Shown piece after piece: positions 1 through 64,000 of a stretch of DNA of 64,000 nt (its first letter is position 1; every line of letters begins with the position of its first letter). A model generated the notes under the pieces. That model ran no database searches. It worked only from the letters and a program-made list of their open reading frames with translations, and had not been told where the DNA came from. The stretch covers positions 1-64,000 of the forward strand of contig NZ_CYGX02000008.1 of NCBI RefSeq assembly GCF_900019265.1, read 5' to 3'. Source of the DNA: Paraburkholderia ribeironis (GTDB lineage: Bacteria > Pseudomonadota > Gammaproteobacteria > Burkholderiales > Burkholderiaceae). Position numbers and translations under genes: made by a program.

Positions 1-21
1 ACTCCGCGGTTTCCTCCATCG

Positions 22-95
22 GGTTTATTCGACGCCTGCCGACATGCGCGGAGGTATGCACATTCATGCGGCCGATGGCAGGCATCGAATAAACC
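22..95. repeat. 19-bp inverted repeat with 36-bp spacer
   Basis: The arms at 22-40 and 77-95 are reverse complements with one mismatch (GGTTTATTCGACGCCTGCC against its complement). It lies outside any convincing gene near the window edge. It could be a transposon or MITE end, a regulatory palindrome or a long RNA hairpin; the sequence alone does not decide. No gene was recognised in 1-263. Confidence 0.6.
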
Positions 96-216
96 TAAAC
101 GACATCTGCCCTTTTGATGCCAGACTAACCGCGGCCTGACACCCCATGTGTCGCCTGCAAGGAATACAACGCACATCGGCGGGCGCTTGCTTCAAGATGC
201 CCGCTATAAGAATCGC

Positions 217-237
217 GCGCCGCTTTTTCGGCGGCGC
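217..237 (-). terminator. GC hairpin after the DUF899 gene
   Basis: GCGCCGC (217-223) pairs with GCGGCGC (231-237) across a 7-nt loop, 27 bp beyond the stop of the minus-strand DUF899 gene. No U-tract follows on the minus strand, so it is a weak terminator candidate. Confidence 0.3.
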
Positions 238-263
238 GGTGCGAGTCCACATTGCTGCTCCTG

Positions 264-983
264 CTACGCAGTGTAGCGGTCGTGGTGGCGAATCCAGGCT
301 TGCGGATTCGGCCCGTCGTCGTCCTGGCGTCCGAGCGGCGTCAGGTCGAGATAGTTGTACGTGTTCAGCAACAGGTCGAGGCCGCGCTGGTACGCCGAAT
401 AAGTATGGAATACGTCGTCGCCATCGCGAAGAAAAACGCTCAGGCCGGGCAATTCGCCTTCTGCTGCCCAAAGCTTGCCGGCCTTCACGAGCGCGGCGGC
501 GTTTTCGAAGTTGTACTCGACACTGCCGGCGGCTTCGTCCAGCGTTATATGAAAGTCGTAATTAAAGTCGCTGCCCGCCGACGAATACCACGGAAACGTC
601 CACCCCATGCGTTTGCTGAACGCGTCGATTTTCGCGAGCGGCGCACGCGACACGGCCGCGAACGCTGTGTTGCGTGCATTCAGATGAACGACGGCGCCGG
701 CGAAATTGTCGGCGCAGTGCGAACAGCTTGGACAGCCCGCCTCCCATTCGGGGGCGAACATGAAGTGATAGACAATCAACTGACGGTGGCTGCCGAACAG
801 ATCGCGCAACGTTGCGCGGCCGTTCCGGCCATCGAACCTGTAGACCTTGTCGAGCTTGACCATCGGCAGGGCACGACGCGCGGCGCTCAACGCGTCGCGC
901 TGCCGGGTAAGTTCCTTTTCCTTTGTGAGAAGCTGTTTTCTGGCGGCCAGCCACTCAGTCCGCGACACCACGGGGTAGTTCAT
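264..983 (-). CDS. DUF899 family thioredoxin-like protein
   Basis: This 239-aa protein matches the DUF899 pattern: an N-terminal helix with a WxxARKxLLxxEKExTRxRD-type stretch, then a YRFDG segment and a thioredoxin-like core containing CPSCSHCADNF near residues 75-85. The fold is thioredoxin-like, but the substrate of the family is unknown. The ATG at 983 is preceded by an AAGGAGG ribosome site. It is the last gene of a three-gene minus-strand operon and overlaps the end of the upstream 60-aa gene by 29 bp. The family call is firm and the function is not known. Confidence 0.85.
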   Translation of the reverse strand: MNYPVVSRTEWLAARKQLLTKEKELTRQRDALSAARRALPMVKLDKVYRFDGRNGRATLRDLFGSHRQLIVYHFMFAPEWEAGCPSCSHCADNFAGAVVHLNARNTAFAAVSRAPLAKIDAFSKRMGWTFPWYSSAGSDFNYDFHITLDEAAGSVEYNFENAAALVKAGKLWAAEGELPGLSVFLRDGDDVFHTYSAYQRGLDLLLNTYNYLDLTPLGRQDDDGPNPQAWIRHHDRYTA

Positions 984-1137
984 GTTGGCCTCCTTTGGCC
1001 TGCAGTAAAGGGGTATCGGCCTTCTTGCCGCGGCGAGCGAGGTATTTCTTCACCGCAAGCACGGCGAGGCTACCGCCGGTTGATGTCACCGCTTTCCCAA
1101 GCAGGGCAACAGTGGCGGAAGCACAAATCGGACACAT
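955..1137 (-). CDS. small cysteine-containing hypothetical protein (60 aa)
   Basis: This 60-residue product starts MCPICAS, has a short hydrophobic alanine/glycine/valine stretch (about residues 7-27) and then a lysine/arginine-rich tail. The start at 1137 is chosen because AGGAGG lies just upstream; longer in-frame starts lack this. It sits between the YciI-like gene (35-bp gap) and DUF899 (29-bp overlap), so co-transcription is very likely. The CxxC near the N terminus could bind a metal or be redox active next to a thioredoxin-fold partner, but that is inference. Confidence 0.6.
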   Translation of the reverse strand: MCPICASATVALLGKAVTSTGGSLAVLAVKKYLARRGKKADTPLLQAKGGQHELPRGVAD

Positions 1138-1172
1138 AGCGCAGTCCTCCTGTCGTTCGAATGGGCCGGCAC

Positions 1173-1544
1173 TCAGGCCGGGGCCGGTGGCATCAGGCAC
1201 TGCCGCACTTCGATCACGCTTGCCGGCGCAGCCGGAATGCGTGAGGCCCAGTCAAGCGCGGTGTCCAGATCAGGAACATTGATGATGTAGAAGCCACCGA
1301 GCTGTTCCTTGGTATCGGCATAGGGCCCATCCTGCACCCGGCGTTTGCCGTTCTCCTGCAAGGTCAGGGTGGTCGCGGTGTCTGGGAGTTGCAAACCGGA
1401 GCCCGTGACGAGCACGCCCGCGTCCCGCAACGCCTTCGTGTAGCGGGACCACGCCGACATATAGGCTTCCCGCATGGCAGCATCCTGTTCGGAGCGAAGC
1501 GCGAAAGCGGCTGGGCCTTCGTAGACCAGCATCGAAAAGTTCAT
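1173..1544 (-). CDS. YciI/DGPF-domain protein
   Basis: This 123-aa protein begins MNFSMLVYEG and carries the family DGPYADTKEQLGG stretch at about residues 73-85, matching the YCII/DGPF dimeric alpha-beta barrel group. These small proteins often sit beside ECF sigma factors or DUF899-type proteins; their reaction is mostly unknown. The ATG at 1544 is preceded by AAAGGA; upstream in-frame codons lack a ribosome site. It is the first gene of the operon with the 60-aa protein and DUF899. Confidence 0.85.
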   Translation of the reverse strand: MNFSMLVYEGPAAFALRSEQDAAMREAYMSAWSRYTKALRDAGVLVTGSGLQLPDTATTLTLQENGKRRVQDGPYADTKEQLGGFYIINVPDLDTALDWASRIPAAPASVIEVRQCLMPPAPA

Positions 1545-1971
1545 GGCAATCCTTTTCAGAGGTGCGAGCGGCAGATTTGCCACTCGATACAATGACGTGC
1601 CAGTCCGGGCGGCTTGGACAAGGACCGCACAAAATCGTGATGTTCTGGGACTTGTCGCTTTGCCAACGTCAATGCGGTTGAGAGAGGGGACCCGATACTG
1701 ACGTCATCGGTTGCTCATCCCGCGAGCGATGAGAGGCCAGGGTGATGCGGGAGCTTGATCGGGTTCTCGCGGTGTAGCGGAGCTAGGTCAGTCGTCCGGC
1801 ATGACACAACGCCGAACCTCCGAGCCCTGCGAGTCGGGAATACGGGCCAACGCCACGTCCTCAGGTGCATCTGCTGCATCTCTGACGATATAACGCCCGT
1901 TGTTGGCTAGACTAAACGATGAGGTGAAGCGATTATTACCGTTCTGGACGTTGTCGCCGGGAGATCGCATC
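1545..1971. other. intergenic region, no gene seen
   Basis: This 427-bp spacer separates the minus-strand YciI gene from the plus-strand secreted peptide. It should hold both promoters. Short open frames here have no ribosome site or recognisable product. Confidence 0.5.
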
Positions 1972-2229
1972 ATGAACCAACATGTCCGTTTGCCGGCGGT
2001 ATTTGTCGCTGCGATGCTCCTGGCAGGTAGCTTGGGAACATGCTGGGCGACGCAACAGGCTCAACAGCGTCGCGCCGGGCGTGATGTTCGCCAGGAAACC
2101 CGCCAGGGCGCACGAAATACAAAGCAGGAATGTCGCGCCTCCGACCAGACAAGCAATGCACAATGCCGACAGGACAAGCGGCAAACCAAGCAGCATGGGC
2201 GGCAAACGGCCCGTGACATCAAATATTGA
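1972..2229 (+). CDS. small secreted Gln/Arg-rich protein
   Basis: This 85-aa protein has a clear signal peptide: a basic start, a hydrophobic core (residues about 7-22) and an AxA-like end at WA before TQQ. The mature part is short, rich in Q, R and K, and has two cysteines. The start at 1972 has GGGAG upstream; an earlier in-frame ATG at 1900 would bury the signal peptide. No family is recognised. The composition resembles small periplasmic or envelope proteins that are common and uncharacterised in Burkholderiaceae. Confidence 0.55.
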   Translation: MNQHVRLPAVFVAAMLLAGSLGTCWATQQAQQRRAGRDVRQETRQGARNTKQECRASDQTSNAQCRQDKRQTKQHGRQTARDIKY

Positions 2230-2274
2230 AGCGCGAACAAGGTCGGCCATAGAGTAGCGGCTGCGTGGTTGGAA

Positions 2275-3255
2275 CTAGCCACGTTTCCTCGCTGCGCGGT
2301 CCTGCTGCTGCTGCTGCGGCGGCTGCGCAGCGCGAAGCTCCGACGGATCGAGGAAAAAGTTTCGGTTGCCGGCCATGCGCTCAACCATGAATTCAATGAA
2401 CGTCTTCACGCGCAGCGACTGTTCTGTTCGATGCTTATAGTAGATATAGACCATGCCGTACTCGGTGACGTGCCGTGTCAGTAGCGGAATGAGCCGGCCG
2501 CTTCTGATATGAGTCGTTGCGTTGAAGCTACCCAACTGCCCGATGCCGAGGCCCGATAGCACCGCCTGCGTTTCCATTTCCGTGTCGTTCACGCAGATGG
2601 CTGCGGGCACGTCGCGATAGACGATCTCATCGCCGATTCGGAATTGCCACTGTGCGAGCTTGCCCGTGTTTGCGCGCCGGTACCCGGTGCAGCGATGTTG
2701 AGCCAGTTCTTCGATGGTCCGCGGCGCGCCGTTGCGTTCGATATATTCCGGCGATGCGCACACGATCAGCTGAATCGGCACCAGTCGGCGTGCGATCGAG
2801 CCGCCCGATGGCGGCGGCCCACCGCGAAATCCCACATCGGCGCGGTCGGTCACGAGATCCGTGAACTGATCATCGAATTGCACTTCGAGTTGCACGTTCT
2901 GATAGAGCTTCTGGAATTCCTCGAAGTACGGCCACAGGACCGGGAGCCCGAGTGCGCGCGGCGCGCTCACGCGCAGCATGCCGCTCACTTCTTCCTTCGA
3001 GCGCCGGGCCTCGTCGAGTGCAGACGACAGCATCGCGAGCGCCGGCTTCACGCTGTCGAGAAGCCGTTGGCCTTCCTCTGTCAGGCTCAGCTTGCGGGTG
3101 GTCCGATGAAAGAGCCGCACGCCCAGTTCCTTCTCCAATTGCATCACCGCATGGCTCGCGGCCTGTGGCGAGATGCCTTGATCGACCGCCGCGCTGCGCA
3201 GACTTCCGAGCGTCGCGGCGCGCACGAAAATGGTAATCGCACGAATTCCGTTCAT
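2275..3255 (-). CDS. LysR-family transcriptional regulator
   Basis: This 326-aa protein has the LysR layout: an N-terminal winged helix-turn-helix (residues about 1-60, with the SPQAASHAVMQLEKELGVRLFHR region typical of the family) and a substrate-binding-like effector domain (about 90-295). The last 25 residues are glutamine/arginine-rich, beyond the usual family end. It is transcribed away from the SDR gene with 119 bp between them, the usual arrangement for a LysR protein controlling its neighbour. The effector is unknown. Confidence 0.92.
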   Translation of the reverse strand: MNGIRAITIFVRAATLGSLRSAAVDQGISPQAASHAVMQLEKELGVRLFHRTTRKLSLTEEGQRLLDSVKPALAMLSSALDEARRSKEEVSGMLRVSAPRALGLPVLWPYFEEFQKLYQNVQLEVQFDDQFTDLVTDRADVGFRGGPPPSGGSIARRLVPIQLIVCASPEYIERNGAPRTIEELAQHRCTGYRRANTGKLAQWQFRIGDEIVYRDVPAAICVNDTEMETQAVLSGLGIGQLGSFNATTHIRSGRLIPLLTRHVTEYGMVYIYYKHRTEQSLRVKTFIEFMVERMAGNRNFFLDPSELRAAQPPQQQQQDRAARKRG

Positions 3256-3374
3256 TTCTGGCGCCCCAGATTCGCAAATAAAAGTTGATTATGACTCCAG
3301 TAATGCACGGCTAGTTTGTGTCAATCGTCGCGCCTACCATGGCATCACTTCATCACACACGTAGGAGAGACATC

Positions 3375-4232
3375 ATGGCTGACGTCCAACGAGGTGGTTT
3401 CAAGCGCGTATGGTTCATCACCGGCGCGTCGCGGGGTATCGGCGCATTGATCGCCGAAGCGGCGCTCGCGGACGGCAACGCGGTCGTGGCCGCCGGACGC
3501 AACGTCGCGGCCATCGTCGAGCGTCTTGGCGAGTCGGGTGCGTTGCTGCCGGTTGAGCTGGACGTGACCAACGAGGCCCAGGCAAAGGCGGCCGTACAGG
3601 CCGCGGTTGAAAAATTCGGCCGCGTCGACGTGTTGGTCAACAACGCCGGCTTTGGTCTGCTGGGTGCGGTGGAAGAATCCACCGACAAGGACGTCCGTCG
3701 CATGTACGACACGAACGTATTCGGCTTGCTGAACGTCACGCGTGCTGTGCTGCCGACCATGCGCGCGAACCGCTCGGGCCGCGTGATCAATATTTCATCG
3801 ATTGGCGGCTATCGGGCCGCAGCGGGTTTCGGCGTGTATTCGTCGACGAAGTTCGCCGTCGAGGGTATTACGGAAGCGTTGCATGCGGAGTTGAAACCGC
3901 TAGGCATTCACGCGACAGTTATCGAGCCGGGGTATTTTCGTACGGACTTTCTGGATGCGTCGTCACTGGTTGTTGCGCGGGACGTGATCGACGACTACGA
4001 CGAAACCTCGGGTGCGGTTCGCCGCAAGGCCGTGCAAATCAATCACAACCAGCCTGGCGACCCGACGAAGCTTGCGGCCGCCATGATCACGCTGGCCGAC
4101 GCGCCGAACCCACCGTTGCGCCTTCCGCTTGGCACGGACACACTGGCTGCCATCGCTGCGAAAAACGCCTACGTGACGCAGGAAACGGAAGCCTGGAAGG
4201 TGTTATCGGCCTCGACTGACTTTGCTGTCTGA
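3375..4232 (+). CDS. short-chain dehydrogenase/reductase (SDR)
   Basis: This 285-aa classical SDR has a Rossmann TGASRGIG motif near residues 16-23, NNAG near 90, a catalytic Ser in SSIGG, and YSSTK giving the Tyr-x3-Lys pair. It would oxidise or reduce a carbonyl or alcohol with NAD(P)(H); the substrate is not predictable. The start at 3375 has a GTAGGAGAG ribosome site, whereas the frame-extending ATG at 3318 does not. It is divergent from the LysR gene, which probably regulates it. Confidence 0.92.
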   Translation: MADVQRGGFKRVWFITGASRGIGALIAEAALADGNAVVAAGRNVAAIVERLGESGALLPVELDVTNEAQAKAAVQAAVEKFGRVDVLVNNAGFGLLGAVEESTDKDVRRMYDTNVFGLLNVTRAVLPTMRANRSGRVINISSIGGYRAAAGFGVYSSTKFAVEGITEALHAELKPLGIHATVIEPGYFRTDFLDASSLVVARDVIDDYDETSGAVRRKAVQINHNQPGDPTKLAAAMITLADAPNPPLRLPLGTDTLAAIAAKNAYVTQETEAWKVLSASTDFAV

Positions 4233-4244
4233 GTGAGGAAAGGG

Positions 4245-4268
4245 GCGGCTCAGCAACGACTGAGCCGC
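4245..4268 (+). terminator. hairpin after SDR gene
   Basis: A perfect 9-bp stem, GCGGCTCAG / CTGAGCCGC with a 6-nt loop, begins 13 bp after the SDR stop. It lies between two converging genes and has no strong T-run, so it is a probable weak terminator. Confidence 0.55.
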
Positions 4269-4347
4269 TGTCCGCGTGAATGCCCGTTGCAGCCTTGGAG
4301 GGCGTCGTTTGGTACACCGCGGCGGGAAGGGCCGCAACGGGCTATTT

Positions 4348-5727
4348 CTATTTGTGAATAATTCGCCTCACCGTACTGGTAACGAAATCTACGTAGAAAA
4401 GGTCGCCGTTCTGTCCGACTTTCAAATCCACCGGTCCTCCCTGCAAACCCTTTTCAAATGGCTGAGGCGTGTTGTCCGGAGGCTGCATTGTCCAGATGCA
4501 TTGCCGCAGAAGGTCGCCAAAGTACAAAGCCTCGTTATACGGAGCAGGATAGGTCGTGCTCGTGCCGTCAGTGAAGCCGATGGCGGAGATCACACTACCG
4601 TTCTTATCCGGTCCCCCGCCGATTGGCCTGGCGCCGCAGGTCCTTCCCTTCCTGTCGTCGGTTGTGACATAGCTTTGGTGAGCGTACGCAAAGAACGGTG
4701 CGGTGACACCGCCAACGCTCCCGCAATAATTCGTGCTTTGGTAGTCAGGCTGAGGACCCGGACCTTCGTAGCATGGCCAGCCAAAGTTCTGTCCGGCGAC
4801 GCTGACGTGATCGATGGCCTCCCAGGCGTTCCAACCCACATTGCCGACATACAGCTCATCCGTTAGGCCCGGCAGACGGACAAAGCGGAAAGGATTGCGC
4901 AAGCCGCTTGCGACGACGGCAATGCTTTGGGTTCCCGTGCCCGGGTCCGTGATCCGCAGAATAACGCCGTCGCTGTAAGGCGAAACCCCCTGGCTGCGAA
5001 ACGCGCCCTGGGGCAGATTTGTACCGTCGCCGCAAGCGTTATCCAACTGCCCGTAGTCGACTTGATCGAAGCTTGCACCGTCGCCGGCACTGACGTATAG
5101 CGTTTTGTTATCGCTCCCGAACACCAGCCCTCCGATACTGTGGGACTGGTAGAAAAAACACCACGTCTGGCTGGTGGCGCCGGCGGGGGGCAGGATCTTC
5201 GTTTCGCCCGACGCCGTCAAGAGTGACAGTTGCCCGCCGGTAAGAAAGTTTCCGCTACACGTTCCAGTAGCGCGCGGCGCCGAGTAGAGCGCGTAGACGT
5301 TGGCATCGTTCTGGGGATCGACCGCGAGTCCGAGCAGCCCCCGATCGCCCTGATTGCAGACTTCACTGCTAAGGTCGGCAAACAAAGTACAGTTGGGCGA
5401 GGCCAAATCACAATTCCAAACCCTGCCGCCTTTCTCGGCGACAAAAACCCTGGTCCTGTCGCTGTTAAAACTTATCGCGGTCGGCTGAGTGAGACAGCCA
5501 CTGTACAAAACCTGCTCGGTGAATCCCTTTGGAAGCGTTGGTTGCGGCCTGGGCGTGGACGTGGGCTGGCACGTAACAGACTGCGCAGCCACAAGTGCGT
5601 TTCCAACCGCAGCGGCCGCAGAAGAATCCGCGTGCGCCACATTGGCGAAAAACGGTATCGTCAGCAACACCGCGAGCGCGGCAATCACGTGGCTCTGGTT
5701 TAACCACTTTACGATATAGCGAGGCAT
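4348..5727 (-). CDS. secreted PQQ-type sugar (glucose/sorbosone) dehydrogenase-like protein
   Basis: This 459-aa protein has a signal peptide (hydrophobic stretch about residues 16-32, cleaved near AHA-DS) followed by a six-bladed GSDH-type propeller. Telling segments are GFTEQVLYSGL-like entry, DRGLLGLAVDP, GLRNPFRF and NFGWPCYEG. The family oxidises sugars with PQQ in the periplasm; many cysteines in this copy suggest disulfides. The start at 5727 has AGGAGG five bases upstream. It converges with the SDR gene. The exact sugar, and whether PQQ is bound, are not shown. Confidence 0.8.
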   Translation of the reverse strand: MPRYIVKWLNQSHVIAALAVLLTIPFFANVAHADSSAAAAVGNALVAAQSVTCQPTSTPRPQPTLPKGFTEQVLYSGCLTQPTAISFNSDRTRVFVAEKGGRVWNCDLASPNCTLFADLSSEVCNQGDRGLLGLAVDPQNDANVYALYSAPRATGTCSGNFLTGGQLSLLTASGETKILPPAGATSQTWCFFYQSHSIGGLVFGSDNKTLYVSAGDGASFDQVDYGQLDNACGDGTNLPQGAFRSQGVSPYSDGVILRITDPGTGTQSIAVVASGLRNPFRFVRLPGLTDELYVGNVGWNAWEAIDHVSVAGQNFGWPCYEGPGPQPDYQSTNYCGSVGGVTAPFFAYAHQSYVTTDDRKGRTCGARPIGGGPDKNGSVISAIGFTDGTSTTYPAPYNEALYFGDLLRQCIWTMQPPDNTPQPFEKGLQGGPVDLKVGQNGDLFYVDFVTSTVRRIIHK

Positions 5728-6476
5728 TTCATCCTCCTGTTCACTTGCGTGAAGCACGAGAGACGTTCACACACGGGGCGTGAACTATTAATGATGGCAT
5801 CGCCGGTCATCCACTGCTAGCCATGCGTCTATGAACCTGCGGACAAAACCCTGGCCGCGGACGCCAGGCAAGCAGCATGGAATTTGAAAATCGGGGCCGA
5901 GAAGTTAACACCGTTGGACTTCAAACGTTGAATCGTTTGACGTCAAAATGCTGCGTCGGCGAAGACAGCGCTTCGAACGACACGCCACTGCGCGTCAGGA
6001 CCGTGGGCTAAGCCATGCGGCGCACACGGCAAAGTGTCGACGTGCAAGTCGTGAGGATACCTGTATATCTACGGCCCCGATCCAGACCAACCGCATGAAC
6101 ACATGCTTTCGACGCACGAACAGTGCAACGATGAACTTGGCCTTCACGGCGGGAATTCCCCAAAGAGACGTTCGGTGCAAGGCACATGCCTGAGCGAGAT
6201 GCACGAGCGTTGGCGGATTGCACCCTGATGATGTTCATGCAGATCTCGATGCTGCCGCGCACTTCGAGAACGGCCAGATCTGATGCGCCAGATGCGCGCG
6301 ATTGTGAATAAACCGCGCCTAGACTGCACCGCCCAACCCTCTCAGCGTTTTCCCAGGGTAAACCCAATTTGCAAGTCAAATTGCGCACATCCCTATTGCG
6401 CAAATTAAATTGCGCGAGGATACTCAACGCAAATCCACTTGCTGTCGTTCGTCAACCCAACCTCGAAGAGGTCGTC
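5728..6476. other. 749-bp intergenic region with palindromes
   Basis: No convincing gene is present; short frames lack ribosome sites. It must hold promoters for the sugar-dehydrogenase gene and for the ABC importer. A perfect TCAAACG-N6-CGTTTGA inverted repeat lies at 5921-5940, a good operator candidate, and a cluster of TTGCGC repeats lies near the importer start. Confidence 0.5.
6378..6415. promoter_or_regulatory. three phased TTGCGC repeats before the ABC importer
   Basis: TTGCGC occurs at 6381-6386, 6396-6401 and 6410-6415, each preceded by A/T-rich AAA or AT. The middle one forms TTGCGCAA, a palindrome. Spacings of 15 and 14 bp suggest stacked operator half-sites. It lies 62 bp before the substrate-binding-protein gene; the RpiR regulator encoded downstream is a reasonable binder, by inference. 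Confidence 0.4.
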
Positions 6477-7223
6477 ATGAAACTTGTAGCAAAGCTCGCC
6501 GCGGCTGCACTCGTCGCCGTTTCCGTCCTCGGTCATGCCGCGCGGGCCGAGACCTTGCTGGTCGCCTGCGACACAGCGTTCGTGCCGTTCGAATTCAAGC
6601 AGGGCGACAAATACGTCGGCTTCGATATCGACTTGTGGGAAGCCATCGCGAAGGACCTGAAGCTCGACTACAAGCTGCAGCCGATGGACTTCAGCGGCAT
6701 CCTGCCGGCGCTGCAAACACATAACGTCGACGTCGCGCTCGCGGGCATCACGATCAAGGACGAGCGCAAGAAAGTGATCGATTTCTCCGATGGCTACTAC
6801 GACAGCGGCTTCACGCTGATGGTGCCGGCCACGAGCACGATCAGGACCCCGGACGACCTGAAGGGCAAGTCGCTCGCAATCAAGACGGGCACGTCGGCGG
6901 CGGATTACGCGAAGGCGCACTTCGCGGGCACCGATCTGCGCCAGTTTCCGAACATCGACAACGCGTATCTGGAGTTGCAGACAGGACGCGTCGATGCCGC
7001 GATGCACGACACGCCGAACGTTCTCTACTACATCAACACGGCGGGCAAGGGCCACGTGAAGGCGGTCGGTCCGCAGATGATGGCGCAGCAATATGGCATC
7101 GGCTTCCCGAAGGGCAGCCCGCTCGTGCCGAAGGTCAATGCGGCACTCGCGAAAATCAAGGCTGACGGTCGCTATGCGGCGATCTACAAGAAGTGGTTCG
7201 GCGTCGAGCCGACGAAGTCCTGA
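6477..7223 (+). CDS. polar amino-acid-type ABC transporter substrate-binding protein
   Basis: This 248-aa periplasmic protein has a signal peptide ending HAARA near residue 22 and a bacterial extracellular solute-binding family 3 fold. Landmarks are [32 protein letters not shown] and VIDFSDGYY, as in GlnH. It would capture an amino acid or derivative for the permease and ATPase that follow. The start at 6477 has GAAGAGG upstream and yields the signal peptide; a frame-extending ATG at 6369 does not. The ligand is unknown, and the linked amidase suggests an amide-bearing compound. Confidence 0.92.
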
Positions 7224-7250
7224 TAACACAACAGCTGCGGGAGGCAAGTC

Positions 7251-7907
7251 ATGCAGTTCGATCTGTCAGTCGTCGTCGACGCGTTGCCGGCGCTGTTGCA
7301 GGGCGCGAAGCTGACGGTGCTCATCACCATCGCGGGCCTTGCGGGAGGCCTGGCGGTCGGCTTTCTGTTCGGCCTGATGCGCGCGTACGGGAACGCATTC
7401 ATGCAGAAGATCGCGTTCGCGTACGTCGAGTTCGTGCGCGGCACGCCAATCGTCGTGCAGGTGATGTTCATCTACTTCGCGTTGCCCGTGCTGCTGAACG
7501 TGCGCGTTGATGCATTGACGGCCGCCGTCGTAGCGATCATCGTCAATTCGGGCGCGTATATCGCCGAGATCGTGCGCGGCTCGTTCCTGTCGGTGCCGCG
7601 CGGGTTGAAGGAAGCGGGACTCGCGCTGGGCATGCCGATGTGGCGCGTGCTTGGATTCGTCATCGGGCCCGTTGCGATTCGCCGCATGACGCCTGCGCTT
7701 GGCAACCAGTTCATTGTGAGCCTGAAAGATACGTCACTCTTCATCGTGATCGGCGTCGGTGAACTCACGCGTCAGGGTCAGGAAATCATGGCGGCGAATT
7801 TTCGGGCCGTTGAAATCTGGACGGCCGTGGCCGCGATCTATCTGTGCATGATCGGTGTGCTGACGTTCTGTCTGCGCACGATGGAAAAGAGGATGCGGAT
7901 ACTATGA
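7251..7907 (+). CDS. amino-acid-type ABC transporter permease
   Basis: This 218-aa inner-membrane protein has about five membrane helices and the HisM/GlnP-type EAA loop ([20 protein letters not shown] region, residues about 120-140). The RGTPIVVQ motif near residue 63 is typical of polar amino-acid permeases. It would form a homodimeric channel. Its TGA overlaps the ATG of the ATPase gene (ATGA at 7904), showing translational coupling. Confidence 0.93.
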
Positions 7908-8643
7908 GCGCGCTCGATATGGTGCAGTTCAAGCAGGTCACGAAGCGCTTCGGGCAGACCACCGTGCTCGATGGCGTCGATCTGAACATTCGCGCGGGCG
8001 AAGTCGTGGTGCTGATCGGTCCGTCGGGTTCGGGCAAGTCGACGCTGCTGCGGTGTATCAATGCGCTGGAGCATATCGACGGCGGCGATCTGCTCGTCGA
8101 TGGCATCAGCGTGCACGGCGGCTCGAAGAAGGTGCGCGAGATTCGCCGCGAAGCGGGCATGGTGTTCCAGCAGTTCAACCTGTTCCCGCAACTGACGGCG
8201 CTCGAAAACGTCGCGTTCGGTCCGCGTCAGGTGCGCGGCATGAGCAAGGCCGAGGCGGAAACGCTCGCGCACGAGCTGCTCACGAAAGTGGGCCTGGCGG
8301 GCCGCGTCGGGCACTATGCAGGCGAGTTGTCGGGGGGGGGCAGCAGCAACGCGTCGCGATTGCGCGTGCGCTGGCCGTCAAGCCGAAGCTGATGCTGTTC
8401 GACGAGCCGACTTCCGCGCTCGATCCCGAACTGCGCCAGGAAGTGCTGCGCGTGATGCAGTCGCTGGCGGAAGAGGGCATGACGATGGTCGTCGTGACGC
8501 ACGAAATGACGTTCGCGCGCAAGGTCGGCACGCGGCTGATCTTCATGGAGCACGGCCATATCACCGTCGACGGACCGCCCGCGCAATTGATAGACAATCC
8601 GCCGAATCAGCGCCTGCGCGATTTCCTTCAACACGTCGAATGA
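7904..8643 (+). pseudogene. amino-acid ABC transporter ATPase, frameshifted at a G9 run
   Basis: The first frame encodes an intact N-terminal half with Walker A GPSGSGKST, the Q-loop FQQFNLFP and the start of the signature motif. The frame breaks at nine consecutive G (8332-8340), and the rest continues in another frame with QQQRVAIARAL, Walker B LMLFDEPTSALD and the H-loop VVVTHEM. Seven G would restore the canonical LSGGQQQRVAIARA; ten G would also join the frames but add a glycine. So either two G were gained or the run is a sequencing or slippage artefact. Apart from this the protein would be about 245 aa, normal for GlnQ. All other motifs are intact, so decay is recent or apparent. Confidence 0.85.
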
Positions 8644-8653
8644 TCTTGTACTC

Positions 8654-9739
8654 ATGCCTGCAATTGGATTCATCGAAATTTCCGGCTCGCCGTTCGACGC
8701 GGGCGAGGCGCTAGGGCGGTTTGGCGCGACGGCCGTGCATCGTCATCTGGTGCAGTCGGCGGCCTGGCGCGACTTGATGCAATGGCGAGGGACGCCGCTC
8801 GCCGCCGCGCTCGCCGCGCATACGCAGCAGCGCTTTCCGCGCATCTGGGCGGAATTGCAAGGGCTGGCCGTTGGTCTCGGCCTGGCCTTTGAGGATGTGT
8901 TCCTTTGGAACTGTCGCGGCGATGTCTGGGCCGCGTCGCCCGATGGATGCACGACCGTGCAGTTGCCTTCCGTTGATCGCCGGCGCATCTGTCACAACGA
9001 AGACGGCGATCCCGGCTTCGCGGGACATTGCGCGATTGCCGCGTGCCGTATCGACGGCAGTCCGGGTTTTGCGGCTTTCGTGTATCCGGGCTCGCTGCCG
9101 GGGCATACGTTTGCCGTGACGGACGCGGGGCTCGTCGTCACCGTGAACAATCTGCGAGTGCGCCAGACAGAAGCGGGCGTGCCGCGTATGGTGCTCACGC
9201 GCGCCGTGCTGGATGCGTACGATCTCGATGCGGCCGTTGCCGTGGTGCGCGACAACCCGCGGGCGGGCGGTTTCCATCTGACGCTCGCGCATTGCGCGAG
9301 CGCCGCGTTGCTCAGCGTCGAGTACAGCGCGCAGGGTTGTTCCGTGCAGGAGATCGCGCAGCCGTCGCTGCATGCGAATCACGCGATTCATCCGTCCATG
9401 CGCGGCTTCGCTCAGGTCGTGACGGATTCGTCGCAGCACCGGCAGACGCGTGGCGATGCGCTATTGCACGACGCCCGCGAAGCTGGCCACGCGCCCGATC
9501 CGCTCGCAATCCTTGCCGACACCCACGACGCGTCGCTGCCGATCTACCGCGCCGATCCCGATGATCCCGACGACGAAAACACGCTCGCAACCGCCGATAT
9601 CGTGATCGCAGCGTCTCACATAGAATGGGACGTTTATGAACAGCCTGGGACGCCGCCCCGATATCGATTTATCAATGGACACAAACCTACGCATGAAGCG
9701 CCGCAAGTCGGCGAACAAGGACGAGGCGAACGCGTCTGA
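8654..9739 (+). CDS. C45-family peptidase / acyltransferase (Ntn hydrolase)
   Basis: This 361-aa protein fits family C45, relatives of acyl-CoA:6-aminopenicillanate acyltransferase. The DGCTTVQL segment places the probable self-cleavage and nucleophile site at Gly98-Cys99. These Ntn hydrolases cleave after that Gly and then use Cys to hydrolyse or transfer acyl groups on amides. It follows the ABC importer by 10 bp, so it probably cleaves the imported amide compound in the cytoplasm. Its last 104 bp overlap the next gene, an unusually long overlap. The substrate is unknown. Confidence 0.8.
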   Translation: MPAIGFIEISGSPFDAGEALGRFGATAVHRHLVQSAAWRDLMQWRGTPLAAALAAHTQQRFPRIWAELQGLAVGLGLAFEDVFLWNCRGDVWAASPDGCTTVQLPSVDRRRICHNEDGDPGFAGHCAIAACRIDGSPGFAAFVYPGSLPGHTFAVTDAGLVVTVNNLRVRQTEAGVPRMVLTRAVLDAYDLDAAVAVVRDNPRAGGFHLTLAHCASAALLSVEYSAQGCSVQEIAQPSLHANHAIHPSMRGFAQVVTDSSQHRQTRGDALLHDAREAGHAPDPLAILADTHDASLPIYRADPDDPDDENTLATADIVIAASHIEWDVYEQPGTPPRYRFINGHKPTHEAPQVGEQGRGERV

Positions 9740-10667
9740 AGCGAGCGCGCCACGCAGTGTCGACGGACTGCGCGAGCTGGTGGTGCGCATCGGCCGCGAC
9801 GAGGCGGGATTGTCGCTCGGCGGCAAGGCGCACGCGGTGCTGGCGTGGCTGCTCGAACGGCCGGAGGAAGTGGCCGTGCGCACGATCACCGATCTCGCGA
9901 CGGCGCTCGACGTGAACGCGTCCACGCTGACGCGCCTGAGTACGAAGCTCGGCTACACCGGCTTCGCGGATTTTCAGAGCGTGTTCCGTGATTCTCTTGC
10001 GCAGCGGCATCGGCATTTCTATACGCATCAGGCGGAACGGCTCGTGTCCGGGCTGAAGACGGGCGCGCATGCCGGCGCCGATGCCGAGAGCTCGCCTGAA
10101 GTCGATGTCGTCGCGCAACTCGCGCATGAATCGATCGGCAATGTCGAGACGTTCCTCGCGCGGCTGTCGCCCGTCGATCTGCGTGGCGCGGCGACCTTGC
10201 TCGCCGATGCGCCGCGCGTGCGCGTGCATGGTTTGCGGCAGTTCAGTGCGCTTGCCAGTTTCCTGTGCTATGGCCTCGGCATGATCCGCACCGATGTCGC
10301 GTTGCTCGATGCGCAAGGGCTCGGCGTCGCGGAAGGACTCGCACAGTTGCAGCCAGGTGATGTAGTCGTCGCGACCAGCGTAGCACCCTATACGCGCAGC
10401 GTCGCCGAGGCGGCTGTGGCAGCCGCTGAGGCTGGCATGACCGTAATCGCGATCACGGATACGCTCGCCTCGCCGCTCGTGCCGCCCGCGCGTCACGCCT
10501 TTCTGATTCCGCACGACAGCAGCTTCTTCAGCAACAGCATGGGCGCGTATCTGATCTTTTGCGAAGGCTTGCTCAACCTCGTCGCGACGCATCTTGGAAA
10601 GCGCTCGCTAGAGGCGCTGTCACGGCGTGAGCGCTTGATTACGGCCTTGGGTATCGAGCGTGATTGA
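9636..10667 (+). CDS. RpiR/MurR-family transcriptional regulator
   Basis: This protein of up to 343 aa has an RpiR helix-turn-helix (residues about 45-125, with TITDLATALDVNASTLTRL typical) and a SIS sugar-phosphate-binding domain (about 160-310). It probably senses a sugar phosphate or related metabolite and controls the upstream importer/C45 operon. The start is uncertain: 9636 gives 104 bp overlap with the C45 gene, while in-frame ATGs at 9675 and 9693 would shorten it and remove a poorly conserved N terminus. Confidence 0.88.
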   Translation: MNSLGRRPDIDLSMDTNLRMKRRKSANKDEANASEASAPRSVDGLRELVVRIGRDEAGLSLGGKAHAVLAWLLERPEEVAVRTITDLATALDVNASTLTRLSTKLGYTGFADFQSVFRDSLAQRHRHFYTHQAERLVSGLKTGAHAGADAESSPEVDVVAQLAHESIGNVETFLARLSPVDLRGAATLLADAPRVRVHGLRQFSALASFLCYGLGMIRTDVALLDAQGLGVAEGLAQLQPGDVVVATSVAPYTRSVAEAAVAAAEAGMTVIAITDTLASPLVPPARHAFLIPHDSSFFSNSMGAYLIFCEGLLNLVATHLGKRSLEALSRRERLITALGIERD

Positions 10668-10928
10668 CGGGCTTTCAGGCCGGAAGCGGCCGTTAATGTT
10701 GCTTCCGCTCGAATGACTGATGCGGCTCGACCCCAGCCAACCGCACGGCACGGCACCGCACCCCTGACCCTGACGGACCGCGAGTGCCGCCGCTGCGCCC
10801 TTGACGCGCCCTCGCCAGAACACGCTTCACTATACGCAGCCATTTGCGTCGTCCGTTCGGCAGCGAACTGACCGAGGGGCACGACGGCCGAATACTCGCA
10901 GTCGTACGAGGGCCAACAGGGGATCTTG

Positions 10929-11324
10929 ATGCGCGCCTACCTCTCTTTTCCCCTATGCGTTCTGCCGTTTCTGGTTGCGGGCTGCAACACGCCGCCGATT
11001 CCGCCGGGTAAGCCAGTCGATATTCCCACCGCTCTGGAACAGGTTCTTGCGGGCCTGTGCGATGCGAAGAAGAATCTGGCCGCACGGAAACAGGACTTTG
11101 GCGTGGCTATCGACTCGATTACCGTGGAGCTCGATCTGACAGTGGACGGCAGCAGGAATCCTCCAGTGGCAGTTGCGCCGGATATCCAGTTCATCCCGAC
11201 CGTCAGTTACGGCCAGATCATCACGGCGACCAAAGGAAGCAGACTCACGCTTACGCTGAAGAATACCGCCACCAGTAGCACGTCCGCTGGCGTCGAGTGC
11301 AGCGTTTCCAAGCCCGCAAATTGA
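10929..11324 (+). CDS. small lipoprotein, trypco2-like
   Basis: This 131-aa protein has a type II signal with lipobox LVAG-C (Cys about residue 19), so it should be lipid-anchored. The mature part has an amphipathic helix (IPTALEQVLAGLCDAKKNL) followed by beta-rich sequence ending RLTLTLKNT. That layout resembles the trypsin-co-occurring domain 2, a small beta domain; this family call is tentative. The start at 10929 has AGGGGA upstream. It is flanked by about 250-bp spacers and seems monocistronic. Confidence 0.65.
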   Translation: MRAYLSFPLCVLPFLVAGCNTPPIPPGKPVDIPTALEQVLAGLCDAKKNLAARKQDFGVAIDSITVELDLTVDGSRNPPVAVAPDIQFIPTVSYGQIITATKGSRLTLTLKNTATSSTSAGVECSVSKPAN

Positions 11325-11585
11325 GTGGGAAGACGACGCTGCGTTGATGCCGACCAGGCGCTCGTCATGCAGCGGAATTCTTCGCGACGCGCGGATGTTT
11401 CGCCGTCATGCTGCGCGGCAGCGGACGACGCCACGACAAGCCTTGAATAGGCTCCATGTGCAACTATGCTGTAAAAGTCGAACCTGATACGCGTCATGCC
11501 TCTGAAGCTCAGTTCACCAGGCTACGCGTGACGACTGGTCACGCAGGCCGGCGCCACAGGGTGACGACGAACGGCGACGGTGTGC

Positions 11586-13127
11586 ATGATGTACTTCTCT
11601 CGCGCATGGATGGCCTCGAGCGTACTTAGCGTTTTGCTGTGCGTGTGGAGCACACTGTGCGCGGCGGTTGCGCCAGCGCCAGCGCCAGCGCCTGCGGCTT
11701 CATCGGCTTCATCGGCGTCGTCGCCACCGGCGGCTTCCGCCCCCGTTGCGGCGAGCGCTCCGCGCCGGCTCAATCTGACGAACAAGCCTTGGCGGGGCGA
11801 CTTTGAAGCAATGCTCGATCGCCGCGTGATTCGCGTGCTCGTCCCGTATAGCCGCACGCTGTACTTCAACGACCGCGGACATGAGCGTGGGTTGACCGCG
11901 GACTTCGTGCGCGACTTCGAACGATTCCTCAACAAGACCTACCGTGATCGCCTCGGCAAGCGCCCAATCACGGTCATCATGATTCCCACGACACGCGACC
12001 GGCTGCTGCCCGGCCTCGCAGATGGTCTTGGCGATATCGCCGCCGGCAACCTGACGGTGACCGAAGATCGCCTGAAGCAGGCCGACTTCGTGACGGCGAG
12101 CGCGCTCAAGCCAACGCGCGAACTCGTTCTGACCGGTCCCAAGTCACCCGCATTGTCGAAGCTCGACGACCTGAGCGGCAAGACCGTACACGTTCGCCGC
12201 TCCAGCAGCTATTACGAGAGCCTGAACGCACTGAACAAGCGGTTTCAAAAGGAGAACAAGCCGCCGATGCGGCTCGTGCTGCTGCCCGACGCGCTCGAAG
12301 ATGAAGATGCGATGGAGATGTTGAACGTCGGCATGCTTCAGATTCTGGTAGTCGATGACTGGAAGGCGAACATGTGGGCGCAGGTGTTGCCGCAGATCAA
12401 GGTGCACGACGACCTTGCCGTGCGCGAGGGCGGTCGGGTCGGTTGGGCCATCCGCAAGCAGAGCCCTCAGCTGCAGGCGTTGATCAGCAACTTCTACGAG
12501 AATTTCATCAAGAAGCAAAGTGTGGCGGAGATCCGGTTGAAGCAGTATTTGCAAGGCATCAAGCAGATCCACAACAACACGGAGAGTGGCGAGCTCAAGC
12601 GTTTCAGACAGACCGTGGCTTACTTCGACAAGTATGGCCAGCAATACGCTTTCGATCCTCTGATGCTCGCGGCACAAGGGTTTCAGGAATCGCAGCTCAA
12701 TCAGAACGCGAAGAGCCGCGTCGGCGCTTTGGGCATCATGCAAGTGATGCCGGCCACGGGCAAGGAACTCGACGTCGGGGACGTCCGGATTGCGGAACCA
12801 AATATTCATGCCGGCGCGAAGTATCTTGATCAACTGATGACGCGCTACTTCGAGGATGCTCACTTTTCCCATATGGATCGGCCGCTGTTTGCATTCGCCA
12901 GCTATAACGCCGGACCGGCGAACATCGCGAAGATGCGCAAGGTGGCCGCGGACCGCGGTCTTAACCCCGACGTCTGGTTCAACAACGTCGAAATCGTAGT
13001 AGCCGAGAAGATCGGCTTCGAAACGACTACGTATGTGCGAAACATCTATAAGTACTACGCGTCTTATCGCCTCCTCACTGAAGCGCAGTCAAACCGGGCC
13101 CGCGCCATTCAGCAACTGAGCCGGTGA
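11586..13127 (+). CDS. MltF-like membrane-bound lytic murein transglycosylase
   Basis: This protein of about 513 aa has a signal peptide, an Ala/Pro/Ser-rich linker (about residues 30-60), a family 3 solute-binding-like domain (about 75-290) and a C-terminal SLT lysozyme-like domain. The catalytic Glu lies in FQESQLN (about residue 368), followed by GIMQVMPATG. MltF enzymes cleave peptidoglycan glycan strands to 1,6-anhydro ends at the outer membrane. The usual lipobox is not evident here. GTG at 11580 and ATGs at 11586/11589 are all possible starts; the ribosome site is weak. Confidence 0.88.
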   Translation: MMYFSRAWMASSVLSVLLCVWSTLCAAVAPAPAPAPAASSASSASSPPAASAPVAASAPRRLNLTNKPWRGDFEAMLDRRVIRVLVPYSRTLYFNDRGHERGLTADFVRDFERFLNKTYRDRLGKRPITVIMIPTTRDRLLPGLADGLGDIAAGNLTVTEDRLKQADFVTASALKPTRELVLTGPKSPALSKLDDLSGKTVHVRRSSSYYESLNALNKRFQKENKPPMRLVLLPDALEDEDAMEMLNVGMLQILVVDDWKANMWAQVLPQIKVHDDLAVREGGRVGWAIRKQSPQLQALISNFYENFIKKQSVAEIRLKQYLQGIKQIHNNTESGELKRFRQTVAYFDKYGQQYAFDPLMLAAQGFQESQLNQNAKSRVGALGIMQVMPATGKELDVGDVRIAEPNIHAGAKYLDQLMTRYFEDAHFSHMDRPLFAFASYNAGPANIAKMRKVAADRGLNPDVWFNNVEIVVAEKIGFETTTYVRNIYKYYASYRLLTEAQSNRARAIQQLSR

Positions 13128-13438
13128 GTGCCGGTGCCCGCTTTCGGCAAAATTGGGTGTCCATTGTGGGCTGCAGGTTCAACCGGTCGATGCAACGCAA
13201 TGAAAGCCGCGTGAGCGGCGGGCGGGTTGCCGATGAAGCAGGGACTCTGCCGACCGCACTGTACCGCTAACACCGAGCGAGCGCTAAGGGCGCGAATGCG
13301 CTATCGTTAAAAGCGATCTCCCGATGCATCATGGAGCAACAGGTAATGGCGCGCACCGCGCCGCTAACGAGCTGGAAAACCGGTGCGAGAATCGGGGTTC
13401 ACGGGTGGATTTCAACACCGCCATCAATGGAACACGAT
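13128..13438. other. intergenic region, nothing recognised
   Basis: This 311-bp spacer lies between mltF-like and DUF1810. It contains a possible N-terminal extension of the DUF1810 frame from 13331, but that stretch is not family-like. No repeat or RNA was recognised. Confidence 0.4.
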
Positions 13439-13858
13439 ATGGACGATCCATATGACCTTCAGCGTTTTGTCGACGCCCAGGACCCGGTGTACGCACAGGT
13501 AAGCGATGAATTGAGGCACGGACGCAAGCGCAGCCACTGGATGTGGTTCGTGTTTCCGCAAATCCAGGGGCTCGGGGCAAGCGCAATGGCGCAGCAATTC
13601 GCGCTTTCGTCGCTGGCGGAGGCCGAAGCCTATCTGCGCCACCCGATACTCGGCCCACGGCTGCGCGAATCGACGCAACTGGTCAACCTTGTCAAAGAGC
13701 GTTCGATAGAGGAAATTTTCGGGTATCCGGACTACCTCAAGTTCCGATCGTCGATTAGCCTGTTCGCACGCGCCACGAGCGACAACGATGTATTTGTCGA
13801 AGCTCTGCGCAAGTATTTCGACGGTGAACCCGATCCGCGAACTCTGCAACTGCTCTAG
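13439..13858 (+). CDS. DUF1810 domain protein
   Basis: This 139-aa cytoplasmic protein matches DUF1810 (calpastatin-like name in older records): DPYDLQRFVDAQ at the start, then WMWFVFPQIQGLG and KFRSSISLF. The family is widespread, single-domain and of unknown function. The start at 13439 gives the normal family length; in-frame ATGs at 13331 and 13427 would add non-family sequence. It is not obviously in an operon. Confidence 0.85.
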   Translation: MDDPYDLQRFVDAQDPVYAQVSDELRHGRKRSHWMWFVFPQIQGLGASAMAQQFALSSLAEAEAYLRHPILGPRLRESTQLVNLVKERSIEEIFGYPDYLKFRSSISLFARATSDNDVFVEALRKYFDGEPDPRTLQLL

Positions 13859-13970
13859 GCCATGCTTGCGCTGAGCCTGTGCGCGCGTGGGCGGAGTGGA
13901 CTGCGGATTTCAGTGTCGGCGCAGCGTGTCGTGCGCGGTGTTTGTCCGCAGTGTTCGTTCGCAGTGTTCG

Positions 13971-15020
13971 TTAATTCCCGCTCGCATCGGCGGCGCGGGA
14001 CCGGTAGAGCAGCAGATGATCTGTGCCGGATTCGGACAACCAGACTTCGCCCGGACGGCCCATCATCTCACGCACGTTCGCATGCGGACGCGGCAATGCA
14101 AACACGTCGAACCGCTCGGCACGCGGATCAAAGCGCACTAGTGAATTGGCGCTCCATTCACTGAGCCAGACGATATCCTGATCGTCGACAAAGATTGCGT
14201 ACGCGTGCGGATCGTTGCCGGGCAGTCGCCATTCGCGCCATTGATGTGTCACGGGATCGAATACGCCGACTTTTCCCGCGTTCCACTCACTGACCCAGAC
14301 GCGCCCCTTCGAATCGGACCATACGCGACGCGCGCCCTGATTCGATGTTGGCGGCTCGATGACCTGCGCCGCACCACTCGCGGGGTCGATGCGACCAAGA
14401 TAGCTCCCCGCCAGTGATGCGAAATACAGATCACCGCGCGGGGTCACGCAGATTCCGTAGGGCCCGCGTCCGCGCGGCGCATCGAAGACTCGCATGTGGG
14501 CCTGCGCCGGATTCAGTTCGCCATAAATGCCGCTTTGCCCGGTAAACCACAGATGCCCTTGTTTGTCGAACACGGCGGTGTTCAGGTTGGCATCAGGCCG
14601 GTCCTTAGGTAGCGGAAAACGCGTGACGGCGAGCGTCTTGGGATCGATGCGCACAATCGCGTTCTGGCCGCCGTCTGTCACCCACGCCGCGCGATCGGGA
14701 CCCACGATTACGCCATGCGGCGCCGAGCCGGCGCCGAGCGCGATCCTGTCGATCCTGCCGCTGCGCGGGTCGAGCCGTCCTACCGCGCCCTGCGCCTGCG
14801 CGGTGTACCACACGGTGCCGTCGGGCGCCGGTGCGACGTCATGCGGCGCACTGCCGGCCGGCAGGGCGAAGCTCTCGAAGGAAGGAGGCTGCGCTTGTGC
14901 CTGTGCGGGCCCGATGGTGAGCGCAGCGCTCGCCAGAGCAGACGCAAACCACAATGCCAGACCTGCGTCGAGCATCTTGTTCACCGTTGCCGCAACCCGT
15001 TCCCTCGCGATCGCCAACAT
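13971..15020 (-). CDS. Vgb-like (virginiamycin B lyase family) secreted beta-propeller
   Basis: This 349-aa protein has a long-n-region signal peptide (hydrophobic part about 18-38, cleavage near AQA) followed by seven repeating propeller blades with WYTAQAQGAVGRLDP-, WFTGQSG- and WLSEWSANSLVRFDP-type motifs of streptogramin lyase relatives. Vgb linearises type B streptogramins, but most homologues are uncharacterised, so antibiotic lyase activity is not implied. GGAGG precedes the ATG at 15020. It is probably periplasmic. Confidence 0.8.
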   Translation of the reverse strand: MLAIARERVAATVNKMLDAGLALWFASALASAALTIGPAQAQAQPPSFESFALPAGSAPHDVAPAPDGTVWYTAQAQGAVGRLDPRSGRIDRIALGAGSAPHGVIVGPDRAAWVTDGGQNAIVRIDPKTLAVTRFPLPKDRPDANLNTAVFDKQGHLWFTGQSGIYGELNPAQAHMRVFDAPRGRGPYGICVTPRGDLYFASLAGSYLGRIDPASGAAQVIEPPTSNQGARRVWSDSKGRVWVSEWNAGKVGVFDPVTHQWREWRLPGNDPHAYAIFVDDQDIVWLSEWSANSLVRFDPRAERFDVFALPRPHANVREMMGRPGEVWLSESGTDHLLLYRSRAADASGN

Positions 15021-15448
15021 GCTCGCCTCCGTGTCACAGGATGAGTTTCAAAGGGCGCTGACGGCTTTCAATTGTTGCACTTATCCGCGGCCGTTGCCGC
15101 GCCGACTCATTGGCCACACTGACTTGGGCGGCAATTTGCAATCGTGGTGGCGAAGGTCGGTATCGAAGGCGCGATCGCTTCGACGGCCATGGCTCAAATC
15201 GCGGCCGAACGCAGTTGTCCAGGGCCGTGCGAACCGGTTCCTTTTCTCGAGCGGGACTTTAACGACGTGGGGCCAAAGGCGGCCGCGGCTGTCAATCGTG
15301 ACGCAGAGTTCGGCCGCTTGCAGTTTTTTGTCGGCGCATATAAACGGACAGTCAAAGGTCAGCTCTGCGCGCCTCAGCGGATATTCGCAGTCGCGCGTCG
15401 CGCACCCGGTGTCGCCACATCCAGATACAGCGACATGTCAGTCCGTTG
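15021..15448. other. intergenic region, nothing recognised
   Basis: This 428-bp stretch lies between two minus-strand genes. The open frame across it on the plus strand is continuous with the antisense of the Vgb-like gene and looks like a high-GC shadow. Confidence 0.4.
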
Positions 15449-15715
15449 TCAGAGATCGGCGGCCGAAAGCGTTATCCGCTCGCCCGTGTCGGGCAACGAT
15501 TTCTTCTCTACTACCTGCAAAAGCCGGCGCCTGCCGAGTTCGAAGGCAAGCATCAATTGTTTCGGGGTCTCGTTCGCTGCACCGAGTTTTTCACAAACCG
15601 TTTCAGCAGGGAGCGCAAAGGCGCAGTATCCCCAACCGAAGCCGTAGGCCGAAAACCATAGTGTCGAATCGCCGGAAAGGACGGGTGCCGTCAGGTTTGT
15701 ACGAGGCTGGTCCAT
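15449..15715 (-). CDS. small hypothetical protein (88 aa)
   Basis: This 88-aa product starts MDQPRTNLTAP and carries a glycine/aromatic stretch (WFSAYGFGWGYCAF) and then a helical part. The start at 15715 has AGGAAG upstream. It follows another small gene by 49 bp on the same strand, so they probably form a two-gene unit. No family was recognised. Composition and codon use look genuine. Confidence 0.5.
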   Translation of the reverse strand: MDQPRTNLTAPVLSGDSTLWFSAYGFGWGYCAFALPAETVCEKLGAANETPKQLMLAFELGRRRLLQVVEKKSLPDTGERITLSAADL

Positions 15716-15764
15716 GGCTGTCACTTCCTGACCGAAAGGGGATTTCAATTCTTGCACAGCGAAC

Positions 15765-16016
15765 TTACAAAAGACCTGTTCCCGCGGCGTCGGCGTCGGG
15801 TGGGTCGCGCGTGCCGCTATCCGCCAAGTTGTCCAGCGCTTGACGTCCGTCCGTGCGGGCGGCGTCCTCAACGGGGAAAGTTTTCTCACTGAAAGCGATG
15901 AGTTTGAATCCACTGCCGCGCGTACGCGGGACCGTGATGCCCCAATGCCAGCCTCCAGCTTGCTCGAAGACATGCAATACGGGGGCGGTTGGCTTGTAAG
16001 CCTGAGAAGTCATCAT
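15765..16016 (-). CDS. small hypothetical protein (83 aa)
   Basis: This 83-aa product starts MMTSQAYKPTAP, with a hydrophobic/aromatic HVFEQAGGWHWGITVPR region and a polar acidic tail. GGGAGA precedes the ATG at 16016. It is probably co-transcribed with the 88-aa gene downstream. No family was recognised. Confidence 0.5.
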   Translation of the reverse strand: MMTSQAYKPTAPVLHVFEQAGGWHWGITVPRTRGSGFKLIAFSEKTFPVEDAARTDGRQALDNLADSGTRDPPDADAAGTGLL

Positions 16017-16133
16017 GGCGCATTCTCCCGTCATATTGCGTAGGCGAACGATTGCAACGCCTGTCCCTAGTCTACAGAATTTTTGCTGCGCTGCAATATG
16101 CCGACCGTGGTAAAAATGTCAAATCGTGGAGCG

Positions 16134-16421
16134 TCACAATTTTGAAAAGATTCGCCTCTCGCGCAGCTGTGTGAACATGGGCCGATAAGCTTTTGTTCTA
16201 ACTTGCTTCACAGTGGCTGCATGGCTAGCCATTCGCTCGTTTGGGCGGCGGTGCCGCACGATAGTGACGGCATCGTCTTGTAGTGGGCTAATTTCCTCGG
16301 ACTTCAACATTTCCACGTATCGCGCCGCGTACTCGAAGATGCGTTCGACCTCGAGCCGCGCGCTTCTGACGCGAGACAACTCGAACACTTCTATCGGTAT
16401 CTGAATTGCATTCTGGCTCAA
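16134..16421 (-). CDS. possible hypothetical protein (95 aa)
   Basis: This 95-aa frame has protein-like amphipathic composition in its first half (EVFELSRVRSARLEVERIF), but there is no clear ribosome site and no recognised family. Local base composition is lower in GC than the neighbours. It may be real or a remnant. Confidence 0.3.
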   Translation of the reverse strand: MSQNAIQIPIEVFELSRVRSARLEVERIFEYAARYVEMLKSEEISPLQDDAVTIVRHRRPNERMASHAATVKQVRTKAYRPMFTQLRERRIFSKL

Positions 16422-16806
16422 GTCGGCACGAAGCGTTCGGTCGCCAGTTCAAGCACGGTTCTTACTTCGGGCAACTGATTTCACTTCAACGAGTGAAGCA
16501 CGGCGCAGGTCGAGTCGGCATGCCATGGCGCGAAGCGCCGCTTAAGCGACGGTATTGACGAGGGGAGTTGGTCGTATTCTTGTGGCACGCCGCGTTACAT
16601 CAGATCCGGACCCATACCGGTGGTGACCTCGTAACCGTGTGTGTCGAGTTGGCGACTCACTGGACCTGGCGTAGTGAAGCAGGGAAACGGTTGGTTCGCC
16701 TTTTTGATGAGCTCGAATCTCGCCGTCAGAGATACCGGATTTTCGATTGCTGTTCCGCATACCTCGCCGTCACCCTGCGAGTTTCCTGCTGAGAACAACG
16801 TACCCG
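16422..16806. other. probable decayed DNA between hypothetical genes
   Basis: No intact gene was found in these 385 bp. The composition is less GC-rich and neighbours are small or broken, suggesting an eroded region next to the PQQ-propeller remnant. Confidence 0.35.
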
Positions 16807-17370
16807 CTACAGACCAAAGGCGAAAAACTTCAGCGGCCCCGTTCCGTTCGACGAGCCACTGCCCCAGAACACCGCACCGTCAGCAATTGCCGGTCCGGCA
16901 TTACACGCACCGCCGCTATTGAACGACCACAGCACTTTTCCGTTAGCAGCATTGAGTGCGTACATCGTGCCATTGTTCGGGTCGAGATTGCATCCGAAGA
17001 CCACGCCATTGGCAGTACTAACCGCTGCCTCTGTGCGGCTTCCGAGCGGATCAGGCGTGGTCCACTGGACTGTGCCGGAGTTGACGTTAATCGATGCCCA
17101 GCCTCCAGACGTGGTGGTGCCGCCTTGCGCCAAATGCCATACGCCTGGCGTCGTGCCCGAACCGGTCAGCCCGCTGTTCGATACCGCAACATAAATAGAC
17201 GGGCCGTCATTGGCCGACCCCCACTGCAGTCCGCCTGTCAGTCCGCCGGGGGCGACTTGCCTCGACCAATGCAGGGCGCCTGTATCTGCGTCGAATGCCC
17301 AGAACATGCCACTTTTCTAACCCGCCCCGACAAGGTTGCCGGCTTTGCCGCCGGTCCCAAAAAGCATCGG
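16807..17370 (-). pseudogene. C-terminal remnant of PQQ-propeller (polyvinyl-alcohol-dehydrogenase-like) gene
   Basis: The minus strand encodes PMLFGTGGKAGNLVGAG, an in-frame TAG (17317-17319), then KSGMFWAFDADTG and about 160 more residues with ITWGSAND-like and propeller repeats ending GPLKFFAFGL. Family members read GAGQKSG at the stop, so one C-to-T change turned CAG into TAG. Homology disappears upstream of about 17370, so the gene is also truncated at its 5' end. The family oxidises alcohols with PQQ in the periplasm; this copy cannot be full length. Confidence 0.8.
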
Positions 17371-17532
17371 TGTTGACCGGCGAGATCGGGTGCTCGGTGG
17401 CCTGCTCCATTTACGAGCTTCGTTCCACGACATGCCGCGACTTCGCGGCGGGCTCCGATCAATGCAATCAGGCGCGGCGCGCTCATGGGCTCGGCGCGAT
17501 CGAAGCCGCGGCGCCGCATAGCATGGCGTCTG

Positions 17533-17548
17533 ACACCCTTGCGGGTGT
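17533..17548 (-). repeat. GNRA-type hairpin in non-coding stretch
   Basis: Read on the minus strand, ACACCC-GCAA-GGGTGT forms a perfect 6-bp stem capped by a GCAA tetraloop. It lies in the 228 bp between the propeller remnant and the ferritin-like gene, just after the latter's stop (17599). It may be a terminator-like hairpin or part of a mobile RNA remnant. Confidence 0.35.
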
Positions 17549-17598
17549 GCATCGGTCAGCCGCCACGGCGACTGATCGGTCTTGAACTTCACGTCCGG

Positions 17599-18594
17599 CT
17601 AATTCTTCTTGTCCGCACGCATGAAACGCAGCGCAAAGCGCACCAGCTTCGGCATCGTCTCGGGGCGCAGCAGACGATGGTCGTAGCCAGCGAAGCGTCG
17701 CTCGCTCTCCGTGAGACACAGCGTCATCAGCTCGCGCACGCTGACCTCGACTGAAGACACAGCTTGCGCGCCGTTCACCGTAAAGTTGTTATCGTGTCTG
17801 TGCTCGTTGCCTTCGGCGTCGAGCGTCCGCGCAAGGGTCATCCGCTCCCAGCCGAGAAACGCCCACACGGCGGCCACTTTCAGCTCGAAGCGGATGCGCT
17901 GCCACCAGGACAACTGTGCGCGTTGCCACGCTACCCAGTTTGCGAACAGCAGGATATGGCGGCATTCTTCCTGCATGACCGGCTCGAAGGTGTCGATCAA
18001 CTCAGGTGGGAATAGTCCCGAGCGCTGAGCGACTTCGAACAGACCGAACGCGAAGAAACTATCGATGCACTCGCTGTAACCAGTCACGAGATAGGCCCAC
18101 TCGGTGTCCTGGGGATAGGGGTAGGGCGCTTCGCTCGCGAGCGGAATGCCGTAGGCGGCCACCATCCGCGCGAGCACCTCCTTATGGCGGCTTTCTTCCC
18201 ATGCGTTCAGCGCAAGGGCTTCGCGCACGTCAGGCTCGTTGACGGTAGCGGCATACGCGGCCATGTTCAGCCGTGCCCTGCCTTCGGTTTGCACCGCGAT
18301 GTCCCATATCGGCAGGGAAACAATTCGCTCGAGCGCGTCGGGCTCGAGACTAGGCCATTCGAGCACCGATGGACGGTACGGATTGAAAGTCTCGCGAAAC
18401 ATTCGGCACATCTCGCGGCGATGCGCATCGGAGCCCGGCATCAGCGGGCCAGCGACATTGCTCGTCCACTGCCGGGCATTATGGTCTGCCACGTCGATTG
18501 ACGCCTGATCGGGTCGGCCTTGCGGCAGCACTGGTGCGATAAAGCCTTGGATCAGCCGTTCGACAGCGAATGTGTCAGAGATCGAATCACTCAT
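17599..18594 (-). CDS. ferritin-like di-iron protein
   Basis: This 331-aa protein has the four-helix ferritin-like metal pattern: an early Glu (TEGRARL), EESRH near residue 135, and QEECRH near residue 205, giving two ExxH motifs plus partner carboxylates. Such sites bind two irons or Mn/Fe and serve oxidases, oxygenases or reductases. Its ATG overlaps the stop of the upstream 88-aa gene (ATGA, 18591-18594), so it is coupled to the NuoF/FrdA/FrdB-like operon and may accept or use its electrons. No transmembrane segment or known substrate is seen. Confidence 0.75.
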   Translation of the reverse strand: MSDSISDTFAVERLIQGFIAPVLPQGRPDQASIDVADHNARQWTSNVAGPLMPGSDAHRREMCRMFRETFNPYRPSVLEWPSLEPDALERIVSLPIWDIAVQTEGRARLNMAAYAATVNEPDVREALALNAWEESRHKEVLARMVAAYGIPLASEAPYPYPQDTEWAYLVTGYSECIDSFFAFGLFEVAQRSGLFPPELIDTFEPVMQEECRHILLFANWVAWQRAQLSWWQRIRFELKVAAVWAFLGWERMTLARTLDAEGNEHRHDNNFTVNGAQAVSSVEVSVRELMTLCLTESERRFAGYDHRLLRPETMPKLVRFALRFMRADKKN

Positions 18595-18857
18595 TCTGGA
18601 GACTCCCAGGGTGAATGCAGCACCACGAATTCTGACATTACTTGAGGGGCTTTGTGTCGAAGCGTTGCTGCGGACAAGTCGTCTTCCAATAACCGCGGCT
18701 GCTTCGCAAAATGCTGCTCCAGCAACGCGTAGCGTTTGTGCAAGGTCGCTCCGCGTTCCGAGCGTGTGCTCTCCGGTGTTGCGAGATTGAACAGCAGCGA
18801 GTAGCTCTTGTGCAACACCGAGTTGATGAAGCCGAGCAACTCCTGCGAGAACCTCAC
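18591..18857 (-). CDS. small hypothetical protein of the redox operon (88 aa)
   Basis: This 88-aa protein probably starts at GTG (18857) and begins MRFSQELLGFINSVLHKSY; it looks helical and soluble. It lies 26 bp after the NuoF-like gene and its TGA overlaps the start of the ferritin-like gene, which strongly supports that it is translated. No family was recognised. It could be an adaptor or assembly factor for the neighbouring flavin/iron proteins, but this is only inferred from position. Confidence 0.6.
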   Translation of the reverse strand: MRFSQELLGFINSVLHKSYSLLFNLATPESTRSERGATLHKRYALLEQHFAKQPRLLEDDLSAATLRHKAPQVMSEFVVLHSPWESPE

Positions 18858-18883
18858 GCCCCCACACTCTGCCCACGACGCGC

Positions 18884-20128
18884 CTACGCCATCAAAAGCG
18901 CCTCATACTCGTCGCGGAACTGATTGACCGAACTCTCCACCACCGTCACCGCGCCGTCGATGAGACCGCAGCGTCCGCTGCCGGGAAGGATGCGGCATAA
19001 GTTCTCCAATGCTTCCAGATCGGCGTGCACGCCGCGGCCGGTGTCGATCCGGTTGAGAAGCCGCATCAGCTGAAAGGTTCCGCCCTTGCAGGGCGGGCAC
19101 TGGCCGCACGAACCCTGGGCGAAGAAGCTCACGTACTCAGCGACCTTGCGCACGATGCTGGTGCCTTCCGACACGACGATCATCGCGCCGGTCCCGAGAC
19201 GCGAACGACGTTGCCGCACCGAGTCGAAGTCCAGTGCGACATCGAGGTCGCGCTTCGTCAGCAAGGTGTTGGAAGGGCCACCCGTAAAGACCGCCTTGAA
19301 CTCCTTGCCTTGCAGCATGCCGCCGCCATGCTGAAAGACCAGTGACGCGAGGCTCGTGCCCATCGGCAGTTCGTACAGACCGGGATGCAAGACGTCGCCC
19401 GAGAGCGAGTAGAGCTTGGTTCCCGCCGCATCACCAAGGCCGAGGTCGCGATACCATTGCGCACCATGACGCAGGATTCCCGGTACGTGTGCGAGCGTCT
19501 CGGTGTTGTTCACGATGGTCGGCGCGCCATGCACGCCTTGCTCAGCCGGGAAGGGCGGCTTGCGCCGCGGAAACGGAAATCCGCCTTCGACGCTCGCGAT
19601 CACCGCCGTTTCCTCGCCGCCGATGTACAGGCCGGAGCTGGGTACGACGCGCAGTGCGACTGACCTGCCGACTATCCGCTCGACCGCGGCAAAGAGCGCG
19701 TGCGCTTGCCACTGCTGCACCGCCTCGCGCGTCACCGCGAGGGCCAGTGTCTGGTGCGGGTTCACGTACAGAACGACGTGGTTGGAGCGCGTCGCCACCG
19801 CGGCGATGAGCGCGCCCTCGATCACCTGATGCGGCGTGTGCTCCAGCAGGAAGCGGTCCTTGAAGGTGCCGGGCTCGTCCTCATTGCCGTTGCAGATGAT
19901 GTACTTGTCGCCTTCGGGTGCAGCCGCGACCGGCGCCCATTTGCGATGTGTCGCAAAGCCGGCGCCCCCCATCCCGCGCAAATCCGCCTGGGCGATCTCG
20001 GCGATGATTACGTGCGGATCCTGCAAGGCGTTGGCAAGTCCCTCACCGCCACCACGCGCAAGCCAGGCATCGAGGTCGGCGCCAACACGGATATCGTCTT
20101 TCAGAAGAACCTGATTCAGCTTTTCCAT
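18884..20128 (-). CDS. NuoF-like NADH dehydrogenase flavoprotein (51-kDa type)
   Basis: This 414-aa protein resembles complex I NuoF / HoxF: GMGGAGFATHRKW (FMN/NADH pocket, about 52-64), NGNEDEPGTFKDR (NADH site), a SLBB-like central region, and SCGQCPPCKGG with a later Cys in GSGRCG for a 4Fe-4S cluster. It would take hydride from NADH. No other complex I genes are present; instead it follows FrdB- and FrdA-like genes (21-bp gap), so it probably feeds NADH electrons into those. ACGGAG precedes the ATG. Confidence 0.85.
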   Translation of the reverse strand: MEKLNQVLLKDDIRVGADLDAWLARGGGEGLANALQDPHVIIAEIAQADLRGMGGAGFATHRKWAPVAAAPEGDKYIICNGNEDEPGTFKDRFLLEHTPHQVIEGALIAAVATRSNHVVLYVNPHQTLALAVTREAVQQWQAHALFAAVERIVGRSVALRVVPSSGLYIGGEETAVIASVEGGFPFPRRKPPFPAEQGVHGAPTIVNNTETLAHVPGILRHGAQWYRDLGLGDAAGTKLYSLSGDVLHPGLYELPMGTSLASLVFQHGGGMLQGKEFKAVFTGGPSNTLLTKRDLDVALDFDSVRQRRSRLGTGAMIVVSEGTSIVRKVAEYVSFFAQGSCGQCPPCKGGTFQLMRLLNRIDTGRGVHADLEALENLCRILPGSGRCGLIDGAVTVVESSVNQFRDEYEALLMA

Positions 20129-20149
20129 CGTCGCGCTCCGTGGATCGCA

Positions 20150-21799
20150 TCACCGGATGCCGCCGACCACGCGCTCCCGCTCGCTCGAGCGCACGCCGGC
20201 ATCGACTCGCAGATCGAAATGGGCATAGGTGGGGAAGAGCTGCGGTGCCTTGACGTCCAGAGGTAAACCGGCCAACGTCAGTTCGCGCTGCCACGCGTGC
20301 ACGTGGCCGATGCCGGCGCGGCTCGCCGTGACGCGTCCCTCGAGTTCCGCTGCGTGGGTCCCGGCGCGGCGCCCCATGCTCAGGATGTCGAGCAACGCGT
20401 TGCCCATCAGCCGGTTGCGCCCGTGTATGCCTCCCGTGACTTCACCGACGCAATAGAGCCCGGGCACGCTCGTGGCGCCATGCTTGTCGATCGCCACGCC
20501 ACCGTTCTGATAGTGGAGCGTCGGATAGACAAGGAAGGGCTCCTGCGCCGCATCGTGACCGCACTTGTGAGCGAGATGGGTCAGCGTGACGAGACGCTTG
20601 GCCAGAATGCCGGGGTTCTCCAGTTCGAGCGTCGGTGTGTCGAGGAATACGCCGATCTGACCATCGCGTTCGATGCCGCGGCCCTGCGCACATTCGCGCA
20701 GGATCGCCGAAGCCACGACGTCGCGGGGCTTGAGCTCGTCCACGAAGCGCTCGCCCTCGCCATTGATCAGCTTCGCGCCGGCGGAGCGCGCCGCTTCGGA
20801 GATCAGCCCGCCCGCCAGGTGGGGCGGGTAAGCGATGCCAGTGGGGTGGTACTGGAACGAGTCGAGCTCGCGCAGGCGCGCGCCGATCCGATAGGCCAGC
20901 ACGAGGCCATCGGCGGTGGCGCCGTAGTGGTTGGAGGTCGGAAAAGAGTTCAGGTGCAATCGCCCGGCGCCGCCGGTCGCGAGGATCACAGCACGCGCAC
21001 GCACCAGCACAAAGGTTCGCCACTCGAGGTTGTAGATCACGGCCCCGGCGCAGTGCCCCCACTCGTCGGAAAGCAGTTCGACCACTGGGCAGCGGTTCCA
21101 CACCTCGATGCCTGGATCGAGGTCGACCGCCTCGCGCAGCACGCGCATCATCTCCAGCCCGGTGTAGTCCCGATACGAGAGAATGCGCGCGGCCGATGCG
21201 CCGCCGGGTTTCTTGCGCAGAAGGTTGCCGCCGATGGGCCCGGCCTCCTCCTGGTCGAACATCATGCCGAGCTGGATCAGCCAGCGAATCACATCGGGGC
21301 CATCCATCACCATCTGCGCAACGAGTTCGGGCTCGCCGCAGAAATGGCCGGCGCGCAACGTATCCTCGAAGTGCAACTGCGGGCTGTCGTCCTCTCCGAT
21401 GGCCGCCTGGATGCCGCCTTCGGCCATCACGGTGTTGCTGTCGCCGAGCCGCAGCTTGGTGGCGAGCATCACCCGCGCGCCTTGCTTTGCAGCCGTGAGC
21501 GCCGCGGCGCATCCGCCGCCGCCGCCACCGATGACCAGCACGTCGGTGGTCACCAGCTGCGCACCGGCGAGGTCGACGTCGTCGACCAGCGCGTTGGCCT
21601 GAAGGTAGCGCGCAAGATCCGGCTGACAGGGCTCGGCGCGGTTCACGCCGACGCTCAGCGCAACGTGTGCGTTGGCGCCGTGGTCGGGATGATAGCCCTT
21701 GAGGAGTTCATCGACGGAGCTGTCGTCGCGGCGTAAGGTGGGCAGCACACCGGGGCGGTAGCGCTTGAGCGCGTCGTCATAAGGAACGCCGGCAGGCAT
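20150..21799 (-). CDS. FrdA/NadB-type FAD oxidoreductase (fumarate-reductase flavoprotein family)
   Basis: This 549-aa flavoprotein has a dinucleotide fold (VIGGGGGGCAAAL, about 90-102), QYHPTG, PRDVVASA and HYQNGG segments and GRNRLMGNALLD, the substrate-site landmarks of fumarate reductase and L-aspartate oxidase. The His that binds FAD covalently in membrane FrdA/SdhA is replaced in DSNTVMAEGG, so FAD should be non-covalent, as in soluble enzymes. The first about 85 residues are extra. No membrane-anchor subunit is encoded nearby. The likely reaction is reduction of fumarate or a similar unsaturated acid, or the reverse. Confidence 0.82.
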   Translation of the reverse strand: MPAGVPYDDALKRYRPGVLPTLRRDDSSVDELLKGYHPDHGANAHVALSVGVNRAEPCQPDLARYLQANALVDDVDLAGAQLVTTDVLVIGGGGGGCAAALTAAKQGARVMLATKLRLGDSNTVMAEGGIQAAIGEDDSPQLHFEDTLRAGHFCGEPELVAQMVMDGPDVIRWLIQLGMMFDQEEAGPIGGNLLRKKPGGASAARILSYRDYTGLEMMRVLREAVDLDPGIEVWNRCPVVELLSDEWGHCAGAVIYNLEWRTFVLVRARAVILATGGAGRLHLNSFPTSNHYGATADGLVLAYRIGARLRELDSFQYHPTGIAYPPHLAGGLISEAARSAGAKLINGEGERFVDELKPRDVVASAILRECAQGRGIERDGQIGVFLDTPTLELENPGILAKRLVTLTHLAHKCGHDAAQEPFLVYPTLHYQNGGVAIDKHGATSVPGLYCVGEVTGGIHGRNRLMGNALLDILSMGRRAGTHAAELEGRVTASRAGIGHVHAWQRELTLAGLPLDVKAPQLFPTYAHFDLRVDAGVRSSERERVVGGIR

Positions 21800-21813
21800 G
21801 ATGGTTCGCCCGA

Positions 21814-22452
21814 TCAGTGCGGAGGTTGCGCGCCCGGCGCATCGAAATCGATCTTCATCTCACCGCTTTCGATCTGCTGGAGCCGCCGCATCAGATTTGC
21901 GGGCCGCAGCGACGACGCGGCGATCATCCTCCGCACGAACAGGCCGAGATGGTTCGGTCGGATATGTTCGGGGCAGGCAAGTGTGCAGAGGTTGCACATC
22001 ACGCATTCGTCGAAGACTTCACTCGATGGAGCGAGCTTGCCTTCCACCGCGAGGTTCACACCGCGCTGCACATCAAGGCCCTTCGGACAGGCGCGATCGC
22101 AGCCACTGCAGTGACGACAATGAGAGGCTTCCGGGAAAATTTCAGAGATCGTGCGCAGTGTCTGCCAGCTGTCGCCGATATCCTCCATGCGATACACATG
22201 ATGCGACGAGGTGGTGAAGTAATCGAGGAAGGCGACCTGCATACCATCTTCGATCAGGGTCTCGCAAGCAAGCGCGGTCTTGACCTCCTGCTCGCCCTGT
22301 CTGCGGACCATGACGCGGCATGAGCCGCATACCCCCTGACCCATGCAGCCGACACCTTCGACGAGTGTCTCTCCCGCATGCACGAAAGCCTGCAGGATCG
22401 AGCAGTTGTCCGGGGCTTCAACTTCGCGCCCTTCGATGCTCAAGCAAACCAT
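21814..22452 (-). CDS. FrdB-like iron-sulfur protein
   Basis: This 212-aa protein has a plant-type 2Fe-2S N terminus (GCMGQGVCGSC plus a Cys near residue 63) and two 4Fe-4S motifs, CRHCSGCDRACPKG and CVMCNLCTLACPEH, the layout of FrdB/SdhB. It would wire the NuoF-like FMN to the FrdA-like FAD. It is first in a minus-strand operon; FrdA follows after 13 bp. It is shorter than E. coli FrdB and lacks partner membrane subunits nearby. Confidence 0.85.
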   Translation of the reverse strand: MVCLSIEGREVEAPDNCSILQAFVHAGETLVEGVGCMGQGVCGSCRVMVRRQGEQEVKTALACETLIEDGMQVAFLDYFTTSSHHVYRMEDIGDSWQTLRTISEIFPEASHCRHCSGCDRACPKGLDVQRGVNLAVEGKLAPSSEVFDECVMCNLCTLACPEHIRPNHLGLFVRRMIAASSLRPANLMRRLQQIESGEMKIDFDAPGAQPPH

Positions 22453-22558
22453 CTTCTCGCACTGTGTCCTTGCGTGGCGCTGTCACCACACTGGCGAACC
22501 CATGGAAAACATCATATAAACGATAGCACAACTGAGGTTATTGCCAAGCGGAGGTCGC
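22453..22558. promoter_or_regulatory. divergent promoter region of redox operon and transporter
   Basis: These 106 bp separate the FrdB-like gene from the DASS transporter and must carry both promoters. A TATAAA-like hexamer lies at about 22515-22520 for the transporter. No clear operator was seen. Confidence 0.4.
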
Positions 22559-24001
22559 ATGAAAGCTGCCTGGAAAGCCCTCGCGCCGCTCATCGTAGTG
22601 ATCGTGGTCGCGATCATTCCCGCACCCGAGGGCCTCGCGCAGCACGCGTGGTATTACTTCGCGATCTTTGCCGGCGTGATCGTCGGGCTGATGCTGGAGC
22701 CCATTCCAGGCGCGGCCATCGGCCTCATCGCCGTGACCGTCGTGAGCGTGTTCTGTGAATGGGTGTTCTTCAGTCCCGTGCAACTCGCCAAGCCGGGCTT
22801 CAATGTGGCGAATGCGAGTCTCGCCTGGGCGCTGTCCGGTTTCTCCAATGGCACGGTGTGGCTGATCTTTGGCGCCTTCATGTTCGCACTCGGCTATGAG
22901 AAGACGGGACTCGGCCGGCGTATCGCGCTGTTGCTCGTGCGGGCAATGGGCCGCAAGACGCTCACCCTGGGCTATGCGGTCATGGTGGTCGACGTTGTGC
23001 TTGCGCCGTTTACACCTTCCAACACGGCACGCAGCGGCGGGACGATCTTCCCCGTGATCCGCAATTTGCCGCCTCTTTATGAATCGAAGCCGAACGATCC
23101 CTCGGCGCGACGGATTGGTTCGTACATCATGTGGACCGCCGTCGCCACCACCTGCGTGACGAGCTCGATGTTTCTCACCGCGCTCGCCCCCAACCTGCTC
23201 GCCACCGAGCTCATCAGGAAGACTGTCCATGTCGATCTGAGCTGGACGCAGTGGTTCCTCGCCGCCGCGCCAGCGGGCATCGTGCTGCTGCTCGCCGTAC
23301 CGCTCCTCACGTACGTGCTCTATCCACCGCAAGTGAAGCAGGGCAACGAGGTGCCGGCGTGGGCTGCGCAGGAGCTGAAAAAGATGGGGCGGCTCACCCG
23401 AAGCGAACTGGTGCTGGCAATCCTGGTGCTGATTGCGCTAGCGCTGTGGATCTTCGGGGACAAGTACGTCAATGCCACGACTGCCGCACTGATGGTGATT
23501 GCGTTCATGCTGTTCACCGGGGTCGTGACATGGGACGACATGCTCGCGAACAAGCAGGCGTGGAACACGTTCACGTGGTTCGCGACGCTGGTTGCGCTCG
23601 CCGACGGGCTCAGCAAGACGGGCTTCGTCAAGTGGTTCGCCGATACGATCGCGGCGCACATGAACGGTGTCTCGCCGACCATGGCGGCGGTGGTGCTGGT
23701 GCTGATCTTCTTCTTCACGCACTACATGTTTGCCAGCGTCACCGCCCATGCAACGGCGATGCTCCCGGTCATGCTGGCCGTGGGCACGACCATTCCCGGC
23801 ATGCCGATGGAGGCGTTCGCGCTGTTGCTGGCGCTGACGCTTGGCATCATGGGGATTCTGACGCCCTACGGAACCGGGCCGAGTCCGGTTTATTTCGGCA
23901 GCGGTTATCTGCCGGCAGGGGACTACTGGAGACTCGGCGCGATCTTTGGCGTCATCTACATTGTCGTGTTCCTTCTGATCAGCGTGCCCCTCCTGTTTTG
24001 A
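22559..24001 (+). CDS. DASS-family di/tricarboxylate transporter (CitT/TtdT type)
   Basis: This 480-aa inner-membrane protein has about 12 hydrophobic segments and the DASS motifs SNTARSGGTIFP (about 157-168) and TPYGTGPSPVYFGSGY (about 434-449). Relatives exchange citrate, tartrate, malate or fumarate for succinate. GGAGG precedes the ATG at 22559. It is divergent from the FrdB/FrdA/NuoF-like operon, so it probably supplies the acid that operon reduces and may export the product. Confidence 0.9.
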   Translation: MKAAWKALAPLIVVIVVAIIPAPEGLAQHAWYYFAIFAGVIVGLMLEPIPGAAIGLIAVTVVSVFCEWVFFSPVQLAKPGFNVANASLAWALSGFSNGTVWLIFGAFMFALGYEKTGLGRRIALLLVRAMGRKTLTLGYAVMVVDVVLAPFTPSNTARSGGTIFPVIRNLPPLYESKPNDPSARRIGSYIMWTAVATTCVTSSMFLTALAPNLLATELIRKTVHVDLSWTQWFLAAAPAGIVLLLAVPLLTYVLYPPQVKQGNEVPAWAAQELKKMGRLTRSELVLAILVLIALALWIFGDKYVNATTAALMVIAFMLFTGVVTWDDMLANKQAWNTFTWFATLVALADGLSKTGFVKWFADTIAAHMNGVSPTMAAVVLVLIFFFTHYMFASVTAHATAMLPVMLAVGTTIPGMPMEAFALLLALTLGIMGILTPYGTGPSPVYFGSGYLPAGDYWRLGAIFGVIYIVVFLLISVPLLF

Positions 24002-24038
24002 GGCAGTGCCCTTCGCAAGAAGGGTCGCTGCCCGGCGC

Positions 24039-25823
24039 CTAGCGCATCGCGCCTGCCAGGTTCTCCGCTCCCAGCCCGACGATCAGGTCGAACTCGCCGT
24101 TGGTGAGCGATTGCGTCGCGGGGACGCCGGCCGCCTTCAGCGCGGCGGTGTCGAGCCGGGATGCGTCGGACAGCGCGACGCGCAGGCGCGTGGCCGCGAG
24201 CGCTTCGAGCTTCTTGATGTTGGCGGCGCCACCCAGCGCCGCGCGGATCTTTTCCGCCCGCGCCGTCTGTTGCGCCGGACCGTGCGCCGCGGCCGCCGAG
24301 GCCGTCGCTGCTGCGGTCGGTGCCGCGCCCGCAGCAGGCATGCCGCCCGGTGCGAGGTCGGCTTCGCTGCCCGCTGTCTTCAGGTAATCCTGCATGTCGG
24401 TCTTCATGTTGTCCGACAGCGGCCCGAAGATCGCCTGCACGCTGTCGCCGACACGCACGACACCTGCTGCGCCGAGCGCCTTGAGCTTGCCTTCGTCGAC
24501 GAGCGCCGGGTTATTGACCGACACGCGCAGACGCGTGATGCACGCATCCAGGCTCGCGATGTTGGAACGCCCGCCGAAGGCGAGCACGAGATCGCGCGAA
24601 CGTCCGCCGGCGCCGGCCGCGCTGACCGTGGCGGCTTCGACGGTGTCATCCTCGCGACCGGGCGTCTTCAGGTTGAACCGGGTGATCACGAAGCGGAACA
24701 CGCCGTAGTAGATCACCGCGTAGATCGGACCGAGGATGAAGACGTACCACGCATGGGTCGCCTTGTTGCCGATGAGGTTGAACGCGAGCAAGTCGATGCC
24801 GCCCTGCGAGAAGGTGAAGCCCATGTGCATGCCGAGGGTGTTGGCTACGAACTGCGCGGTCGCCGCGAGACACGCGTGGATGAAGTAGAGGGCCGGGGCG
24901 ACGAACAGGAAGGCAAATTCGATCGGCTCGGTGATGCCGGTGAGGAACGAGGTCAGCGCAGCCGAGACCATCATGCCGCCGACAGCGACCTTCTTCTCGG
25001 GCCTGGCGCAGTGCCAGATTGCGATCGCCGCGGCCGGCAAGCCGAACATCTTGAACAGGAACGCGCCCGCCAGGATACCGGCGGTGCGGTCGCCGGCGAA
25101 GAAGCGGTTGATGTCGCCGTGGACCACATTGCCGTTCGTCGGGTCCGTGAAGCTGCCCATTTCGAAGAAGAACGGCACGTTCCAGATGTGGTGCAGGCCG
25201 AACGGGATCAAGAGACGCTCGACGAAGCCATAGATCGTCGCTGCGGTGCGCGGATCGGACACCGCCGCCCACTGCGAGAACGCCTTGATCGCGCCGCCGA
25301 TCGGTGGCCACACGAAGGACAGCAGGGCGCCGAGCACGATCCCGCCGATCGCCGTCACGATCGGCACGAAGCGCTTGCCCGCGAAGAAGCCCAGATAGGG
25401 CGGCAGCGCGATCTTGTAGTAGCGATTGAACATCCAGGCCGCCAGAGCACCGGCCAGAATGCCGCCGAACACGCCGGTCTGGATCGACGGAATGCCCATG
25501 ATCGTGTCTGCCTCGAGGCCTTCCGCCTTGGCAATCACGCCCAATGTCGCGGTCATCACGAGGTAGCCGATCGTCGCGGCGACGCCCGATACGCCGTCGT
25601 TCTCGGTGAAGCCGAGCGCAACGCCGATGGCGAAGATCAGCGGCAGGTTGGCGAAGATTACGTCACCCGCGTTCTTCATCAGCCCGAGCACGATGGTCGG
25701 CACGTAGCCGTGGAAATCGGTCGAGCCGAGGCCGAGCAACAGGCCAGCCACTGGGAGCACCGCGACCGGCAGCATCAGTGATTTGCCGATCTTCTGTAGA
25801 ACTCCAAAGGCATGCTTGAACAT
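24039..25823 (-). CDS. ptsG: PTS glucose-type EIICBB' permease
   Basis: This 594-aa protein has an EIIC membrane domain (about 1-385) close to PtsG ([48 protein letters not shown] near 296-300), then an EIIB domain with phosphoryl Cys428 (DACITRLRV), an Ala/Pro-rich linker and a second EIIB-like domain (about 525-594) whose Cys is lost ([11 protein letters not shown]). It imports and phosphorylates a hexose, probably glucose. It follows the EIIA-EIIA-HPr-EI gene by 22 bp, so the two genes make a complete PTS. The related N-acetylglucosamine transporter is less likely from the EIIC sequence. Confidence 0.9.
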
Positions 25824-25845
25824 GACGGATCTCCTACTGGTCTGC

Positions 25846-28800
25846 CTATTCGCCGAACGGAGCGAGCAGGGCGCGGACTTCGGCGGCGGTACCGAGGCGC
25901 ACCACCTCGGCGGCGAGCTGGCGCGCCTTGTCCATGGTCAGCCGCGCAAGCTGGGCCTTGATCGAACCGACCGCGGGAATGCTGACCGAAAGCTCATCGA
26001 CGCCAAGACCCACCAGCACCGGCACGGCCATCGCATCCGAGGCGATGCCGCCGCAGACGCCGACCCATTTGCCGTGCTGGTGTGCGCCTTCGACCGTCAT
26101 GCCGATCAGCCGCAGCACGCCGGGGTGGAGCGCATCGGCCTGTTTGGCGAGCTTCGGATGGCCGCGATCCATCGCAAGCGTGTATTGCGTCAGATCGTTG
26201 GTGCCGATCGAGAAGAAGTCCACTTCGCGTGCGAGCGGTTCGGCGATCAACGCGGCGGACGGCACTTCGATCATCACGCCGACCTTCACGCTGTTCGCGC
26301 GATCGCCGGCCTCCTCGAGCAGGATCTTCTTCGCGGCGCGCACTTCCTCGATCGCGGCGACCATCGGGAACATCACGTGCAGGTTGCCGAGCGGGGCCGC
26401 GCGCAAGATCGCGCGCAGCTGCGTGCGGAACATGTCCGGATGGTCGAGGCTCACCCGCACGCCGCGCAACCCGAGGAAGGGGTTGTCTTCCTTCGGTAGA
26501 GGCATGTAGGAAAGCGGTTTGTCGCCGCCGACGTCGAGCGTGCGCACCACGAGCGGACGCTCGCGGCCAAGCGCTTCGGCCACCGCGCAATATTCGGCGG
26601 CCTGTTCGTCCTCGGACGGCGCGGTGTCGCGGTCGTCGAACAGGAACTCGGAGCGCAGCAGGCCCACGCCTTCGGCGCCGGCCGCCACCGCATCGCGCGC
26701 TTCCTGCGCGTTGCGGATGTTCGCGACGACTTCGACGCGGTGACCGTCGGCCGTCACCGCGAGCTTGCTCGCGGCGAGCTGCTCTTCTGCGCGCTTGGCC
26801 GTCTGACGCTTGATGCGCTCGTGCGCCTTGTCGAGTTCGTCGTCGCTCGGATTGCGCCGCAAGCTGCCACGCGTGCCGTCGAGCACGACGAGCGTGCCGT
26901 TGGCAAGCTGCAGCGCGTTCTCGTCGATGCCGCAGATGGCCGGTATGCCGAGCGAGCGCGCGAGGATCGCAACGTGGCTGGTGGCGCCGCCCGTCGTCGT
27001 GCAGAAGCCGAGCACCTTGCTGCGATCCAGCGAGGCGGTGTCGGACGGCGAGAGTTCCTCGGCGATCAGGATCGAGTCGCTCGGCACTTCGATCTGCGCC
27101 TGCTCCACGCCGGCAACCAGCGCGAGCACCCGGCGGCCGACGTCGCGGATGTCGCCGGCGCGTTCGCGCAAGAGCGGGTTGTCGAGCTTCTCCAGCATGC
27201 TCGCCTGCTGCTCGAACGCGCCGCGCCACGCGAAGCCCGCGCTCTTGCCCGCGCTGATGCTGCCGATCGCCATGTCGTTGAGGTCGGGGTCGTCGAGCAG
27301 TTCGAGGTGCGCGTCGAGGATCTGCGCCTTCGACGGATCGGTGAGCCTCGCCTTGAGCGCTTCGATCTGCTGACGTGCTTCGTGCTGGGCCGATTCGAGC
27401 CGCGCCCGTTCGCGCTGCGGCGATTCGCCGGCTTCCTTGACGTCGATGACTTGCTGGCGGAACTGCACGATCTTGCCGACCGCGAGTCCTGGCGAGGCCG
27501 ATACGCCGGTGAGTTCGTTGGCGTCGGCAGGCGTGGCGGCGGGCGCCGCGCTCACCGGTGCGGCTGCGGCTGCCGCGGCCGCTGCAGGTGCTGGTGCTGC
27601 TGCCGCTGCAGGTGCTGGTGCTGGTGCTGGTGCTGCTGCCGGTGCCGGTGCTTCGCCCGGCTTCTCGCCCGAACCTGCGGCGAGCAGAGTCGCGAGCTTG
27701 CTGGCGGCTTCGCCGGCGTCAGGACCGGTGGCCTCAACGCGTACCTTGTCACCGAACTTCGTCGCGAGTCCCATGACCGATACGACCGATTTGGCGTTCG
27801 CGCTCTCGCTGCCGCGCAGCAGGCGGAGGTTGGACTTGTACTTCTTCGCTTCGGCGGCGAAGACCGCGGCGGGCCGTGCATGCAGGCCCGAGGGATTGGG
27901 CAGGATGACTTCATCGGAGACGATGGCGCCGGTCGCGGCGCCTGTCTCTTCCTTGAGCGCACCGCCGACAAGCTCGACGGACAGTACCGTGTCCTCGCCG
28001 GCAATGACGAGGCCCTTCGCGGGCACATAGCGCGTCACGAGATCGCCGTTGGTGATCACCATCTCGGTCAGCAGGCTCACCGCCCTGGCGCCGATCAGGA
28101 GTGGGTCGAACCGGATCAGCGGCTGACCCGTCGTGACCGTGTCGCCGACCTTGACCAGCGGAGTGAAGCCTTCGCCACGCAGCATCACGGTGTCGAGCCC
28201 GATGTGCAGCAGCACTTCGAGCCCGTTGTCGCCAGTGATCGTCACGGCGTGGCTGGCGCTGTGCAGTTGCGTGACCTTGCCGGGCAGCGGGGCCAGCAGC
28301 TCATTCGAGGTCGGGTCGATCGAAACGCCGTCGCCGACCATCTTCTGCGCGAAGACCGGGTCGGGCACGGTCTCCAGTGGCACCACGACGCCCGAGAGCG
28401 GCGCGCGCAGTTCGGTGAGTTCGATACCCGCAGCGCCCGCGTGGTTGAGTTCGACTTCGAGCAGCACGCTGCGACCGGCTTCGACGACGCCGGTGTGCGG
28501 CTTGATCCGTGCGACCTGATGGCCATTGGCGATGACGATCTGGGTGAGCAGGCTGCTTGCCTTGCGCTCGACCAGATCGGTATCGAAGCGGATCACCGGT
28601 TGGCTACGTTCGACGTGCTCGCCCTGCGTGACGAGAGGGGTGAAACCTTCGCCTTTGAGGCCGACGGTGTCGATGCCGATGTGCAGCAGGATCTCGATGC
28701 CGCTGTCTGTCGTGATCGTCAGCGCGTGGTGCGCTGCGTGGAGTTGCGTGACGACGCCGGCCGCGGGCGCGAGCAGTTCATTTGACGTGGGGTCGAGCGA

Positions 28801-28920
28801 AATGCCGTCGCCGACCATCTTTTGCGCAAAAACCGGGTCCGGCACGGTCTCTATCGGTACCAGCACGCCCGAGAGCGGCGCCAGCAACTCGACGCGTACT
28901 GGACGTTGAGGAGCTTTCAT
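25846..28920 (-). CDS. PTS EIIA-EIIA-HPr-EI fusion
   Basis: This 1024-aa cytoplasmic protein carries two tandem EIIA(Glc) domains (about 1-160, 162-325), HPr (about 335-415), an Ala/Pro-rich linker (about 420-468) and enzyme I (about 470-1024). Phospho-His residues are visible in each: H80 and H239 (LLHIG), with partner His H65 and H224; HPr H347 (GLHARP); EI H649 ([10 protein letters not shown]). Phosphate should pass from PEP through EI and HPr to either EIIA and then to the EIIB Cys of the next gene. Most related fusions have one EIIA; the duplicate is unusual. AAGGAG precedes the ATG at 28920. Confidence 0.93.
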
Positions 28921-29399
28921 CTGCAGACTCCTTGTGGCTTGCGTTCGACTGAAACGAGTTGATTTGCGCGGCGCGAGCCTGGTATTCGCAAAAGCCGATA
29001 GACATAAGCCCAGGGGTCTGCCGATATAAGTGAGTAAGCCGGGTGCGCTGGACCCTGCGCTGCAAAGCACTGAACTGGCTTAGCCTAATCATAGGCAACG
29101 AGTTGGTGATTCGCTGCTCGAATGTGACCCTGGAATTCGCAGGTGTGCGTCGGGTGATGTGTGTTTCAGGGATTTCCCCAGGAGCCTGGATCTCGATGCC
29201 AACTTCGTTGACGCAAGCGAGCTTACGGCCGGCACGGTTGGTTGGCCGCATCCGGAGATCGCCGTCGAGCTTTTCGTAAATCATTGTTTTGGCGGGAATT
29301 ACTCGTCAGCGTGCAGCGGATCGCGGGTGCGGATGTTCGGACTCGAGTCCAGCGGGTTCGAGGTCGAGTGAACGCCGGCAGCGACGCGCCATCCCCTTC
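28921..29399. other. divergent spacer between PTS operon and groE
   Basis: No gene was recognised. It must carry the PTS promoter on the minus strand. A GCCTA-ATCA-TAGGC palindrome at 29083-29096 is a possible operator. Confidence 0.4.
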
Positions 29400-29428
29400 T
29401 TGAATTTGTCACCACCCGTCCATATAAT
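29400..29428 (+). promoter_or_regulatory. groES sigma-70 promoter
   Basis: TTGAAT (29400-29405) and a consensus TATAAT (29423-29428) are separated by 17 bp, an excellent housekeeping promoter about 100 bp before groES. Its -10 box abuts the CIRCE operator. Confidence 0.85.
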
Positions 29429-29454
29429 TAGCACTCGCTGCACGAGAGTGCTAA
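29428..29454 (+). promoter_or_regulatory. CIRCE operator (HrcA site)
   Basis: A perfect TTAGCACTC-N9-GAGTGCTAA lies at 29428-29454, starting at the last base of the -10 box. CIRCE binds the HrcA repressor, so groES-groEL should be repressed at normal temperature and released on heat stress. Confidence 0.97.
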
Positions 29455-29525
29455 CAACATCGCCGGTTGGCTTGGCCAGCCGGGTTTTCTCAGCGTTCTT
29501 CAGTCTCAATCAGAGAGGAGTATGT

Positions 29526-29816
29526 ATGAACCTTCGTCCTTTGCATGATCGCGTGATCGTCAAACGTCTGGATCAAGAAACCAAGACCGCGTCGGGCATC
29601 GTGATCCCCGAAGCCGCAGCGGAAAAGCCGGACCAGGGCGAAATTCTCGCAGTCGGCCCGGGCAAGCGTGACGACAAGGGCGCGCCCATCGCGCTCGACG
29701 TGAAGGTCGGCGACCGCGTCCTGTTCGGCAAGTACGCAGGCCAGACCGTCAAGGTCGATGGCAACGAACTGCTGGTGATGCGCGAAGAAGACATCATGGC
29801 CGTGGTGCAGAAGTAA
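29526..29816 (+). CDS. groES: co-chaperonin GroES
   Basis: This 96-aa protein of normal family length begins [14 protein letters not shown] and carries [12 protein letters not shown] (the mobile-loop region) and [16 protein letters not shown] at the end. It caps the GroEL ring during ATP-driven folding. GAGAGGAG precedes the ATG at 29526. It is first in the groES-groEL operon, driven by the CIRCE-controlled promoter. Confidence 0.98.
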
Positions 29817-29866
29817 GCGCAAGCTCGCTACTTCCCCGGCTATATCTCAAGAATTCAAGGAGTTAG

Positions 29867-31510
<1,644 letters not shown>

Positions 31511-31524
31511 TTCCGGTTGGGCCT

Positions 31525-31587
31525 CGTGGTTGGACCTCGTGGTTGAACCTCGAAGTCGAGCTTCGAAGTCGAGCCTCGAAGTCGAGC
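31525..31587. repeat. short direct repeats downstream of groEL
   Basis: CCTCGTGGTTG occurs twice with a 14-bp period, then CGAAGTCGAGC occurs three times with a 13-bp period (31551, 31564, 31577). They lie between the groEL stop and the terminator. They may arise by slippage; no protein or array function is evident. Confidence 0.6.
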
Positions 31588-31623
31588 CTCATTGCGAGGC
31601 CCAGTTGGGAATACATCGGGAAG

Positions 31624-31641
31624 TACGCCGCGAGGCGTACC
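31624..31641 (+). terminator. hairpin in groEL 3' region
   Basis: GTACGCC-GCGA-GGCGTAC is a perfect 7-bp stem with a GCGA (GNRA) tetraloop just before the large terminator. It may help stabilise the groEL mRNA end. Confidence 0.5.
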
Positions 31642-31642
31642 T

Positions 31643-31684
31643 CCCAAAAGAAAAAACCCGCAGCTGCGGGTTTTTTCTTTTGGG
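31643..31684. terminator. 42-bp perfect palindromic bidirectional terminator
   Basis: Two 21-base arms are exact reverse complements with no spacer: CCCAAAAGAAAAAACCCGCAG then its complement. Either strand gives a GC core (CCCGCAG/CTGCGGG) followed by a T-run, so it can stop transcription from groEL and from the converging cysC gene. Confidence 0.9.
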
Positions 31685-31710
31685 GCCGACGGTAGGCAAA
31701 ATCCTTCAGA

Positions 31711-32337
31711 TTACGCGCCGGCTTCGTGATGGGCGGTGGCCAACGTCTTCCTGCGCAAATGCGCGAATATGCGCGCGACGCTCTCCGCAGACGTTAGCGT
31801 TGCCGTGTCGATGTGGAGCTCGGGATCGTGCGGGGCTTCATAGGGGGCCGACACGCCGGTAAACGAAGCGATTTCCCCGGACCTGGCTTTCGCGTAAAGG
31901 CCTTTTGGATCGCGACGGGCGCAGGTATCGACAGGTGCCGAGAGATAGGTCTCGATAAAGTTGCCTCGCCCGATGATATCGCGCGCCATTGCGCGGTCTT
32001 CGCGCATCGGCGAGATGAGCGCGGTAATGACGATGAGGCCCGCGTCGTTCATCAACTGGGCGACGTGCGCGACCCGGCGTATGTTTTCGCGGCGGTCTTT
32101 CCGCTCGAAGCCGAGGTCGCTTGCGAGGCCATGGCGGATATTGTCTCCATCGAGTACATAGCACGCGTGGCCCAGGGAGACGAGGTGCGCTTCGAGTTCG
32201 AAGGCGATGGTCGATTTGCCCGCTCCGGAAAGACCGGTGAGCCAGATCGTGACCGGCGTTTGATGGAAGATCTGCATTCTGTCCTGAATGCCGATCGCGC
32301 CGTGGAAACTTTGTACGAGGGAGTGAGGCTGTTTCAT
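31711..32337 (-). CDS. cysC: adenylylsulfate kinase CysC
   Basis: This protein of up to 208 aa has a P-loop GLSGAGKST (about residues 35-43), DGDNIRHGL and FIETYLSAPVDTCARRDPKGLY, the hallmarks of APS kinase. It makes PAPS from adenylyl sulfate and ATP. An alternative start at 32277 (MQIFHQ) has AGGA upstream and would shorten it by 20 residues. It lies 18 bp after a sulfotransferase gene, so the pair probably supplies PAPS and uses it to sulfate a sugar or lipid. No CysN/CysD is nearby. Confidence 0.92.
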   Translation of the reverse strand: MKQPHSLVQSFHGAIGIQDRMQIFHQTPVTIWLTGLSGAGKSTIAFELEAHLVSLGHACYVLDGDNIRHGLASDLGFERKDRRENIRRVAHVAQLMNDAGLIVITALISPMREDRAMARDIIGRGNFIETYLSAPVDTCARRDPKGLYAKARSGEIASFTGVSAPYEAPHDPELHIDTATLTSAESVARIFAHLRRKTLATAHHEAGA

Positions 32338-32355
32338 GGTGAGTTCGTTCGAGGC

Positions 32356-33567
32356 TCAGGCGCAGTGCCAGCCTTGCTGCCAGACGCCAGCATTGTGCAG
32401 GCTCTCGGTCGAATTCGCGATCGTGACGTGAAAGCCGTCCCGAACATCGGCAGGCAGCGGAATTGAAAATCCGGCGTGGGAACTCGGATATCCTGCATTA
32501 GCTACGTCGGGCCGATACTCGCCGCTGCAACCGCTCGCGACCACCTGCGAGCCAGCCCGGACTTCGAGGTGAACGTTCTGTTCCGGCCGGCTGAGATTGA
32601 CGGCCCAGCCCGACACGACGCCGTCGCGAACCACGTCGACAAAACCGTCGAACATGTCGGCGAGCGCGGGCGGGCGGCTTTGTGCGAACTCGAGGTACGC
32701 GTTGATGGGGGCAAGGTCGAATCGGCGGATGACGCGCGCCACTTCCGAGAGGAACGATTGTTCGAAACCGAAAACCATCGAACTGTGGACGTGCGGATTT
32801 TCAAGCCGGTCAATTTCCGCTTGTATCACGCGAACCAATTCCAGCGCATTCGAAAAGATCTTCCCGGCTTCATCCGCATGCGTTTCGATCATCCGGTTGG
32901 CGTCGCGAAATATCTGGTAGTCGAGGCTATTGTCTTCGACAAACTTTTGCCTGGCCATTTCGCTCAATTGGCTTCGGTCTTTAGCGAAGCCGGACGTCCG
33001 GTTTGTTTCGAAATAGAACGGCAATTTCAGTCCGGTCATTCCGCAAAGCCGGAGTAAAAATTCGCTCATGTTTTCGCAGACGCCGACCGTGGCGATGTGA
33101 TGGCGAAGATGATCTTGCGCGACTTCGAGACTGGTTTCATTGAGTACGGGATGGCCGCTCAGCATCTGGACAAACAGATTCTTTCCGCCCAGCGACTCAG
33201 CGACCCATTCGTCGAGCGAGATGGCGCCGCGCCGCACGAGCGCTTCGGCCGTCGATACGCCCGCACCCCGTTCCACCTCGCCGTTCTTACCGTTCGCCGC
33301 GTACCAGTAGTGCGATACCTGGCGCGCGAGCGGGTCGCGCAGAATGGTGCAATAGCTGACAGGGTGCTTGAGGAGGCGGTGAATGCCATATGCGTGATGC
33401 CCACCGCCGATGCGGGTTGCCAGCAATTTAGCGCGGCAGCTTTCCCAGCCGTCCCGGTCCCATTCGAAGTTGACAAACTGGCCTTTACCCTTATTCAAAT
33501 CGAAAAAGGAAATCACCGTAGTTCCGCCGCTTTTCGGAGGATGGACGAAAAAGATTGGAAAAGACAT
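32356..33567 (-). CDS. PAPS-dependent sulfotransferase family protein
   Basis: The N-terminal half has a P-loop-like 5'-PAPS site HPPKSGGTT (about residues 8-16) and a 3'-phosphate site LRDPLARQVSHY (about 77-88), as in carbohydrate sulfotransferases. The last about 90 residues form a separate beta-rich part (GWAVNLSRPE, DVANAGYPSSHAGF) often fused to glycan enzymes. It should move sulfate to a glycan or similar acceptor. The start is unclear: 33567 puts the PAPS motif near the N terminus, while in-frame ATGs at 33597 and 33654 extend it; none has a good ribosome site. The 5' end is unusually AT-rich. Confidence 0.75.
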   Translation of the reverse strand: MSFPIFFVHPPKSGGTTVISFFDLNKGKGQFVNFEWDRDGWESCRAKLLATRIGGGHHAYGIHRLLKHPVSYCTILRDPLARQVSHYWYAANGKNGEVERGAGVSTAEALVRRGAISLDEWVAESLGGKNLFVQMLSGHPVLNETSLEVAQDHLRHHIATVGVCENMSEFLLRLCGMTGLKLPFYFETNRTSGFAKDRSQLSEMARQKFVEDNSLDYQIFRDANRMIETHADEAGKIFSNALELVRVIQAEIDRLENPHVHSSMVFGFEQSFLSEVARVIRRFDLAPINAYLEFAQSRPPALADMFDGFVDVVRDGVVSGWAVNLSRPEQNVHLEVRAGSQVVASGCSGEYRPDVANAGYPSSHAGFSIPLPADVRDGFHVTIANSTESLHNAGVWQQGWHCA

Positions 33568-33717
33568 ATGCGGCTGTATTACAAACTTATGACGCATCAA
33601 GTGTAGCGTGATGATCGCGCGGGCGTTGTAACGTTTGATTACGCGATAGAACATCTGGTAACGCGGCGAACGCAAAATTTATGCTAGTTGGCTGCAGAAA
33701 CGCCGCCGCAAATAGAA

Positions 33718-33739
33718 AAACCCGCCTCAACGCGGGTTT
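33718..33739 (-). terminator. thiD terminator
   Basis: AAACCCGC (33718-33725), 6-nt loop and GCGGGTTT (33732-33739) form an 8-bp stem followed on the minus strand by a T-run. It sits 23 bp after the thiD stop. Confidence 0.8.
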
Positions 33740-33761
33740 CATGCGCACGGTGCCGCGAGTT

Positions 33762-34622
33762 TCAGTGCCGCGCTTCGCCCGGCGCGGCGTCCTTGCCTGC
33801 TGTCGGCGGTGTGTCGTCGTCGCTGCTGCGCGCCCAGAAGAAACGATCCGGCAGATACGCCCCCATGCCGGGCCGGAACGCGTTGCGCACCGCCTGGTAC
33901 AGATACTCCTGCGCCTCGCGCACCGCTTCCGCCGGTTCCTGGCCATTGGCCAGCAACGCCGCGATCGCGGACCCCAGCGTATCCGTCAAGCCCATCAGCC
34001 GATTGCTACCGCGGTCCCACATGTCCTGGCGCAACTGGCCCTCTTCGCTAAATAGCGTATTGACGTGCCGGTGCGTGCCGGTTTCGGTCGACAGGATGTA
34101 CTCGCAGCCTTGCGACAGCAGGTGCGAGATCGCCGCGTCCAGGCTCGGCGCCTCGGCGTCGCCGTCTGGCTGCGCGAGCGCGACAAGCGTGGCCGAGTCG
34201 GCCACCAGCAGGGTGGTTTGCGGCGCCAGCAGATCGGCGATCGCTTCGCGCAGTTCGTCGGCGGCGAGCACGTGCTCGTCGTCGAGCGTGAAATCGGGGG
34301 CAAGGATCAGCGGCACGTCGTCGTAATCGGCGACCACTTCGGCGATCGCGCTCACCACTTCCGCGCGAGTGCATGCGCCGACCTTGAACGCGGCGATCGG
34401 CATGTCCTCGAGCAGCATCCGCGCCTGGGTCGCGACGACTTCAGGGTCGAGGCCAGTCACTTCATCGCAGCTGGCCGAATCGCGCACGGTGTAGCCGGTG
34501 AGCACGGACACGCCGTGGCAGCCCATACTGGCAAGGGTCATCAGGTCGGCTTGCAGGCCGGAGCCGCCGGTGGGATCGGAAAGGCCGAAGGTGAGGACGA
34601 TCGGAGGCGTGTCGCTGGGCAT
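33762..34622 (-). CDS. thiD: hydroxymethylpyrimidine/phosphomethylpyrimidine kinase-like ThiD
   Basis: This protein of about 286 aa has the ribokinase-like ThiD pattern: GLSDPTGGSGLQADL (about 11-25) near the N terminus and GLTDTLGSAIAA (about 212-223) at the catalytic anion hole. It phosphorylates HMP and HMP-P in thiamine synthesis. The usual family GAGDTF-type motif is changed to TDTLGSA, still carrying the catalytic Asp. It is divergent from rubredoxin, a common neighbour in this bacterial group. An upstream TTG at 34634 would add four residues. Confidence 0.85.
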   Translation of the reverse strand: MPSDTPPIVLTFGLSDPTGGSGLQADLMTLASMGCHGVSVLTGYTVRDSASCDEVTGLDPEVVATQARMLLEDMPIAAFKVGACTRAEVVSAIAEVVADYDDVPLILAPDFTLDDEHVLAADELREAIADLLAPQTTLLVADSATLVALAQPDGDAEAPSLDAAISHLLSQGCEYILSTETGTHRHVNTLFSEEGQLRQDMWDRGSNRLMGLTDTLGSAIAALLANGQEPAEAVREAQEYLYQAVRNAFRPGMGAYLPDRFFWARSSDDDTPPTAGKDAAPGEARH

Positions 34623-34934
34623 GAAGATTGACAAAAAGAAGCGGGATTTCGGCGCAGGGAGTGCGCAATCGGCTCAATTATGCGGCCTAAACTGCCGCAG
34701 GGGCGTTTTTTCGCACACTTCGGCTGCTCGCCGCAAACGGGTCGCGACATGAGCGCGGCACGAGCGCGGCACGAGCGCGGCATCACGCCGCGACATCTCG
34801 CGCGGCCGCCCCGGCCTGACGCGCCAAAGGCCGCTGCACGCTACGCTTGCGCGTTTCCGATTGCTAGGCATTGGGGCGGCAACACGGTACCATCATGGCT
34901 CCCGTTTCCACGGACTTTACGACGCGACACAAGA
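34623..34934. other. divergent spacer thiD-rubredoxin with 11-bp tandem repeat
   Basis: This 312-bp region carries promoters for both genes. Three copies of GAGCGCGGCAC (last base varied) lie at 34751-34783. No gene was recognised. Confidence 0.5.
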
Positions 34935-35105
34935 ATGGAATATCAAAGCTGGATGTGCCTGATTTGCGGCTGGATTTACGACGAAGAAGCCGGTTTGCCG
35001 GAGGAGGGCATCGCGCCGGGCACGCGCTGGGAAGACGTTCCCATCAACTGGACCTGCCCGGAGTGCGGAGCCCGCAAGGAAGACTTCGAGATGGTCCAGA
35101 TCTGA
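34935..35105 (+). CDS. rubredoxin
   Basis: This 56-aa protein has the two iron-binding pairs CLICGWIYDE and CPECGARKEDF (Cys positions 8, 11, 41, 44), the complete rubredoxin Fe(Cys)4 site. It carries single electrons to oxidases or hydroxylases. The start at 34935 gives the standard length. In related bacteria this gene is followed by pilGHIJ-chpA chemotaxis genes; here a degenerate ChpA-like gene comes next. Confidence 0.97.
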   Translation: MEYQSWMCLICGWIYDEEAGLPEEGIAPGTRWEDVPINWTCPECGARKEDFEMVQI

Positions 35106-35368
35106 AGTCCACGGCGCAGCCGGCTATGCCGGCTGGGCCCGTGGCCGGTATGGCAGGCGGCGTCCGCCAGCGTGCCCAAGATGCCCAATGCGTCCAGCAA
35201 TGCGCCGCTTGCGCCCAGAATCATGCTCCATCGCGTCGGCGCGGAACGTCGCCGGCCATGCCGTGTCGCAAAGGTAGTCTGTCATTGTCCTGTCGCCGGT
35301 TTGCGCGTTAGCCGATCAGTCTGCGTGCGACACGAAGCGACGGCCCGTCAGCTTCGTGTTGCCTGCCC

Positions 35369-36790
35369 ATGACTCTTCGATCCGCCGCACCCGTTCCCTT
35401 TGACGCCTTGCCGAACCCGCGTGGCGGAGCCGTCCGTCCCGCGGAATTGGCGCTGGCGGAGGCGTCGTTAGCATTCGAACAGGACCACGAGAGCACCTCG
35501 GCGTTGCTGCGTGCGTCGCACGCGTTGCGCGCCGCCGGCTGGCTGAGCGCGCAGCGTTTCGCGGATGCGCTGGTGCGGTTGTCGCCGCTCGCCGCGGGGG
35601 ACCCCATCGACGCGGAAAGCGCGCGGCCGGTGTTCGGCGCGGCGTTGCGCGATTTCCGCGCGGCGCTCGAGCGTCACAATTTGCGCGAGCTGGCCTGCTC
35701 GCCCGCGCTGTTCGGTCACTACCGGACGCTCTGCGCACATCTATCCGAGCACACGCCCGGTTCCACCGCCGCTTTCGAGGATCTCGCGCTGGCCGCGCGG
35801 CCGGTGCCGCCGGTGTCGCTGCACGCACAGTCCGCCGATCAGCTGGCTCATTTGCGGGTGCGCTACGAGCGTGCGCTGCTGCCGGTGCTGCGCTCGCAGG
35901 CCGATACTGGTAGCGCGGCCGCGCTGGCCGTCACGAACGCGGCGCTCGACGAACTGGACGCCATTTTCACCGAACTCGCCGGTCCGGACCCCTACGACTT
36001 CTGGCGTCTCGCGAGGGCCTGTGGCAAGGCCTTGCGAGTCGGCGGCCACGCGACCGGCGACACCGATGCGCGGCGCTTCTACGCCCGCTGCAATCTGGCG
36101 CTGGCCGATCATGCGCGCGGCATCGAGCGTGCGCCGCGCTCGCTGGTGCGCGCGGCGCTGGCGCTCTTGTGGCGCGACTACGCATTGTTCGGCGCGGCGG
36201 CGGAAGACGCCGACCAGGTCGAGGTGCTGCACGATTACGGCCTGACCGTCGATTGGCACGTGGCCGCCACCCAGTCATCCGAAATGCTGTGGGAAGCGGG
36301 CGCGCTCGAGGCGCAGTCGGTCAGCGCGTTCGGCGGGTCGCCAACGCGCGATCTCGGCGTGCTGACGGTCAACGCGAACGCCTATGAAGACTTCCTGCAG
36401 ACGGCGGATGCGTCGATCTCCGCGTTGGCCGAGCATGCCCGCGCGGCCGACCAGCCCGAGAAAGCCGATCCCGGCGAAGCGCTGCAGGCGGGCGACGCCG
36501 CCTACCGGCTCGGCTCCGCCGCAAGTGCGCTGGGCCTCGGTCACGTGGCCTTGCTGGCCGATGCGCTGGGCCTCGCATGGCGTCGTCGCGCGCATGCGGG
36601 GGTGTCGACGCCAGCGGTTCGCGCGCATGTGGTGGTCGGCGCGCCGGCGGCGAGCACGCTCGAACAGGCCGCCGAAGCGCTACGCGCGACGCTGCACAAG
36701 GTCGCCGCAGGAGTCGCGCCAGCCGGCGGCGGCGCCGCGCAGGCGACGCTCGCCACCCTTACCCGCGCGATCGAGCAGGGTGGGGTGTAA
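35369..36790 (+). CDS. ChpA/PilL N-terminal-like protein with degenerate Hpt domains
   Basis: This 473-aa Ala-rich protein has no confident family name. Parts resemble the N terminus of ChpA/PilL chemotaxis kinases: an Hpt-like ASHALRAAGWLSAQRFADAL (about 49-68), FWRLARACGKALR followed by FYARCNLALADH, and a second Hpt-like AAYRLGSAASALGLGHVALLADAL (about 374-397) where the phospho-His is Tyr. It ends without kinase, CheW or receiver domains. Its position right after rubredoxin, where chp genes often lie, supports descent from ChpA. It may be a scaffold or a decayed remnant; the frame is fully open and long. Confidence 0.6.
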   Translation: MTLRSAAPVPFDALPNPRGGAVRPAELALAEASLAFEQDHESTSALLRASHALRAAGWLSAQRFADALVRLSPLAAGDPIDAESARPVFGAALRDFRAALERHNLRELACSPALFGHYRTLCAHLSEHTPGSTAAFEDLALAARPVPPVSLHAQSADQLAHLRVRYERALLPVLRSQADTGSAAALAVTNAALDELDAIFTELAGPDPYDFWRLARACGKALRVGGHATGDTDARRFYARCNLALADHARGIERAPRSLVRAALALLWRDYALFGAAAEDADQVEVLHDYGLTVDWHVAATQSSEMLWEAGALEAQSVSAFGGSPTRDLGVLTVNANAYEDFLQTADASISALAEHARAADQPEKADPGEALQAGDAAYRLGSAASALGLGHVALLADALGLAWRRRAHAGVSTPAVRAHVVVGAPAASTLEQAAEALRATLHKVAAGVAPAGGGAAQATLATLTRAIEQGGV

Positions 36791-37075
36791 GCGTCCGGCG
36801 CGTCCGGCGCCGCGGTAGCCGAGCCACGCCGGTTGCATCGGCAGGGACGGCGGCAAGCGCGATCGATCCGCGGCGGCGCGTCGCCATGCTGCAACGCTGG
36901 CCGCACGCAGCCCGCGTGCCTGCCGAACACCGCTCACAGTGGCGAGGGCTCGCGTGCGTGATAGAGTGCAAGCTGATTCGTCGGCGATGGCTCGCGGCAT
37001 GTCTCTTCATCGCACGCATCGCGATTCCACGCTCAAAGCCCGCCATCCTGCATCGTCTTTGCTAAAATCAGAAAC

Positions 37076-37654
37076 ATGTCCAAGAGTAACGATCGCATCA
37101 ACCTGACCAACCAGTTCCTGATCGCCATGCCGAACATGGCGGATCCGACGTTTTCAGGAACGGTGGTCTACCTTTGCGATCACAGTGAGCGTGGTGCGCT
37201 CGGCCTCGTGATCAACCGGCCGACCGACATCGACCTGCAAGCGCTCTTCAGTCGCATCGATCTCAAGCTCGAGATCGAACCCCTTCTCCATGTGCCCGTG
37301 TATTTCGGCGGCCCGGTGCAAACCGAGCGCGGCTTCGTGCTGCACGATCCGAAAGACGGCAACACCTACACGTCGTCGATGTCGGTGCCGGGCGGGCTCG
37401 AAATGACCACCTCGAAAGACGTGCTCGAAGCCGTCGCGAGCGGCACCGGCCCGGAACGCTTCCTGCTCACGCTCGGCCACGCCGGCTGGGGCGCGGGTCA
37501 GCTCGAAGAAGAGATTTCGAAGAACGGCTGGCTGACGGTCGAGGCCGACCCGAAAATCGTCTTCGACGTGCCCGCCGAAGAGCGTTTCGAAGCTGCGCTC
37601 GCGCTGCTCGGCATTTCGCTGTCGATGCTGTCGGGCGAGGCTGGGCACGCATGA
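37076..37654 (+). CDS. yqgE: YqgE/AlgH family protein (DUF179)
   Basis: This 192-aa protein has [25 protein letters not shown] at the N terminus, GLVINRP and [14 protein letters not shown], typical of YqgE/AlgH. The family is a conserved fold of unclear role, nearly always linked to ruvX. A TAAAAT -10-like box lies just before the start. Its stop overlaps the ruvX ATG (ATGA at 37651). Confidence 0.95.
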
Positions 37655-38088
37655 GCGGCGCCGGACCTGAGGCGACGCTGCTGGCGTTCGACTACGGGGA
37701 AAAACGCATCGGCGTGGCGGTCGGCAATTCGCTGACCAGGCGTGCGCGGCCGCTCGTCATCGTGCCGAACCACAGCCGCGAATACCGGTTCGAGGCGGTC
37801 GGCAAGCTGATCGCCGAATGGAAGCCGGACGCGTTGGTGGTTGGCTTGCCGATGCACCCGGACGGCACGCCGCACGAAATGACGCAACTCGCGAAGCGCT
37901 TCGGCAATCAGCTGAACGGCCGCTTCAATCTGCCGGTGACGTGGGTCGACGAGCGCTATTCGTCGGTCGAAGCGAAGGCGGGTATCCGCGCCGGCCACGG
38001 CCGCGCCGACATGCTCGACGCCGAAGCCGCCAGCATCATCCTCCAGCAATATCTAGACGGACTTTCCGACGATCATGAGCTCCATTGA
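37651..38088 (+). CDS. ruvX: RuvX/YqgF putative pre-16S rRNA nuclease
   Basis: This 145-aa protein has the RNase-H-fold pattern [14 protein letters not shown] (about 13-26), [16 protein letters not shown] (about 63-78) and [10 protein letters not shown] (about 99-108). It was first named a Holliday-junction resolvase; in E. coli it trims the 5' end of 16S rRNA. It overlaps yqgE and pyrR by 4 and 14 bp, so the three are translationally coupled. Confidence 0.95.
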
Positions 38089-38626
38089 CGCCGAAGCGCT
38101 TTATCGCGCGTTGCTCGACCAGATTCGCGCGGCCTACGGCGACCGGCTCGGCGCCGCTCAGGAAGGTGCCGAAGGTGCGGAAAACGCGGTGCTGGCCGGC
38201 ATCCACAGTGGTGGCGCGTGGCTTGCCGAGCGGCTCGCGCACGATCTGCACCTGCCGAGCTTTGGCGTGGTGAACGTCGCGCTGCATCGCGACGACTACG
38301 CAAAAAAGGGCCTGCACGCGCAGGCGAGCCCGACCTCGCTGCCGTTTTCGGTCGACGGCCGCCGCATCGTGCTGGTCGACGACGTGCTGTACACCGGCCG
38401 CACGATTCGCGCGGCGCTCAACGAGCTGTACGACTATGGCCGGCCGGCCGCGGTCGAACTGGCGGTGCTCGCCGATCGCGGCGGCCGCGAGTTGCCGGTG
38501 GCGGCGCGTTTTGTCGGCGGCGTGGTGAACGTGCCCGCCGACGCGACGCTCGTGCTGGCGCGCGAAGAGGACGGCGCGGCAGGCCACCCGCGTTTTTCTT
38601 TTCACACCGAGGCACGCGTCGATTGA
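38075..38626 (+). CDS. pyrR: PyrR bifunctional protein / uracil phosphoribosyltransferase
   Basis: This 183-aa protein has the PRPP-binding signature [17 protein letters not shown] (about 93-109) and [13 protein letters not shown] near 44-56. It makes UMP from uracil and, in some bacteria, binds pyr mRNA; no attenuator was recognised downstream. In the ancestral order pyrB would follow directly, but the IscB element now separates them by about 1.85 kb. Confidence 0.93.
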
Positions 38627-38770
38627 ATGCACTTTGCGCGTTGCGCAACACCGTATCCGGCGCGCCGCGTTTCGCGCGAAGGGCCGGTGTAGCCCAAAAC
38701 CATCGCAAGCAGTCCGCGTCGACACCGATTCCGTTGAAGTCCGTATTTGAAGCAGGTACACCGTCAATCA

Positions 38771-38790
38771 CCCCGGCCTAAGGGCCGAGG
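38771..38790. repeat. left-end hairpin of the IscB element
   Basis: CCCCGGCC-TAAG-GGCCGAGG folds into a stem with one C-A mismatch. The right-end hairpin at 40438-40457 has the same stem pattern with only the loop changed, as expected for terminal hairpins of IS200/IS605-like elements. Confidence 0.85.
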
Positions 38791-39079
38791 CTTGTAGGGT
38801 AGCAATCTGCAAGTCTGGGGTTGACCAGACCAGCCGTCGCGGGACGCACCGTTGTGCAGGAGACAGCAGACCCACCGCCAGATGCTTCCTGAGTCTGGCG
38901 CTCTGGAAGTCGCAGCAGCAGACAAGCCCCGGGTAGGCACGAAACGGGCTGCGACCGGCAGGTTTTCTTGCCCCCTGCTGTACAACATGGTCGAGGGGAG
39001 CGGCGCCGCAAGGCGCCCGTCACCAGGCCCGTAAGGGCAACGCGCCGGACGTTTTCCGGTTGAACACCAGGAGCTGCAG
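38771..39079 (+). ncRNA. probable IscB omega-RNA
   Basis: About 300 nt directly upstream of iscB can form many hairpins: the left-end stem, GTCTGG-GGTTGA-CCAGAC (38813-38830), GGCGCC-GCAA-GGCGCC (39002-39017), GCCC-GTAA-GGGC (39027-39038) and CCGGA/TCCGG (39045-39059). IscB proteins are guided by an omega-RNA from this position whose guide is at the 5' end, so the guide should lie just left of the element, about 38750-38770. The scaffold runs up to the iscB ribosome site. Ends are inferred. Confidence 0.75.
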
Positions 39080-40477
39080 TTGGCGGTATTCGTTCTGGAC
39101 AGGTTGGGCAAGCCGTTGATGCCGTGCAGCGAGAAGCGTGCGAGGTTGTTGCTCGCGCGCCGGCGTGCGCGCGTTCATCGGCTCATGCCCTTCGCTATCC
39201 GACTCGTCGACCGCGAACTCCTCAGCAGTGCAGCGCAACCCCTGCGCATCAAGCTGGACCCGGGCAGCAAGGCCACGGGATTGGCGCTGGTCCGCGACAT
39301 TGAACAGGTCGACGCGTCGACGGGAGAAATCCATCGCGGCGCAGTGGTCCTTAACTTGTTCGAACTGGTCCATCGCGGCCGGCAAATCAGCGAGGCGCTC
39401 ACCGCGCGGCGCGCCATGCGTCGCCGTCGGCGCGGTGCCCTGCGCTACCGCGCACCGCGCTTTCTGAACCGTACCCGGCCTACACGATGGCTTGCGCCAT
39501 CTCTGCAACATCGAGTGGATACGACGCTCGCTTGGGTCAAGCGGCTCCAGCGTTGGGCCCCGATAACGGCGGCGAGCACTGAACTCGTGCGCTTTGACAT
39601 GCAGGTGCCCGACAATCCAGAAGTCACCGGCATCGAGTACCAGCAGGGAACCCTGTTCGGGTATGAGTTGCGTGAGTACCTTCTGGAGAAGTGGACGCGG
39701 AAGTGCTGCTACTGTGACGTGCAGAACGTGCCGCTCAACATCGAGCACCTGGTGTCACGTGCGCGCGGCGGCTCGAACCGGGTTTCGAACCTGGCAATTG
39801 CCTGCGTACCGTGCAACATCCGAAAGGCTGCGCAACCTCTGGACGTCTTCGTGAAGGACAAGGCGCGCCTCACGGCCCAGGTCCGGCGCCCGCTCAAGGA
39901 TGCCTCGGCCGTCAACGCCACTCGCTGGGCGCTGGTCAATGCCTTGCGCGCCACCGGCCTTCCGGTCGAAACCGCTTCCGGGGGGCGAACGAAATACAAC
40001 CGTAGCCAGCTCGGCATCCCGAAGACGCATGCGCTGGATGCAGTGTGCGTGGGTGAGGTTTCGGCCGTCGTTGCGTGGCGCAAGCCGACCCTGCGGGTGA
40101 AGTGCACTGGGCGCGGCAGCTATCAGCGCACACTACTGGACAGGTACGGTTTTCCGCGGGGCTATCTGATGCGCGCCAGGCGCGTGCGTGGGTTCGGAAC
40201 GGGAGACCATGTGCGGGCCGACGTGCCCTCGGGCAGAAAAGCAGGCACGCACCGTGGCCGTGTGGCCGTGCGCGCCACCGGCAGTTTCAACATTCAAACC
40301 CATGATCAGGTCGTACAGGGCGTTGCTCACCGCTATTGCCGGGTTTTGCAGCGCGCGGACGGCTACGGCTACTCAAGGATGGCAATTGACAAAGGAGAAG
40401 CGGGAGGAGGGGCTGCTACGCAGCCCGGGCCATCCCTCCCCGGCCTGAAGGCCGAGGTTTCCCGCGCAGAAGGATGA
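39080..40477 (+). CDS. iscB: IscB RNA-guided nuclease
   Basis: This 465-aa protein starts at TTG with CAGGAG six bases upstream. It has the PLMP motif (residues 12-15), RuvC-I LDPGSK (Asp60), an Arg-rich bridge helix (about 109-131), Ruv[13 protein letters not shown] (Glu168), an HNH domain with C209/C212/C242/C245 zinc cysteines and His223, and RuvC-III THALDAV (Asp320). All expected nuclease residues are present, so it should cut omega-RNA-matched DNA. Family similarity ends near residue 435; the tail reads through the right-end hairpin and its TGA overlaps the pyrB ATG (ATGA at 40474). Confidence 0.95.
40410..40426. repeat. internal hairpin near right end
   Basis: GGGCTGC-TAC-GCAGCCC is a perfect 7-bp stem inside the 3' end of iscB, 12 bp before the right-end hairpin. 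Such subterminal hairpins are common near IS605-type right ends. Confidence 0.6.
40438..40457. repeat. right-end hairpin of the IscB element
   Basis: CCCCGGCC-TGAA-GGCCGAGG matches the left-end hairpin, including the C-A mismatch, with a different loop. It lies 16 bp before the pyrB start. Confidence 0.85.
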
Positions 40478-41499
40478 ACACCGCCACCCAGGCCCCCACG
40501 GATTCCGCCGACAGCGCCACCGAGCGCTTCCGTTATGGCTTCCTGAAGGGCAACCCGCAGCTCACGAAAAACGGTGAGCTCAAACATCTGTTGTCGATCG
40601 AGGGCCTGCCGAAGGCGATCGTCAACCACATTCTCGACACCGCCGACCAGTTCGTCAGCGTGACCGATCGTGAAGTGAAGAAGGTGCCGCTGTTGCGCGG
40701 CAAGTCGGTGTTCAACCTGTTCTTCGAGAACTCGACGCGCACCCGCACCACCTTCGAAATCGCCGCGACGCGTCTGTCGGCGGACGTGCTGAATCTGAAC
40801 ATCAATGCGTCGTCGACCAGCAAGGGCGAATCGCTGCTCGACACGATCAACAACCTGTCGGCGATGCATGCCGACATGTTCGTCGTGCGCCATGCTTCGA
40901 GCGGCGCGCCGTACCTGATCGCCCAGCATTGCGCGCCGCACGTGCACGTGATCAATGCCGGCGACGGCCGTCACGCACACCCGACCCAGGGTCTGCTCGA
41001 CATGTACACGATCCGTCACTACAAGAAGGACTTCACGAAGCTGCGTGTGGCGATCGTCGGCGACATTCTGCATTCGCGGGTCGCGCGCTCCGACATTCAC
41101 GCGCTGACCACGCTCGGCGTGCCGGAAGTGCGCGCGGTCGGTCCGCGCACGCTGTTGCCGGGCGGCCTCGAGCAGATGGGCGTGCAGGTCTTTCACAACC
41201 TCGACGAAGGCCTGAAGGACGTCGACGTGATCATCATGCTGCGCTTGCAGAACGAGCGGATGAGCGGCGCGTTGTTGCCCTCGGCACAGGAGTATTTCAA
41301 GAGCTGGGGCCTGACGCCGGAGCGCCTCGCGCTCGCCGCGCCCGATGCAATCGTGATGCATCCCGGTCCGATGAATCGCGGCGTCGAAATCGATTCACAA
41401 GTGGCCGATGGTCCGCAATCGGTGATCCTGAATCAGGTGACTTTCGGTATCGCGGTGCGCATGGCGGTGATGGGTATCGTCGCGGGCAATAACGACTGA
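40474..41499 (+). CDS. pyrB: aspartate carbamoyltransferase catalytic subunit
   Basis: This 341-aa protein has [12 protein letters not shown] (carbamoyl-phosphate site, about 85-96), [12 protein letters not shown] (about 170-181) and LRLQNER (aspartate site, about 255-261). It makes carbamoyl aspartate in pyrimidine synthesis. The N-terminal extension of about 30 residues fits class A enzymes that pair with an inactive dihydroorotase, encoded next. Its ATG overlaps the iscB stop, and AAGG lies immediately before it, so initiation may depend on translation through iscB. Confidence 0.97.
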
Positions 41500-41589
41500 G
41501 CGAAGCGGGTGGGGGCAGGCGCCGCGCCGCCACGAGCGCGGCGGCACCGGACCATGCCGTTATCCAGACACGCCGGCACAGGGCGAATA

Positions 41590-41639
41590 CGTGGCGAACA
41601 ACGTGGCGAATAACGCTGCGAGTAACGCGACGAATAAGG
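41590..41639. repeat. imperfect 12-bp repeats
   Basis: About four degenerate copies of GTGGCGAATAAC follow pyrB (41590-41639). They precede a second, cleaner repeat array and have no coding sense. Confidence 0.6.
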
Positions 41640-41660
41640 CGGAACCTGGCTGAATATCAA

Positions 41661-41750
41661 GCCGAACCAGGTTGAACCAGGTTGAACCAGGTTGAACCAG
41701 GTTGAACCAGGTTGAACCAGGCTGAACCAGGCTGAACCAAGCTGAAAAAA
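41661..41750. repeat. 10-bp tandem repeat GTTGAACCAG
   Basis: Nine adjacent 10-bp units lie directly before pyrC'. Five are perfect GTTGAACCAG (41671-41720), one upstream unit is GCCGAACCAG, and the last three vary (GCTGAACCAG, GCTGAACCAA, GCTGAAAAAA). Length changes would shift the pyrB-pyrC' spacer by one helical turn each. No CRISPR-like spacers are present. Confidence 0.95.
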
Positions 41751-41758
41751 GGCAGCGC

Positions 41759-43039
41759 ATGAAGATTCATATTCAAGGTGGCACGCTGATCGATCCGGCA
41801 GCGGGCACCGAACAACAGCAGGACGTTTTTATCGCGGCGGGCAAGATCGTCGCCATCGGCAACGCGCCGGCCGACTTCCACGCGGCAAAGACGGTCGACG
41901 CTCGCGGCTTGCATATCGCGCCGGGTCTCGTCGACCTGTCCGCGCGCCTGCGCGAGCCCGGCTACGAGCACAAGGCGACGCTCGAATCCGAAATGGCCGC
42001 GGCGCTCGCGGGCGGTGTGACGAGCCTCGTGTGTCCGCCGGACACCGACCCGACGCTCGATGAACCCGGCCTCGTCGAGATGCTGAAGTTCCGTGCGCGC
42101 AACCTGAACCAGGCACACGTGTATCCGCTCGGCGCGCTGACGGTCGGCCTCAAGGGGCAGGTCATCACCGAGATGGTTGAGCTGACCGAGGCGGGCTGCG
42201 TCGGCTTCTCGCAGGCCGACGTGCCGATCGTCGACACCCAGGTGCTGATGCGCGCGCTGCAATACGCGAAGACCTACAGCTACACCGTGTGGCTGCGTCC
42301 CGTCGACGCCTATCTCGGCAAGGGCGGCGTGGCCGCGAGCGGCGCGCTGGCGTCGAGGCTCGGACTGTCGGGCGTGCCGGTGTCGGCTGAAACGATCGCG
42401 CTGCACACCATTTTCGAACTGGTGCGCGTGACGGGCGCGCGGGTGCATCTGTCGCATCTGTCGTCGGCGGCGGGCATTGCGCTGATGCGCGCGGCCAAGG
42501 CCGAGGGCCTGCCGGTATCGTGCGACGTCACGGTGAATCACGTGCATCTGATCGACCTCGACATCGGCTATTTCGACGCGCAGTTCCGGCTCGACCCGCC
42601 GCTGCGTCAGCAGCGCGATCGTGAAGCGATCCGCGCGGGTCTGCTCGACGGCACGATCGACGCGATCTGCTCCGACCACACGCCGGTCGACGAAGACGAA
42701 AAGCTGCTGCCGTTCGCCGAGGCCACGCCGGGCGCGACCGGCCTGGAGCTGTTCCTGTCGTTGACGCTCAAGTGGGCCGACGAAGCCGGTGTGCCGCTCG
42801 CCAAGGCGTTGAACCGCATCACGGCGGCGCCGGCGCAGGTGCTCGAACTGCCCGCGGCCGGCCGTATTGCGGTGGGTGCGGTGGCCGACCTCTGCGTGTT
42901 CGACCGTCACGCGCATTGGCGCGTCGAGCCGCGTGCGCTGAAGAGCCAGGGGCATAACACGCCGTTCCTCGGCTACGAACTGCCGGCGCGCGTGCGGGCA
43001 ACCATCGTGTCGGGTCACGTCGCGTTCGAGCAGCGCTGA
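41759..43039 (+). CDS. pyrC: dihydroorotase-like PyrC' (inactive subunit of aspartate carbamoyltransferase)
   Basis: This 426-aa protein has the dihydroorotase fold and GLVDLSARLREPG near residue 57, but the HxH metal pair of active enzymes (DxHVHLREPG) is replaced by SAR. LSHLSS and CSDHTPVDEDE remain. This matches the PyrC'/PyrX proteins that lack activity and hold PyrB in a class A complex; a separate active dihydroorotase should be encoded elsewhere. AAAGG precedes the ATG at 41759. It lies 259 bp after pyrB across the repeats. Confidence 0.88.
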   Translation: MKIHIQGGTLIDPAAGTEQQQDVFIAAGKIVAIGNAPADFHAAKTVDARGLHIAPGLVDLSARLREPGYEHKATLESEMAAALAGGVTSLVCPPDTDPTLDEPGLVEMLKFRARNLNQAHVYPLGALTVGLKGQVITEMVELTEAGCVGFSQADVPIVDTQVLMRALQYAKTYSYTVWLRPVDAYLGKGGVAASGALASRLGLSGVPVSAETIALHTIFELVRVTGARVHLSHLSSAAGIALMRAAKAEGLPVSCDVTVNHVHLIDLDIGYFDAQFRLDPPLRQQRDREAIRAGLLDGTIDAICSDHTPVDEDEKLLPFAEATPGATGLELFLSLTLKWADEAGVPLAKALNRITAAPAQVLELPAAGRIAVGAVADLCVFDRHAHWRVEPRALKSQGHNTPFLGYELPARVRATIVSGHVAFEQR

Positions 43040-43099
43040 TCTGCCCACCTTGCCTCGCTTAGTGTCCAGCTCATCGCACAGTTACGGAAAGCGCCAACC

Positions 43100-43942
43100 A
43101 TGAAGCTCGCGTTACGCAAGGCCCGTCTCATCGCGCATCTGCTGCACGGCATGTGGGTCGTGGCGACGCGCTTTCCGGGCGCGAGCGCGGACCGGCGTCA
43201 CGCGCTCAATCGCGCGTGGTCGCTGAAAATGCTGCGCCTGTGCGGCATGCGGCTCGTCGTGCATAACGATGCCGCGCGGCTCGACCGCGGCGCGCTGGTG
43301 GTCGCCAACCACATCTCGTGGATCGATATCTATGTGATCAATGCGTGGCGGCCGACGCCGTTCGTGTCGAAGGCGGAGATCCGGCATTGGCCGTTGGTCG
43401 GCTGGCTCGCGCAACAATTGGACACGGTGTTCATCCAGCGCGAAAAGCGCAGCGACGCGAAGCGGATCATGCATGAGCTGTCGGATCGTCTGAGCGCGGG
43501 CGAACTGATGTGCGTGTTCCCTGAAGGCACCACGTCCAATGGACTCGCGCTGTTGCCGTTTCACGCGAACATGTTCCAGGCGGCGGTGTCGGCGGGGGCG
43601 CCGGTGCAGCCGCTGTGCATCCTGTATGAAGACGCGCAGGGCCGGCAGTCCACCGCGCCCGCCTATATCGACGATCTGTCGCTCGCCGAATCGCTGAATC
43701 TGCTGCTGCGCGGTGGCCCGCTGAGCGCGCATGTGTACGTCGGCGAGCCGCTCGCGCCGGCCGCGGACCGGCGCTCGCTGGCCGCGCAAGCGCAGCAGGT
43801 GGTTGCCGCGGCGTTGCAGGAACTGCAGGGCGGCACGGCGAAGGCCGGTGCCACGGTGACGGAGGCGGCGCAAGGCGCGGTCTCGCCGGCCGGCACCGCG
43901 CCACTCATCGAGCCGTCCGACGGCTCGGAGCGTTCGGCTTGA
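43100..43942 (+). CDS. PlsC-like 1-acylglycerol-3-phosphate acyltransferase
   Basis: This 280-aa protein has the acyltransferase motifs NHISWID (about 72-78) and FPEGTTSNG (about 139-147), with a hydrophobic segment near the N terminus. It probably adds a second acyl chain in phosphatidic-acid synthesis or acylates another lipid. GGAAAG precedes the ATG. It follows pyrC' by 60 bp, often conserved in this group. The C-terminal 40 residues are Ala/Gly/Thr-rich. Confidence 0.9.
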   Translation: MKLALRKARLIAHLLHGMWVVATRFPGASADRRHALNRAWSLKMLRLCGMRLVVHNDAARLDRGALVVANHISWIDIYVINAWRPTPFVSKAEIRHWPLVGWLAQQLDTVFIQREKRSDAKRIMHELSDRLSAGELMCVFPEGTTSNGLALLPFHANMFQAAVSAGAPVQPLCILYEDAQGRQSTAPAYIDDLSLAESLNLLLRGGPLSAHVYVGEPLAPAADRRSLAAQAQQVVAAALQELQGGTAKAGATVTEAAQGAVSPAGTAPLIEPSDGSERSA

Positions 43943-43995
43943 CGTGACGCGCGTCGCGCGGCCGCATTCTTAGCGGGGTCTCCGGGTCTCGGGGT

Positions 43996-44880
43996 CTAGT
44001 TGCCGCCGTCAGGCGCGCCGCACGACTCGCAGTCGACCTGCGTCAACGTGCGTTCGACGGGATTTTGCGCAAGACGCACAGCCGACAGTTTTTCTCCCCA
44101 CACGCACCCCGAATCGAGCCCGATCAGGTTGTCGCGCATGGTCAAACCGAGCGCGGCCCAATGGCCGAACACCACGGTGACATCCGCGGTCTTGCGCGAC
44201 GGCACATCGAACCACGGCATGCAACCCGGCGGCGCGGAGTTCAAGGTGCCGCTGCTGCTGAAATCCATCGCGCCTTTAGCCGTGCAGAAGCGGATGCGTG
44301 TCAGCGCGCTGCACGTCACGCGCAAGCGCTCGATGCCCTTGAGCTCGGGCGCCCAGCGATCCGGCTGGTTGCCGTATAAACCGGCAAGCGTTTCCTTCCA
44401 GTTCGGCGCGCGCAGCGCACGCTGCAGTTCGTCGGCGAGTTCGAGTGTCAGGTTCACATCCCATTGCGGCAGGATGCCCGCATGCACCATCAGCATGCCG
44501 TTGTCGTAATGCGCGAGCGGGCGGTGACGGATCCATTCGAGCAGGTCGGCGGCGTCGGGCGCGGCGAGGATGTCGTCGATCGTGTCGCCTTTCTTCGACT
44601 TGCGAATCCCCGCCGATACCGACAGCAGATGCAGATCGTGATTGCCGAGCACCGGCACCGCCTGGTCGCCGAGCGCGATCACATCGCGCAGCGTGGCGAG
44701 CGATTCGCTGCCCCGGTTGATCAGATCGCCCGCGAACCACAGCGGTGTGCCGGCCGGCGGCGCGGCCTTGGCAAGCAGCCGCTGGAACGGCGAGCGGCAG
44801 CCCTGCAGATCGCCGAATGCAAGAGGAGCCAACGCAGCGGTGGCGCTGGACGTGGCGCTTGAAGTGGTGGAGGGAGTCAT
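43996..44880 (-). CDS. apaH: symmetrical diadenosine tetraphosphatase ApaH
   Basis: This 294-aa phosphoesterase has GDLQG (about 23-27), GDLINRG (about 51-57), GNHDLHL (about 79-85), HAGILPQWD and FGHWA. It cleaves Ap4A to two ADP and acts in stress adaptation. The ATG at 44880 is preceded in frame by TTG with no better ribosome site; the N-terminal about 18 residues are Ser/Thr/Ala-rich and variable. It converges with the plsC-like gene and diverges from the sugar-nucleotide cluster. Confidence 0.95.
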   Translation of the reverse strand: MTPSTTSSATSSATAALAPLAFGDLQGCRSPFQRLLAKAAPPAGTPLWFAGDLINRGSESLATLRDVIALGDQAVPVLGNHDLHLLSVSAGIRKSKKGDTIDDILAAPDAADLLEWIRHRPLAHYDNGMLMVHAGILPQWDVNLTLELADELQRALRAPNWKETLAGLYGNQPDRWAPELKGIERLRVTCSALTRIRFCTAKGAMDFSSSGTLNSAPPGCMPWFDVPSRKTADVTVVFGHWAALGLTMRDNLIGLDSGCVWGEKLSAVRLAQNPVERTLTQVDCESCGAPDGGN

Positions 44881-45083
44881 CAAGGAGTCAATGCAGTTCG
44901 ATACTCACAGCGACGCGGGCGACGCGCCGCGTTGGACGGTGCGACATAGTAGCGTGACATAATAGCCCGTTTGACGTTGCGGTATCGCGCCGTGCAGCGT
45001 CGGGCGCTCGCTCGCGAGCCGCGCCGCGACGGCCTCGCGCGATACGGCAACACAACAGGATGACCCTCGTGAACGGAGCAAGC

Positions 45084-45995
45084 ATGTCGACTTCTCATGC
45101 GCAGCAACCTATCCGCACGCTCGTCACCGGTGCAAGTGGTTTTACCGGCCGCTATCTGGTCGAGAAGCTGCTCGGTCGCGGCCACACCGTGATCGAAACG
45201 ATGGCCGGTCGCAACGAGCCTGAAACGCCGACCCGGCTCAGGCTCGACATCACGTCGCCGGACGCGTGCCGGCGCGTGCTCGAGATCGCGCGGCCCGATT
45301 ACATCGTGCATCTGGCCGCGATCAGCTTCGTCGGCCACAACGATCCGCTCGACTTCTATCGTGTCAACGTGATCGGCACGCTGAATCTGCTGGAGGCCTG
45401 CGCCGCGATCGGCCATACGCCGCGCAAGCTGTTGATCGCTAGCAGTGCGAACGTCTACGGCAACGTGACCAGCGATGCGATCGACGAGACCTTTCCGCTC
45501 ACGCCAGTCAATCACTATGCGGCCAGCAAGGCGGCGATGGAAACGATGGTGCGCACCTGGTTCGACCGCTTGCCGCTCCTGATCGTGCGGCCGTTCAATT
45601 ACACCGGCCGCGGGCAGGCGTCCAACTTCCTGGTGCCGAAGATCGTCGAGCATTACGCGCGCCGCGAAGCGTCCATCGAGCTCGGCAATATCGATGTCGC
45701 GCGTGATTTTTCGGACGTGCGTTATGTGGCGAACGCGTATGAAGCGCTGCTCGATTCCGCAGCCACGGCCGAAACCGTCAACGTCTGCACCGGCACGCCG
45801 TACACGTTGCGGGAAATTCTTTCCGCGGCAAGCGATCTGACCGGCCATGAACTCGATATCCGCGTCAATCCCGCTTTCGTCCGGCACACCGACGTGAAAA
45901 TGCTGGCCGGCTCGCCAGCCAAGCTGCGCGCGCTGGTGCCGAAGATCGAGTCGATTCCGTTCATCGACACGCTGCGCTGGATGCTCGCGGCCTGA
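45084..45995 (+). CDS. GDP-6-deoxy-4-keto-mannose reductase (RMD-like)
   Basis: This 303-aa extended SDR has TGASGFTGRYLVEKL (about 14-28), the SSANVYG active-site Ser/Thr, the YAASKAAME Tyr-x3-Lys and the PFNYTGRGQ segment seen in RMD and GDP-sugar reductases. It would reduce GDP-4-keto-6-deoxymannose to GDP-D-rhamnose or a related sugar. The start at 45084 has GGAG five bases upstream, whereas 45060 does not. No gmd dehydratase lies in the window, so its substrate supply must come from elsewhere. It probably opens the polysaccharide cluster. Confidence 0.8.
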   Translation: MSTSHAQQPIRTLVTGASGFTGRYLVEKLLGRGHTVIETMAGRNEPETPTRLRLDITSPDACRRVLEIARPDYIVHLAAISFVGHNDPLDFYRVNVIGTLNLLEACAAIGHTPRKLLIASSANVYGNVTSDAIDETFPLTPVNHYAASKAAMETMVRTWFDRLPLLIVRPFNYTGRGQASNFLVPKIVEHYARREASIELGNIDVARDFSDVRYVANAYEALLDSAATAETVNVCTGTPYTLREILSAASDLTGHELDIRVNPAFVRHTDVKMLAGSPAKLRALVPKIESIPFIDTLRWMLAA

Positions 45996-46493
45996 CACGC
46001 GGCTTCGGGTGTTGCGTGCTCGTTGTGTGTCCGTTGTGTGCCGTGCGCGGCGCCGGCCGCGCGGACCACGTTTCACCAGCCTGCACCTGCGCCTGCGCCC
46101 GTGCCCACCTGCCGTGCCGCATCCGCAACAGGCAACCGCATTCCCCTCGCGCCGCTCATTCCAGCCGACGCGGGCCTCCAACGTTCCCCGCTGACAACTC
46201 AGGCTGACAGCCAGCTTTCGTGCGCCCGCACACATTGCGCGGGCGCGTTCGCGCCCAAAATCCCGCTGTGTGAATCATTGGCAACCAATCTTGTCAAGCT
46301 GTTTCAAGTTGTTAGTGTTCTAGTTTTTGTTCCGGGCCGCTTTATAATTGGCGCTCCATAAGATTGGCGTCCAAGCGTCCGCAGGCAGTGCAAGCGGAGG
46401 CGGTGAGCGGCAGCAGAATCGGAAACCACCACGCGGGGTGAGCAGATCGGCGAACTGAACTCGATCTGCCGCTAACATCTAGAAGGTAATTTC
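45996..46493 (+). promoter_or_regulatory. 498-bp leader of the rml operon
   Basis: This AT-rich leader precedes rmlB. A TATAAT hexamer lies at 46343-46348, about 145 bp before rmlB, without a clear -35 box. Downstream sequence could hold a long 5' leader. No ops/JUMPstart element with a good match was seen. Confidence 0.4.
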
Positions 46494-47555
46494 ATGATTT
46501 TGGTAACGGGCGGCGCCGGCTTTATCGGCGCCAATTTCGTGCTTGACTGGCTCGATGCCTCGGACGAAGCAGTCCTCAACGTGGACAAACTGACCTACGC
46601 GGGCAATCTGGGCACGCTCAGGTCACTGCAGGGCAATCCGCGGCATATCTTCGCGCGCGTCGACATCTGCGACCGCGCCGCGCTCGACGCGCTGTTCGCC
46701 GAGCACAAGCCGCGCGCCGTGCTGCACTTCGCCGCCGAGAGTCATGTGGACCGTTCGATTCACGGCCCGGCCGATTTCGTGCAAACTAACGTGGTCGGCA
46801 CCTTCACGTTGCTCGAAGCCGCCCGCAGCTACTGGAACACGCTTGGCGAAGCCGGCAAGGCGACGTTCCGTTTCCTGCACGTTTCGACCGACGAAGTGTT
46901 CGGCTCGCTGTCCGCCACCGATCCACAATTCTCCGAAACCACCCCGTACGCGCCGAATAGCCCTTACTCGGCCACCAAGGCAGGTTCCGATCACCTGGTG
47001 CGCGCTTATCATCACACGTATGGCTTGCCGGTACTGACCACCAACTGCTCGAACAACTACGGCCCGTACCAGTTCCCCGAAAAGCTGATTCCGCTGATGA
47101 TCGCCAACGCGCTCAGCGGCAAGCCGCTGCCGGTGTACGGCGACGGTCAGAACGTGCGCGACTGGCTGTATGTCGGCGACCATTGCAGCGCGATCCGCGA
47201 AGTGCTCGCGGGCGGCACGCCGGGCGAGACGTACAACGTCGGCGGCTGGAACGAGAAGAAGAACCTCGACGTCGTGCACACGCTGTGCGACCTGCTCGAT
47301 CAACTGCGTCCAAAGGCGGGCGCGTCGTATCGCGATCAGATCACTTATGTGAAGGATCGTCCGGGCCACGACCGCCGTTATGCAATCGACGCTCGCAAGC
47401 TCGAACGCGAACTCGGCTGGACGCCGGCGGAAACGTTCGAGACGGGTCTCGCCAAAACGGTCCAGTGGTATCTGGACAATCAGGCATGGTCGGACGAAGT
47501 CGCTTCGGGCGAATATCGGAAGTGGGTTGAGACCAACTACGCGCAGCGCGCGTAA
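46494..47555 (+). CDS. rmlB: dTDP-glucose 4,6-dehydratase
   Basis: This 353-aa SDR has [12 protein letters not shown] (about 5-16), [19 protein letters not shown] and [10 protein letters not shown]. It converts dTDP-glucose to dTDP-4-keto-6-deoxyglucose with bound NAD. AGAAGG precedes the ATG. It is first of rmlB-A-C-D; rmlA follows after 10 bp. Confidence 0.98.
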
Positions 47556-47565
47556 AGGCACGGCA

Positions 47566-48459
47566 ATGGCGCGCAAAGGCATTATTCTCGCGGGCGGGTC
47601 GGGCACCCGCCTGTATCCGATCACGCATGTCGTCTCCAAGCAGTTGCTGCCGGTCTACGACAAGCCGATGATCTACTATCCGCTGTCCACGCTGATGGTG
47701 GCGGGCATTCGCGATGTGCTGATCATCTCCACGCCGCAAGACACGCCGCGCTTCGAAGCGATGCTCGGCGACGGCAGCCAGTGGGGAATGAACATCCAGT
47801 ACGCGGTTCAGCCTTCACCGGACGGTCTCGCGCAGGCGTTCATCATCGGCCGCGACTTCGTGGGCAACGATCCGTCGGCGCTGATTCTCGGCGACAACAT
47901 CTTCTACGGCCACGATCTCGCGAAGCAGCTCGAACGCGCCTATCACCAGCCTGAAGGCGCCACCGTGTTCGCCTATCATGTGCACGATCCGGAGCGCTAT
48001 GGCGTGGTCGAATTCGACAAGCAGTTCCGTGCGCTGTCGATCGAAGAGAAGCCGGCCAAGCCGCGCTCGAACTACGCGGTCACCGGTCTCTACTTCTACG
48101 ACAAGCAGGTCTGCGATATCGCGGCGGACATCAAGCCGTCGCCGCGCGGCGAGCTCGAAATCACCGACGTGAATTCGCGTTATCTCGCCAATGGCGCGCT
48201 CAACGTCGAGATCATGGGCCGTGGCTATGCGTGGCTCGACACGGGCACGCACGATTCGCTGATCGAAGCGGCCACGTTCATCGCGACGCTGCAAAAGCGC
48301 CAGGGTCTGGTGGTCGCGTGTCCGGAAGAGATCGCGTACCGGCGCAGCTGGATCGACGGCGAACAGCTGCTCGCGCTCGCGAGACCGCTCGCCAAGAACG
48401 CCTACGGGCAGTATCTGCAAAACATTCTTACGGATCACGTCGCATGGCCATCCAGGTAA
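47566..48459 (+). CDS. rmlA: glucose-1-phosphate thymidylyltransferase
   Basis: This 297-aa nucleotidyltransferase has [16 protein letters not shown] (about 5-20), [23 protein letters not shown] and [19 protein letters not shown]. It makes dTDP-glucose, the first step to L-rhamnose. The start at 47566 gives normal length. It overlaps rmlC by 16 bp. Confidence 0.98.
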
Positions 48460-48995
48460 CCGCTACCGCGCTGCCCGAAGTCAAGATCATCGAGCCGAAG
48501 GTATTCGGCGACGCGCGTGGTTTTTTCTTCGAGAGCTTCAATGCGCTCGAGTTTGCCGAGAAGGTCGAGGCGGGCGTCGAGTTCGTGCAGGACAACCACT
48601 CGCGCTCCGCGAAGGGCGTGCTGCGCGGCCTGCATTATCAGATCCAGCATGCGCAGGGCAAACTGGTGCGCGTGGTCGAGGGTGAAGTGTTCGACGTGGC
48701 CGTCGATATCCGCAAAAGCTCGCCGAATTTCGGCAAGTGGGCGGGCGTGCATCTGTCGGTCGAGAATCACCGGCAACTGTGGGTGCCGCCCGGGTTCGCG
48801 CATGGCTTCGTGGTGTTGTCGGAGTCCGCGCAATTCCTCTACAAGACCACCGACTACTGGTTCCCGGAGCACGAGCGCAGCATCGTCTGGAACGATCCGG
48901 CGATCGGCATCGAATGGCCGATCGGCTTCGAGCCGCTGCTCGCGGCGAAAGACGCGGCGGGCAAGCGCCTTGCCGACGCCGAACTCTACGCATAA
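48444..48995 (+). CDS. rmlC: dTDP-4-dehydrorhamnose 3,5-epimerase
   Basis: This 183-aa cupin has [20 protein letters not shown] (about 47-66, with the catalytic His) and GVLRGLHYQ, plus [11 protein letters not shown]. It inverts C3 and C5 of dTDP-4-keto-6-deoxyglucose. It overlaps the end of rmlA, and rmlD follows 11 bp after. Confidence 0.97.
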
Positions 48996-49006
48996 GGGGC
49001 GGCCGC

Positions 49007-49930
49007 ATGAGCGCACATGATGCCCGGACGATTCTCGTCACCGGTGTGAACGGCCAGGTGGGCTACGAGCTTGCGCGCACGCTGCAAGGGCTCGGCAAGG
49101 TGGTCGCGGTGGACCGCGCCACGCTGGATCTGTCGAATCCCGATCAGATCCGCAGCGTGGTTCGCGAACTGCGGCCTGCGCTGATCGTCAATCCGGCAGC
49201 TTATACCGCGGTCGACAAGGCCGAAGAAGAGTCCGATCTCGCGCTGCGCATCAACGGCGATGCACCGGGCGTGCTCGCCGAAGAAGCGAAAAAGCTGGGC
49301 GCGGCGCTGATCCACTATTCGACCGATTACGTGTTCAACGGCACCAAAGAAGGGGCGTACGTCGAAGACGATCGCACCGATCCGCAGAACGCGTATGGCC
49401 GCACCAAGCTCGCCGGCGAGCAGGCGATCGCCGCGACCGGCGCGAATCATCTGGTGCTGCGCACGAGCTGGGTGTACGGCACGCGCGGCAAGAATTTTCT
49501 GCTGACCATGTTGCGCCTGGGCGCCGAGCGGCCCGAGTTGAAGGTGGTCGCCGACCAGTTCGGCGCGCCCACCTGGTGCAACACGATCGCCACGCTGACC
49601 GCGCATCTGGCGGCTCAGGCCTTCGCCGCCGAAGACAGCGCGAAGTGGTGGAGCGAGCGCTCGGGCGTCTATCACCTGTGCGCGGGCGACTCGACTTCGT
49701 GGCACGGCTTCGCGTCGGCCATCTTCGAACTCGCGGACTTGCCGAACCGGCCGAACACCTTGCCGATCCCCGCCGCCGACTATCCGACGCCGGCGAAACG
49801 TCCTGCCAATTCGAGGATGTCGAATGAGAAGCTGGCGCGTGTGTTCGGACTGGCCGCGCCGCATTGGCGCGACGCCTTGAAGCTGTGCCTGACCGACGGG
49901 TTTCCGAAGTCGCCCGCCGTGCGTTCCTGA
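49007..49930 (+). CDS. rmlD: dTDP-4-dehydrorhamnose reductase
   Basis: This 307-aa SDR has ILVTGVNGQVGYEL (about 9-22), YSTDYVFNG and YGRTKLAGE, the standard RmlD motifs. It completes dTDP-L-rhamnose. The start at 49007 follows rmlC by 11 bp and gives the family length. Confidence 0.97.
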   Translation: MSAHDARTILVTGVNGQVGYELARTLQGLGKVVAVDRATLDLSNPDQIRSVVRELRPALIVNPAAYTAVDKAEEESDLALRINGDAPGVLAEEAKKLGAALIHYSTDYVFNGTKEGAYVEDDRTDPQNAYGRTKLAGEQAIAATGANHLVLRTSWVYGTRGKNFLLTMLRLGAERPELKVVADQFGAPTWCNTIATLTAHLAAQAFAAEDSAKWWSERSGVYHLCAGDSTSWHGFASAIFELADLPNRPNTLPIPAADYPTPAKRPANSRMSNEKLARVFGLAAPHWRDALKLCLTDGFPKSPAVRS

Positions 49931-50166
49931 CGCCAGGTTTCAGGGCGCTTGCCACAGCGCACAGCGCCGCCGCACTCGAGCTGTCTGACGATAGTGAAAG
50001 GGGGCGAGGTTAGAATACCGATCAACGACCAGGACCCGCGCCAGCCCATCAGCCGGCTGCGGCGCGCGAACGATCGTACGAGCCGCTGATTTCATGGGTT
50101 GTGCTGATTATTGATCGTCGGATCGTCGGTGTGACTGCGTAATAAGTACTGTACTGAGAGGGCTCT
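49931..50166 (+). promoter_or_regulatory. rmlD-manC spacer
   Basis: These 236 bp include an AT-rich part with TACTGTACTGAGAGG just before manC and probably a secondary promoter. No gene was recognised. Confidence 0.35.
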
Positions 50167-51582
50167 GTGAGTTTGTTACCGATCATCCTGTGTGGCGGGG
50201 CGGGGTCCAGACTATGGCCCGTCTCGCGTGAATTGCACCCGAAGCCGTTCATCCGTCTGGCGGATGGCGAGAGCCTGCTGCAGAAAGCCTTCTTGCGCGC
50301 GGTGGCGCTACCCGGTGTGCAGGAAGTGCTGACGGTAACCAATCGCGATCTGTTCTTCAAAACGGAAGACGATTTCCGCGAAGTGAACGCGCAAGGCTGC
50401 GCCACCTCGTTCATTCTCGAACCGTTCGGCCGCAACACGGCCGCGGCGGTCGCCACCGCGGCCTTGCATACGGCCAGGGTGCACGGCGAGCAGACCGTCA
50501 TGCTGGTGCTCGCCGCCGATCATCTGATCGCCGACCAGACGGCTTTCATGGCGGCAGTGGCGCAGGCGCAGACGCTCGCGCAAGCGGGCAAGGTCGTGAC
50601 CTTCGGCGTGCAGCCCGATACGCCTGAAACCGGCTACGGCTACATCGAGGCCGATGGCGACAAGGTGGTGCGTTTCGTCGAGAAGCCGTCGCTCGAGAAG
50701 GCCCGCGAGTATCTCGCGTCGGGCAAGTTCGTGTGGAACTCGGGCATGTTCTGCTTCACCGCGGGCACGATCCTCAAGGAGATGCAGCAGCACTGTCCCG
50801 ACATTCTCGGCGCGGCGGCCGAGTGCATGGAGAAGTCGCCCTCCGCCGCGGGCAAGGAAGGCGCCCAGGTGCGGCTCGAACCGGGCTGTTTCGGCGCGGT
50901 GCCGGAGCTGTCGTTCGACTACGCAGTGATGGAGAAATGCGAACACGCGGCGGTGGTGCGCTGCGCTATCGGCTGGACCGATGTCGGTTCGTGGACCGCG
51001 CTGAGCGACCTGTCGCCGGCGGACGCGAACGGCAATCGCGTCGAAGGCGAGGCGCTGCTGTTCGACGTGAAGAACACCTATCTGCGCGGCGGCGACCGGC
51101 TGATCGGCGCGGTCGGGGTCGAGAACCTGATCGTGATCGACACGCCGGATGCGCTGCTCATCGCAGACCGGGATCGCGCGCAGGACGTGAAGCAGATTTT
51201 CGCCGAGCTCAAGGCGCGCGGCCATGAAACCTACAAGGTGCATCGCACGGTGCACCGGCCGTGGGGCACGTACTCGGTGCTCGAAGAAGGTCCGCGCTTC
51301 AAGATCAAACGCATCGAGGTCAAGCCGGGCGCGAGCCTCAGCCTGCAGATGCATCATCACCGCAACGAGCATTGGGTGGTGGTGAGCGGCATGGCCAAGG
51401 TCGTCAACGGCGAACGGGAGTTCTTTGTGTCGACCAACGAGTCGACCTATATCCCGGCGGGTCACAAACATCGGCTCGAAAATCCGGGCGTGGTCGAGCT
51501 CGTGATGATCGAAGTGCAGAGCGGCGAATATCTGGGCGAAGACGATATCGTCCGCTTCGACGACATTTACGGACGTACTTGA
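50167..51582 (+). CDS. manC: mannose-1-phosphate guanylyltransferase / mannose-6-phosphate isomerase
   Basis: This 471-aa bifunctional enzyme has the guanylyltransferase LCGGAGSRLWPVSRELHPK (about 8-26), FVEKP and a C-terminal cupin isomerase part with RPWGTYSVLEEG and KPGASLSLQMHHHRNEHW. It supplies GDP-mannose, the precursor for D-rhamnose by GMD/RMD. GTG is used as start, with GAGAGG upstream. The exporter genes follow immediately (1-bp gap). Confidence 0.96.
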   Translation: MSLLPIILCGGAGSRLWPVSRELHPKPFIRLADGESLLQKAFLRAVALPGVQEVLTVTNRDLFFKTEDDFREVNAQGCATSFILEPFGRNTAAAVATAALHTARVHGEQTVMLVLAADHLIADQTAFMAAVAQAQTLAQAGKVVTFGVQPDTPETGYGYIEADGDKVVRFVEKPSLEKAREYLASGKFVWNSGMFCFTAGTILKEMQQHCPDILGAAAECMEKSPSAAGKEGAQVRLEPGCFGAVPELSFDYAVMEKCEHAAVVRCAIGWTDVGSWTALSDLSPADANGNRVEGEALLFDVKNTYLRGGDRLIGAVGVENLIVIDTPDALLIADRDRAQDVKQIFAELKARGHETYKVHRTVHRPWGTYSVLEEGPRFKIKRIEVKPGASLSLQMHHHRNEHWVVVSGMAKVVNGEREFFVSTNESTYIPAGHKHRLENPGVVELVMIEVQSGEYLGEDDIVRFDDIYGRT

Positions 51583-51583
51583 G

Positions 51584-52402
51584 ATGGATATCAGCTTTAC
51601 CAATGACACAGAAGACCTGACGCGTCACACCGAGAGCGACGATCTGATCGTCGGCATGAAATCGGTGCGGGTCTGGGGCACGCTCGGCTGGCACGACATC
51701 CGGCAACGCTATCGCCGCTCGGTGCTGGGACCGTTCTGGTTCACGTTGAGCACGATCATCATGGTCGTGGTGCTCGGCGCGCTGTACTCCACCTTGCTGC
51801 ACCAGGAGATCTCGGACTATCTGCCGTTTCTCGCGGTGGGTCTGGTGGTATGGGCCTACCTGGCATCGGTGGCCAATGAAGGCTGTTCGGCGTTCATTGG
51901 CGCCGCCTATCTGATCAAGCAGATCCGTCTGCCACTCACGATCCACGTATGCCGGATCGCGTGGCGCAACTTCGTGATCCTGCTGCACAGCCTGCCGGTG
52001 GTCGTGGTGCTGCTGCTCGCCTTCGGCCATTGGCCCGGCTGGGAATTCGTGCTGGTGCCGCTCGCGCTGCTGATCCTGCTGCTGCACGGCGTGTGGCTCG
52101 GCGTGACGCTCGGTGTGCTGTGCGCGCGCTTTCGCGACATTCCGCCGATCGTCACCAACCTGATCCAGGTCGTGTTCTTCTTCACGCCGGTCATGTGGTC
52201 GCCGGAAATCCTGAAGGACCGCGCGTGGGTCGCCGAATACAACCCGCTGTATCACCTGATCGAAACGGTGCGTGCGCCGCTCACCGGCCGTCCGACCCAT
52301 TGGGAATCGTGGGCCTGGTCGATCGGCTTGTTGATCGTCGGCTTCGCGTTCGCGCAACTGCTGATGAAACGTTTCCGTAATCGCGTTCCTTACTGGCTTT
52401 GA
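51584..52402 (+). CDS. wzm: polysaccharide ABC exporter permease (Wzm type)
   Basis: This 272-aa protein has six hydrophobic segments and the ABC-2 layout of O-antigen and capsule exporters (RYRRSVLGPFWFTLS near residue 40, FFFTPVMWSPE near 200). It forms the membrane channel that moves a lipid-linked glycan to the periplasm. It is coupled to manC and the ATPase gene (4-bp gap). Confidence 0.93.
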   Translation: MDISFTNDTEDLTRHTESDDLIVGMKSVRVWGTLGWHDIRQRYRRSVLGPFWFTLSTIIMVVVLGALYSTLLHQEISDYLPFLAVGLVVWAYLASVANEGCSAFIGAAYLIKQIRLPLTIHVCRIAWRNFVILLHSLPVVVVLLLAFGHWPGWEFVLVPLALLILLLHGVWLGVTLGVLCARFRDIPPIVTNLIQVVFFFTPVMWSPEILKDRAWVAEYNPLYHLIETVRAPLTGRPTHWESWAWSIGLLIVGFAFAQLLMKRFRNRVPYWL

Positions 52403-52406
52403 TATT

Positions 52407-53183
52407 GTGAGTTCTTCATCGATTGTCGCTCGTAACATCTCCGTCGAATTTCCGATTTACGAGAACTCGCATCGCTCGCTGAAAAAGGCGGTGCTCAATC
52501 TCACGACGGGTGGCCGGATCGGCCAGGATGCAGGCCGCCATGCGATCGTCAGGGCGATCGACGACCTCAGCTTCAGCTTCACCGAAGGCGAGCGCGTGGG
52601 CCTGATCGGCCACAACGGTTCCGGCAAGACGACGCTGCTGCGCACGCTGTCGGGCGTCTACGCGCCGGTGCGCGGCGAGCTGAAGGTGCAGGGCAAGATT
52701 GCGTCGCTGCTGGACGTGTCGATGGGCCTCGACCCCGACGCGACCGGCTTCGAAAACATCTATCTGCGCGGCATCCTCGACGGCCTGAAGCCGGCGCGCA
52801 TCCGCAGCAAGATCGACGAGATCGCCGATTTCAGCGAACTGGGCGACTACCTGAATCTGCCGGTGCGCACCTATTCGAGCGGGATGATGCTGCGTCTCGC
52901 GTTCGCGATCTCGACCAGTGTCGAAGCCGACATCCTGATCATGGACGAGTGGCTCAGCGTGGGCGACGCGGCCTTCAGCATCAAGGCCGCCGAGCGTCTG
53001 GAGGGCCTGGTTGGCAAGGCGTCGGTGCTGGTGGTCGCGTCGCACGATCCCTCGCTGGTGGCACGCGTGTGCAATCGCAAGATCCTGATGGAGCACGGCC
53101 GGATGGTTGCCGACGAGCCCGTGAGCCCGCCCGAGAAAAGCGACGCACCGCTCGTCAGTCACGCGGCGCAAATACCGCATTGA
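52407..53183 (+). CDS. wzt: polysaccharide ABC exporter ATPase (Wzt type, short)
   Basis: This 258-aa ATPase has Walker A GHNGSGKTTLLR (about 69-80), signature TYSSGMMLRL and Walker B ILIMDEWLS. Start is GTG. It ends near residue 258 and so lacks the C-terminal carbohydrate-binding domain that many Wzt proteins use to read the finished chain end; chain length must be set otherwise, as in capsule-type systems. Confidence 0.93.
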   Translation: MSSSSIVARNISVEFPIYENSHRSLKKAVLNLTTGGRIGQDAGRHAIVRAIDDLSFSFTEGERVGLIGHNGSGKTTLLRTLSGVYAPVRGELKVQGKIASLLDVSMGLDPDATGFENIYLRGILDGLKPARIRSKIDEIADFSELGDYLNLPVRTYSSGMMLRLAFAISTSVEADILIMDEWLSVGDAAFSIKAAERLEGLVGKASVLVVASHDPSLVARVCNRKILMEHGRMVADEPVSPPEKSDAPLVSHAAQIPH

Positions 53184-53457
53184 GATTGCGAGCGTGAGCG
53201 GCGGCGCTCACGCAGCATTGCGTCGTCAGGTCGCTGCATCGTTGCTCACCGCACGCGCCATGACGTGCTGCGCGAATCGAATGTTTCCGGTTCCCGGCGA
53301 GGCTTCGCGGCCATGCGATCGCGCTGCCGATGCTGGCCGCGAATTCATCGCGGCGCACTCGGTGGGAGTCGGACAGGCGTAACCCAACAGCGCAATTCAG
53401 GGGCATGAGCCCATGCGCAATATAGGCGCGCCATAGGCGCAACAAGGTTCGAATTTC
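53184..53457 (+). promoter_or_regulatory. wzt - CapK-like spacer
   Basis: This 274-bp gap breaks the otherwise tight cluster and may carry a promoter for the downstream coupled set. No gene was recognised. Confidence 0.35.
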
Positions 53458-54840
53458 ATGCGAGCTAATCACCCATTTCTGCGCTACTCCGAATCCCTGC
53501 TGGTGCGTCAGCCGTTTCGCACCTTGAAGGGATTCGCGGGCGGCTATGTCGCGTATCCGATTGCCGAGAGCCGCGAGAAACGCAGCGTGCGTCCGAAGAT
53601 CCAGGAGCTGCGCGAGCACTACACGCTGCCGATGCCGCAGCGCCGCCGCATCGCGCTCGAACGCCTCGCCGGCATGCTGGAATTCGCCGGCGCGCAGGTG
53701 CCTTACTACCGCGATCTGTTTCAGGCGAGGCAGTTCGATCCGGCCAAGGTCAAACAGGACCCGCGCTATCTGGAAGAGCTGCCGTATCTGACCAAGGACA
53801 TCATCCGCGAGCAGGGCCCGCGCCTGTTGTCGGGACCGCTGGAAGCGGGCCGCCATCACGCGTGCAAGACCGGCGGCTCGACCGGGCTGTCCACCACGAT
53901 CTACTACGACCAGCAAGGCGCGGATTACTCGTCGGCGGTCACCAATTATTGCCGCGAACGGATCGGCAAGCTGCGGCATCGCTCGGAGCTGCACTTCGCG
54001 TGCCGCTTCCCGGACCAGGTCGTGCCCGAGTGGCCGTCGCGCGAAGACTTCAAATGTTTCGCGATGAACCGCAGCAACATCTTCTTCGACCGCATCGACG
54101 ATCAGGGTCTCGAGGAAATGTGGCGCACGCTCAAGCGTCGCAAGCCCTATCTCGCGCACTCGCATCCGTCGACCATGTACGCGCTCGCATGCTACGTGCA
54201 GCGCAAGTATGGCGGCGGCAAGGCGTTCGAGGTGTTCGAGTCGAGCGGCGAGCTGCTCGAACCGCACGCTCGCGAGATGATCGCGTCGGCGTTGCGTTGC
54301 CGCGTGATCGACCGCTATGGCCTCGCCGAGCTGGGCGTGATGGCCTATGAACTCGACGGCCGTGAAGGCGGCTTCCAGATTCTCGAATCCGAAGGCTGGC
54401 CGGAGAGCCGCGTGTCGGAGAACAATCCCGACGGCGCGCACGAACTGGTGTTCACGGGCTTTCGCAACAGGCTGATGCCGCTGATCCGCTATGCGACCGG
54501 CGACCTCGCGCGTGTGCAGGAAACGGACAAAGGCTTTTTCCTGACCGAGGTGGTCGGACGGATTCACGACGTCGTGCCGATCAACGGCGTCGCGCACCCG
54601 ACGCACCACATTCAGGACATGCTCGATCATCGCGTCGGCGGAATCCAGGAATTTCAGATCGATCTGCGCACCACGCCGCCGACCTTGCGCATCGTTCTCG
54701 AGCCGAGCGCCAACGCGGACGAAACGACCGCCAAGCTGCGCCACTTCTGGCAGGACGCGTTCACGATCGCGTATGTCGGTCACGACGATTTCGTGCGGGT
54801 CGGCAGCCGGGCTAAATTCCGTCACGTGGTGAGCGCATGA
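53458..54840 (+). CDS. CapK/phenylacetate-CoA ligase-like AMP-forming enzyme
   Basis: This 460-aa protein resembles PaaK/CapK: TGGSTGLSTTIYYD (about 139-152, the nucleotide loop), ESSGELLEPHAREM, YGLAELGVMAYE and YATGDLARV. CapK-like enzymes occur in polysaccharide clusters and probably activate or attach an acyl or amino-acid group. It is the first of a coupled set; its TGA overlaps the next ATG (54837). Confidence 0.85.
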   Translation: MRANHPFLRYSESLLVRQPFRTLKGFAGGYVAYPIAESREKRSVRPKIQELREHYTLPMPQRRRIALERLAGMLEFAGAQVPYYRDLFQARQFDPAKVKQDPRYLEELPYLTKDIIREQGPRLLSGPLEAGRHHACKTGGSTGLSTTIYYDQQGADYSSAVTNYCRERIGKLRHRSELHFACRFPDQVVPEWPSREDFKCFAMNRSNIFFDRIDDQGLEEMWRTLKRRKPYLAHSHPSTMYALACYVQRKYGGGKAFEVFESSGELLEPHAREMIASALRCRVIDRYGLAELGVMAYELDGREGGFQILESEGWPESRVSENNPDGAHELVFTGFRNRLMPLIRYATGDLARVQETDKGFFLTEVVGRIHDVVPINGVAHPTHHIQDMLDHRVGGIQEFQIDLRTTPPTLRIVLEPSANADETTAKLRHFWQDAFTIAYVGHDDFVRVGSRAKFRHVVSA

Positions 54841-56414
54841 TCGGCGTCGTGTTTCCGGACGCTCGCGCCGACGCCGGCCAGCATGTGCTGGCGGCGCTGC
54901 GGCGCTCGGTCAGTACGACCCAGGCTCAGGCGATCTCGCGCAACATGCTGCGCGAGATCGCGCCGGACGTGGTGGTCGCCATCGACGCGCCGGATGGCTG
55001 GAGCGCCGACCTCATCGCGCTGGTCACCGCGCGGCCACGCAAGCTGATCGTGTTCGGTCACATGCCGATCGCGCTCGCGGACTATCTGCGCTACCGGCCC
55101 GCGGACTTGCCGGGCGACCTCGCGCAGGCGAGCCGCAGCGCACCCGCGCCCGCCGGCGAGGCACGCGCGAGCGCGGCGGTGGTGCGCTACGGCGCACTCG
55201 CGCAGACGCTTGGCGGGCAGGCGTGGCAACGCCCGTTCGAGCGCTTCGACTTCACCGACGAATGGAACAACCTCGGCTACGGCGCGATTCGCGCCGACGG
55301 CTCGATCTGGGCGGTGACGGAGGCGGCGCAGGTGCCCGCCGAAGCGGAACTCGCAGCGGTCGTCGTGAACGGCGAGCGGAAGTTCGCGTATGCCGCGCTG
55401 TGGGACGCCGGCGCGTCGAGCGTGCTGTGGTTCAACCGGCCGGTCGGCCCATGCGATTCGTTCGAGTGGCGCATGGTCGAGCAGTTCGTGTCGGGCTACC
55501 GGCCCGACGCGCTGCCGTGTCAGCCGGTTCTGAGCGAGCTGCCGTGGGGCTATGACGCGGCGATCACATCGCGCCTCGATTGCGACGAGGAGATCGAATC
55601 GGCGCGGCCGTTGTGGCAAGCGTATCAGCGCCTCGGCGTGCCGTTCACGCTGGCGGTCCATACGCAGAACCTGAATCGCGCGGATCAGCTCGGCATTCTT
55701 CGCGAGTTGCTGGCCGATCGCCAGCAGGGAGCGGTGCTGTCGCATACGGCCACGCACGCGCCGAACTGGGGCGGCAGCTACGACACCGCGCTCGCCGAAG
55801 GCAGCCAGTCCGCCGAGCTGCTCGAACGGGTGACGGGCGTGCCGGTGCGTTATGCGGTGTCGCCGTTTCACCAGTCGCCTCCTTACGCGATGCGCGGCCT
55901 CATCGACGCCGGCTACGCCGGCTGCATCGGCGGAATCATTCGCAACGATCCGGAGTTCCTGAGCGCGCGTGGCGGCGCGCTTGCCGGACTGCCGGCAGGC
56001 TTCGTCGGACACAGCCAGCAGTGCATGCTGCATGGCGACTGCATGCTCGAAGGGGGCGACCCGCTCGCCATTTTCAAGCAGGCCTTCGACCATGCGTACG
56101 CGACCAACACGCTGTTCGGCTATCTCGATCACCCGTTCTCGGAGCGCTACGCGTATGGCTGGCGCGACGAGGCGTCGCGCATCGACGCGCACGAGCAGTT
56201 CATCGCGTATATCCGCAGGACGGCGCGCAAGCCGTTGTTCCTGCATGAAGAAGCCGCGCTCGACTTCCTCAGGTTCCGCTCGCTCACGCAGATCATCGAA
56301 GAAGGCGGCGCGTTTCGCGTCGTGACGCCGTCCAGTGAAACAACGCCGTTGACGCTCGGCGTCGAGTTCCGGGGCGCACACACGCAGGTCGAGGCGGGGA
56401 AAGCACTGCAATGA
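54837..56414 (+). CDS. CE4/polysaccharide-deacetylase-like protein
   Basis: This 525-aa protein has an unrecognised N-terminal part (about 1-230) and a C-terminal NodB-like domain with TSRLDCDEE (about 244-252, metal Asp) and SHTATHAPNWGG (about 302-313, His-x3-His). That points to deacetylation of GlcNAc-type residues. It is coupled on both sides (ATGA overlaps at 54837 and 56411), just before a UDP-GlcNAc epimerase. No signal peptide is evident, so action on a lipid-linked intermediate in the cytoplasm is possible. Confidence 0.75.
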   Translation: MIGVVFPDARADAGQHVLAALRRSVSTTQAQAISRNMLREIAPDVVVAIDAPDGWSADLIALVTARPRKLIVFGHMPIALADYLRYRPADLPGDLAQASRSAPAPAGEARASAAVVRYGALAQTLGGQAWQRPFERFDFTDEWNNLGYGAIRADGSIWAVTEAAQVPAEAELAAVVVNGERKFAYAALWDAGASSVLWFNRPVGPCDSFEWRMVEQFVSGYRPDALPCQPVLSELPWGYDAAITSRLDCDEEIESARPLWQAYQRLGVPFTLAVHTQNLNRADQLGILRELLADRQQGAVLSHTATHAPNWGGSYDTALAEGSQSAELLERVTGVPVRYAVSPFHQSPPYAMRGLIDAGYAGCIGGIIRNDPEFLSARGGALAGLPAGFVGHSQQCMLHGDCMLEGGDPLAIFKQAFDHAYATNTLFGYLDHPFSERYAYGWRDEASRIDAHEQFIAYIRRTARKPLFLHEEAALDFLRFRSLTQIIEEGGAFRVVTPSSETTPLTLGVEFRGAHTQVEAGKALQ

Positions 56415-57532
56415 AAGTCATGGTGGTGATGGGCACGCGGCCCGAGGTGATCAAGCTGGCGCCGGTCGTGCGGGCCTTGCGTGACGAGTTCGACACGATC
56501 GTTTGCGCGAGCGGGCAGCACAAGGACATGGCCGCGCAGGCGCTCGCGTTCTTCGGCATCGAGCCGGACATCACGCTCGACACGATGAGCCCGGGGCAAT
56601 CGCTGAATGCGTTGTCGTCGCGTCTGATCGCTGCGCTCGATCGGGCGATGGACGAAGTGCGTCCCGATTGGGTGATCGTGCAGGGCGATACGACGACAGC
56701 TTTTTGCGCGGGCTTCGCGGCGTTTCATCGCGGGATCCGGGTGGGCCACGTCGAAGCGGGACTGCGTACCGGCGATCTGTCGAGCCCGTTTCCCGAGGAA
56801 GCGAATCGAAGTCTGCTTGGCCGCATCGCCACGCTGCATTTCGCGCCGACCGAATCGGCGCGTCGCAGTTTGCTGAGCGAAGGCGTCGCGGCGCAAAAGA
56901 TCGTCGTGACGGGCAATACGGTGGTGGATGCGATTGCCGAGGTGCGCGAGAGCTGGCGCGTGAGCCCGCCGCAAAGTCCGCTGCCGCAATGGCACGGCGC
57001 GCAGAAGGAACATGTGCTCGTCACCTGTCACCGGCGCGAAAATTTCGGCGACGTGCTGCAGGAGATCTGCCGGGTGCTGCGCGATCTGTGTCAGCGTTAC
57101 AGCGCTTACCGGTGGGTGTTTCCGGTGCATCTGAATCCGGCCGTGCGCGGCCCCGTGCATCGCGAGCTGGACGGCATTGCGAACCTCGCACTGATCGAGC
57201 CGGTCGATTATCCGACCAGCCTGTATCTGATCAGCGGCAGCGCGGTCGTGGTCAGCGACTCCGGCGGCATTCAGGAAGAAGCGCCGACCTTTGGCGTGCC
57301 CGTGGTCGTGATGCGCAATCACACGGAACGCCGCGAAGGCGTCGATGCCGGTTTCGCGACGCTGGCCGGCCAGGCCGCGGCGAGTATCGAGAGCGCGGTG
57401 AGCGGCTGGCTCGACGATCCGGCGCGGCGCGCGGCGCTGCGCAATCGCGCGAATCCGTACGGCGATGGCCTGGCTTCCCAGCGTATCGTCGAGAGCCTGC
57501 AAGGCCGACCGGTCGAGGTGTTCATTGGTTGA
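56411..57532 (+). CDS. wecB: UDP-N-acetylglucosamine 2-epimerase (non-hydrolysing)
   Basis: This 373-aa protein has MGTRPEVIKLAPVVRAL (about 6-22), GDTTTAF, HVEAGLRTGD and SDSGGIQEEAPTFGVPVVVMRNHTERRE, the WecB pattern. It interconverts UDP-GlcNAc and UDP-ManNAc. The next glycosyltransferase starts inside its last codons. Confidence 0.96.
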   Translation: MKVMVVMGTRPEVIKLAPVVRALRDEFDTIVCASGQHKDMAAQALAFFGIEPDITLDTMSPGQSLNALSSRLIAALDRAMDEVRPDWVIVQGDTTTAFCAGFAAFHRGIRVGHVEAGLRTGDLSSPFPEEANRSLLGRIATLHFAPTESARRSLLSEGVAAQKIVVTGNTVVDAIAEVRESWRVSPPQSPLPQWHGAQKEHVLVTCHRRENFGDVLQEICRVLRDLCQRYSAYRWVFPVHLNPAVRGPVHRELDGIANLALIEPVDYPTSLYLISGSAVVVSDSGGIQEEAPTFGVPVVVMRNHTERREGVDAGFATLAGQAAASIESAVSGWLDDPARRAALRNRANPYGDGLASQRIVESLQGRPVEVFIG

Positions 57533-58772
57533 CGGCAAGAACACGGCGTTGGCCGCGCAGGACTGCATACTATTTTCGACCGCCGACTGGGACGAGCCCT
57601 ACTGGACCAACAAGCAGCACACGGCGAGCATTCTGGCCGCACGCGGCTGGCGGATTCTCTATGTGGAGAGCGTCGGCTTCCGCTCGCCGAAGGTCGGCAG
57701 CGGCCGCGACTGGGCGCGGTTGTGGCGCCGTTTGTGGCGCGGCGTGCAGTCGCTCGTGCTCGGCCCGCCGCGACGTGCGGAAAACGTTTGGGTGCTGTCG
57801 CCGCTGATGGTGCCGGCCGGCCATCACCTGCCGTTCGTGCGTGCGCTGAATCAGGCGCTGCTGCGCTATAAGGTGCAACGCTTCGCGAAGTCGCGACGCT
57901 TCAGTAAGCCGGTGGTCTGGACGTATCACCCATACATGCTTGACGCGATCGCAACGTTGCCGCGCGGGCCGCTCGTGTATCACTGCGTCGACGATATCGC
58001 GGAGATTCCCGGCGTCGACGTGGACGCGTTTCGCAGTGCGCAGCAGGCGCTGCTCGGGCAGTGCGAGGCGGTGTTTACGACCGCGCTGTCGCTGAAGGAA
58101 ACCTGTTTGCCGTTCAATCGCAACACGCATTTTTTCGGCAACGTGGTGGACGATGCGCACTTTGGCGAAGCGCGCGCCGAAGGACCGCTGCCTGCCGAGC
58201 TGGCCGCGATCCCCGAGCCACGGCTCATCTATCACGGCGTGCTGTCGGACTTCAAGGTGGACTTCCCGTTGTTGTTGCAGACCGCGCAGGCGCGGCCGCA
58301 CTGGCAATGGATCATTATCGGCGAGGAGCGCGAAGGGCAGCGCAGCGATCTGCTCGCGCAACTGGCGCGCTTGCCGAACGTGCATCTGCTCGGCTATCGC
58401 CCCTATCGAATCCTGCCGCAGTATTTGCGCGGCATGCAGGTCGGCGTGCTGCCGACGCTGCTGAACGACTACACCCGCTCGATGTTCCCGATGAAGTTTT
58501 ACGAATATCTCGCGGCCGGTTTGCCGGTCGTGTCGACCCCGCTCGACTTCGCGAAGGAGCCGCGTGCGGGTCTCGAAGTGGGCGGCGATACCGACGCGTT
58601 TATCACCGCGATCGAAAAGCAGCTTGCGCGCGGCAAGCTGAGCGCCGAGGAAGTGCGTGCGGCCGTGGGCGAGAACACGTGGGACGCGCGCCTGGACAAG
58701 ATGCTGGCGATCACGTTCCGTGGCCGTGCCGAGGGCAATGGCAGCCCGGCTTCGCTGGACGCGGTGGCGTGA
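57525..58772 (+). CDS. GT-B glycosyltransferase
   Basis: This 415-aa protein has the glycosyltransferase-1 C-terminal layout: LIYHGVLSDFKVDFPLL, VHLLGYRPYRILPQYL, then MKFYEYLAAGLPVVSTPL with the conserved EYLAAG loop. It transfers a sugar from a nucleotide donor to the growing lipid-linked chain. TTG at 57525 is the likely start, preceded by GAGG and overlapping the wecB stop; ATG at 57465 would be buried in wecB. Donor and acceptor are unknown. Confidence 0.82.
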   Translation: MVDGKNTALAAQDCILFSTADWDEPYWTNKQHTASILAARGWRILYVESVGFRSPKVGSGRDWARLWRRLWRGVQSLVLGPPRRAENVWVLSPLMVPAGHHLPFVRALNQALLRYKVQRFAKSRRFSKPVVWTYHPYMLDAIATLPRGPLVYHCVDDIAEIPGVDVDAFRSAQQALLGQCEAVFTTALSLKETCLPFNRNTHFFGNVVDDAHFGEARAEGPLPAELAAIPEPRLIYHGVLSDFKVDFPLLLQTAQARPHWQWIIIGEEREGQRSDLLAQLARLPNVHLLGYRPYRILPQYLRGMQVGVLPTLLNDYTRSMFPMKFYEYLAAGLPVVSTPLDFAKEPRAGLEVGGDTDAFITAIEKQLARGKLSAEEVRAAVGENTWDARLDKMLAITFRGRAEGNGSPASLDAVA

Positions 58773-58783
58773 GTGGCGCGAGC

Positions 58784-59914
58784 ATGAAAGTTCTGCACAT
58801 CTATCGCACGTATTTCCCCGACCCGCCCGGTGGGCTGCAGGAGGCGATCCGCCAGATCAGCCTGTCCACGCGCGCCTGCGGGGTCGATCCGCGGATTTTC
58901 ACGTTGTCGCCGAATCCGGTGCCGCGCGACATCCAGTTTCCCGAGGGCGTGGTGACACGTTCGCGGTCATGGGCGGCGCCGGCTTCCTGCGACCTCGGCG
59001 GCTTCGAGTCGCTGCGGCAGTATCGGGCCCAGGCCGAATGGGCCGACGTGCTGCATTTTCACTTTCCGTGGCCCTTTGCGGATGTGCTGCATCTGCTGGG
59101 GCGCGTGAAGAAGCCGGCCGTGATGACGTATCACTCCGACGTGGTGCGCCAGCGCGCGCTGGGCTACGTGTATGGACCGTTGATGCGCTCGACGTTGCGC
59201 TCGATGTCGGCGGTGGTCGCCACTTCGGCCGTCTATGCGCGCAGCAGCGCGGTGTTGACCGGCATGGTCGACGAGCAGCGACTGAAGGCGATACCGCTTG
59301 GCATCATCGACTATCGCGACGATCCGCAACTCGGGCGCTTCAGGCCGCAATGCATCGAGCGCCTCGGACTCGGCGACCGGCCGTACGTGCTGGCACTTGG
59401 CGTGCTGCGGTACTACAAGGGACTGCACACGTTGATCGAAGCGGCGCCGTCGATCGCTTCGAACATCGTCATCGCGGGTTCCGGGCCCGAGATGGAGCGG
59501 CTGACTGAATTGGCGAAGCAGGTAGGTGCGTCGAATGTCGTGTTCGCGGGGCAGGTGTCGCACGAGGAGAAGGTCGCGTTGCTGAGCGGCTGCCGCGCGT
59601 TGGCGATGCCATCGCACTTGCGCTCGGAGGCGTTCGGGATGGTGCTCGTCGAGGCCGAAATGTTCGGCAAGCCGATGGTCTGCTGTGAGGTCGGCTCGGG
59701 CACCTCGTATGTGAACGAGCATGGCGTGACCGGGTTCGTGGTCCCGCCTGAATCGCCAGCGCAGTTTGCGGCGGCGGTCAATCAACTGGTGCAGAACGAA
59801 CCGCTCGCGCTGAAAATGGGGGCGGCGGCGCGTGAGCGCTATGAGCGGCTGTTTTCCGGGCCGGCGTTGGGCAACGCGTATCGCGGACTGTATGAGGAGG
59901 TATTGGGGCTATAA
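58784..59914 (+). CDS. GT4-family glycosyltransferase
   Basis: This 376-aa protein has the GT4 pattern: HIYRTYFPDPPGGLQEA (N-terminal donor-side start), ALGVLRYYKGLHTLIEAAP, IAGSGPEMERL and SEAFGMVLVEAEMFGKPMV, with the EX7E-type segment. It is a retaining transferase adding a sugar, possibly rhamnose or mannose. A GTG start at 58769, overlapping the previous stop, would add five residues; ATG at 58784 is preferred. Confidence 0.9.
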   Translation: MKVLHIYRTYFPDPPGGLQEAIRQISLSTRACGVDPRIFTLSPNPVPRDIQFPEGVVTRSRSWAAPASCDLGGFESLRQYRAQAEWADVLHFHFPWPFADVLHLLGRVKKPAVMTYHSDVVRQRALGYVYGPLMRSTLRSMSAVVATSAVYARSSAVLTGMVDEQRLKAIPLGIIDYRDDPQLGRFRPQCIERLGLGDRPYVLALGVLRYYKGLHTLIEAAPSIASNIVIAGSGPEMERLTELAKQVGASNVVFAGQVSHEEKVALLSGCRALAMPSHLRSEAFGMVLVEAEMFGKPMVCCEVGSGTSYVNEHGVTGFVVPPESPAQFAAAVNQLVQNEPLALKMGAAARERYERLFSGPALGNAYRGLYEEVLGL

Positions 59915-60245
59915 AGCGGCCGGCGGGTGCGCTGGCGCGCGGTGTCGCGCATACTTCTTACACCCTGAAACAACTTGCAATAAATAGCGGGTAACGGCAT
60001 AGTTGGACTCATTTTTCCGGCCAGGCAAAGCGCCGGAAGCAATTTTCCAACGCTGTTTGCGCGCATCCGTACACGGCGGGGGCGTGTTCAATGCCTCTCC
60101 GAGCGCCGACGCTCATTTTGCGCATTGCGCTTTTCGCAATGCCGCACAAAATGTCGATCCTTGCCGATAAATGTTCTGCGCGAGGCTGGCGTTGCAGGTT
60201 CACGGAGCGTTGCGCTTAGGCCGATTTATTGCCAGGGGGCAGGTC
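59915..60245 (+). promoter_or_regulatory. spacer splitting the polysaccharide cluster
   Basis: This 331-bp spacer is markedly more AT-rich than its neighbours and separates the coupled glycosyltransferase set from the next one. It probably carries a promoter. No gene was recognised. Confidence 0.4.
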
Positions 60246-61271
60246 GTGTTTTTCCCGGTGTTTTTGTCCGTCGTATTTGTCGTTCGCGATCAGGCGCGAG
60301 AGCTCGAAGTCATGCTGAAGGATGCCGCCGCGGTCATGGGGACGCTCGTCAGCGACTACGAACTGATTGTCGTGGACAACGCGTCCGCGGACGACAGTGT
60401 CGCCGTACTCAAGCAACTGGCGAGCGAGCGCGGCTTGCCGAATCTGCAGGTATATGCGTTGACCAAGGAGGTCGATTCAGACACGGCCTCGTGGGTGGGG
60501 CTCGAGAATGCGCTCGGCGATTTCGTCGCGGTGGTCGACCCATTGGTCGACGACATCCGCTTCCTTCCGACCATGCTCGACAGGGCGGCAAGCGGCGCGG
60601 ACGTGGTCTTCGCCGACAACGAACAGAAGCCGGTGCAAAGCTGGGCGTACCGTACGTGCCTGAGCGCATTCAATGCGATGTACAAATGGTCCAACGGCGT
60701 GCACCTGGCCAAGGATGCGCCCCAGTACCGGCTGCTCAGCAAACGCGTGATCAATTTCATGCTGCAGCATCCGATGCCCGCGATGACTTACCGGTATCTG
60801 CCGGCCACTGGCGGCTTTGCGCGCGTGAACCTGACCTATAGTGTGCCGCCCAAGGCCGCGCATGCGAAGCACCTGTGGCATAGCATCGATCGCGGCATCC
60901 GCCTGCTCGTGTCGACCACGCGGGCGCCGATGCGGCTCGTGACCGCGCTGTCGCTATTCGGCGCGGTGTCGAACCTGATCTACTCGGCTTACGTGATCGC
61001 GATTGCGCTGCTGAAGGCGGATGTGGCGCCAGGTTGGGTGACGTTGTCGCTGCAACAGTCCGGCATGTTCTTTCTGATCTCGCTCGTGCTGCTGGTGCTC
61101 GGCGAGTACATTCTGCAGATGGCGCGGCTGAGCAACGAAGGTCCCCTATACCATGTCGCGCAGGAATTCACGAGCAGCGTGATGACGCGTCGTCAGAAAC
61201 TGAATATCGAAGACGTCAGATTGCCTGAGCCACATCGCGCGAACGTGAACGACTCGATGCATTCCTCCTGA
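60246..61271 (+). CDS. GT2-family glycosyltransferase with C-terminal membrane helices
   Basis: This 341-aa protein has the GT-A start PVFLSVVFVVRDQ, a DNASADDSV donor motif (about 44-52) and a DPLVDD metal-like site (about 100), then two predicted membrane helices (about 240-262 and 272-296). The layout resembles DPM1/GtrB-type enzymes that move a sugar from a nucleotide to undecaprenyl phosphate. GTG at 60246 has a strong AGGGGG site. FAD-oxidoreductase follows after 20 bp. Confidence 0.8.
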   Translation: MFFPVFLSVVFVVRDQARELEVMLKDAAAVMGTLVSDYELIVVDNASADDSVAVLKQLASERGLPNLQVYALTKEVDSDTASWVGLENALGDFVAVVDPLVDDIRFLPTMLDRAASGADVVFADNEQKPVQSWAYRTCLSAFNAMYKWSNGVHLAKDAPQYRLLSKRVINFMLQHPMPAMTYRYLPATGGFARVNLTYSVPPKAAHAKHLWHSIDRGIRLLVSTTRAPMRLVTALSLFGAVSNLIYSAYVIAIALLKADVAPGWVTLSLQQSGMFFLISLVLLVLGEYILQMARLSNEGPLYHVAQEFTSSVMTRRQKLNIEDVRLPEPHRANVNDSMHSS

Positions 61272-61291
61272 CTGAACGGGAGGATTGGCTC

Positions 61292-62431
61292 ATGCAAGAT
61301 GCTGTAGTCATCGGCGGCGGTTTCTACGGAACGGCGATCGCGATTTACCTCAAGAAGCAGCGCGGGCTGAAGACGGTGACGTTGATCGAACGTGAGCCGG
61401 CCTTGCTGGTGCGCGCTTCGTACAACAATCAGGCGCGCGTTCACAACGGCTATCACTATCCGCGCAGCTTCACGACGGCCTTTCGCAGTCGCGTCAATCT
61501 ACCTCGCTTCGTGCGCGACTTTCCCGACGCCGTAAAGCGCGACTTCACCAAGGTCTACGCGATCGCGCGGCGCAATTCCAAAGTGACGGCGCGGCAGTTC
61601 GAGCGGTTTTGCCGCGAGATCGGCGCGAGTCTCGAACCCGCTCCGCAGGCGATTCGCGATCTGTTCGAACCGCGCCTGATCGAGCAGGTGTTTCTGGTGG
61701 AGGAGTACGCGTTCGATTCAACCCGGCTCGCGGACTGGGCAAGGCGCGAACTCGCCGAACTCGACGTCGAGGTCAGGCTGAATACGCGAGTTGAGCGAAT
61801 TCACCGGCAGGGCGACGGTTTCGTGCTGGAGTGCGACGATGCGAACCGTTCGGCGTTGCACGCCCGATACGTTTTCAACTGCACGTATAGCGGTCTGAAC
61901 CAGTTCGCCGGCGACTTTCATGGCACGCAGACGAAATTGAAGCACGAGATCACCGAGATGGCGTTGGTCGAGACGCCACCGGAATTGCGCGGGCTTGGCG
62001 TGACCGTGATGGACGGCCCGTTCTTCTCGATGATGCCGTTTCCGGCTCGCGGCCTGCACACGCTCTCGCACGTGCGCTATACGCCGCATTCGAGCTGGAT
62101 GGATGCGCCGGGCGAAGACCCGTACAAAAGATTGCACGAGTATCAGCGCGACAGCCGCGTGGACCGCATGATGCGGGACGTCGGGCGCTACTTTCCGGCA
62201 GTTTATGATGCGCGTTACGTCGACTCGCTGTTCGAGGTCAAAACGGTCCTCGTGAAAAACGAAGGTGACGACGGTCGCCCGATATTGTTCGAGCAGTATC
62301 CGGCGTCGAATGGCCTCTATTCGATCCTGGGCGGCAAGATCGATAACATCTACGACGTGCTCGAGAAGCTGGACGCGGAGACCTTCGTTGCCACTTCGCA
62401 AACACACACGGTATTGGGAACAGGCAAATGA
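61292..62431 (+). CDS. DAO-type FAD-dependent oxidoreductase
   Basis: This 379-aa protein has the FAD dinucleotide motif VVIGGGFYGTAIAIYL (about 5-20) and a DAO-like fold with HNGYHYPRSF and YSILGGKIDN near the end. It would oxidise an amine or alcohol carbon. Its ATG has a GGGAGG-like site; its TGA overlaps the next gene (ATGA at 62428). In this setting it probably modifies a sugar nucleotide or lipid-linked sugar; no known family member fixes the substrate. Confidence 0.75.
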   Translation: MQDAVVIGGGFYGTAIAIYLKKQRGLKTVTLIEREPALLVRASYNNQARVHNGYHYPRSFTTAFRSRVNLPRFVRDFPDAVKRDFTKVYAIARRNSKVTARQFERFCREIGASLEPAPQAIRDLFEPRLIEQVFLVEEYAFDSTRLADWARRELAELDVEVRLNTRVERIHRQGDGFVLECDDANRSALHARYVFNCTYSGLNQFAGDFHGTQTKLKHEITEMALVETPPELRGLGVTVMDGPFFSMMPFPARGLHTLSHVRYTPHSSWMDAPGEDPYKRLHEYQRDSRVDRMMRDVGRYFPAVYDARYVDSLFEVKTVLVKNEGDDGRPILFEQYPASNGLYSILGGKIDNIYDVLEKLDAETFVATSQTHTVLGTGK

Positions 62432-63222
62432 ACGATGCATTGATTGGATATTCGGGGTTCGTAGGATCGACCCTGCTGAAGCAAAAGCATTTCGACGCGC
62501 AATTCCGCTCGACCAACATTGAACAGATCCGCGGGTCGTCGTTCGGTCTGGTGGTCGGCGCGGGTGCACCGGCGCAGAAGTGGATTGCGAACGCGCAACC
62601 CGAGGCGGACCGCGAGAAGATCGAAGGGTTGATCGCGCATCTGTCGACGGTGAAGTGCGATACGTTCGTCCTGATCAGCACGGTCGACGTGTTTCGCAAT
62701 CCGGTCGGCGTCGACGAGAACACGCCGGTGGACGAGCAAGGCTTGCATGCGTATGGCTTGCATCGGCGCCTGCTGGAGAAATTCGTCGAGACGCACTTTC
62801 CCAGCCATCTGATCGTCCGTCTGCCAGGGCTCGTTGGACCGGGACTTCGCAAGAACGTGATTTTCGATTTTCTGAACGGCAACAATCTTCATGCGATCGA
62901 TAGCCGCGGCTCCTTCCAGTTCTATCCGATGGTGAATCTCTGGCATGACATTCAGACTGCGCTCGCTGCGGGTCTGAAGCTCGTGCATCTGACCGCCGAG
63001 CCGATCACGGTGGCCGAAGTGTCGGAGGCGGGCTTCGGCAGACCGTTCGATCAGGCGACCGTGGCGCAACCCGCCAGCTACGACTTCCGCACCGTGCATG
63101 CGGGGCTGTTCGGCGCCACCGGCTCGTATCAATACAGCAAGCGGGAGACCATTCAGGCGGTCCGCGCGTATGCGCAATCCGAGCCGCTGAAGGCCGCTGC
63201 CGGATCGGCGGGGCACGCATGA
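62428..63222 (+). CDS. RmlD-like NAD(P)-binding sugar epimerase/reductase
   Basis: This 264-aa protein is a shortened Rossmann enzyme: GYSGFVGSTL (about 7-16), then LISTVDVFRNP and HAYGLHRRLLEKF, resembling RmlD-type reductases but with Tyr/Lys replaced or moved. It sits between an FAD oxidoreductase and a sugar-isomerase-like gene, both coupled, so all three probably act on one unusual sugar. Confidence 0.7.
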   Translation: MNDALIGYSGFVGSTLLKQKHFDAQFRSTNIEQIRGSSFGLVVGAGAPAQKWIANAQPEADREKIEGLIAHLSTVKCDTFVLISTVDVFRNPVGVDENTPVDEQGLHAYGLHRRLLEKFVETHFPSHLIVRLPGLVGPGLRKNVIFDFLNGNNLHAIDSRGSFQFYPMVNLWHDIQTALAAGLKLVHLTAEPITVAEVSEAGFGRPFDQATVAQPASYDFRTVHAGLFGATGSYQYSKRETIQAVRAYAQSEPLKAAAGSAGHA

Positions 63223-64000
63223 GAATCGCCATTTCGAACATTGCATGGGAAGTCGCCGACGATCAACACGTCGCGGACATTTTGCAACAGTATCGCGTCG
63301 ATGCAATCGACGTTGCGCCGGGCAAGTATTTTCCGGACCCGAAGACCGCCGAGGCGGCCGACATCGCACGCGTTCGCGGATGGTGGTCGGGGCGCGGTAT
63401 CGCCATCACCGGAATGCAGTCGCTGCTGTTCGGGACCACCGGGCTGAATGTGTTCGGCACGGCCGAATCTCAGCAGGCGATGCTCGAGCATTTGCGCGCG
63501 GTGTGCCGGGTCGGTGCGGGCCTGGGCGCACAACGGCTCGTATTCGGTTCACCGCGCAATCGCGATCGCACCGGACTCACCGATGATGCCGCGCACGATA
63601 TCGCGGTGACGTTCTTCCGCCGCGTCGGCGACATCGCTGCCGAGCAGGGGGTGTTCGTTTGCCTCGAACCCAATCCACCGTGCTATGGAGCGAACTTCAT
63701 GACCAATAGCCGCGATACTGCCACGGTCGTGTCGGCCGTTGCGCATCCTGCGATCCGCATGCAGCTTGACACGGGCGCGGTCACGATCAACGAAGAAAAC
63801 GTGCGCGATGTCGTGACGCAATACGCGCAGCTGATCGGCCATGTCCACGCGAGCGAACCCAATCTCGTCACGCTTGGCGAAGGCGGAACGAATCACCGCG
63901 CGGTCGCCGACGTATTGACCGAGCTGTTGCCGCAGCAGGTGGTGTCGATCGAAATGCTCGCACCGAAATCCGGCTCGGCCATGGACGCGGTTCGTCGTGC
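63219..64000 (+). CDS. sugar-phosphate isomerase/epimerase-like TIM barrel, partial at window edge
   Basis: The frame starts MRIAISNIAWEV at 63219 (ATGA overlap) and is open to the window end, about 260 aa so far. It has the AP-endonuclease-2 / xylose-isomerase-like barrel pattern: VCLEPNPPCYGANFMTN, MQLDTGAVTI and HVHASEPNLV with His/Glu/Asp metal ligands. Related enzymes isomerise or epimerise sugars or keto acids. It belongs to the coupled set with the FAD and Rossmann enzymes; the C terminus lies outside the window. Confidence 0.75.
   Translation, partial: MRIAISNIAWEVADDQHVADILQQYRVDAIDVAPGKYFPDPKTAEAADIARVRGWWSGRGIAITGMQSLLFGTTGLNVFGTAESQQAMLEHLRAVCRVGAGLGAQRLVFGSPRNRDRTGLTDDAAHDIAVTFFRRVGDIAAEQGVFVCLEPNPPCYGANFMTNSRDTATVVSAVAHPAIRMQLDTGAVTINEENVRDVVTQYAQLIGHVHASEPNLVTLGEGGTNHRAVADVLTELLPQQVVSIEMLAPKSGSAMDAVRR

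Follow-up and report, generated by a model that had tools for sequence, protein, structure and literature searches.

How does an RNA-guided nuclease element come to lie between two genes of pyrimidine synthesis, and what keeps it there? Why transposons carry RNA-guided nucleases is, to our knowledge, still unsettled, and laboratory plasmids have so far been the main system in which it has been studied. The case considered here lies in a stretch of 64,000 nucleotides of the Paraburkholderia ribeironis genome (hereafter the window), in which the genes stand in the order ruvX, pyrR, the element, pyrB and pyrC. An earlier note on this DNA had described a complete IscB/omega-RNA element between pyrR and pyrB, and profile searches bear this out for the nuclease (NCBIfam, 413 bits), for the RNA, which matches the HEARO family, and for the two pyr genes. 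The parts of the element are those of a known family. What the earlier note missed is that the element lies on a start codon, that its iscB stop is shared with the ATGA of the host gene, and that both traits are common among related elements.

Parts and ends of the element

The features of the locus, all on the + strand, are the following.

38075..38626, +: pyrR, the host gene upstream (NCBIfam NF003545, 255.6 bits)
38743..38762, +: predicted guide, the host flank directly left of the element, abutting the HEARO match (the 16-nt version is 38747-38762)
38763..40473, +: whole IscB/HEARO element, 1711 bp, with ends set from empty pyrB sites in relatives
38763..39006, +: HEARO/omega RNA scaffold (RF02033, 82.5 bits, E 1.5e-16, model positions 1-211 of 211)
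38774..38787, +: left terminal hairpin CGGCC-TAAG-GGCCG, read from the sequence
39002..39038, +: two hairpins with GNRA loops between the scaffold and iscB (GCAA at 39002-39017, GTAA at 39026-39038), read from the sequence
39080..40477, +: iscB, 465 aa, with a TTG start after AGGAG (39069-39073) and a TGA stop taken from host bases
40382..40473, +: iscB codons of about 435-464, running through the right end, a predicted disordered tail (pLDDT 24-30 for residues 431-465)
40441..40454, +: right terminal hairpin CGGCC-TGAA-GGCCG, read from the sequence and covered by the right-end profile
40474..40477, +: ATGA, at once the presumed target-adjacent motif, the pyrB start codon and the iscB stop
40474..41499, +: pyrB, aspartate carbamoyltransferase, a complete host gene (NCBIfam NF002032, 411 bits)

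The ends follow from relatives in which the site is empty. There the pyrB site reads ...GCAGGTACACC|ATGAACACC or ...TTTGAAGCAGGTACACC|ATGAACACCGCC, while in the filled site of the window GTCAATCACCCC comes after the left half and GCGCAGAAGG stands before the right half. This comparison places the element exactly before the pyrB start codon. Its last base directly precedes the ATG, on the start-codon side of the ribosome-binding-like region of pyrB. The ends given earlier (38765..40477) are thereby corrected to a point 2 bp further left and to one 4 bp further inside, and the last ATGA is assigned to pyrB. The TGA stop of iscB (40475-40477) is part of pyrB's own ATGA.

Comparison with the empty sites revealed no target duplication at insertion, and hairpins stand at both ends, as is usual for elements of the IS200/IS605 type; the two hairpins are the matching pair that the earlier note had described. 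A Y1 transposase of its own, which that type would also include, was not found within the element. The element is present as a single copy in its genome, where a search for Y1 transposases gave one weak match only (28.5 bits), at G000:C51:162183-162473 within a frame of 274 codons.

The earlier note had taken pyrR and pyrB to be normally adjacent, and they do adjoin in all three mapped genomes that have no insert between them (G356, G309 and G282). It had also held that a lack of empty pyrR-pyrB sites in relatives, or a broken iscB frame, would speak against its proposal; relatives do have empty sites, and iscB of the window and of four close copies reads without interruption to its stop at the host ATGA. 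Four terminator-like matches were seen on the + strand, three upstream of the element and a weak one across the iscB start (39073-39087), and there was none on that strand from 39087 to pyrB. A promoter scan of 38400-40700 found nothing. Between pyrB and pyrC, the sequence at 41665-41743 shows a tandem array in which a 10-bp unit resembling GGTTGAACCA is repeated about eight times.

The IscB profile matches over its full length (NCBIfam guided_IscB NF040563, 413.4 bits with a cut-off of 175, profile positions 1-314 of 314), and Pfam assigns RRXRR and HNH domains. The residues expected of a nuclease (D60, E168, H223 and D320) and the zinc cysteines (C209, C212, C242 and C245), read correctly in the earlier note, are all present and are invariant in a 17-row alignment; the protein is related to solved IscB structures, and its four catalytic positions align with those of one of them. 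The structure model of the protein is poor overall, with a mean pLDDT of 63.8. Across the four copies at pyrB, iscB is under purifying selection (dN/dS 0.16-0.22). The window IscB departs from its sisters at two places in the region 39755-39872 (codons 226 to 264/265): residue 226, three positions past the HNH His, is Ser where they have Pro, and three codons that follow residue 264 in the sisters, between HNH and RuvC-III, are missing. Because of these two changes, which the sisters do not have, the window copy may be weakened.

On the RNA side, the 82.5 bits of the window fall just below the Rfam gathering score for HEARO, which is 83; the match came from a more permissive run, and the run at the gathering score gave no HEARO match in the window. 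The gathering score was reached in 13 of 15 related loci searched (85.8-118.5 bits). The other two, L055 and L056, are both sister copies of the window element, and two further sister copies, L053 and L054, score 92. The HEARO match begins at the left end set by comparison or by motif in 12 of 13 loci, L201 being left out of this comparison. Folding of the scaffold RNA is only mildly better than that of shuffled sequences (z -1.6; 15 of 200 shuffles were as good). The abundance of GNRA hairpins described earlier comes down to the two readable ones in the feature list. Near another IscB locus a ZMP/ZTP riboswitch was seen (L058, 338-452, - strand).

Predicted guide, empty targets and sharing between species

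In IscB systems the guide sits on the 5' side of the scaffold and comes from the left flank. At this locus the predicted guide holds what is presumably the original Shine-Dalgarno-like region of pyrB, GAAGCAGG (38749-38756), and its 20 nt are identical in all four species that share the element. An exact match to the 16-nt flank followed by ATGA occurs in 22 of 144 genomes of the genus, and the 16 of these 22 matches that were inspected were all at pyrB. Within its own genome, allowing up to 3 mismatches, only the occupied site resembles guide plus ATGA, and its 2 mismatches fall in the motif. Work on IscB retention reportedly found that an element gains when the empty site is cut by its RNA-guided nuclease, and the earlier note had proposed that a guide from the flank would act in this way against pyr loci that lack the element. 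The exact targets in the 22 genomes agree with the first half of that proposal; the comparisons reach beyond retention, in that the filled allele has apparently crossed species.

The element was found at 92-100% DNA identity over its full length in 5 of the 144 genus genomes. In four of them it is at pyrB, the copies of the other three species being 92-95% identical to that of the window and inserted at the same base. The fifth genome has a 93%-identical copy at the start of a cobaltochelatase-like ATPase gene, and the iscB of that copy falls among the four from pyrB. The four species that share the pyrB insertion do not group together. In a tree of flanks away from the junction, made from 27 genomes (23 hand-picked near relatives and the 4 filled; one of the 27, G309, sits on a long branch and carries a different IscB element in the flank upstream), the four filled rows need 4 changes, and a common clade of the four was rejected (p-AU 6.8e-6). 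On the pyrB tree, the seven filled rows of all iscB lineages need seven changes. The 57 pyrB loci had been selected for similarity, for a match to the guide pattern or because they bear iscB, and the 7 of 57 that are filled are therefore not a frequency.

Synonymous divergence indicates that the element is younger than the genes around it. Among the four copies, dS is 0.097-0.224 for iscB, compared with 0.248-0.322 for pyrB, 0.287-0.476 for pyrR and 0.343-0.428 for pyrC. The iscB value is the lower one in 6 of 6 pairs against pyrR, pyrB, pyrC, yqgE and plsC, and in 5 of 6 against ruvX; in the remaining pair ruvX is less diverged than iscB, which counts against homing. A short upstream tract is shared as well. 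Over the last 150 nt before the element, in the same 27 genomes, the difference is 0.119 within the filled sites and 0.300 between filled and empty ones, and 2 of 3000 random quadruples were as extreme. The corresponding ratio rises to 0.78 at 150-300 nt and to 0.95 at 300-450 nt, so that the sharing becomes weaker and is then gone. On the pyrB side no shared tract was detected in seven windows (ratios 0.74-1.09). G376 fits the upstream tract least well, and even the upstream tree requires 2 changes for the four filled rows, which again counts against homing.

A different IscB element occupies the pyrR start codon in two genomes, G356 and G309 (L193 and L194), which are not sisters in the pyrB tree. 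Its IscB matches that of the window over the full length at about 61.6% identity, and the element lies within the last codons of ruvX. In this pair, dS is 0.056 for iscB and 0.288-0.464 for six neighbouring genes, and identity drops at both ends of the element, which indicates that little flank moved with it. At pyrB, one site is filled in unrelated hosts and empty counterparts match the predicted guide. In both cases the element is younger than its flanks, with a co-converted tract on one side at pyrB and almost none at pyrR. From these sequence comparisons, the filled pyrB allele appears to have moved between species. Empty alleles could instead have replaced filled ones by recombination, although this would leave the low divergence of iscB unexplained. 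A third site, at ybgC in two genomes (dS 0.049 for iscB and 0.129 for ybgC), is indecisive as a case of homing because the two genomes are close kin.

The pyr genes have been entered repeatedly. At least four iscB lineages have reached pyrB, namely that of the window and three other hits, and these other cases came from iscB searches that were blind to location. pyrR was reached once, in two species, and pyrC was hit in two genera. The insertions at these three adjacent genes look far from even.

Start codons as landing sites of related elements

The 2009 description of HEARO RNA is said to have noted a preference of the insertions for ATGA or GTGA. We investigated the genes that follow such sites, using a right-end profile trained on ends before ATGA and applied to the collected iscB loci. 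Among 122 loci scanned, 20 were without a right-end match and 7 were dropped as duplicates. In 35 of the 95 left, a left end or an ATGA was not located, and the resulting set of 60 contains the pyrB insertion of the window along with its three sisters at that gene. Right ends before ATGA were seen in 82 of the 95 loci, a figure that is biased upward because the profile was trained on ends found there. The test for a start codon is free of this bias, since it is conditional on ATGA. A frame of at least 100 codons, frames running off the end of the locus included, opens at the right-end ATGA in 51 of the 60 loci, compared with 573 of 1968 background ATGA sites in the same loci. With a stricter, start-like criterion the counts are 39 of 60 and 276 of 1968. 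A Shine-Dalgarno core is found in the flank left of the element in 19 of 50 loci, compared with 244 of 1843 in the background.

Host proteins of at least 100 codons numbered 69, and 20 of them were picked by hand for naming. Three gave no match; in 16 of the other 17, with L055 as the exception, the match to the family starts no later than residue 28. Among these hosts are dihydroorotase (twice), 3-isopropylmalate dehydrogenase and exodeoxyribonuclease III, and pyrroline-5-carboxylate reductase is the host in one Burkholderiaceae genome and in one of Bacillota. Annotated plasmids gave a similar picture: in 9 of 14 loci, by visual judgement, the right end abuts the start of an annotated CDS. 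For this, 14 of the 51 plasmid records with a match were picked by hand, and two records that have no annotation at that place were set aside. For comparison, 33 of 697 ATGA sites in two 50-kb background samples are annotated starts, and the same 33 make up part of only 124 ATGA sites at which an insertion would spare genes. At 33 of 124, avoidance of gene damage alone is not an easy explanation of the habit. Landing on a host start codon is common among the related iscB elements, and it looks like a rule.

Sharing of stop and start is frequent too. The stop and start codons overlap, in the manner of coupled genes, in 45 of 90 loci, the window included (19 at -2 and 26 at +1; 90 of 92 loci could be scored). 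In 41 of the 90, iscB stops 28-146 nt before the host start, which means that the overlap is not needed in general, and in 4 it runs past the host start. A predicted trade-off between a Shine-Dalgarno sequence at the right end and the stop/start overlap was not significant (3 of 39 versus 7 of 35, p 0.18); before the stops and two host positions were corrected, the counts had been 3 of 44 versus 7 of 32 (p 0.085).

Several single loci deserve mention in their own right. At L088 (5411-6889) and L018 (2014-3288) the iscB frame enters the host gene in register, so that an IscB-host fusion is possible; L018 is a broken copy. In plasmids of Deinococcus and Trichormus, IscB elements sit at the parB start codon, between parA and parB (L216, 3869-4771; L217, 3860-4846). 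In a Polaromonas plasmid (L204 and L218), each of three iscB genes shares one base with the gene after it, and two of the genes that follow carry the annotations PilN family protein and OmpW family protein.

Proposed homing at start codons and its alternatives

On the basis of these comparisons, we consider it probable that this complete IscB/HEARO element homes to gene start codons under RNA guidance. The host sequence on its left would become the guide of the omega RNA. The IscB complex would then cut an empty pyrB allele, using ATGA as the adjacent motif, and repair from the filled copy would insert the element. The filled site would be spared by having GTCA in place of the ATGA motif. Copies of 92-95% identity at one site in species that are not close kin make it likely that the element spread by cutting empty copies of the gene. 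In addition, pyrB may owe its translation to ribosomes that terminate on iscB and reinitiate at the overlapping ATGA, since the native ribosome-binding region of pyrB now lies about 1.7 kb upstream. If so, a break in the iscB frame would cost the host its pyrB, and the element would have a second hold on the host that does not depend on the nuclease.

The nuclease might be a bystander. The pyr flanks of Paraburkholderia are similar enough for ordinary homologous recombination to move a filled pyrB allele, which could persist because it does little harm, and the asymmetric upstream tract may be nothing other than a recombination tract. We regard such passive spread as unlikely, given that the same pattern was found with two different elements at two sites, that identity in the pyrR case falls sharply at both element ends with little flank moved, and that selection keeps the iscB sequence. 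One old insertion, inherited vertically and lost precisely many times, is very improbable. Although a transposase acting in trans could excise the element and restore the empty site exactly, many parallel losses would be required; iscB should then be as old as pyrB, yet its dS is lower in all six pairs; and the 23 aligned empty sites are mostly without the filled-type upstream flank, G315 sharing one feature of it.

That the element does move is evident from the 93%-identical copy at another gene start, and pyrB was reached by four iscB lineages independently. Were the shared insertion the product of fresh transposition, time and again into one ATGA, by a Y1 transposase acting in trans, no shared 150 nt upstream would be expected, yet the window lineage does have them between species. 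ATGA is common, so that four hits on the same one would be surprising, and the single Y1 match in its own genome is weak. We therefore judge this route improbable as the source of the shared insertion, while transposition by Y1 is likely to account for the first arrival at each new site. Purifying selection on iscB, together with its repeated presence at pyrR, pyrB and pyrC, might also suggest a nuclease that the host has turned into a regulator of the pyr operon. Such domestication is hardly credible for an element whose catalytic residues are retained, whose presence is patchy, and whose relatives sit at many unrelated gene starts.

Homing by the nuclease, which we prefer, has a familiar parallel. 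Homing introns and inteins with their homing endonucleases occupy fixed sites in conserved genes, are patchy, are younger than the host gene and bring a short co-converted flank with them. The window element shares the fixed site, the patchiness, the younger age and the short flank. It differs in that no splicing is involved, the host gene being kept by landing exactly before its start codon, and in that it is RNA-guided, so that each new site would bring its own new specificity. From the known IscB/HEARO (ISC, OMEGA) elements of the IS200/IS605 superfamily, which it resembles in protein family, RNA family, terminal hairpins and the absence of a transposase, it is set apart by its tie to a host start codon, by a stop taken from the host ATGA, and by its presence at one site across several species.

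In a preprint, TnpB is reported to drive elements through plasmid copies (PMC11870625). The principle described there, RNA-guided cutting of an empty site that favours the element, is alike; the preprint concerns tests of TnpB in laboratory plasmids, whereas the present case is natural, chromosomal and cross-species, and involves IscB. Overlaps of the ATGA or TGATG kind couple translation by termination and reinitiation, according to another article (PMC6728339). The overlap of stop and start is the same as in the gene pairs treated there; here it is made by a mobile element that lands on a start codon. A literature search over titles and the openings of abstracts, which was not exhaustive, brought up no paper that describes IscB targeting start codons, sharing its stop with a host start or homing across species.

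More broadly, and tentatively, IscB elements may be RNA-guided homing parasites of start codons. The ATGA would double as host start and iscB stop, and insertion would spare the host gene while tying it to the translation of iscB. A guide taken from the conserved ribosome-binding region would allow entry into the same housekeeping gene across species. Such elements would be a bacterial counterpart of homing introns, with pyrRBC of the Burkholderiaceae as a hot spot. The locus offers a natural, countable case: a single element occupies the same base in four scattered species, and 22 others hold an exact empty target. With it, the idea that an ancestor-like relative of Cas9 can home becomes open to test. 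By the start-codon rule, IscB ends, guides and motifs could be assigned automatically in annotation, and the rule offers a possible reason why such insertions are tolerated in central pathways.
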